Below are positions 1 to 39,261 of a stretch of 39,261 bases of DNA, piece after piece. The position numbers and the translations under genes were made by a program. The notes under the pieces are model-generated. The model had not been told where the DNA came from and ran no database searches. It saw only the letters and a list, made by a program, of their open reading frames with translations. The DNA comes from an uncultured Rubrobacteraceae bacterium (GTDB lineage: Bacteria; Actinomycetota; Rubrobacteria; Rubrobacterales; Rubrobacteraceae): NCBI GenBank assembly GCA_902806065.1, contig CADCVE010000044.1, positions 1-39,261 of the forward strand. The letters run 5' to 3'. Within the stretch, counting starts at the first letter, position 1. Every line of letters begins with the position of its first letter.

Positions 1-475
1 CGGAGAGGCTCCTTCTTTGGGTAGCTTCGAGAACTCCCCAAATGATCGAGCATCCGTGCCCGCTTTACATTCGCCCGCATCCCCTATTGGCGGAAGCTCT
101 TAGTAGAGCCGTCAAGGCCTGGCCCCTTGGGCGAGTTTGGGCTTCACGGAAGCCGGGCGGCTGTTCATGCTCTATAGGTTCTACTCCAGCAAAACTTTAG
201 CCGTGTGTAACCGAAATAAAATTCGATATGAAAATTTTTGGGGCTGGCGAGGACGATCTGAGTGGTGAGTATGTTCCGTGTAAATATGCGAGGACGGCGG
301 GCCGGAGACAGTGCTGTGGAGGCGCCTAAGCTTGCGTTTAAATACAATAGCAACACTACTAAGTCGGGTGGCCGCTATCTGCCCTGATGTGAACTTGCCA
401 GACAAGGCCGTGCGACTCACCGTCGGGCTCCGGTTCAATCCTGGGAGTTTTTGCCCTTTTATGTAAACTCTCCTG
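1..475. other. Non-coding 5' stretch with a possible LysR helix-turn-helix relic
   Basis: I find no intact gene here. Around positions 91-125 the plus strand reads A-L-S-R-A-V-K-A, like the recognition helix of LysR regulators. About 20 bases further, in another frame, it reads FTEAGRLF, like the LTEAGRxF segment that follows that helix. If real, this is a decayed N-terminal piece of a LysR gene with internal deletions. The rest (about 180-470) is more AT-rich and shows nothing I can name. The match is short, so confidence is low. Confidence 0.25.
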
Positions 476-2659
476 ATGCGCCGTAGGGGTCTCGACACGC
501 GTCCCGCCGATTCCCCCCGGGGTTTTTTCGGCTACCTCGGGCTCGCGTTGGTGCGCATGCGTTGGCTGGTGGTGCTCTTGTGGGTGGTCATTGCGGTCTG
601 GGTGTACGCGTATCTGCCCCCGCTCGACGAGGAGACGACGGGAAGGATTTCGGACCTCGTCCCCGAGGACGCCCCTGCGGCCCAGGCCCGCGCTCAGGCG
701 GAGAGCCAGCTCGAAGGACCTATAGAGGCACCCGTCGTCCTAGTCTACTCAAACCCGGAGGGGTTCGATGCTTCCGACGTGGAGCGGATCGGGGCGGGGC
801 TGGAGTTCCTGAACGGTCCGGAGGGACCGTACCGGTTGGAGCGGGCAGTCCCGCTCGTGGTGAGCGACCCTGCCGATCCGGCGCCATACGCTGGCGTGGT
901 GGGGCAGAAGGCGTTGCCGGTGTTGCTCTTCTTTGATCGGGCGGCGTACTCCTTCGAGATCGACTCTGGAGTAGAGCGGATCAGGGACGCTCTGGGAGAC
1001 CAGCCCGGCCCCTTACGAGCGGAGGTGACGGGGGCGCAGCCGGTCCAGGAGGACAACAAAGACACTATTCAGGAGAGTCTGTGGCTCGTCACGGTTGCGA
1101 CTGGGACGGTGATCTTCTTGATAGTCGCTTTCACCTACCGCTCGCCGCTGGCCCCCCTGATACCGTTGGTTAGCATCTCTCTGGCAATCTTCCTGACGCT
1201 GCGTATTCTGGCCCGGGTGGCCTCCGAGCAGGGGACGGAGATCCCCTCGCAGGTCGAGCCCGTTATCGTAGTCCTCTTATTCGGCGTCGGCACCGACTAT
1301 GTTCTGTTCCTCCTGAGTCGCACCCGCCAGGCCCTGAGGGAGGGCGCTAACCGCTTCGAGGCGGCCCGCCTTGGCGTGGAGAAGGTCGGGGGCGTCCTGC
1401 TCTCGTCGGCGGTAGTCTTGATCGCCGCCTTCGCCCTCCTGGTCTTCGCCGAACTGGGGATCTACACGGCGCTCGGGCCGGGTCTCGCCATCGCGCTCAC
1501 CCTCGTTTTCCTGGTTACTCTGACGCTCGTGCCGGCACTCCTGGCAATCGCGGGCCGCGTGGTTTTTGGAGGGCTCGGCGGGGGGCACTCGGGCATCGAG
1601 GGCGCCCGGCCGGGACCGTTCCTGCGACGGCCGGGCCTCGCGACGCTGGTCATCTGCGCGGTGCTCGTCCTTTGCGCGGTAGGGGCGTTTGGGCTGAGGG
1701 TTGGCTTCGATCAGGTCGAGAACCTGCCGGAAGACGCGCCCTCCGTGTCGGGCTACGAGGCCCTGAGGAGTGGTTTCCCGCAGGGGGTTCTGGCGCCGGT
1801 GAACCTCCTGGTACTCGACGAGAATCTGGGGGAGAAAGAGGCGGAGATGCGGCGTTTGAGGAGCGAGCTCCTGGGTGCGGGCGGGTACGCGGCGGTGATC
1901 GGACCGCAAGATTCCTACCTCATCCCCGGCGTGGATTTCGTCTCCGAAGACAATTCGGCGGCGCGTTTCCTGCTCGTCTTCTACGGTCCACCCTACTCGC
2001 CGGAGGCACTTGACCAGATCAGCCGCCTCCAGGACGAGCTGCCCCGGTTGCTTGAACTCTCCGGCCTCGAAAACGCCAGCGCGACCGTCGGGGGCCAGAC
2101 CGCACTCGCCTCCGCTGCCCGCGACACCTCGGCTGAGGACCTCCGTAGCCTCGCGCCCCTCGTCTTTGGCGTCTCCTACCTGGTGCTGGCTCTGCTCTTA
2201 CGCACGCCTGTCGCACCTCTCTACTTACTGCTCTCCACGGTTCTCTCCTTCGCTGCGACCGTCGGGTTGACTACGTTGCTCTTCCAGGAGGTTCTCGGGC
2301 ACGAAGGCGTCGTCTACTACGTACCCTTCGTCCTCTTCCTGCTCCTCGTCGCCCTGGGCAGCGACTACAACATCTTCATCATGGCAGCCATCCGGGAAGA
2401 GGCAAAAGATAAGCCTCTCTCCGAGGCCGTGCCCCTCGCCCTGAAGCGCACCGGCCCCACCATCAACGCCGCCGGGCTCGCCCTGGCTGCCTCCTTCGCC
2501 CTGCTCGCCCTCATCCCCCTGCAGGACTTTTTTCAGATCGGCGTCGCCGTGGCCCTGGGCATTCTCCTGGACGCCTTCATCATACGCACACTGCTCGTCC
2601 CCGCCCTCGTGCTGCTCGTCGGCAAGACCGGCTTCTGGCCCGCTAAGGTGCGCCCCTGA
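476..2659 (+). CDS. MMPL/RND-family membrane exporter
   Basis: A 727-residue integral membrane protein of the MMPL branch of the RND superfamily, which exports lipids or other hydrophobic compounds using the proton gradient. It shows the duplicated RND plan: one N-terminal helix (about residues 27-47), a large outer domain, a helix bundle containing GVGTDYVLFL, a second outer domain, and a second bundle containing ALGSDYNIFI. The two G-x-x-x-D-Y motifs are the proton-relay signatures of TM4 and TM10 in this family. Length is typical. The ATG follows an unremarkable leader with a weak ribosome site. It stands alone, convergent with the SGNH gene downstream. The cargo cannot be told from sequence. 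Confidence 0.9.
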   Translation: MRRRGLDTRPADSPRGFFGYLGLALVRMRWLVVLLWVVIAVWVYAYLPPLDEETTGRISDLVPEDAPAAQARAQAESQLEGPIEAPVVLVYSNPEGFDASDVERIGAGLEFLNGPEGPYRLERAVPLVVSDPADPAPYAGVVGQKALPVLLFFDRAAYSFEIDSGVERIRDALGDQPGPLRAEVTGAQPVQEDNKDTIQESLWLVTVATGTVIFLIVAFTYRSPLAPLIPLVSISLAIFLTLRILARVASEQGTEIPSQVEPVIVVLLFGVGTDYVLFLLSRTRQALREGANRFEAARLGVEKVGGVLLSSAVVLIAAFALLVFAELGIYTALGPGLAIALTLVFLVTLTLVPALLAIAGRVVFGGLGGGHSGIEGARPGPFLRRPGLATLVICAVLVLCAVGAFGLRVGFDQVENLPEDAPSVSGYEALRSGFPQGVLAPVNLLVLDENLGEKEAEMRRLRSELLGAGGYAAVIGPQDSYLIPGVDFVSEDNSAARFLLVFYGPPYSPEALDQISRLQDELPRLLELSGLENASATVGGQTALASAARDTSAEDLRSLAPLVFGVSYLVLALLLRTPVAPLYLLLSTVLSFAATVGLTTLLFQEVLGHEGVVYYVPFVLFLLLVALGSDYNIFIMAAIREEAKDKPLSEAVPLALKRTGPTINAAGLALAASFALLALIPLQDFFQIGVAVALGILLDAFIIRTLLVPALVLLVGKTGFWPAKVRP

Positions 2660-2706
2660 GCCCCGTCGGCCAAAGAGCGGCGGTCAGGACGCAGGCGGTG
2701 GCTCCG

Positions 2707-3405
2707 CTAGGGTGCGGCCTGCACGAAGGCCTGGGCCAACGCCTTATAGCCCGCGTCGGTTGGGTGGACGTCCCACGGGTAGCGGGCGTGGTGAGCGTAC
2801 TCTTCTTCCCTGCCCCGGAACGTCTCGTCCGCAGCGGCGACGGCGGCGCCATTGGCTTCGGCTACTCTCCTGATCTCCGCGTTTAGCCTACCGGTCCAAT
2901 CGTCGGTGAAGCTGCCGGGGGCCGGGTTGTAGAGAGCGAGCACGCCGATTCGGGGCGCGGGCTCGGAGGCTCCCTTGATAGTCTGGAGGATGTAGTCAAG
3001 GTTATCGGCGTACCGGGCGAGGGCTTCCTCGCGCTCGGCGCTGGTGTTCCCGGCTACCGAGAGGAGGTCGTTGCCGCCCAGAGAAAGGGTGACGGTCGCG
3101 CCGGGGTTATCCACAAGCGCTCTCTCGGCCCGGGCGAGCTGTGAGTTGGGGCTGTTCATGAAGCTCCCGCTCGTCTCGCCCGCCACTCCAAGCTGGATCA
3201 AGTCAACCTCGCGGCCCATATTTTCTTCGAGTAGGTCGCGGTAGAGGGGGGCGTAGCCGCGTTCGCGGGGGTCGGAGGCGCCGACCCCCACAGCCAGAGA
3301 GTCCCCCAAAGAGACGTAGGCGGTGGAGGGTTCCCCCGAGCAAGAGGAGAGGGCGAAGAGAAGGAGGACGTAGGCGGCGAGGGCTGCGTGCCGGATCATC
3401 TCCAC
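2707..3405 (-). CDS. Secreted SGNH/GDSL-type esterase lipoprotein
   Basis: A 232-residue SGNH hydrolase (lipase, esterase or thioesterase fold). A signal sequence ends in a lipobox L-S-S-C with Cys22, so the mature enzyme should be lipid-anchored outside the membrane. Block I is GDSL (residues 34-37, Ser36 as nucleophile), block III is GGND (110-113) and block V is DxHPTDAGY (Asp212, His214), giving the complete catalytic set. The start is GTG at 3405, or ATG two codons later. It diverges from the glycerophosphodiesterase gene 45 bases away, so the two may share a control region. The substrate is unknown; lysophospholipid or carbohydrate esters are possible. Confidence 0.85.
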   Translation of the reverse strand: MEMIRHAALAAYVLLLFALSSCSGEPSTAYVSLGDSLAVGVGASDPRERGYAPLYRDLLEENMGREVDLIQLGVAGETSGSFMNSPNSQLARAERALVDNPGATVTLSLGGNDLLSVAGNTSAEREEALARYADNLDYILQTIKGASEPAPRIGVLALYNPAPGSFTDDWTGRLNAEIRRVAEANGAAVAAADETFRGREEEYAHHARYPWDVHPTDAGYKALAQAFVQAAP

Positions 3406-3450
3406 AAGTGTACCAAGGGAGATCGAAGCCGCGTGTGCTAAGTTCTGCTG

Positions 3451-4326
3451 GTGAGCAGGAAACGGTTACTCGCTGTCCTCGTGGTCGGTCTCGTCGGGTT
3501 CCTCGCGGTGGTGACCATGTACCAGGGGGAGGCACCGGAGATGGACGAGGGATGGCCGGCGACCTTCGCTCACCGGGGCGCTTCCGCAAAGGCGCCGGAG
3601 AACACCCTGGAAGCGTTCCGCCTGGCAGTCGAGGATGGAGCCGGGGGCCTGGAGTTAGACATACATATGACCTCGGACGGGCGTGTGGCCGTGATCCACG
3701 ACGACTCCGTGGACCGTACGACGAATGGCCAGGACCTCGTGCGAGATATGACGCTCCGTGAGGTGCAAGGTCTCGATGGAGGATACCGCTTCACCCCGGA
3801 CGGCGGGGACACTTACCCTTACCGGGACCGTGGGGTGCGGGTCCCAGAGCTCGGGGAGGTCCTGCGCGAGTTCCCGGATCAGCAGGTGAACATTGACATA
3901 AAAGAGGCCCGGCCTGGCATTGAGGCGGCTGTCCTACAGACCGTCGTCGCGGCGGACGCCGGGAACCGAGTGCTCGTGGTCTCCGAGATTTCGTCCGTGC
4001 TGCAACGCTTCAGGGAGCTATCGGGAGGTAACGTCTCGACCGGCGCCTCCAGGCGCGAGATCGAGAAGTTTTACCTGTTCAGCATGCTGCGCCTGGAGTC
4101 TTTCTTACGCTCTCCCTACGACGCCCTGCAAGTCCCGGTGAGGTTCGGGGGGAGGGAGGTGGTTACACCGCGCTTCGTTGAGGCAGCCCACGAACGGGGC
4201 GTGCGGGTGGACGTCTGGACGATAGACGATCCCACCGAGATGCGGCGCCTCCTGGACCTCGGCGTCGATGTCATTATGACCAACCGCCCGGAGGCGTTCG
4301 AAGAGGTGGTTGACGAGCGGCTGTGA
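3451..4326 (+). CDS. Membrane-anchored glycerophosphodiester phosphodiesterase
   Basis: This enzyme hydrolyses glycerophosphodiesters to glycerol 3-phosphate and an alcohol. The 291-residue protein starts at GTG with an N-terminal hydrophobic helix (about residues 6-24), so the catalytic domain probably faces outside. The GDPD signature is complete: HRG at 41-43, ENT at 50-52, E-L-D at 68-70 and H-D-D at 83-85. The C-terminal end carries the usual WTID followed by GVDVIMTNRP strand. Outside the cell it would release glycerol 3-phosphate from lipid head groups, which fits the glycerol and phosphorus genes elsewhere in the window. A truncated relative lies at 5853-6200. Confidence 0.9.
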   Translation: MSRKRLLAVLVVGLVGFLAVVTMYQGEAPEMDEGWPATFAHRGASAKAPENTLEAFRLAVEDGAGGLELDIHMTSDGRVAVIHDDSVDRTTNGQDLVRDMTLREVQGLDGGYRFTPDGGDTYPYRDRGVRVPELGEVLREFPDQQVNIDIKEARPGIEAAVLQTVVAADAGNRVLVVSEISSVLQRFRELSGGNVSTGASRREIEKFYLFSMLRLESFLRSPYDALQVPVRFGGREVVTPRFVEAAHERGVRVDVWTIDDPTEMRRLLDLGVDVIMTNRPEAFEEVVDERL

Positions 4327-4738
4327 GGTCTCGGCCTGCCTCAGAGGAGGTACTACGAAATAGGGAACGTAGCAGCGTGCCTCAGGTACTTTGGAGCATT
4401 TCGTCCCATCACAACTCGGAATTGTCAGGAGGGAGGCCAATACTCACCTCGAAAGCCGCTGAAGATAGGCCGCTGACTCTACGAAACCCAGTGGAAGTTC
4501 TCATGTAGTAGTCTCGTATAGAAGGTTCACGCGAGTTTCGGACAGAGGCTGGATGAGTTCATCAGGTTTACCCTGGCCCCGCGATTCTCGAAGAGGACAT
4601 CTTCCGCTGCGGAGGAGAAGGAACGATGCATGAGGTTGCGTGGGCAAGGTTGCTTTGCCCTTCTCTTGCCTTATGCGTTTATGCATTAGGGGTTGGGTGT
4701 AAGATGTTGGGTGACGGTAAGCTAAGGATTCTTTAACC
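4327..4738. other. Intergenic stretch without a recognisable gene
   Basis: The 412 bases between the glycerophosphodiesterase and the YihY gene hold no ORF that looks coding. A short inverted repeat GGGCAA/TTGCCC near 4648-4666 lacks a T run, so I do not call a terminator. The last 20 bases contain an AAGGA ribosome site for the next gene. Confidence 0.4.
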
Positions 4739-5635
4739 TTGAACGAGTTCATTTTGGATCTCAAGAGCGTTCTGGGCCTTAGCGCGCTCAAGCGGGTATG
4801 GCGCAGGGTGTTGAACGATGACTGCCTGGGCCTCGCCGGACAACTGGCCTTCTTTTCCCTGCTCTCCCTGTTCCCTTTCCTCATGTTTCTGGTTGCTCTG
4901 GCAGGTCTGGTGATAAGCGATCCCGAAACTGTGCTGAGGACCTTGACTGAAAGAATGCAAGACGTTTTGCCCGGGGACGTTGTCGGGCTGCTAGTAGACT
5001 ATATCGACCGCACGCTTCGGAGCGCCACTCCGAGTGTGCTGATTCTCGGTATCCTGGCCGCTTTCTGGTCTGGCTGGGGGGCGGCCGACGCCTTTACCAA
5101 GGGAACCAATCGAGCCTACGATCTGCGGGAGACCCGACCGTTGTGGAAGCTGGCGGGCCTCTCCGTTGTGATGGTTTGGGGGTTTGCCCTCCTCATAGTA
5201 ACCTTAAGCCTCGTGGTCTCGGGTCCCGAGATAGGGAGCTATGTACTTGGCCTAACCGGGCTTCCGGATATCTTTCTTACTCTCTGGGGCATCCTGCGTT
5301 GGGCGTTGGCCTTTCTGGCGGTGACCTTTGCACACGCTGTCCTTTACTATCTGGCCCCGAACGCTACTCTACCCTTCAAGTGGGTCACCCCAGGGGGACT
5401 ATCGGCCACGGTCCTGATGTTTGTCTCCAGCGCAGTGCTGCGGCTCTACACCGCCGATTTCGGACATTACGACCAGATCTATGGACAACTCGGAGCGGTC
5501 ATAGTAATGATGCTCTGGCTCAATTACACGGGGTTGGTGTTGCTTATCGGGGCGGAGATGAATGCGGTACTGGCTCGCATAGTGGAGGAACGGAAAGGCG
5601 CCAACTTTATACGGTCGGAAGCCGCTAGCAACTAA
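4739..5635 (+). CDS. YihY/BrkB-family inner membrane protein
   Basis: A 298-residue polytopic membrane protein of the YihY/BrkB family (once misnamed RNase BN). The molecular role of the family is not settled; transport or envelope roles are proposed. Visible marks are the amphipathic N-terminus with D-C-L-G-L-A-G-Q-L-A-F-F-S-L-L-S-L-F-P, about six hydrophobic helices, the W-G-A-A-D-A-F-T-K-G-T-N-R-A-Y segment, and the late motif LYxxDFGHYDxIYGxLGAVIVMMLW. The only start between the upstream stop and the conserved region is TTG at 4739, with AAGGA nine bases before it. It appears monocistronic. Confidence 0.85.
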   Translation: MNEFILDLKSVLGLSALKRVWRRVLNDDCLGLAGQLAFFSLLSLFPFLMFLVALAGLVISDPETVLRTLTERMQDVLPGDVVGLLVDYIDRTLRSATPSVLILGILAAFWSGWGAADAFTKGTNRAYDLRETRPLWKLAGLSVVMVWGFALLIVTLSLVVSGPEIGSYVLGLTGLPDIFLTLWGILRWALAFLAVTFAHAVLYYLAPNATLPFKWVTPGGLSATVLMFVSSAVLRLYTADFGHYDQIYGQLGAVIVMMLWLNYTGLVLLIGAEMNAVLARIVEERKGANFIRSEAASN

Positions 5636-5823
5636 GAAGATTCGACTTCCAAAATTACTAACGGCGCGAACTGCGGTTCCACGCCCTCAAGTCGGTGCGC
5701 TCTGGCGCAAGGACCTTGCGAGGCCGATGGGTTTCTTGAGGCGCGCCCTCGCAGGAGGAGCCAGCCGAAGACTTCCAGAGGGGCGCAGAACGCGAACGCC
5801 CCGGAGGCGACGATCAAGGGCAA
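5632..5823 (-). other. Short hydrophobic reading frame, possible gene fragment
   Basis: This minus-strand frame begins with a convincing membrane-like stretch (P-L-I-V-A-S-G-A-F-A-F then A-P-L-E-V-F-G-W-L-L-L) and then decays into low-information sequence. It lies between the YihY gene and the broken glycerophosphodiesterase, a region already showing gene decay. It may be a remnant of a small membrane protein or noise. I do not recognise a family. Confidence 0.2.
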
Positions 5824-5852
5824 GAGGGGAGGGCCGCCAGTGTTAGGTACCG

Positions 5853-6215
5853 TTAGCTCGGCCAGAGGAGGTCGGGGAAGTTGCTGAACATCGCGTCCAC
5901 GCCGAGCGAGATCAACTACTCCATCTCTTGTTCCTCGTTGACCGTGTAGGGGACCTCCAGAGAGCGGGCGTAGGCTTCGGAGACGAGCGAGCGGTCCACG
6001 TCATCTTTCGCGGTGCTATGCCACTGCATAGGTTTACGTATTGGCGAGGTCTTCTCTGATATCTCGCTATACTCCACTTTCTCCTTGTAGAGCAGGATCA
6101 GGGGCAGCGAGGGTTCGAGCGCCTGGATCTTCCGGAGGCTATCGAGGCTGAAGGACTGGGTCAGCACCTGAATTCCGACGCCGCAAGGTGTATATACGAG
6201 CTGAGCAAGAGCTAT
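5853..6215 (-). pseudogene. Truncated glycerophosphodiester phosphodiesterase remnant
   Basis: The minus-strand translation matches the C-terminal half of a glycerophosphodiesterase: LTQSFSLDSLRKI, then PSLPLILLY, then L-E-V-P-Y-T-V-N, and finally GVDAMFSNFPDLL before a TAA at 5853-5855. An in-frame TAG interrupts it after Q-E-M-E, near 5919. The catalytic N-terminal half (the HRG, E-x-D and H-D-D motifs) is absent; the frame dissolves at about 6190-6215, just before the end of the PhnD-like gene. This is a dead gene. It once sat at the end of the phn cluster in the same orientation, which supports a phosphorus-scavenging role for that cluster. Confidence 0.75.
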
Positions 6216-6228
6216 GGGATTCATGGTA

Positions 6229-7062
6229 CTAACGTGCGCTCGCACTTCTGCAGGCCTGCTCTTCGGGAGCGTAGTGCTCGTAGGTAACTGGAGCGAAGCG
6301 CTCCAGGCCAAACTCGGCGAGAGTGAGGGAGGCGTGCGGATCTGCACCAACCGTAAGCAGTATAGTCCGCAGGCGTTCCTTCAGCTCTGGGCGCAGGCCC
6401 GAGCGGAGCACCACCGGCTGGATCGGGAACGGACCCCAAGACTCAAGAACCCGCAGGTGCGCACACAGTTCCGGGGAGGACTTTAGCTTGATCTTCAGGA
6501 CGTTCGAGTCGATGGCCGCCGCGCCCACCTTGCCGCGAGCAATCATCTCCATCGAGTTTAGGTGGGACCCGGAACAGACCACCTGCCCGAAGAAGCCTTC
6601 GTCTTCGCCCATCTCCGCCAGCTTCTTGAGCCAGTTGTAGTAGCCGCTCAGAGAGCACGGGTCGTTGTACGCCCACGAACATCCTCGCAAGTCGAGGAAA
6701 GAACGAACCGGGCTCTCGCGGCGCACGACCACCTCGGAGAAGTAAACAGGCCGTCCGCGTGCCCGTACGTCGTCGAAGACCGGGGCCGCCGGGAGTAGCT
6801 CCACCGGTGGGACCTTCAGCGCGCGCAGCCAGAAGAACGACGGCGTACACATGAACCCAATGTCCGCCTCCCCCTTCGAGAACGGGTCTTCGCCACCCCG
6901 GAGCGGCCCCGAGACACGAGGCTCCACCATAAGCGAGACCCGCTGCCCCAACGCCCGCCGGACGTGCTCGACGACCGCCTCGTAGAACGCGCGGGGGATA
7001 CCCGGAGAGAGGTAAGTAATGAAGCGAAGCTCCGCCGGAGGCTGAATCGATGGGCGCGTCAG
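6229..7062 (-). CDS. PhnD-like substrate-binding protein without signal peptide
   Basis: A second periplasmic-binding-type protein of the phosphonate/phosphite (PhnD) family. The largest frame with a standard start gives 240 residues from TTG at 6951, but homology-like sequence runs further upstream in the same open frame (LRFITYLSPGIPRAFYEAVVEHV), so the real start is earlier. No ATG, GTG or TTG exists there. A CTG at 7062, overlapping the permease stop codon, is the best candidate; an ATT is possible. Typical features are GEADIGFMCTPSFFW, DLRGCSWAYNDPCSLSGYY and the late G-K-V-G-A-A-A-I-D-S segment. There is no signal peptide or lipobox, unlike the PhnD at 8749. It may be a cytoplasmic sensor, a transporter accessory, or a gene that lost its 5' end. 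Confidence 0.7.
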   Translation of the reverse strand: MTRPSIQPPAELRFITYLSPGIPRAFYEAVVEHVRRALGQRVSLMVEPRVSGPLRGGEDPFSKGEADIGFMCTPSFFWLRALKVPPVELLPAAPVFDDVRARGRPVYFSEVVVRRESPVRSFLDLRGCSWAYNDPCSLSGYYNWLKKLAEMGEDEGFFGQVVCSGSHLNSMEMIARGKVGAAAIDSNVLKIKLKSSPELCAHLRVLESWGPFPIQPVVLRSGLRPELKERLRTILLTVGADPHASLTLAEFGLERFAPVTYEHYAPEEQACRSASAR

Positions 7063-7907
7063 TAGACGAGCCTTCCGCGAACCGCGGCGGAGAAGCGGTC
7101 TACTACCAGGACGACGATAATGGTTGCTCCGACCAGCGTGGCAACCTTCGGGTAGTCAAAGAGGTTCATGGAGATCAGGATCTGCTGCCCGATCCCCCCT
7201 GCTCCGACGAAGCCAAGGATGGTCGCCGAGCGGATGTTGCACTCCCACTGGTACAGCGTGAGCGAGGTAAACCCACTCATCGCCTGCGGTAGACGCCCGA
7301 AGAGGAACGCTTGCAGCCCGCTCGCCCCGGTAGCCCGCAGCGCCTCGACCGGCCGGGACGGTACTGCCTCCAGCGTCTCGCCGAGTAGCTTGCCCAACAC
7401 CCCGGCGGAGTGAACCGCTAGGGCCAGCGTACCGGGGAACGGACCAAGGCCCAGGGCCACAACGAAGACCAGCGCCCAGAGGATGTCCGGGACGGAGCGG
7501 AACACGTTGAGGACGAAGCGCGACAGGTGATAGGGCACGGCCTTCAGGACCCGCTCGCCACGCGAGGCGCCGGCCGTGGAGACCTCCGCCGTCCCGAGGG
7601 CGGCGAGCGGGAAGGCGACGACCGCCCCGATCAACGCCCCGAGGAACGACATCTGGAAAGTCTCCATGATGCCTCTAGCTGTAGTCTGAAGCGTCCTGAT
7701 CGAGAGGTCGGGCGGGAACATCCCGGAGATGAACCTCTCGATAGGCCCGGTGCTGCTGAGAAGCTCCACGAGGTCGAACTCCGTGCCCCAGGCACTCCAG
7801 CCGGTCAGGCCGAGGATGGCGAGGACCACGAGGGCCGGCCTCCACGAGAAGCGCGGGACCGCGCCGCCTATGCGCGGATGCCCGGTCTTAGTGAGAGGAG
7901 ACGCCAT
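7059..7907 (-). CDS. phnE: Phosphonate-type ABC transporter permease
   Basis: A 282-residue permease of the PhnE type that forms the membrane channel for phosphonate, phosphite or a related oxyanion. It has an N-terminal helix (about 25-40) and a five-to-six-helix core. The coupling segment ARATGASGLQAFLFGRLPQ contacts the ATPase, followed by GGIGQQILISMNLFDYPKVATL, typical of PhnE. It begins 20 bases inside the end of phnC and its TGA overlaps the presumed start of the second PhnD-like gene, so the genes are translationally packed. The exact substrate cannot be told; no C-P lyase or phosphite dehydrogenase gene is in the window. Confidence 0.9.
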   Translation of the reverse strand: MASPLTKTGHPRIGGAVPRFSWRPALVVLAILGLTGWSAWGTEFDLVELLSSTGPIERFISGMFPPDLSIRTLQTTARGIMETFQMSFLGALIGAVVAFPLAALGTAEVSTAGASRGERVLKAVPYHLSRFVLNVFRSVPDILWALVFVVALGLGPFPGTLALAVHSAGVLGKLLGETLEAVPSRPVEALRATGASGLQAFLFGRLPQAMSGFTSLTLYQWECNIRSATILGFVGAGGIGQQILISMNLFDYPKVATLVGATIIVVLVVDRFSAAVRGRLVY

Positions 7908-8748
7908 CTCGGCCCTCCGCTATGGATATTGGTTCCGTGGGACGTTTGTCAACGGGCTCGGGGCGCACGACCTCCTTGTACGGGTCGTCGCCCGCGTAGA
8001 TATCATGCAGGGTCTCTTCGGAGAGCTGTTCGGGTGAACCGTCGAAGACGACGCTCCCTTTGCGAAGCGCCACGAGGCGCGGGAAGCGTCGCGCCAGCTC
8101 GACGTCGTGCAGGTTCACCAAAAGAGTCGCGCCCTCACGGTTCAGCTCCAGCAACGCCTCGAAGACGCGCTCGGTGGTAACTGGGTCCACCGCCGCGAAG
8201 GGCTCGTCGGCGAGGATAAGGTTGGGGCGCTGCACGAGGAGGCGTGCTACCGCTACCCGCTGTTGCTGGCCGCCGGAGAGGTCGATGGTCCTGGCCCTGG
8301 CTTTCTCTTCGAGGCCGACGCGGGCCAGGGCTTTGGAGACCCGAGAGGATAGGGCGGCGTCCGGGCCGGTCAGGAAGGTGCGCAGAGTACCCAAGGCCCC
8401 CATCTCGCCGACCTCGCCGAGGGCCGCGTTGACGCCGACGGGGAGTTGCGGGACGAGGTTGTATGCCTGGTAGATGGAGCCGATCGCACGCCGAACGGAC
8501 TTGAGCTCCTTTTTGGAGAGGGCATACAGGTCGCGCTCGCCGACGGTGACTTTCCCGCCGTTGAGGGCGACGCCTCTAGTCAGCACCCGGAAGAGCGTCG
8601 TCTTACCGGCACCCGAGGCCCCGATAACGGCGAGGCTTTCGCCAGGTTCTACCGCGAGGGTCACGCCGCTCAGGGCAGCGGTCCCGTGGAACGAGACCGC
8701 GACGTCTTGTAGGGTGAATCCTCCGGCGGAGGGCATGGCCGGGGGCAT
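7888..8748 (-). CDS. phnC: Phosphonate-type ABC transporter ATPase
   Basis: A 286-residue ABC ATPase that powers the PhnE channel from the cytoplasm. Walker A is GASGAGKT, the Q-loop region is IYQAYNLVPQL, the signature is LSGGQQQR, Walker B is LILADEPF, and the H-loop His lies in L-L-V-N-L-H-D. The phrase LVPQLPVGVNAALGEVG is characteristic of PhnC. The C-terminal tail after about residue 245 is variable. The ATG follows the phnD stop codon directly (TAA-ATG), and the 3' end overlaps phnE. Confidence 0.92.
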   Translation of the reverse strand: MPPAMPSAGGFTLQDVAVSFHGTAALSGVTLAVEPGESLAVIGASGAGKTTLFRVLTRGVALNGGKVTVGERDLYALSKKELKSVRRAIGSIYQAYNLVPQLPVGVNAALGEVGEMGALGTLRTFLTGPDAALSSRVSKALARVGLEEKARARTIDLSGGQQQRVAVARLLVQRPNLILADEPFAAVDPVTTERVFEALLELNREGATLLVNLHDVELARRFPRLVALRKGSVVFDGSPEQLSEETLHDIYAGDDPYKEVVRPEPVDKRPTEPISIAEGRDGVSSH

Positions 8749-9642
8749 TTAGCGTGCCGTAAGCAGGTCGAGTTCCGTTGCCTGCTCCTCGACGTAGTCG
8801 TAGTCTCCGGCCTCTATCCTCTCGTAGCCGTCCGCGCGCAGCAGGTCCAGGAGCGCCGGGTCGTCTATGTCGAGGAAGGCCTGGGCAATGTCCATCTTCA
8901 GGTCGTCGGGTAGAGCGTTGCGGACGGCCCACGGGTAACCCTGTATCTCGTCGGACTCGCCGATGACGCGCACGCTGCCCGCATCTATGACGCCCTCGTC
9001 CTGCAGCCTGTACAGGATGCGGTCTTCGACGCCGCCACCGTCCACCTGACCGTTGGCTACGGCCTGTGCCGTGGCGTCGTGGCCGTTGGTGTAGTTGAAG
9101 TTGCCGAGGTCCGTGCGGTAGTCGATGCCGGCGTCTCTAAGCATGATCGCGGGGTATAGAGAGCCCGAGGTACTGGAGACGCTCCCGAACGCGAAGTCCC
9201 TTCCTTCAAGCTCCGAGACCTCCTGGATATCGCTGTCGGAGGGCACGATGATGACGGAGCGGTACGTAGTGTCGCCGGTCTCCGGGTTGATCTCAGTGAC
9301 CAGCGGCACGACGTCGCCTCGCTCGCGAGCCTGCACGTAGGTAAGGCCGCCGAAGTATGCGAGATCCAGCTCGTCGTTGACCATCGCCTCGACGACCGCG
9401 CCGTAGCTCACCGGCACCGTAAGCTCGACCTCACGCCCGATCTGCTCGGAGAGGTACTCACCGAAGGGCACGTAGTTCGCCTCCACGCTCTCCGGGTTCT
9501 GGTTTGGGATCAGGCCGACCCGCAATACCTCCGGCTCTTCCTCGGCCGGCGCCTGCCCCTCACCACTACTACCGCCGCCACAGCCCACGAGAGCCAGGAG
9601 AAGAACCACAACACCCATAATTGCCACAAGTCTGCGTGTCAA
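8749..9642 (-). CDS. phnD: Phosphate/phosphite/phosphonate-binding lipoprotein
   Basis: A 297-residue lipoprotein that captures substrate outside the cell for PhnCE. A signal helix ends in L-V-G-C (Cys21), followed by a Gly/Ser/Glu-rich linker. The mature domain has the PhnD plan: RVGLIPNQNPE, FGEYLSEQIG, a tyrosine in the VSYGAVVEAM helix, LAYFGGLTYV, FGSVSSTSGSLYP, and NGQVDGGGVEDRILY. The start is TTG with AAGGA upstream. It follows the TauE-like gene by 32 bases, so it is probably co-transcribed. Family members bind phosphite, phosphonates or hypophosphite; specificity cannot be read from the sequence. Confidence 0.88.
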   Translation of the reverse strand: MTRRLVAIMGVVVLLLALVGCGGGSSGEGQAPAEEEPEVLRVGLIPNQNPESVEANYVPFGEYLSEQIGREVELTVPVSYGAVVEAMVNDELDLAYFGGLTYVQARERGDVVPLVTEINPETGDTTYRSVIIVPSDSDIQEVSELEGRDFAFGSVSSTSGSLYPAIMLRDAGIDYRTDLGNFNYTNGHDATAQAVANGQVDGGGVEDRILYRLQDEGVIDAGSVRVIGESDEIQGYPWAVRNALPDDLKMDIAQAFLDIDDPALLDLLRADGYERIEAGDYDYVEEQATELDLLTAR

Positions 9643-9674
9643 GAAAAAGTCCTTTCTTCAACGTTCACTAGGAT

Positions 9675-10601
9675 CTAATCCGTAAAGAGCTGGCTTATAT
9701 AGCTCAACGCCAGGAGGACCACCAGGGTCCCCAGGACGGTTCGTATCCACATTTCCGGCAAGAACTTCTGCACCCTCGCCCCGGCGTAAGTCCCCGCGAG
9801 CCCACCCACGCCAAGGACCACGCCCAGGAGCCAGTCGGGGGCCACCGCCGCGTTTCCTCCAACCCCGGTCGCGTCCAGTACCTGAAAGAAGACGACCCCT
9901 GCCACCGAGGTCAGGAAGGTGGAGATAAGAGCCGCCCCGGCGACGGTATATACGGGTAACCCGAAGATGAGCACGAAGAACGGCGCGATGATAGAGCCGC
10001 CGCCGATGCTGTAGATGCCGCCAATTATCCCCACGACGAAGGAGAGGAGAAGGACCGGCACGGTGCCGAAGGAGAAGCGCCTGCCCGCGTACTCGTACTC
10101 TACGCCGCGCGCCGACACGCTGGTCGTCCTCACGACCCCTTCGGCCCGGAGTATCCCCTCGCCCGAACTGGCCTCCGCGGGAGGATGCGGGGTTGCCGCG
10201 TGCAGGCGTCTCAGGGCTTCGTAGAGCAACCTGGCCCCGAGGTAAAGGAGTACGAACCCGACGAATACTTTGAAGGCGCGCGGGTCTGAGAAGTACGTCA
10301 CCCTCAACACGGCCCCGATAAAGACTCCGGGGAGCGTTCCGAGGACCACCGTCCAGGCTAGGGGCCAGACCACGCGGCCTTCTCTGACGTAGCGGTAGAT
10401 CCCGCCGGGCGTGGCGACGACGTTGTAGATCAGGTTGGTTGGGCTGACGGCCGGGCTGGTGAAGCCGAGGACGCTGACTTGAAACGGGAGCAACAAAAAC
10501 GCTCCCGAGACCCCGGCTGGTGTCGTAAGCAACGAGATGCAGAACGCCGCCAGTAGCAAAAGAAGCGGGTTGGCTTCGATACCCGAGACCGGGAAGTACA
10601 A
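9675..10601 (-). CDS. TauE/SafE-family anion exporter
   Basis: A 308-residue membrane protein of the TauE/SafE (DUF81) family, whose known members export sulfite, sulfoacetate or related anions. There are two homologous halves: LLTTPAGVSGAFLLLPFQ with SPTNLIYN in the first, and FVVGIIGGIYSIGGGSIIAPF in the second. The glycine-rich loops and paired helix bundles are diagnostic. The start is TTG with GAGGAG upstream. It lies between the molybdate genes and the phn genes on the same strand. Sulfite oxidase is a molybdenum enzyme, so pairing with molybdate uptake is sensible, but no such enzyme is visible here and the cargo is inferred only. Confidence 0.85.
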   Translation of the reverse strand: MYFPVSGIEANPLLLLLAAFCISLLTTPAGVSGAFLLLPFQVSVLGFTSPAVSPTNLIYNVVATPGGIYRYVREGRVVWPLAWTVVLGTLPGVFIGAVLRVTYFSDPRAFKVFVGFVLLYLGARLLYEALRRLHAATPHPPAEASSGEGILRAEGVVRTTSVSARGVEYEYAGRRFSFGTVPVLLLSFVVGIIGGIYSIGGGSIIAPFFVLIFGLPVYTVAGAALISTFLTSVAGVVFFQVLDATGVGGNAAVAPDWLLGVVLGVGGLAGTYAGARVQKFLPEMWIRTVLGTLVVLLALSYISQLFTD

Positions 10602-10654
10602 CCAGACTCCTCAGCCTTGATGTAATACGCAACAGAATCGACCTATCACGAAAC

Positions 10655-10879
10655 CTAAGCCAGGTCACCCTCGCCGGTGAGTATCATAACGTCCGTGGCC
10701 TTGACCAGAGCGGTTACCTCCTGGCCGGCCTCCAGACCAAGCTCGTCGGCACTATCGCGGGTGATGAGTGCGGTCATCGTGACGTCCCCGACACGTATCG
10801 TTACCTTCGCCGCCGCATCGCCCTTCACGACCTCGGTTACGGTGCCGGGAAGCCGGTTGCGCGTGCTTAGTTTAGCCAT
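10655..10879 (-). CDS. Mop-domain molybdate-binding protein (molbindin)
   Basis: A 74-residue protein consisting of one Mop/TOBE domain: RNRLPGTVTEVVKGDAAAKV, then VTALITRDSADELGL, then GQEVTALVKATDVMI. Free-standing molbindins bind molybdate or tungstate as oligomers in the cytoplasm and store or buffer the anion. The length is normal for the family. It follows the ModC-ModA fusion gene by about 70 bases and precedes the TauE-like gene, so it belongs to the molybdate operon. The start is ATG with a GGAGAA ribosome site. Confidence 0.9.
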   Translation of the reverse strand: MAKLSTRNRLPGTVTEVVKGDAAAKVTIRVGDVTMTALITRDSADELGLEAGQEVTALVKATDVMILTGEGDLA

Positions 10880-10949
10880 GTTTCTCCGTTTCTCTGATTA
10901 GTCTCAGTTCGTTTTCTTCTCGCTGACAGTTCGGGATAGCTCGTGGCCC

Positions 10950-12821
10950 TCACTGGAGTGCCTCGTATCCGAAGCCCTGCAGGGTCTCCTGGCTCTCCGG
11001 CGTGAGCATGAAGTCCAGGTATTCTCGCGCCAGCTCGGGGTTTGATGCGTCGCTCACCACGCCAGCGTAGTTGAACGCCTTTACGTTGTACTCCTCCGGG
11101 ATCTCGACGACCTCCACCTGGTCGGCGATGCTCTCTGTAACGTCAGTCCTGTAGACTATCGCCGCCTCACCCTCGCCGAGGGCTATCTTCTGCGCCACCT
11201 CCCTGGTGTTCGTCTCCTCGGAGACCACCCGTTCCTGGACGCGTTCGGAGAAGTCCGAGCCGTAACCGTCGTTGGCGTTCTCGAAGATCTGTCGGGTGTA
11301 CTTACCAATAGGTACTGTGTCCACCCCGATCACGAGTTGCACCGGCTGCGTCCCGAGGTCTTCGAGGCCGGTGATCCCGGCGGGGTTGCCGGCGGGCACG
11401 AGGATGATCTCCTCATTCTGCGACACCTCGGTGAATGAATCTATAAGCCCCTCATCCCTGGCCCGCTCGGCGTAGTCGAGGTCAGCGGAGAGGAAGATGT
11501 CGCCCGACGCGCCCTGCTGGAGCTGGGTGAAGAGAATCTGCGTCCCGGCATAGTTAGATTCGATCTCTGTACCTTCGCGCTGGCGTTCGAACTCCTCGAC
11601 GAGCGCGTCGTTGGCGTCGGTGAAGTTGGCCGCGATGAAAGCGGTAAGCGTCCCTCCTTCGCCCTCCGCATCGCCGGTTAATATCGCGTAGCCTCCGGCG
11701 ACGGCGAGCAGCAGGACCAACGCGATCAGTGCGATTCCCCTCGTTCCAGAGTAGAAACCTCTCCCGCGAGTCCGAAGCGGGACCTCGTCTTTTCCCTCGA
11801 ACTCCTCGACCGTTCTCGTCGGTACGGGGGGCTCGGAGGTTCGCACGGGACGGACGTCGTCCTGAGAGACGTGTCCGAACACCGTGTCTCCAATGTCGAA
11901 GTCGCAGTCTTCGATGTCGCAGGAGCCGGGGATGTCGGCGAGTAGAGACGGGACCTCGTCGCCCTCGACGGTGAGCCGGGTGAATGCACCCATCGAAGCG
12001 ATGTCACGCACGCGCCCCCGCCACTCGTACTCTACGCCCGCGGGCTCGTGTGAGACTGAGACACGCCACGGGTCGAAGGCGACGTGTCTCCCTGCGCCGT
12101 TGCCGACGGGAGCGAGATTGGTCTCGGTGAAGGAGGCGACGAAGGAGTTCGACGGGTAGCGTGAGATCTCCCGGGCCGTTCCGGTTTGCAGGATTCTGCC
12201 GCGCTCCATGACAGCCAGGCTGTTCCCGAGGATACGCGCGTCCTCGTAGTCGTGGGTCACGACGATGGTCGGTATGGCGAGGCTCTCCAGGATCTCGCGC
12301 AACTCCGACCGGACCCGGGTGCGGGTCGCGACGTCGAGGGCGCTAAGTGGTTCATCCAGCAGCAGGAACCCGGGACGCCGTGCCATCGCTCGGGCCAGAG
12401 CAACCCGCTGCTGCTCGCCCCCCGAGAGGTTGCCGGGCGCTGCCTCCGCGAGATGCCGGACCCCGACGAGGTTGAGCGCGTTCTGCACCCGTTTCGCCTG
12501 CTCATCTTCACTCAGGCGCGAGATGCCGTAGGCGACGTTCTGCGTGACCGAGAGGTGCGGGAACAGCGCGTAATTCTGGACCAAGAACCCTACGTTACGG
12601 TTTTCGGGGGGGACGTTCTTGCCGGTTTCGGTGTCGAGGAGTACGCGGCCGTCTAGCTCGATATGGCCTTTATCAGGGGTTAGGAGGCCGGCCAGGAGGC
12701 GGAGCATCGTGCTCTTGCCGCATCCGGAGTAGCCGATCAAGACCAGCGTATCGGTCCCGACCTCTAGTGAGAGGTCGAGCGTGAAGTCCCGGAGGCGCTT
12801 TTCCAGTGTGAAGGTGAGCAA
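10950..12821 (-). CDS. Fused molybdate ABC transporter: ModC ATPase + TOBE + TM helix + ModA binding domain
   Basis: One frame encodes two transporter components. Residues 1-240 are a ModC-type ATPase: Walker A GYSGCGKST (30-38), signature LSGGEQQR (132-139), Walker B LLLDEP (153-158), H-loop His190. Residues about 258-325 resemble a TOBE domain. A hydrophobic helix at 362-381 leads to a complete ModA-type domain (389-623) with FIAANFTDANDALVEEF, YAGTQ and QGASGDIFLSAD. The topology works: ATPase inside, one helix, binding domain outside. The start is TTG at 12821 with AAGGAG just after the modB stop; an ATG at 12902 would overlap modB by 65 bases. Normally ModA and ModC are separate proteins. 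No frameshift is needed to explain it. Confidence 0.9.
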   Translation of the reverse strand: MLTFTLEKRLRDFTLDLSLEVGTDTLVLIGYSGCGKSTMLRLLAGLLTPDKGHIELDGRVLLDTETGKNVPPENRNVGFLVQNYALFPHLSVTQNVAYGISRLSEDEQAKRVQNALNLVGVRHLAEAAPGNLSGGEQQRVALARAMARRPGFLLLDEPLSALDVATRTRVRSELREILESLAIPTIVVTHDYEDARILGNSLAVMERGRILQTGTAREISRYPSNSFVASFTETNLAPVGNGAGRHVAFDPWRVSVSHEPAGVEYEWRGRVRDIASMGAFTRLTVEGDEVPSLLADIPGSCDIEDCDFDIGDTVFGHVSQDDVRPVRTSEPPVPTRTVEEFEGKDEVPLRTRGRGFYSGTRGIALIALVLLLAVAGGYAILTGDAEGEGGTLTAFIAANFTDANDALVEEFERQREGTEIESNYAGTQILFTQLQQGASGDIFLSADLDYAERARDEGLIDSFTEVSQNEEIILVPAGNPAGITGLEDLGTQPVQLVIGVDTVPIGKYTRQIFENANDGYGSDFSERVQERVVSEETNTREVAQKIALGEGEAAIVYRTDVTESIADQVEVVEIPEEYNVKAFNYAGVVSDASNPELAREYLDFMLTPESQETLQGFGYEALQ

Positions 12822-12837
12822 CGAACAAGCTCCTTTT

Positions 12838-13695
12838 CTACGAAGAGATGGCGCGTTGGCTGGTGTTGATAAAGCCGACGAGCAGTAGCAGGATAAAGGC
12901 AACAGAGAGCAGGAGTGCGGAGATGGCGACGGCGACGTCGAAGTTGGACTGTAGCGCGGTGTAGATGGCGAGCGGCATCGTCTGCGTGCTCCCGGGAAGG
13001 TTACCAGCGAACACGATGGTGGCCCCGAACTCGCCGAGGGCCCGGGCGAGGCTGAGCGCGGCCCCGGAGATCAAACCGGGCAGAGCCAGGGGCACGGTGA
13101 TGCGCAAGAACGTGCGCCACGGCGACTCCCCAAGCGTGCGCGATACCGCGAGCAGGCCGTCGTCCACGCCCTCGAAGGCCTGCCGGGCTGCGAAGACGTA
13201 AAACGCTGCGGAGATGAATACCTGCGCCATGATCACGGCTATCCACGTAAACGCAAAGTCGATGGCAAACACGGAGAGTGCGCCGCCAAGGAGGCCGAGG
13301 TTGCCGAAGACGAGTATGAGCCCAACCCCGGCGACAGCGGGGGGCACCACGATCGGCATCTGCAACGCGACCTCCAATATCCTCTTGCCGCGGAACGAAC
13401 GCTTGGCGACCCAGTAAGCGAGCGGAGTGCCAAAGACCACGATGATCACGAGCGAGATAAGCGTGGTCTCCAGACTGAGAAGGAGCGCCTGGTAGGCAAT
13501 CTCCGTATTGAGGTTGGAGATCAACTGCAGCGGACTCCTCGATATGAAGACCGAGATTAACGGCAAGAACAAGAACGCGAGCATGACCGCGGTAAGAAAG
13601 GCGAGCACGACACGCCCGATCATCGCCAACACGGGCGAATTGCTCTCTTTGTCCCGGCTCTCCGGAACGTTACGCCTCTCCCTAACGCCCGACAT
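12838..13695 (-). CDS. modB: Molybdate ABC transporter permease
   Basis: A permease of about 285 residues that forms the molybdate channel. It has an N-terminal helix and a CysTW/ModB-like core with MPIVVPPAVAGVGLI, FAARQAFEGVDDGLLAVSRTLG, the ATPase-contacting EAA loop ESPWRTFLRITVPLALPG, and LARALGEFGATIVFAGNLPGSTQTMPLAIY, a hallmark of ModB. The preferred start is ATG at 13695 with GGAG seven bases upstream; GTG at 13701 is possible but too close to that site. The next gene begins 17 bases after its stop. It is the first gene of the operon, behind a promoter-like element and palindrome. Confidence 0.92.
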   Translation of the reverse strand: MSGVRERRNVPESRDKESNSPVLAMIGRVVLAFLTAVMLAFLFLPLISVFISRSPLQLISNLNTEIAYQALLLSLETTLISLVIIVVFGTPLAYWVAKRSFRGKRILEVALQMPIVVPPAVAGVGLILVFGNLGLLGGALSVFAIDFAFTWIAVIMAQVFISAAFYVFAARQAFEGVDDGLLAVSRTLGESPWRTFLRITVPLALPGLISGAALSLARALGEFGATIVFAGNLPGSTQTMPLAIYTALQSNFDVAVAISALLLSVAFILLLLVGFINTSQRAISS

Positions 13696-13753
13696 ACTCA
13701 CTCTCCATCTATAACCTTGCGATTATGTACACCAAAAGTCAAACTAATGACGT

Positions 13754-13782
13754 AGGCTAAAGACACCACCCTACAGTGTCAA
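13754..13782 (-). promoter_or_regulatory. Candidate sigma70-type promoter for the mod operon
   Basis: On the minus strand a perfect TTGACA (13782-13777) is followed after 17 bases by TAGCCT (13759-13754), a weak -10 element. This would give an untranslated leader of about 50 bases before modB. The -35 box is convincing and the -10 box is poor, which suits a promoter that needs an activator. Confidence 0.45.
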
Positions 13783-13798
13783 TAGCGGGTCCCGCTAT
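13782..13798. promoter_or_regulatory. Perfect 17-base palindrome, candidate operator
   Basis: ATAGCGGGTCCCGCTAT is a perfect inverted repeat with a one-base centre. It abuts the upstream side of the TTGACA element of the mod promoter, the usual position for an activator site. The outer ATAG-N9-CTAT half-sites resemble LysR-type boxes, and a LysR gene ends about 100 bases away. Binding by that regulator is an inference. The sequence does not match the known ModE operator. Confidence 0.5.
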
Positions 13799-13898
13799 AA
13801 GAGGGCTGTTTAAGGATTTCGTAAGGACCGGTCGAGCATCCCACAACCGAAGAGTGAGAGGAGAGGTTCTCTACTCGATCCGCGTCCGGGGGTAGCCT

Positions 13899-14789
13899 TT
13901 ATGTATGCTGTTTTTCGCTCTGTATCTTCCCGGCGCAGATCTCTACAAAGGCTTCCGCTGCGGGGGAGAGCGGGCGATTGTGTTCGGTGAGTAGAACGAA
14001 CGGGCGCGGGAAGGTGAGTCTGCGGACCTCAACCGTGGTCACCGCCGATTGGTTCTCCACTATACGCGCCGGTACGACGCCTATCCCCGCACCTGCGGCA
14101 ACCGCCCCCACAACGGCGGCGTTGGAGCCTAATTCCATGGCGACTCGCGCTTCGACCCCGGCCGCCGCCAGTCCGTCCTCCACGGCCCGGCGTGTCGCCG
14201 AACCCTTCTCCCGCATCACGAACAGCCGGCCCGTGAGGTCCTCGGGTGACACCTCGTACCCGGCGAGCGGGTCTCCGGCGGCTACTACAACTACCAGTTC
14301 GTCCTGTCCGATAACTACGCCGTCCAGACGAGGGTCCTCCACCGCGCGGCCCACGATGGCCACCTCGGTGTCGCGGTTGAGGAGGGCGGCCACGGTCTCG
14401 TCAGTGTCCACAATGTGTACGTCGAGCGCGACATCCGGGTAGTGAGCGGAGAACTCTACCGCGAGGCGCGGCATTAGCAGTTCTCCCGGAGTCGATGACG
14501 CCCCGACGACCAGACGACCGCGGGGACCGGCGTGATGCGCCACCTCCGCCTCCAGGGTCGCCAGGTCTTCGAGGACTCGCCGGGCGTGTCTGGCCAGACA
14601 TTCCCCGGCGGGCGTGGGTTGTAGCTGGCGTCCCCTCGTCAGCAGCGTCACCCCGAAGCGCTCCTCCAGGGCGTGCAGGTGGTTGGACACGCCCGGTTGC
14701 GTCATCCCCGACTCCCGCCCCGCCGCCGAGAGCGAACCATGCTCCAGGATCGAGAGAAAAACGCGCAAGCTCTGAATGCTGATCCCCAT
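13899..14789 (-). CDS. LysR-family transcriptional regulator
   Basis: A 296-residue LysR regulator. The N-terminal winged helix-turn-helix covers residues 4-62 (LRVFLSILEHGSLSAAGRESG, TQPGVSNHLHALEERFG, LTRGRQLQPTPAGE), and a linker helix leads to a two-lobed effector domain from about residue 92 (GRLVVGASSTPGELLMP). The effector domain resembles the CysB/CysL/CbbR group, which often sense small anions or sulfur compounds. It lies directly upstream of modB on the same strand, so local control of the oxyanion genes is likely. The effector is unknown; molybdate or sulfite would fit. Confidence 0.88.
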   Translation of the reverse strand: MGISIQSLRVFLSILEHGSLSAAGRESGMTQPGVSNHLHALEERFGVTLLTRGRQLQPTPAGECLARHARRVLEDLATLEAEVAHHAGPRGRLVVGASSTPGELLMPRLAVEFSAHYPDVALDVHIVDTDETVAALLNRDTEVAIVGRAVEDPRLDGVVIGQDELVVVVAAGDPLAGYEVSPEDLTGRLFVMREKGSATRRAVEDGLAAAGVEARVAMELGSNAAVVGAVAAGAGIGVVPARIVENQSAVTTVEVRRLTFPRPFVLLTEHNRPLSPAAEAFVEICAGKIQSEKQHT

Positions 14790-15036
14790 CGCCGAAACCT
14801 ATCAGCAAGAGGTTACATGGTCAACAAAGCATGTGTACCTGTATGGACTGATCGTGGTACGCGGTCTCCGGTCTCACGTAGTCCTTCAGCAGGGTTGATC
14901 GCGATATGTCCCATGACCTTCTCCGGCCTCGAAACGAACGAGTGGTGCCAGGCCGTACTCCAGGATCAGCCGGTTGGAAGCAGAGTGGAGTGGGGGATAA
15001 GCAACCGCGTAAGTCACGGACAGACCGTAACTAGCG

Positions 15037-15729
15037 ATGAGTCGAAAGGGCGCCTTCTTGATAGACCTCGGCGAACGTTGGTTCCGCTCCGGCGGAGCGG
15101 GATGGTACCCCGGCCTCTACGAATGGTTCTTCAGCAAGACCCGGAGAGGGACCATTTTACGGACGCGAGAGGAAGAGGTCGTCTACGAGATGCTCACAAC
15201 CGTCTTGAAGCCTGGCCACTCCGTCATAGAGTTCGGGTCCGGGACGGGTAACTACACCGTCCCCCTGGCCCGTCGCTGCGCCGGGATGGTGACTGTCGAA
15301 ATCTCCGAAGAGATGAACGGATACCTGCGAGATCGCCTCCTCCGGGAAGGTCTGACGAACGTGGAGGTCCGGCAGGGGCGCGTGGAAGACGGCGCGGCCG
15401 GGAAGTTCGATGGGGCGCTCGCGATGGGGCCCTTTTTCTACGTCCGGGACCTCGAAGACGGCCTGCGGGCGCTCGCCTCCGCCTTGAAGCCCGGCGGCTG
15501 GGCAATCTTCGGCGTGCCGCTGCCTACGACCGAGGGACGTATCTTCGCCGCAAACGAGACCCTGGCCCGCCGCCGAGTCTACCTCCGGCCCCCCGGAGAG
15601 ACGCTGGAGTCTGTAGAGAGGGCCGGCCTGAAGGTCGAGCAAACAGGCGCCGTCGGGACCAGCCGGGAGGGCCTGACTCTGGTTATCCAGGCAAGCGTTC
15701 GAGTCCTGCACGATGCTCGAACATGTTGA
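15037..15729 (+). CDS. Class I SAM-dependent methyltransferase (paralogue A)
   Basis: A 230-residue methyltransferase with a Rossmann-like SAM fold. Motif I is EFGSGTGNYT (residues about 70-79), the acidic residue after strand 2 lies in VTVEISEEM, and the post-II block is the common phrase ALKPGGWAIFGVP. The C-terminus carries R-R-R-V-Y-L-R-P-P-G-E-T-L. The substrate is unknown. It is clearly related to the convergent gene at 15748 along nearly its whole length and even shares the unusual N-terminal W-F-x-x-G/E-x-A-G-W motif. The ATG at 15037 has a weak ribosome site; TTG at 15058 is an alternative. The gene is divergent from the LysR regulator. Confidence 0.85.
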   Translation: MSRKGAFLIDLGERWFRSGGAGWYPGLYEWFFSKTRRGTILRTREEEVVYEMLTTVLKPGHSVIEFGSGTGNYTVPLARRCAGMVTVEISEEMNGYLRDRLLREGLTNVEVRQGRVEDGAAGKFDGALAMGPFFYVRDLEDGLRALASALKPGGWAIFGVPLPTTEGRIFAANETLARRRVYLRPPGETLESVERAGLKVEQTGAVGTSREGLTLVIQASVRVLHDARTC

Positions 15730-15747
15730 CCGGCCACTCTGGGTGCG

Positions 15748-16440
15748 TCAGACGGGACTGCCGGTCGACGCGGCTGGTACCGTCGCCCCGACCGTGAGCG
15801 TAAGCCCGCCCCGGCTGAGCCCGGCGGTGGCCGTGTAGTCCGCTCGGAGGCCAGCCTTTATCGTGCTGTTCAGGATTTCGTCGGGGGAGAGCAGGTAGGC
15901 TCGCCGCCGGTTAAGGAGCTCGCTGAGCGCGTAGATTCCCCCTTCGGTAGTTGTCACCGGCACGTTGAAGATGGCCCAACCACCAGGCTTTAGCGACGCC
16001 GTGAGCGCCTGCAACGACTCCTCCAGGTCCTCCGCGTAGTTGAGGACGCCGATGACCAGCGCCCCATCGAACTCTCCCGGTCTCGCTCCCAGCTGATCCG
16101 GCAGTCGCCCCGGCCGTGCCTCGACGTTCGATAGCCCTTCCCGAAGGAGGCGCTCGTGCAGGTATTGCAGCATCTCGGGGGAGGAGTCGAGTGCTATGAC
16201 CTCCGCGCAACGGCGGGCAACGGGCACGGTATAGTTCCCGGTCCCGCACCCGACTTCGAGGACCTTGTGGCGTGGCCGCAGGACTTCTCCGAGGAAGGCG
16301 TAGACGGCCTCTTCTTCCCGGGAGCGGATGGTCGCGCCGACGCGCGTCCCAAAGTACCTCTCGAAGAAGCGGGGGTTCCACCCGGCTTCGACGGGCTGGA
16401 ACCACAGCGTGCGCGCGTTCTTCATATTCTTAGCTTTCAT
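15748..16440 (-). CDS. Class I SAM-dependent methyltransferase (paralogue B)
   Basis: A 230-residue methyltransferase. Motif I is EVGCGTGNYTVPVARRC, followed by an acidic residue in IALDSSPEM, then SLKPGGWAIFNVP, and a C-terminal NRRRAYLLSPDEIL segment. It closes the minus-strand operon that starts with the glycosyltransferase at 19857, beginning seven bases after the EamA gene. Such tight packing suggests it acts on the same product, perhaps methylating a sugar or lipid, but the sequence does not show the substrate. Paralogue A lies tail to tail with it, 18 bases away. Confidence 0.85.
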   Translation of the reverse strand: MKAKNMKNARTLWFQPVEAGWNPRFFERYFGTRVGATIRSREEEAVYAFLGEVLRPRHKVLEVGCGTGNYTVPVARRCAEVIALDSSPEMLQYLHERLLREGLSNVEARPGRLPDQLGARPGEFDGALVIGVLNYAEDLEESLQALTASLKPGGWAIFNVPVTTTEGGIYALSELLNRRRAYLLSPDEILNSTIKAGLRADYTATAGLSRGGLTLTVGATVPAASTGSPV

Positions 16441-16447
16441 GTACGTT

Positions 16448-17296
16448 TCACTGCTTGGCCGGTACGCGGCTCGGGGAGATGGAGAGTATGACGGTCCCGA
16501 CGAGGGCGAAGAGGATGCCGCCGCCCAGGAGGGCGCGTGGGAGGATGCCGGCGGGCCAGGATTCGCCGAAGAGTAGTGGGGCGCAGGCTATCGGCACCAC
16601 TGTGTGAATTGCCAGGATCATCGGCACCACCACCGACGCGTAGCCGGTTTGGAGCGCCTCTAGCTCGGTGGCAATGCTCAAGAGGCCGAAGACTACAGTG
16701 CCGGTCGTGAGGAGCCTGAGGGGCAGCACGACGACTACGGGCTGCACAGCGTCGGCGACGCCTTTGCTCAGGATGCCGCTCAACGCGTAGGCCAGGCCCG
16801 CCGCCGTTCCTCCTATAACGGCCCCAACCGGCCGGCGCATAGCCTTGAGCGCGTAAGGGAGCACCGACGCGGAGCCCAAGATGACCAACAGCAGGAGCCA
16901 CTGCGTGAGGCCCGGAGGGATCTCGCCGAGGCGCGGGGGGGCGAAGCTGGCCGCTGTCACCCCGATCGCTATAAAGCTCACCCCCAGGACCTCCTTGCGC
17001 CCGAGAGGTTCTTTCAGGAACCATCGGGTCAGCCCGAGCAGGAGGCCGAGCCCGGCGACGTTCAGGATACGCGCGAGCGTGAGGGGGATCAGGGTTAGCG
17101 CGGCGATCTCCAGCACCCAGCCCAAAATGCCAAGGGAGATCGCGAAGAAGCCCGGAGCGCGCCGAACCGTACCCAGGAGTATCGAAGAACCTCCCGAGTG
17201 CCGGCGCGCTGCTACGGCGAGCAGCACCGCGGAGCCGTTGTACGCGGCCGTGGAGGCCAGGATCAAAAGTACCCCTGGCAGGACCCCTGATGTCAA
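16448..17296 (-). CDS. EamA/DMT-superfamily transporter
   Basis: A 282-residue membrane protein with about ten helices arranged as two EamA-type repeats of the drug/metabolite transporter superfamily. Visible marks are LARILNVAGLGLLLGLTRWFLKEPLGRKEVLGVSFIAIGV closing the first repeat and CAPLLFGESW with GGGILFALVGTVIL closing the second. The start is TTG at 17296, sharing four bases (TTGA) with the deacetylase stop, which implies translational coupling. Members move amino acids, nucleotide sugars or, in the Arn system, lipid-linked aminosugars. Moving a lipid-linked sugar would suit this operon, but that is inference. Confidence 0.8.
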   Translation of the reverse strand: MTSGVLPGVLLILASTAAYNGSAVLLAVAARRHSGGSSILLGTVRRAPGFFAISLGILGWVLEIAALTLIPLTLARILNVAGLGLLLGLTRWFLKEPLGRKEVLGVSFIAIGVTAASFAPPRLGEIPPGLTQWLLLLVILGSASVLPYALKAMRRPVGAVIGGTAAGLAYALSGILSKGVADAVQPVVVVLPLRLLTTGTVVFGLLSIATELEALQTGYASVVVPMILAIHTVVPIACAPLLFGESWPAGILPRALLGGGILFALVGTVILSISPSRVPAKQ

Positions 17297-18021
17297 CCTC
17301 CGGCGTCCAGTAGCTCTCCGGCGGATTGTACGCGTAGCCCCGAAGAGGAGAGCTGTCCCAGGATCACCGGCAGTGCACCGAGGGTGTTGCGCCAGGAGCC
17401 CGGGGCTGCGTAACGGTCGGAGTCGTGCAGCAGGAGAATGTCACCAGCCTCCGGCACACCGATGGTCCTCGCCACGCTCCGGGGCGTTGCGCGAGCCTCC
17501 CAGTCCCGTCCCCAACGCGCCCACAGCACCCGCCTCCAGCCCTGCCGGTCCGCCTCCAGCCAGGAGGCGAGGTTGAAGATCCCATACGGCGGTCTGAAGA
17601 GCCGCACCGGACACCCGGACGCCTCCTCGATAGTCCCCCTAGCCCGGCGCATGTCCTCGACTGTCGCACCAGGGGTCAGACGCAGATGGTTTCGGTGCTG
17701 GTAACAATGTACGGCTACCTCGTGCCCACCCGCAATTATCTCTTCCAGCCTTCCCGGAGCACGAGCCACCTGCTCCCCGACCACGAAGAACGTGGCCCGC
17801 GCTCCGTACTCCTCCAACACCTTCAGGAACGCATCCAATCCGATGTCGGGGCCGTCGTCGAAGGTCAGCGCCACGGCGTCACTTGTCTTGGCTCGCGTGA
17901 TGGCCGGGAAGAGGAGTCGCCCCGGTGGAAGGAGGGCGCTCGCGGGCGCTGCGTGCGCGGCGAGGAGGGCCGCCGGGGCACAGGCTGCGGCGAGCGCTAG
18001 AGCTCGGCCAGCGGTACGCAT
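17293..18021 (-). CDS. Polysaccharide deacetylase (NodB-like), secreted or membrane-anchored
   Basis: A carbohydrate esterase family 4 deacetylase of 242 residues from ATG at 18021. That start puts a signal-like hydrophobic segment (about residues 5-30) first; longer frames up to 18288 overlap the upstream gene and look like shadow. Motif 1 is LTFDDGPD, motif 2 is H-C-Y-Q-H (the HxxxH metal ligands), motif 3 is RLFRPPYG, followed by D-I-L-L-L-H-D. All metal and catalytic residues are present, so it should remove N- or O-acetyl groups outside the cytoplasm. The start overlaps the end of the preceding NodB-like domain by 25 bases. Confidence 0.88.
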   Translation of the reverse strand: MRTAGRALALAAACAPAALLAAHAAPASALLPPGRLLFPAITRAKTSDAVALTFDDGPDIGLDAFLKVLEEYGARATFFVVGEQVARAPGRLEEIIAGGHEVAVHCYQHRNHLRLTPGATVEDMRRARGTIEEASGCPVRLFRPPYGIFNLASWLEADRQGWRRVLWARWGRDWEARATPRSVARTIGVPEAGDILLLHDSDRYAAPGSWRNTLGALPVILGQLSSSGLRVQSAGELLDAGG

Positions 18022-18731
18022 TCGAGGTGCCTGTCTCTTATCTCCCGCAAGGCCCGCGCGAGCTTGTGGCGGGCTGCTTCCGGGCCGAGGCCGGAGGTAT
18101 CTACGAGCATCAGGCCGGGGCTGGGAGCCCCCTGGGTCTCGCCGGGCATGACGAGGCGGGTGTGCGAGGGAGCCTCCGCATATGCGGCGAGATTCGTCCT
18201 GGTAGCTGGCAGGAAATACTCCGGCGGCGCTCCGGTGTTTTTTTGGATCTCCAACACGGCGGCCCGTGCCTGCGATTTCGCTCTCCACGGCAAACAGGAG
18301 CCTTCGTTCCCGGGCTCCTCCGCCACCCCGAACGCAAGCCCCGCAGCCGGACGCAAACCCTCCGACGCACGCGCGTTGGCGAAAACGGTAACAGGCATGC
18401 GTTCTCTCTGAAGCCCGCTCTCCACGGCGGCCGCGTTATCCGGGTCGGTCACCCTCACCCCCAGCGAAACCTCGCCGGGCGAAGGGTCGTATCCCGGCAC
18501 GTCGGCGCGAAACCCCTTCGCCGCCACCGCCACCCCCGCGGGCGCGAAGGCCAGCCACGACAGAAACGCGAGCAACGACACACTCGCCAGAACCGGCCGC
18601 GGCCCCGAAACTCGCCGTGGCCGCGCCGGTCGCGGGACGCCACCACTTGCCGCCAGGGACTCCAGGACTGCGGAGACCGCTTGCGCCCCGGCCTCCTTCT
18701 TCGGGGCGGGCAGAGAGATTCCGCGTTTCAC
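17997..18731 (-). CDS. Downstream frame of the glycosyltransferase: helix plus catalytically dead NodB-like domain
   Basis: A 244-residue open frame. Its first 35 residues are the natural C-terminus of the glycosyltransferase (KRGISLPAPKKEAGAQAVSAVLESL). A membrane helix follows (about 47-71), then a domain shaped like a polysaccharide deacetylase: EVSLGVRVTDPDN where active enzymes have LTFDDGP, MPVTVFANA for ATFFV, N-T-G-A-P-P-E-Y-F-L-P-A for the RPP motif, and a closing ECVPLAEL. The metal-binding residues are missing, so I expect no catalysis. If expressed alone it would start at GTG 18731 without a good ribosome site; being part of the upstream protein is more likely. Confidence 0.6.
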   Translation of the reverse strand: MKRGISLPAPKKEAGAQAVSAVLESLAASGGVPRPARPRRVSGPRPVLASVSLLAFLSWLAFAPAGVAVAAKGFRADVPGYDPSPGEVSLGVRVTDPDNAAAVESGLQRERMPVTVFANARASEGLRPAAGLAFGVAEEPGNEGSCLPWRAKSQARAAVLEIQKNTGAPPEYFLPATRTNLAAYAEAPSHTRLVMPGETQGAPSPGLMLVDTSGLGPEAARHKLARALREIRDRHLECVPLAEL

Positions 18732-19857
18732 AGCGGACCCTAGCAGGGCCTGAAGCTCCTCCGGGCCGCTTACCTGGAGGGCCGCCGCCTTTCTCCATGA
18801 TAAGGGCGTTGAACTTTCCGTGTCCGGGTATGGGGTCGAAGATGACTATTGGTAGGCCGACCTCTATGGCCTCCGTGCAAGTCATCCCTCCCGCGTTTTG
18901 TATGAGGCAATCAGCCGCCGCCATGAGTACCGGCATGTCTTTTGTCCAGCCGAGTATCCGCACGTTGTCCCGCGTCCCGAGGCTCTCTTCGAGCCGGGCT
19001 TTGAGCTCGGTGTTGTTCCCGGTCACGACGATAGTGTACGCTCCTGATTCCGATGCGCACCGGGCCGCGCCACCCAGGTCCCCGATACCCCACGCGCCCC
19101 CCACGACGAGGACCATGAAAGCCTCGTCGGGGAGCCCGAGTATCCTACGAGCCTCGCCGCGCGCCGGCGCCGAGTAGAAAGCAGGCGCCACGGGCATCCG
19201 TACCACGACGGCCTTGCCCCCGGCATATTCAGTTAGCTTCGCGGAACGGCGCGAGACGACGAGATGAAGGTCCGCGCTTGGGGACACCCACAGGGGATGG
19301 ACTCCATAATCCGCGATGACCGCCGCCGCCAAGACTCGCAGCCTGCCTCTACTGCGCAAGTGTCCGAGGGCGGCGGTAACCAGCGGGTAGGTAGAGACGA
19401 TAAGGCCCGGCTTCTCCTCGCGTATGACCTTCAGCAACCGGTTCGCAAACAGCAAACTCGTCGTAAACCGCACGGCGGAGGCGCCTGCCCTTCGGGAGGT
19501 CACGGCGAAGATGGCGCCAAGAGATCCAGGTTTATTCCTGGCCTGGTTGCAATAAACTCGGTTCAAAAACCAACTTAGGGTAGTACTCATCTCGTGCAAC
19601 CCATCGGCCATCGTCACGCTCCAGCCGGCCTTCTCCAGCTCTGCCTGAACCGTTCGGCCCGTTGCCTCATGCCCCCCGCCCACCGCAGCCGTGAGGACGA
19701 GGACCTTTGCGGGTGTGGCCTCCTTATCAGTCCCGTTCTTTCGCAGGTAGCCTTTGCGGTGGATGACCTTTTCGTCCGAAAACCTTTGCGAGTAGAAGAG
19801 AGATCCAGCCCCCGAGAGCAAGAGAGCAAGTACGACGAGCGCCAGATATCCGGTCAT
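17997..19857 (-). pseudogene. MGDG-synthase-type glycosyltransferase joined to a degenerate NodB-like domain, interrupted by a one-base frameshift
   Basis: ATG at 19857 has a perfect AGGAGG nine bases upstream. The first part (residues 1-355) has an N-terminal helix, KVLVLTAAVGGGHE (glycolipid synthase motif, 60-64), and the UDP-sugar site Q-N-A-G-G (320-324) followed by G-H-G-K-F-N. At about 18795 the frame shifts: reading one base further on (G-A-G-A-A-G-G-C-G) gives K-A-A-A-L-Q-V then E-E-L-Q-A-L-L, the expected end of such enzymes, which runs straight into the next open frame. In the original frame the tail is Gly/Arg/Pro-rich nonsense to 18436. Repaired, the protein is about 619 residues: glycosyltransferase, helix, NodB-like domain. 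Real decay, programmed shift and assembly error all remain possible. Confidence 0.75.
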
Positions 19858-20529
19858 GATGTTGAACCTCCTGTAGGTAGCACCTCGCGTGGGTCCGCAT
19901 CCGGTCTCGGAAGCACATCTGGTCGACCTCTCCGGAGCCGGAGACCTCGCAACCATCGCCAGTACCGCGCCTGGGGAGGAGTCCGCCGGGGCCCTGGAAC
20001 CATCCCCGCCGCAACAAACCAGACTCTAGAAAGAGAGCCGCAAAAATAGAGCGAGAGAGATATGGGAGCGTAACCGTTGGTCACTTCATACATCGCAAGC
20101 GTCAAGACAAATGCAACCTACACCACGGAAACTCGACCGTCTACGCTTTGAACAAATATTTAACCTGTATTTAAGTTTATTAAAATATGTTAGGGCAATG
20201 AGGGGCATCTGGCAGGTCTACGCTTCTTCTTATTCGTCCAGCCGTGGGGCGGCGTTCTTCAGGTATAGATTGTGGGTGAAAGAACTTAGATGGTGCGAGG
20301 TCGGGGTGGCGAGGAGCATCGGACCCGATCCGAGCGGGGAGTGAAGCAGGCGCCGAGCGGTACGAAGTTATAGAGTATGAGAAGAGCTTCGGTCATGAAG
20401 CCAGGAGCGTGCGGGGAAACTTCGTTGCCGCCGGACTCTCTGGAGCCTTGATCTCCGGGGTCGGCAGGGTCATCGACCGCGAAGGTTCTATCGCTCGAAG
20501 TCTCGAAACGTCCGGTGTCGAGTTCGCGC
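19858..20529. other. Intergenic region, partly AT-rich, with a gene fragment at its right side
   Basis: Between the glycosyltransferase start and the MhqD-like gene. Positions about 20140-20190 are markedly AT-rich (runs such as aaatatttaa and ttattaaaa), unlike the neighbours, and may hold promoters for the minus-strand glycosyltransferase operon. No convincing full gene is present; a coding-like fragment at 20280-20558 is listed separately. Confidence 0.4.
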
Positions 20530-20558
20530 TTACCTCAAACCGGAGATCTCCTTTGTAA
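20280..20558 (+). pseudogene. Coding-like fragment of unknown family
   Basis: After a TGA at 20277, the plus strand is open for 92 codons to TAA at 20558. From about codon 28 it reads like protein: RYEVIEYEKSFGHEARSV, then NFVAAGLSGALISGVGRVI, then SLETSGVEFALTS. No ATG, GTG or TTG with a ribosome site fits an intact start, and the 3' end overlaps the convergent hydrolase gene by 29 bases. I take it as the C-terminal remains of a lost gene. I do not recognise the family. Confidence 0.35.
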
Positions 20559-21168
20559 ACCAACTCCGTGCGGCCTCGACCTCTGCTCTTCCGATGCCAT
20601 GCCCGCCGGGCTGCCAGTCCAGCGTGATCTCGGCGCCCGCCTCCCGCAATAACTCCGCGAGGCGCTCGGTGTCCTCGGGTGGCACCATCTGGTCTGAGCG
20701 TCCGGCGGCCAGATAGACGGGTGTACCCGTCAGGTCCGGCAGCGTCTCCAGCTTGAACGGTGTCATCGCCCGCAGCAGGATCGCACCTGCCAGCAGCCCC
20801 GGATGGAGCAGCAACAAGCTCGCGGCGATGTTCGCGCCGTTAGAGAAGCCCACCGCGTAGAGGCGTCCGGGGTCTAGGTCGTACCCGTTGGTAGCCTGTT
20901 TGATGAAACCAGCGAGTTCGTGGGTGCGGTTGACGAGGTCTTCGTGGTCGAAGACGCCCTCGGCGAGGCGGCGGAAGAAGCGGGGCATCCCATGTTCCAG
21001 CACCTTGCCACGTGGGCTCAGGAGCGCTGCTCGCTCGTCAATCATACGGCCGAGGGGCAGGAGGTCATCCTCGTTACCGCCAGTGCCATGCAGGAGGAGT
21101 AGGGTTGGTGCGCCGGGCTCTTCGGCCGGGACGAAGCGGTGGACGAAGTCGAGGTCGTTCTGGTTCAT
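20530..21168 (-). CDS. Alpha/beta hydrolase, MhqD-like carboxylesterase
   Basis: A 212-residue cytoplasmic esterase of the carboxylesterase/phospholipase subgroup. It has the oxyanion segment LLLLHGTGGNEDDL, the nucleophile elbow GFSNGAN with its serine, the acid in A-A-G-R-S-D-Q-M-V, and the histidine in PGGHGI, so the triad is complete. Bacillus MhqD, a similar protein, belongs to the quinone/hydroquinone response together with MhqO; here an MhqO-like gene lies 700 bases away on the same strand. That pairing supports a role in quinone or aromatic electrophile detoxification, though the physiological substrate is unproven. Confidence 0.82.
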   Translation of the reverse strand: MNQNDLDFVHRFVPAEEPGAPTLLLLHGTGGNEDDLLPLGRMIDERAALLSPRGKVLEHGMPRFFRRLAEGVFDHEDLVNRTHELAGFIKQATNGYDLDPGRLYAVGFSNGANIAASLLLLHPGLLAGAILLRAMTPFKLETLPDLTGTPVYLAAGRSDQMVPPEDTERLAELLREAGAEITLDWQPGGHGIGRAEVEAARSWFTKEISGLR

Positions 21169-21251
21169 AAGTGCTCCAGGGGGTCTTCCGGTTTGACCCG
21201 GGTTGAGGGTATCTTATACTTCTTGCGACGGAGATCCTTCGGGGAGATTTT

Positions 21252-21839
21252 ATGCTTCAGTATCCGCTCGACCTGCGCTTCAAGATCGTCACTCTCGGCA
21301 CTCGCGTGCGGGTCACTGACGCTATAGGAACGGAAGTCGCCTACCTCAGAAAAAAGAAGTTCAGGCTCAAGGAGGAGGTCACGGTCTATGCTGACGAGGT
21401 CCAGAGCCGCGTACTCTTTCGGATAAATGCCGACCGGATGCTGGACTTCTCCGCTAACTATGCCATCTCTGGCGGTGACGGCGTGCCGCTCGGCGCGGTG
21501 CGCCGCCAGGGCATGAGGTCCATCTGGAGGACCTCCTACGGCATCGCGGACGCTACCAGGACCGAGATCGGCGGGATACGGGAGGAGAATGCCTGGGTCA
21601 AGGTCGCCGATAGCCTCCTCGAAATGCTCCCGTTTGGGGACGCCCTGGGCGGACTGTTCTTCAACCCTTCGTATCTGATCTCGGTGCGCTCCACACCCGT
21701 CCTCCGCCTCCGCAAACGCCGCGCACTCTTTGAAGGCCGCTTCACCCTCGAAAAGCTGGCTGACATTCCGGAGCGGGAAGAGCAACTGCTGCTCGCAAGC
21801 ACGCTGATGATGCTCATCCTCGAACGCGACCGGGGCTAA
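21252..21839 (+). CDS. LURP-one-related/scramblase-like protein
   Basis: A 195-residue protein of the LURP-one-related (Tubby-C-terminal-like) superfamily: YPLDLRFKIVTLGTRVRVTD at the start, K-K-K-F-R-L-K-E-E-V-T-V-Y, then RINADRMLDFSANYAIS and GAVRRQGMRSIWRTSYGI. These strands form the beta barrel around a central helix in LURP-one and phospholipid scramblase families. Functions in bacteria are unknown. The C-terminal part has a hydrophobic stretch (about 150-170). It stands alone on the plus strand between the two Mhq-like genes. The ATG is preceded by GGGGAG at a normal distance. Confidence 0.75.
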   Translation: MLQYPLDLRFKIVTLGTRVRVTDAIGTEVAYLRKKKFRLKEEVTVYADEVQSRVLFRINADRMLDFSANYAISGGDGVPLGAVRRQGMRSIWRTSYGIADATRTEIGGIREENAWVKVADSLLEMLPFGDALGGLFFNPSYLISVRSTPVLRLRKRRALFEGRFTLEKLADIPEREEQLLLASTLMMLILERDRG

Positions 21840-21867
21840 AAGCCTTCTCACAGCCTGCGCAGCCCTA

Positions 21868-22809
21868 TTAAACGGGCAGCTTCACGGGGGGCAGGGCCTC
21901 TTCGATGCGCTCCCGGTCGTTCTCCAGCCAGGGGGGGAGATTCAGGCTCTCGCCGAGGTGATCCGGGTCTTCGTCGACGGCGAATCCGGGCGCGTCGGTG
22001 GCGATCTCGAACAGCACCCCGCCCGGTTCGCGGAAGTAGATGGAGTGGAAGTACTTTCGATCCAGAACAGTCGTAACGTTCAAGCCGCGATCCTCTATCT
22101 CCCCCCGCCAGGCCTCTAACGTCTGGTCATCCGGTGCCCTCCACGCGACGTGATGCACCGTCCCGACCGCCTCCTGCCCGGTAGCTCCCTCCGGCACGGC
22201 CACCACGTCCGCGAAGCTCCCCCCAGAGCCTGCCGAGAGGTACCGTGTCCTGCCGTCCCACTCTTCTGCCTTCTCGAAACCCAGGAGGTTAGTCAGAACG
22301 TTCTCCGCGACCTCCGCCGAGCGCTCCAAGAGGGTTACGCCGGAGATACCCCGGATGGCGGTCTCGGCGGGTACCGGGCTCCTGTCCCAGATCTCCCCGC
22401 CCTCGTTGCCGGGCCGGGCGACGATCTCCACCGGGATACCGTCCGGGTCTCTGAAGGCCACGACCGTCTCATCGAAACGCCTGACAGGCTGCTCAAAGCG
22501 GACGCCGTACTGCAGCAGTCGCTCCAGCCAGTAGCCCAGTGAGTCCTCCGGAACCGCGAAGGACGTTGCGCTCACCTGCCCGGTCCCAATGCGCCCTCGC
22601 GGCGCGCCCGGCCAGGTAAAGAACGTCATAATCGTCCCTGGGTTACCGGCCGCGTCACCGTAGTAAAGGTGATAGCTGCGGTCATCATCGAAATTCACGG
22701 TCTTCTTTACGAGCCTCAGGCCTAGAATGCCCGCGTAGAAGTCCACGTTCTCTTGCGGGTTCCCGGCGATAGCCGTCACGTGATGAAGACCTGCAAACCG
22801 TATGCTCAT
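21868..22809 (-). CDS. MhqO-like ring-cleaving dioxygenase (VOC fold)
   Basis: A 313-residue enzyme of the vicinal oxygen chelate superfamily with two VOC repeats. The first opens with IRFAGLHHVTAIAGNPQENVDFYAGILGLRLVKKTVNFDD, the hallmark of MhqO/YkcA/LinE-like ring-cleaving dioxygenases. The second repeat carries V-H-H-V-A-W-R, and the metal-binding glutamate is in GVLFEIATD, giving the expected His-His-Glu iron site. It probably opens hydroquinone rings in the cytoplasm. ATG at 22809 has AAGGAG four bases before it; the longer frame to 22863 adds a charged leader without a ribosome site. Its 3' end is convergent with the LURP-one-like gene. Confidence 0.9.
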   Translation of the reverse strand: MSIRFAGLHHVTAIAGNPQENVDFYAGILGLRLVKKTVNFDDDRSYHLYYGDAAGNPGTIMTFFTWPGAPRGRIGTGQVSATSFAVPEDSLGYWLERLLQYGVRFEQPVRRFDETVVAFRDPDGIPVEIVARPGNEGGEIWDRSPVPAETAIRGISGVTLLERSAEVAENVLTNLLGFEKAEEWDGRTRYLSAGSGGSFADVVAVPEGATGQEAVGTVHHVAWRAPDDQTLEAWRGEIEDRGLNVTTVLDRKYFHSIYFREPGGVLFEIATDAPGFAVDEDPDHLGESLNLPPWLENDRERIEEALPPVKLPV

Positions 22810-22863
22810 GGCGCTCCTTTTGCTCTTACGACCCCGGAAGTTTAGTGTATCTCGGACGTCCAT

Positions 22864-23525
22864 GAAGAGGCCAGCCTATTGAAAACCCTTACTAGACGTC
22901 GAGAGTGTCCGGTGCGATGCTTGCGAACATCACAGAACTCGTATGGTTTGCGAGCAGGCTGGCGCAGGGCAGCCCCACCTGCGTCGTTCGCTTCAGCCTC
23001 TGTGATCGTGGGCGAGCAGCCTCTTAATATTCTGTCCTGCCTCGATGAGCAGCGTTTCGGCGTTCACCTTCTCCGATCTGCGCAACCGGGATCTCCTCAA
23101 TATTCGGCAAGATAATATTACTGTCTACATGACCGCTTCATCCAGCGGCCTACTCAAATCGGAGCGTGTTTCTTGACAGTCTGATGTCTTCTCGGAAATA
23201 CGTATTAGATTAATCGTATAGATTTGCAGGATCAGGGCCGAGCGCACTACTATTGACCCAGCCGCCCAGAAGAAGAGTAGAGCAGTTTTTAGAAGACCTC
23301 CTAGGGAAGTATTGGGCTGATGCGCTTGGTCTCCGATTAAATTGACCCTGCAGACCTCCTCACGAAGTGCGCGACTCCCTCGTGCACCAAAGACGAAAGA
23401 AGAGGTTTATTGCCCTCGTTTGCGCTAATCACAAAGTTTTGGCTCTTCCAGCCTTCTGGTGAGTTGGAGCTTCCGCAGGTAGAGCGCTACTTAGAGTAAC
23501 TGCCTGGCCGCTCAAGAGGAGACTC
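22864..23525. other. Gene-poor stretch with a transposase relic
   Basis: The 662 bases between the dioxygenase and the broken monooxygenase hold no intact gene. The left part contains the transposase tail listed next. The right part (about 23100-23500) is more AT-rich, with a TTGACA at 23175 and tracts such as tattagattaat, but I cannot assign a promoter with confidence. Confidence 0.4.
22993..23090 (-). mobile_element. C-terminal relic of a DDE transposase
   Basis: The minus strand translates as LRRSEKVNAETLLIEAGQNI followed by K-R-L-L-A and a stop at 22993-22995. The pattern E-K-V-x-x-x-x-L-L-x-x-A-x-Q-N-x-K-R-L is the usual tail of IS1182/IS5-type transposases. No upstream catalytic part, terminal repeats or target duplication is visible, so only a scrap of the element remains. 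The call rests on about 30 residues. Confidence 0.45.
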
Positions 23526-24735
23526 TTAGCTTGACCTCCGTAGAGCCGAAGCGCAGTCCTGCTGGCGCCCGAGCCAGGCGTTTTGAGCCCAGCGGTAGCG
23601 CCCGAGCAGGCGGGCTCCACGCTTTGCGAACTCAAAGCGCCAACTCCCGAAGCGGGCATCGCCCTGTCCCGCGGCCTCCCGGCTCTGGAGCTTCTGGGCA
23701 CGCATGATTTCGGGCTCGCGTTCCGCCTGCACGGCTTGGCAGGCCGCGTCTAGCGCGCCCGGCTCGACGCCGTTCTTGAGGACTGGGACGAGATGATTCG
23801 CTGCCACTATGGCGTCTCGTAGGGCCAGGTTGATGCCCTGGGCGCGCACTGGGCTCATCGGGTGGGCGGCGTCACCCAGGAGAAGTATCCCGGGGACGGT
23901 CCATCTTGGTGAACGGCCGACGAGCACGTTGAGCTTGACGGGGCCTTCAATCTCGTCGCGCATTGCGAGGATATGCTCGGCCAACCACCCGGGCGCCGAA
24001 CGGAGTGACTCGCTCACCCAGTCTTTCTCGTACAGCTCTTTAAGGCTGCCCTTGGGCATGATGAGCCCGTACTGCAGGCGTCCATCCCATGAGGTGTAGC
24101 AGATGGCCGGATGCTGCTTCGCAGCGACCGCGATCATGAACGAGCATCCCTCACGCATTGCTTCTGGGGTCGGCATTTTGAACCAGAGCACATCGTAGTG
24201 TTCGGGCAAGAGTTCAAGCTGCAGCCCCGTGCGCGTGCGCACCAGAGACCCCCGTCGGTTCCGATGAGGAGGTCAGCGCACACCTCTCGCGTACCGTCTC
24301 GTCCGTCTGAAGCACGGCCCCAACGACACGGCTACCCGGGTCGTGGATCAGGTCATGGAGCCGCGACCTTCCTTCGAACGAAAATGACGGGTACCGGCCA
24401 GCCTCCTCGACCATCTTCTCGAGAAGAGCCGGTTGGGAGACAACGCGCACAGCGCGCTCACCCAGCTCCTCGACGGGCTCGGGTATGATAAACACCTCCT
24501 CGCCGTCGATCCAGATGTTCCAGGACTCAACCCTGCGGCCGGGTATGGACTCGAGCACTCCCCCGAGCCCCATTTCGAACAGGGCGTCGATACCCAAGGG
24601 CATAAGTCCCTCACCGCGGAATACCCGCTCGAACGACGTCTCGCGTTCGACTAGGGTCACGCCCAGGCCGCAACGCGCCAATAGAAGCGCCGTCGCCGCT
24701 CCAGCGGGACCCGCGCCTACCACCAAGACTTTCAT
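23526..24735 (-). pseudogene. FAD-dependent monooxygenase broken by two single-base lesions
   Basis: The first 155 residues (from ATG 24735) carry the FAD fingerprint VVGAGPAGAATALLLARCG and the substrate-domain entrance. Around 24290 the reading continues properly only one frame over (VCADLLIGTDGG), and around 24255 it shifts again to LVRTRTGLQLELL. It then runs to the stop at 23526 with the second FAD motif GILLLGDAAHPMSPVRAQGINLALRDA. Joined, the product would be about 410 residues, the usual size for PHBH-type aromatic or lipid monooxygenases. Each shift equals one missing base within about 35 bases. Either the gene is dead or the local sequence is faulty. It lies downstream of NhaA on the same strand. 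Confidence 0.8.
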
Positions 24736-24770
24736 TCGGTAACCTCCCGGAAACGGTGCCTTCCCGGAAA

Positions 24771-26126
24771 CTAGTCCGGATGCTCTTCTTCTTCACCGCC
24801 GGTACGCGGGGCACTCGTTATTCTGATTATCGACCAGCCCATAATCCCCGCAATTATTGAAGCCGTCAGTATGCCCAGCTTAGCAACGTCCAGCAACGGG
24901 CCTTCTGCAAAAGCCAGGTCAGAGATGAAGAGGGACATGGTGAAACCGATCCCCGCCAACCAACCAGCTCCGTAGATGTGCAGCCAAGTCACCCCTTGGG
25001 GCATCTCCGATATGCCGCTCTTTACCGCCAGCCAAGCGAACAAGGTGACGCCGACCTGCTTACCGAGCAGAAGTCCTGCTAAGATTCCCACGCTCACCGG
25101 GTTGAGCAACGTTGAGGTGAAGTCCTCGCCCAAGACTACGCCCGCGTTGGCTAGAGCGAAGAGCGGCATGATGGCGAAGACCACCCAGGGGTGCAGGGCA
25201 TGTTCTAGCTCTTGCAGCGGTGGCTCTACGTCTTCGTTGGCCCTGTTGAGGGCGTGCAAGGCCCCCTGGCGTTCTTCGTTGCACAGCACAGGATCTCCTC
25301 CTTGCTCTCCGGCCTGCTCGAAGCGATCCAGGAGGCCCCTGCTCCGCTTGAGGAAGACCCCGGTGTCAATGAAGGAGCTAGCCGGAACGGTCATCGCCAG
25401 GAGTACCCCTGCTATGGTTGCGTGCACACCCGACTCCAGGAAACAAAGCCACAGCCCGATCCCCAGCAGGCCGTAAGGCAACGGCTTGCCCACTCCCGCC
25501 AAGTTGGTCGTAACGAGCGCAATAAGGAACACGCCACCGAGCGCCAGGGCGCCCCAGGAGACATCTGACGTGTAGAACAGGGCGATCACTAACACGGCCA
25601 GTATGTCGTCCACGATGGCCAGGGCTGTCAGGAAGACCTTCAGGCCGAGGGGCGCCCGTCTGCCGAGCAAGGCCAAGACGCCGAGGGCAAACGCTATGTC
25701 GGTGGCCATTGGGATGCCCCACCCCGATACGCCCTCGGTTCCGAAAGTGATTAACACGTAGATCAAGGCCGGTAGCACGGCTCCGCCGACGGCGGCGGCA
25801 AGAGGGAGGGCCGCCCGTCTCGGGGAAGAGAGTTCTCCGACCAGGATCTCGCGCTTGATCTCCAGGCCTACGACCAGGAAGAAGACCGCCATCAGCCCGT
25901 CGTTGATCCAGTGGGTCAGGTCCTCCTCGATCGAGAAGGGCCCCAAGCCGACGGAGAGCTCCGTTCCCCACAGTCCGGTATAGCTCTCGCCCCATGGCGA
26001 GTTAGACCACACGAGGGCCACGATGGCGGTCACGATCAGGAGGATGCCGCCCGAGGAAGCCCTGTCGGCGAACGCCTGGAAGGGACGCACGATCTTCTCT
26101 ACCGGCCGGACCCGCTTCACGCCCAT
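24771..26126 (-). CDS. nhaA: Na+/H+ antiporter NhaA
   Basis: A 451-residue NhaA antiporter that expels sodium in exchange for protons. Diagnostic segments are NDGLMAVFFLVVGLEIKREIL, GWGIPMATDIAFALG (Asp143, equivalent to Asp133 of the E. coli protein) and ALAIVDDILAV (Asp173-Asp174, the ion-binding pair). FLESGVHATIAGVLLA and GFTMSLFISDLAF close the core. Compared with the short enterobacterial form there is a hydrophilic insertion (about residues 262-310) and a Glu-rich tail, common in Gram-positive homologues. The start is ATG with a weak ribosome site. It is divergent from the DedA-like gene. Confidence 0.93.
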   Translation of the reverse strand: MGVKRVRPVEKIVRPFQAFADRASSGGILLIVTAIVALVWSNSPWGESYTGLWGTELSVGLGPFSIEEDLTHWINDGLMAVFFLVVGLEIKREILVGELSSPRRAALPLAAAVGGAVLPALIYVLITFGTEGVSGWGIPMATDIAFALGVLALLGRRAPLGLKVFLTALAIVDDILAVLVIALFYTSDVSWGALALGGVFLIALVTTNLAGVGKPLPYGLLGIGLWLCFLESGVHATIAGVLLAMTVPASSFIDTGVFLKRSRGLLDRFEQAGEQGGDPVLCNEERQGALHALNRANEDVEPPLQELEHALHPWVVFAIMPLFALANAGVVLGEDFTSTLLNPVSVGILAGLLLGKQVGVTLFAWLAVKSGISEMPQGVTWLHIYGAGWLAGIGFTMSLFISDLAFAEGPLLDVAKLGILTASIIAGIMGWSIIRITSAPRTGGEEEEHPD

Positions 26127-26187
26127 GCAGCACTATATTCCCCGAAGAACCTCAACACTACCCTGTTTATCCACTGAGTCGCCGAGG

Positions 26188-26207
26188 GGGAGTCTGCTCG
26201 GACTCCC
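26188..26207. repeat. Short inverted repeat between nhaA and the VTT gene
   Basis: GGGAGTC, six bases, then GACTCCC form a perfect seven-pair hairpin in the 115-base divergent region. There is no T run, so it may be an operator rather than a terminator. The function is unknown. Confidence 0.35.
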
Positions 26208-26241
26208 TGCTTTCTAGACCGTAGCTGTATGCAGATGGGTT

Positions 26242-26913
26242 GTGGTAGCTTTACTGGATAACGAGAGGTGGCAGCGGATTGTGGAGTTCCTCAATAGAAT
26301 ATCGGAACTCCTCGGCAACGCCTCAGGCTGGCTGATCTCCTGGTCAAGCTCGCCCTACGCGCCGCTGGCCCTCTTCTCCGCCTCCCTGTTCGACTCTGGC
26401 GCGCTCTTTTTCCCTCCGGAGCCGCTCTTGATCGCCATGGCTACACTCCGACCCGATTTGGCTCCCCTTTACGCCGCCGTAGCCACTGCAGCCTCGGTGC
26501 TAGGCGCCACCTTTCCTTACCTCGTTGGCCGGTTCGGGGGACGCCCGCTCGCCGAACGCTTCGTGCGGAGCGAGAGGATCGAGACCGCAGAGCACTTTTT
26601 TAGGGACTACGGTGCCCCGACGACCTTCGTCGCCGCTTTCGCCCCGTTGCCCTACCCGGTCTTCGCGCTAGCCGCCGGTGTTGCGCACCTGGGCTACCCG
26701 GTCTTCTTGGTGGCCTCGCTGGCCGGGCGAGGAGCACGCTTCTTCGGGATAGGGCTATTGATCTACTTCTTCGGTCCGGCCCTCCAGGGCTTGCTGGAGG
26801 ATTACCTGGGGTGGGCAACCCTCGTCCTGGGTGTCTTGCTGGTACTCGTCTACGTCCTCAGCAGGTACTTCGGTAGCCGCTTCGAGAGGAGTAGCAAGGA
26901 TAAGCAACGATGA
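26242..26913 (+). CDS. VTT-domain (DedA/YqaA-like) membrane protein
   Basis: A 223-residue membrane protein with a VTT/DedA-type core: YAPLALFSASLFDSGALFFPPEPLL (re-entrant hairpin with acidic residues), VLGATFPYLVGRFGG (the G-x-x-x-Y-x-x-G-R/K motif) and FVAAFAPLPYPVFALAAGVA, where most members have an arginine-glycine segment. The family includes lipid carrier recycling proteins and lipid scramblases, so a membrane lipid role is plausible. The start is GTG at 26242. It is convergent with the following gene. Confidence 0.78.
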   Translation: MVALLDNERWQRIVEFLNRISELLGNASGWLISWSSSPYAPLALFSASLFDSGALFFPPEPLLIAMATLRPDLAPLYAAVATAASVLGATFPYLVGRFGGRPLAERFVRSERIETAEHFFRDYGAPTTFVAAFAPLPYPVFALAAGVAHLGYPVFLVASLAGRGARFFGIGLLIYFFGPALQGLLEDYLGWATLVLGVLLVLVYVLSRYFGSRFERSSKDKQR

Positions 26914-26956
26914 CCTCGTCTCACGAGGTTTTGACTCCCCGGGCTACGAGATCGGG

Positions 26957-27562
26957 CTATTCACTCGGAGCACCCTTGTCCGAGAAGAGGGCGTAGCCCA
27001 TCCAGGCCACGCCTACGCTGAAGGGTACGCCGCTCAACGGCAATGGTAGCCAAGTGAGCACCGCGCCGATCATCAGCAGCGCACTGGCCTGGCGTGGGTA
27101 GAGGCCCTTGCGCAGCATGGCCAAACCGAACAGCAACCATCCAAGAGCCACCGATCCATAGGATAGCGTGAACCCGGCGGCCAGTGCCCCAGGCGCAGCG
27201 GCGCCCAGTAAGCCTGATTCCCTTGGCGCCAGAGACGGAGTAACGAAGACATCGGCCCAAAAGATTCCTACGGCCATTGTCGTGCCGTAAAAGGCAATCA
27301 GGAAGCCGATCATACCCAGCAGGTCTCCATCACCTAACTGCCGGATATATAGGCCAGCCAACCCCACCAGCAACAGTATCCCTGCAGACAGGGTCAGCCC
27401 GGATTGGAAGGCGGAGAGGGTCGTCAAAGTACCTTCGCCGAGGTCTTTCGGGCCGAAGCCATCGGATTTCATGGTTAGGTCCAGAAGATCGGAGATAATG
27501 AACATCGTTCCGGCCAGGATAGCAGCCAACCCGCTCCACCGAATTTGTTCTAAAGACGACAC
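26957..27562 (-). CDS. Hypothetical four-to-six-helix membrane protein
   Basis: A 201-residue hydrophobic protein with helices at about residues 9-28, 52-72, 80-100, 120-145 and 155-190. The N-terminus (IRWSGLAAILAGTMFIISDLLDL) resembles small DUF4386-like or DoxX-size membrane proteins, but I do not recognise a named family. The GTG start has AGAGGAAGG in front, which supports expression. Function unknown. Confidence 0.6.
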   Translation of the reverse strand: MSSLEQIRWSGLAAILAGTMFIISDLLDLTMKSDGFGPKDLGEGTLTTLSAFQSGLTLSAGILLLVGLAGLYIRQLGDGDLLGMIGFLIAFYGTTMAVGIFWADVFVTPSLAPRESGLLGAAAPGALAAGFTLSYGSVALGWLLFGLAMLRKGLYPRQASALLMIGAVLTWLPLPLSGVPFSVGVAWMGYALFSDKGAPSE

Positions 27563-27825
27563 AGGCCTTCCTCTCGGGCTCTGCCTACCGCCGAGTAATG
27601 TTGAATATCATGGGCTCCTTCTCGAATGAATGATAGGTGGGCACAGTACATCATCTGTAGGACATCTGGGCGAGCCGAACTGGTTTGAAATAAGCTCTTC
27701 ACTCTTCTTCGCTGATCATTCTTCCACCAGACAAGAAGCTTGGCGGGTACAGAGTATCCAGACGTGTAGGTTCTTCGCTTCAGAGCGCTGATCAACGATG
27801 CGTCTGATTCGAACAGCAGCACTAC

Positions 27826-29106
27826 TCACAGGTAGTACCTAAGCAAGACGTAAGGAGTGGCGACGACGAGTGAGATCAGGGTTACGGGGATGCCATAGGC
27901 CATGAATTTGAAGAAAGAGATTTTCCTACCTGCCCGTTCGCTCATGCCGGCGACAACGACATTGGCTGAAGCTCCGATGAGGGTGAAGTTGCCGCCAAAG
28001 TCCGCCCCTATGGCGAGCGCCCACCATAGGGGTCTCACCTCAGCCTCCGAAAGGCCCTCTGCCTGGGCCAACTCCTGTATCACCGGGATCATGGTCGCCG
28101 TGAATGGTATGTTGTCAACTATCCCCGAGGCGAAAGCGCTACCCCACATCACGAGCATGGCCGTGATCGCCGGGGAGCTTCCCACCCCCGTGAGGAACTC
28201 GGCTATCCTGCCCACGAAGCCGGTAACCTCCAGGCCACCAACCAGCACGAAGAGCCCGACGAAGAAGAGCAGCGTCGGCCACTCTACCTCGCGCAAGACC
28301 TCCTCGACATCGCTCTTCGCGTAGAGCATCAAGACGGCGGCCCCGAAGAGGGCTATTGTCGCCGCCTCCAGGTGCAGGGCGCCGTGCAGAAAAAACCCAA
28401 GTATGACCACGCCGAGGATGATGAGCGACTTGCGGAGCAGGACCGCGTCCCGGATGGCGCCCCGGGCATTCAGTTTGGCGATGGTCTCTCCGGCGTCCTC
28501 GCCCGCCGCGAGCTCACGGCGGAAAACCAGGTAGAAGAACCCCAGAACGAGCGGTAGGGCTAAGAGGACCACGGGGGTGAGGTTCAGGACGAAGTCGGAG
28601 AAGGAGAGATCGGCCGCGCTTCCGATCAGGATGTTCGGCGGGTCGCCTATCAGGGTGGCCGCCCCGCCTACGTTCGAGGCCATCACCTGGGCCAGCAAGA
28701 ACGGCAGCGGCGAGACGTCCAGGGCGTCCGCGATCAGGAACGTCACCGGGACCATGAGGATCACGGTGGTTACGTTGTCCAAGAAGGCGGAGAGGAAGGC
28801 TGTTACGAGGCTGAGCAGGATCAGGATCCGGCCAGGTCGGGCTTTACCCAACTGGGCGCTCTTTATCGCTAGATACTCAAAGAGGCCGGTCTTATTCAGG
28901 ACGGAGACTATGATCATCATCCCGGCGAGCAGGCCTATGGTGTTCCAGTCTACGAACTCGCTCGCCGCCTCGGTCTGCTCGACGACGCCAAAGGCGACGA
29001 CGACCGCCGCTCCGAGCAAGGCCGCGACCGTGCGATTTATTAGCTCCGTAGCAATAACCGCCAGCACCACGATGAAGAGCGCTACGGCGAATAACTCCTC
29101 TATCAC
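27826..29106 (-). CDS. SLC13/ArsB-NhaD-type ion transporter
   Basis: A 426-residue permease of the ion transporter superfamily with two inverted repeats. The hallmarks are FLDNVTTVILMVPVTF with NVGGAATLIGDPPNILIG in the first half and GIVDNIPFTATMIPVI with GADFGGNFTLIGASANVVVAG in the second. The GDPPN-type motif occurs in NhaD, arsenite (ArsB-like) and P-protein relatives, so the cargo may be Na+/H+, a dicarboxylate, sulfate or arsenite; no ars genes are nearby. The start is GTG at 29106 with no ribosome site, possibly a near-leaderless message. It is divergent from the CBS protein. Confidence 0.85.
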   Translation of the reverse strand: MIEELFAVALFIVVLAVIATELINRTVAALLGAAVVVAFGVVEQTEAASEFVDWNTIGLLAGMMIIVSVLNKTGLFEYLAIKSAQLGKARPGRILILLSLVTAFLSAFLDNVTTVILMVPVTFLIADALDVSPLPFLLAQVMASNVGGAATLIGDPPNILIGSAADLSFSDFVLNLTPVVLLALPLVLGFFYLVFRRELAAGEDAGETIAKLNARGAIRDAVLLRKSLIILGVVILGFFLHGALHLEAATIALFGAAVLMLYAKSDVEEVLREVEWPTLLFFVGLFVLVGGLEVTGFVGRIAEFLTGVGSSPAITAMLVMWGSAFASGIVDNIPFTATMIPVIQELAQAEGLSEAEVRPLWWALAIGADFGGNFTLIGASANVVVAGMSERAGRKISFFKFMAYGIPVTLISLVVATPYVLLRYYL

Positions 29107-29113
29107 GAGCGTG

Positions 29114-29123
29114 ATTATATAAT
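29114..29123. promoter_or_regulatory. Symmetric TATAAT element between divergent genes
   Basis: The palindrome ATTATATAAT gives a perfect -10 box on both strands, 59 bases separating the permease and CBS genes. On the minus strand, transcription from it would begin within a few bases of the permease GTG. No good -35 box is visible for either direction, so the call is tentative. Confidence 0.35.
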
Positions 29124-29165
29124 GAGAATCTAGCCTACGATGCCCCTACGCTCGGTAAGGGCCGC

Positions 29166-29666
29166 ATGGAGGTGAACTTGAACAGCGAAGAAGTGTCCCG
29201 CCAAGATGCCGGCCGGGATATAAAGCTCGAGGAGATCATGCACCCGGCCGTTTCTGTCACCCCGGATGTCTCGGAGAGAGAAGCGTTGGGAATCCTGCTG
29301 GAGAACAGGCTGCCCGGCGTACCGGTGGTGGACAAAGAAGGGCTCCTTATCGGTTTCGTATCCGACGGCCACCTCCTAGCCTCCGCGCTACCAGAGTACT
29401 TCAAGGTCATGGCGGACGTCTCCTTTGTCTCCGAGGCCGGGGACCAGTGGGTAGACTACCTCTCTGAATCAGCCGGGAAGCCGGTAGGCGAGGTTATGAG
29501 CAAGCAGGTTTCTCAGGTAGAGTTGGGGACCAGCGAGGTCGTAGCCGCCCACAAGATGGTCCACGACGGAGTCTCGAGCGTCGTCGTTACGGAAGGCGGC
29601 AAGGTAGTGGGCATCGTGACCCGCCTCGACCTTTACGCTGCCATAATAGCGCTAGAGTCCGATTAG
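29166..29666 (+). CDS. Two-CBS-domain protein
   Basis: A 166-residue soluble protein made of a CBS pair (Bateman module): EIMHPAVSVTPDVSEREALGIL through VVDKEGLLIGFVSD, then VMSKQVSQVELGTSEVVAAHKM through VVGIVTRLDLYAAI. A helical insertion (about residues 75-100) sits inside the pair. CBS pairs bind adenosine nucleotides and switch partner proteins. It is divergent from the SLC13-type permease, so it may sense energy state for that transporter. Confidence 0.87.
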   Translation: MEVNLNSEEVSRQDAGRDIKLEEIMHPAVSVTPDVSEREALGILLENRLPGVPVVDKEGLLIGFVSDGHLLASALPEYFKVMADVSFVSEAGDQWVDYLSESAGKPVGEVMSKQVSQVELGTSEVVAAHKMVHDGVSSVVVTEGGKVVGIVTRLDLYAAIIALESD

Positions 29667-30063
29667 AAGACTTTCAAAACGCCTGCCTTGCCAAGGCAGA
29701 TTGCGTCAAGGCTCGCGTAAAGACCAAAGGAACGAAACCGGGATCGTAGCGTCTACGAACTGAATCAGCGCTGGCTGCTTTCCAGGGCACCGGTCGAAAA
29801 ATAGAAAACGGCATCATAAATTACACTATTTGGTCCCCAGGTTAGGCAAAACCAGCGTCTTACGCAGGGGGGATTCTTTGAAGCGGATTTTTAAGCGTCT
29901 ATCGCTCTCCGGTTGCTAGAGTCTGGAAGATCACATGCTGGTGGAGAACGCGTAAGCTGAGCTGTCCTCCGCCCTGGCGTGGTATATCGCTCCGTCCGCC
30001 TCACGCACAATGGCTTCCGGAGAGAGTCGGAACCCGCACAGTCGGAGTCTCGCGCGGAGGCTG
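29667..30063. other. Intergenic stretch, no gene seen
   Basis: There is a perfect CTGCCTTG-C-CAAGGCAG inverted repeat at 29683-29699, 17 bases after the CBS stop. It could help end transcription but lacks a T run. Positions 29876-29900 carry a sequence (TTTGAAGCGGATTTTTAAGCG) similar to the glpK promoter region at 31414-31435. No ORF here looks coding. Confidence 0.4.
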
Positions 30064-30693
30064 CTAACCTGCTTGGGTGCTCTCCCTGGTGCCGATCCAC
30101 TCGTCCCGCCGCTCCTTGAGCCATGTAGTGCGCGCCCTGTTGGCAGCTACCCTCGCGGGGCCGTCCTCCCGGGTGAGGGCGTCGAGGCGTTTGTAGGATA
30201 GCTTCCCGCCACTCATCAGCGACACCAGCCCCTCTTCGGCCTGCCTTCGGTCCTCGGAGGCCAGCCATCGCAATGCGGGTGGCGTAGCTTCTCCCATACC
30301 GTCCAGCAATCTGGCGAGCTGGCCGTCCTTCCTGAGCTCCATCTCTCGCAGCTCAATTAGCATGAACCGTTCCCAGGCGGCGTCTTGCGAAGCCCGCTCG
30401 TTCTCTTCCCGCCGGTCTCGCTTACGCGCGGAGGCCCGCTTCGTCGCGAGATCCTCTTGCCAACGATTCGCCCACTCATTGCCGTGCCGCCCGCCTCGCA
30501 GGTCCTCAAGTTGCCTACCAGCCTCCGTCCGTAGAACCGCGGCCATCGCTTCCGCGTACGTCTCGCCGTTCCGCCCGGCGCGGGCCGTTGCCTGCCGCGA
30601 TAGAACTCCGTCGACCATACGTGCCACGCTTCCGTTTCTGCTCAAGATCTTCCTTTCCGAGCGAAGCCTTCGAAGGCCCCGCCGATCATCCAC
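30064..30693 (-). CDS. Charged hypothetical protein
   Basis: A 209-residue frame rich in Arg and Glu (many R-R-E-E-N-E-R-like stretches), predicted helical, without membrane segments or known motifs. The core MVDGVLSRQATARAGRNGET, then EAMAAVLRTEAGRQL, looks like genuine protein. ATG at 30618 just before this core is a likely alternative start (184 residues); the GTG at 30693 adds an Arg-rich leader. It is not part of an operon. Function unknown. Confidence 0.5.
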   Translation of the reverse strand: MDDRRGLRRLRSERKILSRNGSVARMVDGVLSRQATARAGRNGETYAEAMAAVLRTEAGRQLEDLRGGRHGNEWANRWQEDLATKRASARKRDRREENERASQDAAWERFMLIELREMELRKDGQLARLLDGMGEATPPALRWLASEDRRQAEEGLVSLMSGGKLSYKRLDALTREDGPARVAANRARTTWLKERRDEWIGTRESTQAG

Positions 30694-30835
30694 CCGGATA
30701 CCACTCCCGACGCAGTGCGCATCTGAAGCTCGCCCGCTTCGGCGACGAGACCCGCGAGTTCCTGATTCGACTTCCGACCTTCTTGCGCATGCGTCGCACA
30801 GTGCGCGTCAAAGGCGTCCTGGCTAGAAACGTATG

Positions 30836-30882
30836 CGGGCCGGCGAAGCCGCTCCTGTTAGGAGTCGGCGATCGCCGGCCCG
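30836..30882. repeat. Large nested hairpin, candidate structured RNA or terminator
   Basis: The arms CGGGCCGGCGA (30836-30846) and TCGCCGGCCCG (30872-30882) pair perfectly over 11 bases. Inside, GCCG/CGGC and CTCC/GGAG continue the stem with single-base bulges to a five-base loop, giving about 19 pairs in 47 bases. No T run follows on either strand. It is far more stable than chance would suggest even in GC-rich DNA. Confidence 0.55.
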
Positions 30883-30887
30883 TGCAA

Positions 30888-30920
30888 CAAACGCCGGTCG
30901 TGTCACAACGCCGGTGTTTG
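30888..30920. repeat. Second hairpin in tandem
   Basis: CAAACGCCGG (30888-30897) pairs with CCGGTGTTTG (30911-30920) across ten positions, with one G-T wobble in the middle, around a 13-base loop. It begins five bases after the first hairpin. The compensating wobble hints at an RNA structure. Confidence 0.45.
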
Positions 30921-31415
30921 CGGCTGTTAGTAAGCCTTCCTCTGCATTGGTCCTTGCCTCCTACTCGAGGTGCAACGGATTGCGTTTTTATTGTAGCACT
31001 TGTTACCGAGGCAAGCCACGTTCTTTGTGTTGGCGTGTAGTCATCACGACTTCCGGCCCGACCCGGGCGCTTCTGCGGTTTTCTCGAAACGAACGTTTTA
31101 TAGGGCCCGAGGTAGTACCGCGAACGAGCCTTACAGCATCAGTTGAGCCATCCCCGCGCTACTCTCTTCCGAGGAAGCCTTGAAAGAAGCCGGATGAAAT
31201 TGAACGAAATCAGGTGGCGGAGCCTTCGGCGGCATCTCGAGGAGGTGTTGGGAGAAAGACCCTCTCGGAACGACGCCGAAGATCGTAAGTGGTGCTGTAG
31301 GACCGTTTTTGGGACGCGCGAGTATGCTACCTTGCCGACGGCAACGCGAGCGTTTTTAGTGTCTCTGAAACGACCTCTCTGAACTTGCGCATGGGGACTA
31401 GTAATAGGGTGTTCC

Positions 31416-31444
31416 TTGACGCGGATTTTTAGGCGGCGTAGAGT
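31416..31444 (+). promoter_or_regulatory. Sigma70-type promoter for the glycerol operon
   Basis: TTGACG (31416-31421), a 17-base spacer and TAGAGT (31439-31444) form a near-consensus vegetative promoter on the plus strand, about 155 bases ahead of glpK. The long leader leaves room for post-transcriptional control, but I see no recognisable riboswitch or antiterminator site. Confidence 0.55.
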
Positions 31445-31598
31445 GTCTGGACGTGAAGTAACGCAAGTAGCGCGAGAATAGGTGCTACGGAATAGGGTCC
31501 CGCGCGGGGCTACTTTTTATAAGGAGGATGAGGCTACTGGGCTGCATGATCTAGAGAGAGCTTGAGCCGTACTGGGAAAGGGACAGAAAGGACGGGGT

Positions 31599-33122
31599 AT
31601 GGCCGGGGATTATATTTTAGCTATTGACCAGGGGACCACCGGGACGACGGTGCTCGTTTTCGACCACGACGCGGCACTCGTGGGCAGGGCTTATTCGGAG
31701 TTCACCCAGCACTATCCGAAACCAGGATGGGTCGAGCACGACGCCAGTGAGATCTGGAACGTATCCATGCGCGTCGTCGGGGAGGCGCTGGGCGACGCTC
31801 AGGTGAGCGCCCGCCAACTCGCCGCCATAGGTATCACCAACCAGCGCGAGACGGCCGTGATCTGGGATCGCCAGACGGGGGAGCCCGTGCACAATGCCAT
31901 AGTGTGGCAGGACCGGCGCGGAGCGGAGATCTGCGGCAACCTCTCAGAGCAGGGATACGACGAGATGGTCCGCAACAAGACTGGCCTCACCATAGATGCG
32001 TATTTCTCCGGCTCCAAGGTAAAGTGGATGCTGGACAATGTGGACGGCCTCCGCGAACGCGCCGAGAACGGCGAGGTCGCCTTCGGCACCATAGACTCCT
32101 GGCTTGTCTACAAGCTCACCGGCGGCCGCGAGCACATAACCGACTACTCCAACGCCTCGCGCACCCTTCTCTATAACATCTTCGACCTAGAGTGGGACGA
32201 TGAGTTGTTGGAGATGCTCACCGTGCCGCGAGAGATACTGCCGGAGGTCAAGCCCTCCTCGCACGTCTATGGCAACACCGACCCCGGAGCCTTCTTCCAG
32301 GCCGAGATCCCGGTCGGCGGCGTTATCGGGGATCAGCAAGCCGCCCTCTTCGGGCAGGCCGCCTACGGGAAGGGCCTCGCCAAGAACACCTACGGCACCG
32401 GCTCCTTCGCCCTCATGAACACCGGCGGAGAGCCGATGAGGAGCGAGGGCGATCTCCTCACCACGATCGCCTGGGGCATCGGCGACGAGCCGGTCCAGTA
32501 CGCTCTCGAAGGCGCCATCTTTATCACCGGCGCCGCCGTACAGTGGCTGCGCGACGGCCTTGGCATCATAAAAAACGCCTCCGAGACCGAGGAGCTGGCG
32601 CGCAGCGTGGACTCCAACGACGACGTGTACTTCGTGCCCGCGCTCGTGGGCCTCGGCGCCCCGCACTGGGAGCCGTATGCGAGGGGTACCATCGTCGGTC
32701 TCACTCGCGGCACCACGAAGGCGCATCTCGCGAGGGCGGCGCTCGAAAGCATGGCGTATCAGACCAAGGACGTCGTAGACGCGATGGAGAAGGACTCGGG
32801 GATACAGTTGCCGGAGTTCCGGGCCGATGGTGGCGCGGTCGCCAACACCTGGCTGATGCAGTTTCAGGCCGACCTCCTCGGCGTCCCGGTAGACGTACCG
32901 GAGATCACGGAGACCACCGCTCTCGGGTCCGCGTATCTCGCGGGGCTGGCAACCGGTTTCTGGAACAGCGCGGACGAGTTGGCTGACAAGTGGAGGCTCG
33001 CGCGCCGCTACGAGCCACAGATGGATCAGGAGGAGCGCGACCGGCTACACGGACGCTGGAAAGAGGCCGTCGAGCGCTCCAAGAACTGGGCCAGGGAGGC
33101 CGTGGATTCGCCGCTAGGCTAG
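31599..33122 (+). CDS. glpK: Glycerol kinase
   Basis: A 507-residue FGGY-family kinase that converts glycerol and ATP to glycerol 3-phosphate. It shows the ATP-binding DQGTTGTT at residues 8-15, the glycerol-site phrase NQRETAVIW with the following [36 protein letters not shown] and the C-terminal [13 protein letters not shown]. Length is exactly typical. The ATG has an AAAGGA ribosome site. It is the first gene of an operon with dhaK, glpF, an acyl-CoA synthetase, dhaL and dhaM. No glycerol 3-phosphate dehydrogenase is in the window. Confidence 0.97.
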
Positions 33123-33178
33123 TCTTCCGTGCCGGCCGCGAGGCTGGTCTTCGGGCTGGTGGAAAAGGAGAACACAGA

Positions 33179-34183
33179 GTGAAGAAAGTCATCAACGCGC
33201 CCGGGAGGGTCGTGGAGGAGATGCTGCGCGGGATGGAGCTGGCTCACCCGGGCTTGCTCCGTCTGATCCCCGAGCAAAACGTCATAGTCCGCGCGGACGC
33301 CCCGATCCGGAACAAAGTCGCCCTCATCTCCGGCGGTGGCTCCGGCCACGAGCCGACCCACGGTGGCTACGTCGGTCCCGGAATGCTCGACGCCGCCTGC
33401 GCCGGCGCCGTATTTACCAGTCCGACCCCCGAACAGATGCTCGAAGCGAGCAAAGCCGTGGATGGCGGGGCCGGCGTCTTCTATGTCATCAAGAATTACA
33501 CCGGTGACGTCCTCAACTTCGAGATGGCCGGGGAGCTGGCCGAGGCCGAGGAGATACAGACTGACTACGTTGTGGTCAACGACGACGTGGCGGTCGAGGA
33601 CTCGACGTTTACGAGCGGGAGGCGAGGCATCGCGGGGACCGTCTTCGTACACAAAATATGCGGGGCCGCCGCCGACGACGGCAAGGATCTTGCGGGCATA
33701 AAGGAGCTTGCGGAGAGGGTAAACGCCAACGTGCGTTCGATGGGGATGTCCCTTACCAGTTGTGTGCCTCCTGAGTCTGGAGAGCCGATCTTCGAGATCG
33801 GGGACGACGAGATGGAGATCGGAATGGGCATCCACGGTGAGCCTGGCATCGAGCGCAAGAACATAGAGCCCGCGGACCAAATAGTGGACGACCTGCTCCA
33901 GAAGATCCTGGGCGATAACGTTGACTTTACTAGCTCCGGCGATGTCGCCGTAATGGTCAACGGTCTCGGTGGCACGCCCCTGATGGAGTTATACATCGCC
34001 TACGCTTGCGTCGCCGACATACTGAAGCGCGAGGGCGTAAATATCTACAAGATGCCTTACGTCGGAGAGTATATGACCTCGCTGGAGATGGCGGGGTTCT
34101 CGATCACGCTGCTCAAGCTCGACGAGGAAATGAAGGGGTACTTAGAAGCGCCGTGCGATGTCGCGGCCGGGCGTCCGTTCTAG
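33179..34183 (+). CDS. dhaK: Dihydroxyacetone kinase subunit DhaK
   Basis: A 334-residue subunit that binds dihydroxyacetone covalently through a histidine. GTG at 33179 has AAAAGGAG eight bases upstream; the longer frame from 32990 runs inside glpK and is spurious. Motifs are GGGSGHEPTHGGYVG (52-66), IKNYTGDVLNFEMA and G-I-H-G-E-P-G, where His219 is the hemiaminal-forming residue. DhaK works with DhaL (ADP carrier) and DhaM (phosphate donor), both encoded three genes further on. It follows glpK by 56 bases. Confidence 0.95.
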   Translation: MKKVINAPGRVVEEMLRGMELAHPGLLRLIPEQNVIVRADAPIRNKVALISGGGSGHEPTHGGYVGPGMLDAACAGAVFTSPTPEQMLEASKAVDGGAGVFYVIKNYTGDVLNFEMAGELAEAEEIQTDYVVVNDDVAVEDSTFTSGRRGIAGTVFVHKICGAAADDGKDLAGIKELAERVNANVRSMGMSLTSCVPPESGEPIFEIGDDEMEIGMGIHGEPGIERKNIEPADQIVDDLLQKILGDNVDFTSSGDVAVMVNGLGGTPLMELYIAYACVADILKREGVNIYKMPYVGEYMTSLEMAGFSITLLKLDEEMKGYLEAPCDVAAGRPF

Positions 34184-34196
34184 AGAGGAGGATTCA

Positions 34197-34949
34197 ATGT
34201 TCGAAGCATACCTGGCCGAGTTTATCGGCACCGCGTTGCTCGTGCTTCTCGGGGATGGGGTGGTAGCGGGGGTTCTGCTCAAGAACTCCAAGGCCGAGAA
34301 TGGTGGTTGGATCGTTATTACCGTCGCGTGGGCGGTGGCCGTGGCGATAGCCGTCTACGCCGTCGGACGCGTCAGCGGCGCGCACATAAACCCGGCGGTG
34401 ACCATAGCCCTGGCGTCCATAGGCGCCTTCCCACTGGCGCAGGTACCGGGCTACATAATCGCCCAGATGCTCGGGGCGTTCGCCGGCGCCGTTCTGGTCT
34501 ATGTGCATTACTTGCCCCACTGGAGAGAGACCGAGGACCCGAACCTCAAGCTCGGGGTGTTCTCCACGGGGCCGGCGATCCGCGAAACCGGCTCCAACTT
34601 CATCAGTGAGTTCATCGGTACCGCCGTGCTGCTCTTCGGCATCCTCGCTATCGGAGCGAATGCCGGAGCGCTCGCTGCGGGAGACGTAGACCTCTCGGTG
34701 GCGTATGGAACCGCGCTCGCGCCGCTTCTGGTCGGGTTGCTAGTGCTCGTGATCGGGCTGTCTCTAGGAGGCACCACGGGATATGCGATTAACCCGGCCC
34801 GCGACCTCGGCCCACGTATAGCGCACGCTATCCTGCCTATCGCGGGTAAGGGCGGCTCGGACTGGGGATATAGCTGGATCCCCGTCGTAGCCCCAATCGC
34901 CGGTGGCATCGTCGGCGCCCTACTATTCCAGCTCACTATCGCCCCGTAA
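34197..34949 (+). CDS. glpF: Glycerol uptake facilitator (aquaglyceroporin)
   Basis: A 250-residue channel of the MIP family with six helices and two half-helices. The NPA motifs are at 65-67 (GAHINPAVTIAL) and 199-201 (GYAINPARDLGPR). The Asp in the second loop (A-R-D-L-G-P-R) marks the glycerol-conducting GlpF subgroup rather than water-only aquaporins. ATG at 34197 has GAGAGGAGG just upstream. It admits glycerol for GlpK. Its TAA overlaps the next ATG (TAATG). Confidence 0.95.
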   Translation: MFEAYLAEFIGTALLVLLGDGVVAGVLLKNSKAENGGWIVITVAWAVAVAIAVYAVGRVSGAHINPAVTIALASIGAFPLAQVPGYIIAQMLGAFAGAVLVYVHYLPHWRETEDPNLKLGVFSTGPAIRETGSNFISEFIGTAVLLFGILAIGANAGALAAGDVDLSVAYGTALAPLLVGLLVLVIGLSLGGTTGYAINPARDLGPRIAHAILPIAGKGGSDWGYSWIPVVAPIAGGIVGALLFQLTIAP

Positions 34950-36463
34950 TGGAGAAGCAGCCGTACTCCATCGTCGAGGCATTCCTCCGCCACGCTGAAA
35001 ATGCTCCCGAGAAGCCGTGCCTGCATTTCGACGGCGAGCAGTGGACCTATCAAGGGCTCCACGGACGCGCCGGGACCTTCGCCGGGGCTTTGAGAGCCCG
35101 GGGTCTGCAACCGGGCGAGCGCGTAGCGCTCTTTCTGGGAAACTCCCCGGACTTCCTGGCGGCCTACCTCGGTACGCATCTGGCGGGCGGCGTAGTGGTC
35201 CCGGTTAACACTCAGTACCGGCGTGGGGAGCTGCAGCACATCTTCGACGACGCCGGTGTACGCCTGTGCCTCACCGACGGAGAGCGGCGGCCGGAGATCG
35301 AAGGCGTTCATAGCGCCCTGCCCGAGCTAGAGACGATAGTCGAGACCGGTGAAGAACTCGACACCTTCCTCGGCGATGCGGAACCTTTCGAGCCCGAACT
35401 TCCGGGCAAAGAGGACCTGGCAGTCGTTGCGTACACCTCCGGGACGACCGGGCGTAGCAAGGGTGCGATGCTGCTGCACGGTAACCTCGCGGCCAACGCC
35501 GCGGCGGTTTGCGAGGCCTGGCGCTGGACCGCCGACGACCACCTGCTCCTAACGTTGCCGCTCTTCCACACGCACGGTCTGATGGTCGGCGCGCACGGGA
35601 CTTTCTTTAGCGGCGCGAGCACCGAGCTGTGGCCGAAGTTCGAGGCCGCAGGGGTGTACGAGGCTCTGCTCGGGGGCTCGTTCACGATGTTCTTTGGCGT
35701 GCCCACGATGTACGCGAGGTTGATGCGGGAGGCGGAGGGGCGCGAAGAGAGGCCGCGTCCCTTGCGTTTGTATGTGTCGGGGAGTGCGGCGTTGAGTCCA
35801 AGTGCGTTCGAGGAATTCGAGGAGTTGTTTGGCGAGAGGATCCTGGAACGTTACGGGATGACCGAGACGATCATGAACCTCACCAACCCCTACCATGGAG
35901 AACGCCGTCCCGGCACCGTGGGCGCGCCGTTCCCGGGACAGGAGGCGCGGGTGGTGGACATCGAGAGCCGCCAGCCCCTATCGGCGGGGAAGGTAGGGGA
36001 GATCGAGGTGCGCGGTCCGCACGTCTTTGAGGGGTACTGGGAGCGGCCCGAGGCTACCTCAGAGGTCTTCGATGAGCATGGGTGGTTCAGCACGGGGGAC
36101 CTCGGGTCCGTGAGTGAGGATGGGTACTACACGATCAGTGGGCGGGCGAAGGAGTTGATCATCTCGGGCGGTTACAACGTGTACCCGCGCGAGGTGGAGG
36201 AGGTGATCGAAGTTTGCCCCGGCGTGGCCGAGGTGGCTGTGGTCGGATTACCCGACGAGGAGTATGGGGAGAAGGTCACGGCGGCCGTGGTGCGCGAAGA
36301 CCCCGATCTGACAGCGGAGAGAGTGACCGAGTTTTTCCGGGACGAGATCGCGAATTACAAGAAGCCACGCCGGGTAGTATTCGTGGACGTGTTACCGCGG
36401 AACGCTCTGGGAAAGGTCCTCAAGCACGAGGTGCGCGAGGGACTCATACAACAAGAAGGGTAG
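34949..36463 (+). CDS. AMP-forming acyl-CoA synthetase
   Basis: A 504-residue member of the ANL superfamily, which activates a carboxylate with ATP and transfers it to CoA. The P-loop is YTSGTTGRSKGAM, the A5 motif is YGMTETIMN, A7 is STGDLG, A8 is GRAKELIISGGYNVYPREVEE, and A10 is PRNALGKVLKHE with the catalytic lysine. The size and the L-P-L-F-H-T-H-G-L segment resemble medium-chain or malonyl-CoA (MatB-like) synthetases; the substrate is not certain. It overlaps glpF by one base and is followed by dhaL after three bases, so it is a true member of the glycerol operon, which is unusual. Confidence 0.9.
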   Translation: MEKQPYSIVEAFLRHAENAPEKPCLHFDGEQWTYQGLHGRAGTFAGALRARGLQPGERVALFLGNSPDFLAAYLGTHLAGGVVVPVNTQYRRGELQHIFDDAGVRLCLTDGERRPEIEGVHSALPELETIVETGEELDTFLGDAEPFEPELPGKEDLAVVAYTSGTTGRSKGAMLLHGNLAANAAAVCEAWRWTADDHLLLTLPLFHTHGLMVGAHGTFFSGASTELWPKFEAAGVYEALLGGSFTMFFGVPTMYARLMREAEGREERPRPLRLYVSGSAALSPSAFEEFEELFGERILERYGMTETIMNLTNPYHGERRPGTVGAPFPGQEARVVDIESRQPLSAGKVGEIEVRGPHVFEGYWERPEATSEVFDEHGWFSTGDLGSVSEDGYYTISGRAKELIISGGYNVYPREVEEVIEVCPGVAEVAVVGLPDEEYGEKVTAAVVREDPDLTAERVTEFFRDEIANYKKPRRVVFVDVLPRNALGKVLKHEVREGLIQQEG

Positions 36464-36466
36464 ACT

Positions 36467-37096
36467 TTGGGAGCTGTGCAAGCGACGTTGTCCATGATCC
36501 GGGAGATGGCCGCCGCCATGGAGGAACACCGCAAACACCTGACGAAGCTCGACTCGGAGATCGGGGACGGAGATCACGGCAACAACATGCACCGCGGCTT
36601 TCAGGCTGCCCTCGAACGCCTGGAGAACACCAACCCCCAAACCCTGTCCGACGCTCTCAAGGCCGTCGCCATGGCACTCATCGGCAAGGTCGGAGGCTCC
36701 GCCGGCCCCCTCTATGGCACCGCTTTCCTCAAAGCTTCGACCACCCTCTCCGGTAAAGAGGACCCCGCTCCCGAAGACGTGGCCGAAGCTATCGAGGCGG
36801 CCCTCTCCGGCGTGAAGCAGCGCGGTAAGGCCGAGGAGGGAGACAAGACCATGGTCGACGCACTCACACCCGCCGCCAAAGCCGCTAAAGAGGCCGCCTC
36901 CTCCGGCAAGAGCGCGGCCGGGGTGTTACGCGCCGCCGCCGAGGCCGCCAACGAAGGCGCGGAGGCGACGGTCCCCCTGACGGCCAGGAGAGGTCGGGCA
37001 AGCTACCTCGGCGCCCGGGCCGAGGGGCACATGGACCCGGGGGCGCATTCGGCGTACCTGCTCCTCGATGCCGCCGCCCGCTCCCTGGGAGCATAG
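36467..37096 (+). CDS. dhaL: Dihydroxyacetone kinase subunit DhaL
   Basis: A 209-residue ADP-binding subunit. The start is TTG three bases after the synthetase stop, with AAGAAGGG upstream. E-I-G-D-G-D-H-G-N-N (31-40) supplies the aspartates that hold two magnesium ions and the tightly bound ADP. G-K-V-G-G-S-A-G-P-L-Y-G-T-A-F and A-R-A-E-G-H-M-D-P-G-A-H-S complete the nucleotide site. In the PTS type, DhaL keeps its ADP and is re-phosphorylated by DhaM. The length fits this type. Confidence 0.94.
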   Translation: MGAVQATLSMIREMAAAMEEHRKHLTKLDSEIGDGDHGNNMHRGFQAALERLENTNPQTLSDALKAVAMALIGKVGGSAGPLYGTAFLKASTTLSGKEDPAPEDVAEAIEAALSGVKQRGKAEEGDKTMVDALTPAAKAAKEAASSGKSAAGVLRAAAEAANEGAEATVPLTARRGRASYLGARAEGHMDPGAHSAYLLLDAAARSLGA

Positions 37097-37097
37097 G

Positions 37098-37496
37098 ATG
37101 GTTGGGATAGTGCTCATCTCCCACAGCCCGAGGATAGCCGAAGGTACCGCCGAGCTAGTGCGGCACATGGCCGGGGAGCTAGAGGTAGTGGCCGTTGGAG
37201 GAGATACGAACGGGGCTCTGGGGACGGACCCCGAACGCATCCAATCAGCGATAGAGAGCCTCGACACTGACGAAGTGCTCATCTTTATGGATCTTGGGAG
37301 TGCGGTCCTCTCGGCGGAAACCGTCCTCCAAATGCTGGAGCCGGAGGTCACACGGAAGGTACGGCTCGTCGACGCGCCATTTGTAGAGGGCGCATTCGCC
37401 GCCGGTGTCCTCGCCTCCACCGGGGCCGGCGCCGAGGAATGTGTGGCGGCGGCAGCGGAGGCCCGCACCGAATCAAAGCTACATGGGCAGGAATAG
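37098..37496 (+). CDS. dhaM: PTS-dependent dihydroxyacetone kinase phosphotransferase DhaM
   Basis: A 132-residue EIIA-mannose-type domain. The phosphorylated residue is His9 in LISHSPRIAEG. GGDTNGALGTDPERI, FMDLGSAVLSAE and VDAPFVEGAFAA are standard DhaM motifs. Only the first domain of the enterobacterial three-domain DhaM is present, so HPr and enzyme I must be encoded elsewhere. It begins one base after the dhaL stop. Its presence shows that this DHA kinase uses phosphoenolpyruvate, not ATP. Confidence 0.94.
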   Translation: MVGIVLISHSPRIAEGTAELVRHMAGELEVVAVGGDTNGALGTDPERIQSAIESLDTDEVLIFMDLGSAVLSAETVLQMLEPEVTRKVRLVDAPFVEGAFAAGVLASTGAGAEECVAAAAEARTESKLHGQE

Positions 37497-37701
37497 AGGG
37501 CACGAAGCGCAACGAGGCACAGCCAGCAGGAAGACGAGTCAGGCTACGCGCCAGATCCACGGTGGTCCGCGTTACCTCGAATACTACGAGCTATACCTCG
37601 TCCACGAGTCGCTCTTGAAGATAGCGCCGCACCTCGTGACGCTTCTACAAAGATTGGTTCTCTTAAAACACAAGGTTTCTATCATGGGCCAGCCCAAGTA
37701 A
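37483..37701 (+). CDS. Possible small protein after dhaM
   Basis: A 72-codon frame starting at ATG 37483 inside the end of dhaM. After an Arg-rich start, residues 28-70 (RYLEYYELYLVHESLLKIAP, then HLVTLLQRLVLL) look like an amphipathic helical protein with GC-rich third positions. I know no family. It may be a real small gene or a fragment. The remaining bases to 37791 show nothing else. Confidence 0.3.
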   Translation: MGRNRGHEAQRGTASRKTSQATRQIHGGPRYLEYYELYLVHESLLKIAPHLVTLLQRLVLLKHKVSIMGQPK

Positions 37702-37791
37702 GCAGAGCAGTCTGCATCGTGTAGTGTTTCACGGCAATTACGCGAGGGTAGGGCTACAACAATACGCAAGAACTACTAGAGGAGGTTTATC

Positions 37792-38301
37792 TTGGAGACC
37801 GGACGAGGTAGCGAGGGAATTCTCTCGGAGGAGTTGGCGGATAAGCGCGAGGAGATAGTAGAGTTGCTCAAGACTGCTTACTTCGCCGAGTTGGAGACGG
37901 TCATCAACTATGTCACCAACTCCACCAACCCTGATGGCGTACGCGCCCAGGAGATCAAGGAAGCCCTGGAGGAGGATATTCAGGAGGAGTTACAGCACGC
38001 CCAGCAGTTCGCCGCCAGGATCAAGGAACTCTACGGCGTGGTCCCGGGCTCGATGGACTTCCGGGCCGAGCAGACGTTGCTGCAGCCCCCCGAGCAGCAA
38101 ACAGACGTAGTGCACGTCATAAAGGGCGTCATCGACGCGGAGACTAAAGCCATAGAACTGTACACCCGTATCGTAGAGGCAACCGAAGAAGCTGACCCCG
38201 TCACCAACGACATGGTAATAGCTGTCCTGCGCGACGAGCAAGGTCACCGGCGTCTCTTCGAGGGATTCCTCCGCGAGTACGCGGCAGAGGGCCTGACCTA
38301 G
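37792..38301 (+). CDS. Ferritin-like diiron protein
   Basis: A 169-residue four-helix protein of the ferritin-like superfamily. Metal ligands appear as Y-F-A-E-L-E-T-V in helix 1, E-E-L-Q-H-A in helix 2 (ExxH), DAETKAIELY in helix 3 and LRDEQGHRRLFEGFL in helix 4 (ExxH), which together build a diiron site. Possible roles are iron storage, ferroxidase or peroxide protection. The start is TTG with GAGGAGG upstream. It is a single gene followed by a strong terminator. Confidence 0.85.
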   Translation: METGRGSEGILSEELADKREEIVELLKTAYFAELETVINYVTNSTNPDGVRAQEIKEALEEDIQEELQHAQQFAARIKELYGVVPGSMDFRAEQTLLQPPEQQTDVVHVIKGVIDAETKAIELYTRIVEATEEADPVTNDMVIAVLRDEQGHRRLFEGFLREYAAEGLT

Positions 38302-38328
38302 CAACCACAAAACCTACGAAACTCGAAG

Positions 38329-38361
38329 GAAGAGGCCCGGCCCTGGCAACCGGGCCTCTTC
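38329..38361 (+). terminator. Intrinsic terminator after the ferritin-like gene
   Basis: GAAGAGGCCCGG (38329-38340) pairs perfectly with CCGGGCCTCTTC (38350-38361) around a nine-base loop, followed by TTCGTG. The stem is 12 pairs long. The T tract is weak, as is common in high-GC organisms. It lies 28 bases after the stop and may also serve the convergent reductase gene. Confidence 0.8.
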
Positions 38362-38436
38362 TTCGTGCTAGAGGGCGCCGGAGGACCGGCATGGGTGATC
38401 GGCTCGTGCTCTTTCCTGAAAGCTGAAGACTGGCAG

Positions 38437-39072
38437 CTATAAGTGATCAATAGCTTCCTCTATCCGGGTGTCACCCGAGAGTACCTCGAAGGTCTTGCCG
38501 AAGGTGTTCTCTCTCTCCAGCGCCGCGACGATGACGCGGGCCGTGTCTTCGCGCTGTATCTCACCACGCTTACCGAGTGAAGGGGCTACCTCCACCATGC
38601 CGGTCCCGTTCTCGTCCGTGAGGCTCCCCGGGCGGATGATAGTGTAGTCGAGCCCGCTCTCCGCGAGTGTCTGGTCTGCCCGGGCTTTGGCCAGGAGGTA
38701 GGGTTGCATCGCCTCGGGGCCGGACTCCGGGTCGGCGGCGCCCATCGCGCTTACCATTATGTAGCGCCGCGCGCCGTGTTCCCTGGCTGCTTCGACAAGT
38801 TTCTCGGCTCCACCCCGGTCTATGGTTTCCTTTTTCTCCGCGCCGCTTCCGGGGCCACCGCCGGCGGAGAATATTACGGCGTCGCAGCCCTCGGCGGTGT
38901 GGGCGACGTCCTTCTCGAGGTCGGCTACTATGGGTTCCGCGCCGAGATCGCGGAGTGTGGTCGCCTGGTCTTCTGACCGGATCATGGCCCGTACCTCGTG
39001 GCCCTCCTCCGCCAGAATTCTGACGATGTGCTTGCCGACCTGGCCGTTCGCACCGGCAACAAGTACCCTCAC
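38437..39072 (-). CDS. NAD(P)-binding atypical short-chain reductase
   Basis: A 211-residue protein with an N-terminal Rossmann motif GANGQVGKHI (7-16) and the NAD(P)H-binding (YwnB/YhfK-like) layout: R-S-E-D-Q-A after strand 2 (NADP preference likely), ADLEKDVAHTAEGCDAVIFSAG, RYIMVSAMGA, then YLLAKARADQTLAESGLDYTIIRPG. It lacks the normal SDR Tyr-x-x-x-Lys, having Y-L-L-A-K as a related form. Substrate unknown; quinone or flavin reductase-like roles occur in the family. Confidence 0.85.
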   Translation of the reverse strand: MRVLVAGANGQVGKHIVRILAEEGHEVRAMIRSEDQATTLRDLGAEPIVADLEKDVAHTAEGCDAVIFSAGGGPGSGAEKKETIDRGGAEKLVEAAREHGARRYIMVSAMGAADPESGPEAMQPYLLAKARADQTLAESGLDYTIIRPGSLTDENGTGMVEVAPSLGKRGEIQREDTARVIVAALERENTFGKTFEVLSGDTRIEEAIDHL

Positions 39073-39244
39073 GGTTTACCGACCGGCAAGGATTTGTGGT
39101 TCATGGCTCTGGCTCCTTCTCGCTCGCGGTTGTCGTCGTTTCTGGATGTAGAGTCAGGTCAGTGTAGCGGCTCGACGGGCTTTGTATAACCAGGTGCTTC
39201 AGGGTCTTCTAAGGGGGCGCGTGTAGAGTGTCGGGCCGCTAGGG

Positions 39245-39250
39245 TATAAT
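39245..39250 (+). promoter_or_regulatory. Perfect TATAAT box at the window edge
   Basis: TATAAT in the plus strand near the end of the window. The matching -35 position (TGTAGA) is poor. It may drive a gene beyond the right edge. The 170 bases between the reductase start and this site hold nothing else I can name. Confidence 0.3.
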
Positions 39251-39261
39251 TCAGGCCCCCC

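Follow-up and report, generated by a model that had tools for sequence, protein, structure and literature searches.

In Firmicutes, the GT28-family diacylglycerol glycosyltransferase UgtP (YpfP) is accompanied by LtaA, a membrane protein of the MFS and not the DMT type that is thought to flip the glycolipid product. The donors of UgtP and MGD1 are UDP-Glc and UDP-Gal, and not UDP-GlcNAc. Glycolipid flipping has also been reported for ArnE and ArnF, which are SMR proteins, with the SMR and DMT folds being related (PMC9574504), and genes for diacylglycerol glycosyltransferases are known to form operons with plcP (PMC8231724). Among CE4-type proteins, BA0330 and BA0331 are non-enzymatic and have a role in the cell envelope (PMC4505593).

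Here, we analyzed a window of 39,261 nucleotides, which is contig C44 in the draft genome of an actinobacterium (95.4% complete, in 112 contigs) whose nearest named relatives are Rubrobacteraceae. Its minus strand encodes, from 19857 down to 15748 and in this order, a glycosyltransferase of family GT28, a NodB-like domain, a deacetylase of family CE4, a transporter resembling the DMT type, and a SAM-dependent methyltransferase; all functions named in a preliminary description of this DNA were recovered where it had placed them. The tight packing it described was likewise evident, with genes overlapping or nearly touching at three joints: the stop codon of the NodB-like domain (17999-17997) falls within the deacetylase gene, which begins with the ATG at 18021; the TTG that starts the transporter gene (17296) overlaps the deacetylase stop (TGA 17295-17293); and the methyltransferase ATG (16440) is 7 bases from the transporter stop (16450-16448). 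Comparison of the window with G107 or G203 across the glycosyltransferase, NodB-like domain, deacetylase, and transporter revealed third codon positions to be 2 to 3 times more divergent than second positions, and the locus is thus protein coding beyond chance. A scan for promoters and terminators returned counts little or not above those of shuffled sequences, and nothing decisive. At a probability of roughly one in two, we propose that these genes are transcribed together and form an envelope module for making an amino-sugar lipid, by the full scheme laid out below.

The first gene (18786..19857) encodes an N-terminal transmembrane segment and a GT28 domain of the UgtP/MGD1 type. It matched PF06925 (MGDG_synth) with an E value of 1.8e-18 (67.7 bits against a cut-off of 25), as well as PF00534 and PF04101. 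A profile of intact relatives recovered UgtP (9wde, E 6.7e-48) and MGD1 (4wyi, E 7.8e-42) from the PDB, with MurG far behind (E 2.2e-5). The NCBIfam model for UgtP was matched at E 8.5e-34, which is below its curated equivalog cut-off, such that the same function as UgtP is not implied. Neither a GT2 domain of the processive PNAG-type synthases (Ica, Pga, Mat) nor one of the ArnC type was identified in this protein, which belongs to GT28.

The window glycosyltransferase is severed from its own C-terminal part by a frameshift at about 18785..18796: frame A parallels the relatives up to NALIMEK (starting at 18810), after which frame B takes over from KAAALQVSGPEEL. A single open frame spanning glycosyltransferase, linker, transmembrane helix, and NodB-like domain was observed in four genomes of the class (G107, G096, G118, and G128) as well as in the distant families f38 (G101 and G197) and f34 (G089). 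The copy in G006 is also split, elsewhere (in the linker), and that in G203 has a stop a few codons ahead of the usual end. Because these genomes are drafts, true lesions and assembly errors are indistinguishable for these copies, and the window gene is either a recent pseudogene or misassembled at the frameshift. A programmed frameshift was considered and found unsupported, given that the relatives have one open frame, that no classical slippery site was seen, and that the break in G006 lies elsewhere. A search of the window genome yielded no second copy of the glycosyltransferase. That the window's own glycosyltransferase is broken counts against the amino-sugar-lipid scheme.

The preliminary description had listed a degenerate NodB-like domain next to the glycosyltransferase. 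Its degeneracy was borne out, but it is not a separate gene: the piece at 17997..18790 comprises the end of the glycosyltransferase, a linker, a transmembrane helix, and a predicted extracytoplasmic domain, which together are the C-terminal part of the glycosyltransferase cut off in the window by the frameshift. An independent start (GTG at 18731) was rejected, as the relatives fuse the two parts and this codon falls inside the glycosyltransferase domain. Only 6 of 32 aligned pseudo-domains reached PF01522 (best E 1.9e-6), yet hhalign comparison with the deacetylase alignment gave a probability of 97 and an E value of 8.5e-11 over 174 columns. The predicted structure of the window piece (mean pLDDT 83.9 overall, with the ectodomain good) was most similar in the PDB to CE4 deacetylases (7fbw, Z 14.9, rmsd 2.9, 157 residues aligned) and to the CE4 pseudoenzyme BA3943 (Z 14.2-14.4, 162-166 aligned); ArnD (8t0j, Z 10.9, rmsd 3.0, 157 aligned) was also among the fold matches. 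In a merged alignment, the positions corresponding to D55, D56, H105, R143, and H199 of the live enzyme were retained in none of the 32 pseudo-domains, being replaced by Arg at the first Asp (25/32), Gly at the first His (31/32), and Asp at the last His (21/32). The conserved residues of the pseudo-domains themselves include Gly and Pro (31/32 each). As judged from these alignments and the model, the ectodomain is a catalytically dead CE4/NodB domain with its fold retained. Across the 32 sequences, Lys/Arg number 107 in the 15 residues before its transmembrane helix versus 40 after it, which predicts that the glycosyltransferase lies inside the cell and the pseudo-domain outside. The annotation of GT28 proteins of ~580 to 640 residues in Acidimicrobiia-like actinobacteria and Rubrobacteraceae should accordingly be amended to include a CE4 pseudo-domain, one that Pfam leaves unreported for most of them. 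A tree of 82 glycosyltransferase domains required at least 8 changes between “fused” and “unfused” labels, which would suggest that the ectodomain was gained or lost repeatedly; this number is not relied on here, as some “unfused” labels stem from truncated contigs or from ectodomains that have diverged beyond the reach of the search.

Downstream lies a CE4 (NodB) deacetylase of the active type (17293..18021), with an N-terminal signal or anchor segment and a PF01522 match of E 3.1e-29 (101.9 bits against a cut-off of 23.1). Residues D55, D56, H105, H109, R143, and H199 were invariant across 22 aligned relatives. Its sequence, with the NodB catalytic Asp and His, the metal-binding Asp-His-His motif, and an export segment, agrees with the intact secreted deacetylase reported earlier. 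The pseudo-domain and a close relative of the deacetylase occurred in the same 7 of the 39 genomes of the class (G000, G006, G107, G203, G118, G128, and G096), and the transporter in 6 of those; in G006, the remaining one, the deacetylase gene runs off the end of its contig. Scanning named genomes uncovered 149 places that encode a relative, of which the best 80 were examined: a CE4 deacetylase with TFDDGP-type, RxP[YWF], and LLHD motifs was encoded on the same strand just downstream of the glycosyltransferase in 68. These cases should not be taken as independent, because loci were picked by likeness to the query and close relatives are included; yet with just 4 PF01522 genes in the 3.75 Mb of the window genome, a deacetylase would be expected beside a given gene in about 1 of 100 cases or fewer. 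The conserved neighborhood that the preliminary description had proposed to look for was thereby observed at two levels, with glycosyltransferase, deacetylase, and transporter together in Rubrobacteraceae and the first two linked across much of Actinomycetota. Other neighbors varied: a GT87 gene comes next in L053 and L084, a PAP2-GtrA protein is encoded upstream in G203, and L062 has, downstream, a gene for a small membrane protein grouping with this PAP2-GtrA protein.

The best relatives of the deacetylase in the PDB, such as PgdA and PdaC, act on polysaccharide or peptidoglycan, which speaks against the amino-sugar-lipid scheme, and the PdaB model TIGR02764 was matched at E 7.5e-34, below its cut-off. 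Along with the standing of UgtP and MGD1 as the nearest solved relatives of the glycosyltransferase and the GT87 genes that follow the module at two loci, these affiliations would suit a scheme in which the glycosyltransferase makes an ordinary neutral glycolipid, Glc- or Gal-diacylglycerol, which after flipping serves as an anchor, and the CE4 enzyme deacetylates surface polysaccharide or peptidoglycan on or near it. We regard such a scheme as rather doubtful: a peptidoglycan deacetylase would have no need to accompany one family of glycosyltransferases at 68 of the best 80 loci, nor would a dead copy of it be fused to that very glycosyltransferase.

The transporter (16448..17296) is probably of the DMT/EamA type and a proposed glycolipid flippase. 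Pfam did not return the earlier call of EamA for the window protein itself, but 4 of 17 aligned relatives matched PF00892 (best E 5e-5), and its model resembles DMT and SMR proteins. The model (pLDDT 87.5) has about ten long helices. In the VIA structure comparison, Gdx-Clo ranked first (Z 10.9, rmsd 2.7, 104 aligned) and the six best rows were all SMR/DMT (Z 10.9 to 9.0), though helical bundles can reach Z values of up to 13 by arrangement alone; Foldseek returned no match to the model under E 0.001. DMT proteins carry many small molecules, and lipid transport is not readable from the fold. In the 39 genomes of the class, all full-length transporters of the window type adjoin a glycosyltransferase of the module's family (a fragment is present in G314 as well). 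This includes a second arrangement, beside paralogues of the glycosyltransferase (contigs C19 of G107, C2 of G096, C13 of G118, and C154 of G128), in which a calcineurin-like phosphoesterase also adjoins the paralogue in G107, G096, and G128. The phosphoesterase had no match in the PDB and, as judged from open reading frames and nearest genes, was not seen beside the window glycosyltransferase. The same order of glycosyltransferase-pseudo-domain, deacetylase, and transporter, with short spacing, was found in five Acidimicrobiia-like actinobacteria (L071, L082, L086, L090, and L104), where the transporters that directly follow the deacetylase form one BLAST cluster; cluster members are also encoded divergently from the glycosyltransferase in L071, L085, L091, and L095. 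As identity to the window transporter is only about 21-25%, shared descent within the module is likely but unproven. These associations bear on the possibility that the glycosyltransferase and deacetylase are the sole functional pair, with the transporter and methyltransferase as unrelated neighbors. DMT genes are common in bacteria, the transporter is missing next to the pair in Streptomyces and on contig C17 of G107, and the methyltransferase is rare. Such a reading is nonetheless very unlikely in our estimation, given the constant adjacency of full-length transporters to this glycosyltransferase family, second arrangement included, and the recurrence of transporters of a single BLAST cluster beside the pair in another class.

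The lipid acceptor might alternatively be a polyprenyl phosphate, with a carrier-linked amino sugar passed on to another envelope polymer in an Arn-like manner. Such a pathway employs ArnD, an enzyme with a CE4 fold, together with the SMR-type flippase ArnE/F (PMC9574504). The appearance of ArnD among the fold matches, the upstream PAP2-GtrA protein in G203, and the clustering downstream protein in L062 would also fit. This acceptor seems to us quite unlikely, however, as the glycosyltransferase is of the diacylglycerol-type GT28 and not an ArnC-like GT2, the PAP2/GtrA neighbors are not constant, and the deacetylase of the module has an export segment, whereas ArnD acts inside the cell.

The last gene (15748..16440) encodes a class I SAM methyltransferase (PF13649, E 1.1e-17). 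Its inclusion in the set, as previously described, is only partly upheld: in G314 (contig C495) it likewise follows the transporter, overlapping it by 4 bases in the window order, but relatives at E 1e-25 or better were found in just 3 of the 39 genomes, and that in G006 comes after a different GT28-like gene. The methyltransferase is thus a restricted accessory, outside the widely conserved core. Methylation outside the cell is unlikely because the sequence has no evident export segment. A paralogue outside the operon (15037..15729, on the opposite, plus strand) faces the operon copy and is 55% identical to it over 211 residues.

In the scheme we favor, in which the module makes an amino-sugar lipid, the cytoplasmic UgtP-like GT28 domain would add an N-acetylated hexosamine to a membrane lipid, most probably the diacylglycerol on which its nearest solved relatives, UgtP and MGD1, act; the DMT transporter would move the glycolipid to the outer leaflet; and the secreted CE4 enzyme would strip the acetyl group there to leave a free amine, with the methyltransferase as an optional extra. 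An N-acetylated sugar in the product is suggested because a secreted deacetylase travels with the glycosyltransferase, and it is from the deacetylase alone that we infer an acetylated donor. The order in which a lipid-linked acetylated sugar is made inside, moved, and then deacetylated outside had been proposed in the preliminary description and fits the topology and the protein families observed here; the sugar donor, the acceptor lipid, the flipping, and the coupling role of the pseudo-domain are our inferences. Facing outward on its one transmembrane helix, the dead CE4 domain would most likely bind either the live deacetylase or the product once flipped, and could so couple synthesis inside to deacetylation outside. 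More specifically, and tentatively, we suggest that a dead deacetylase, tethered through the membrane to a lipid glycosyltransferase, may serve on the outer side as an arm without enzymatic activity, taking up the flipped glycolipid or providing a dock for the live deacetylase. A single protein would then extend across both steps of amino-sugar-lipid formation, an arrangement kept in at least two actinobacterial classes. If true, the scheme would represent a widespread and unstudied actinobacterial way to place free amines on membrane lipids, with consequences for surface charge and lipid biomarkers. It would also provide a clear example of a pseudoenzyme that has been retained and whose role can be tested.

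Searches of the literature, whose coverage excluded most subscription journals, turned up no GT28-type synthase with a polysaccharide deacetylase, no combination of GT28-transmembrane-pseudo-CE4 protein, live CE4 enzyme, and DMT transporter, and nothing relevant on aminoglycolipids in Rubrobacter. Each known system shares part of the module. UgtP and LtaA offer a glycosyltransferase of the same family with a putative flippase, but neither a deacetylase nor a pseudo-deacetylase ectodomain. The CE4 pseudoenzymes BA3943 (PDB 7bkf) and BA0330/BA0331 share the NodB fold, while the pseudo-domain of the module has all five checked catalytic positions replaced. To our knowledge, none of these three is fused to a glycosyltransferase. 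The Arn pathway (ArnC, ArnD, and ArnE/ArnF) similarly places a sugar on a lipid, deblocks the amine with a CE4-fold enzyme, and employs an SMR-type flippase, yet relies on GT2, polyprenyl phosphate, and deformylation inside the cell, versus GT28 and, as proposed, diacylglycerol and deacetylation outside. Lipid remodeling by PlcP with Agt or GTcp resembles the module in its operon with a diacylglycerol glycosyltransferase, and the Rubrobacteraceae paralogues adjoin a calcineurin-like phosphoesterase (of putative PlcP identity), but GTcp and Agt are GT4 enzymes and no deacetylase is involved (PMC8231724). In MatB and IcaA-IcaB, a NodB-type deacetylase is joined to a glycosyltransferase in actinobacteria (PMC4391728), there with a GT2 polymer synthase and an N-terminal NodB domain, in contrast to the GT28 domain, C-terminal dead NodB domain, and separate live enzyme of the module. 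Together, the parts are each of a known kind, and their combination looks like an unstudied route to amino-sugar lipids on the cell surface.

Two methyltransferase genes converge in the window, at 15037-15729 on the plus strand and 15748-16440 on the minus strand, with 55% identity and an 18-base gap between them. This inverted duplicate occurred only in the window genome among the 39 genomes searched. In G006, one of the seven genomes with the pseudo-domain and a close deacetylase, the glycosyltransferase (locus L041, 2403-3593) had SASAIT at the donor-site motif instead of the usual NAGGMT, and its fusion was split; judged by these sequence features, this copy looks as if it is decaying.

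Glycosyltransferases with 44-47% identity were present in Thermomicrobiaceae, another phylum (L065-L068), where gene order was fixed across the loci and neither deacetylase nor transporter was found near the gene. In one actinobacterial family, a GT87-type mannosyltransferase-like gene followed the deacetylase (L053, 4734-6221; L084, 3766-5169). Contig C10 of G107, as well as G008 and G224, had a family 2 glycosidase adjoining a GT28 gene that is more distantly related (G008, G224 and G107 C10: L051, 4473-6602; L057, 9318-11423; L058, 4546-6618); in G008 and G224, that GT28 was additionally paired with a deacetylase. GT28 genes of several Rubrobacteraceae were adjoined by a calcineurin-like phosphoesterase gene (L047, 6429-7799; L058, 7851-9206; L048, 5938-7368), a pairing that resembles the PlcP and DAG-glycosyltransferase operon of lipid remodelling (PMC8231724), the phosphoesterase here being assigned as calcineurin-like only.
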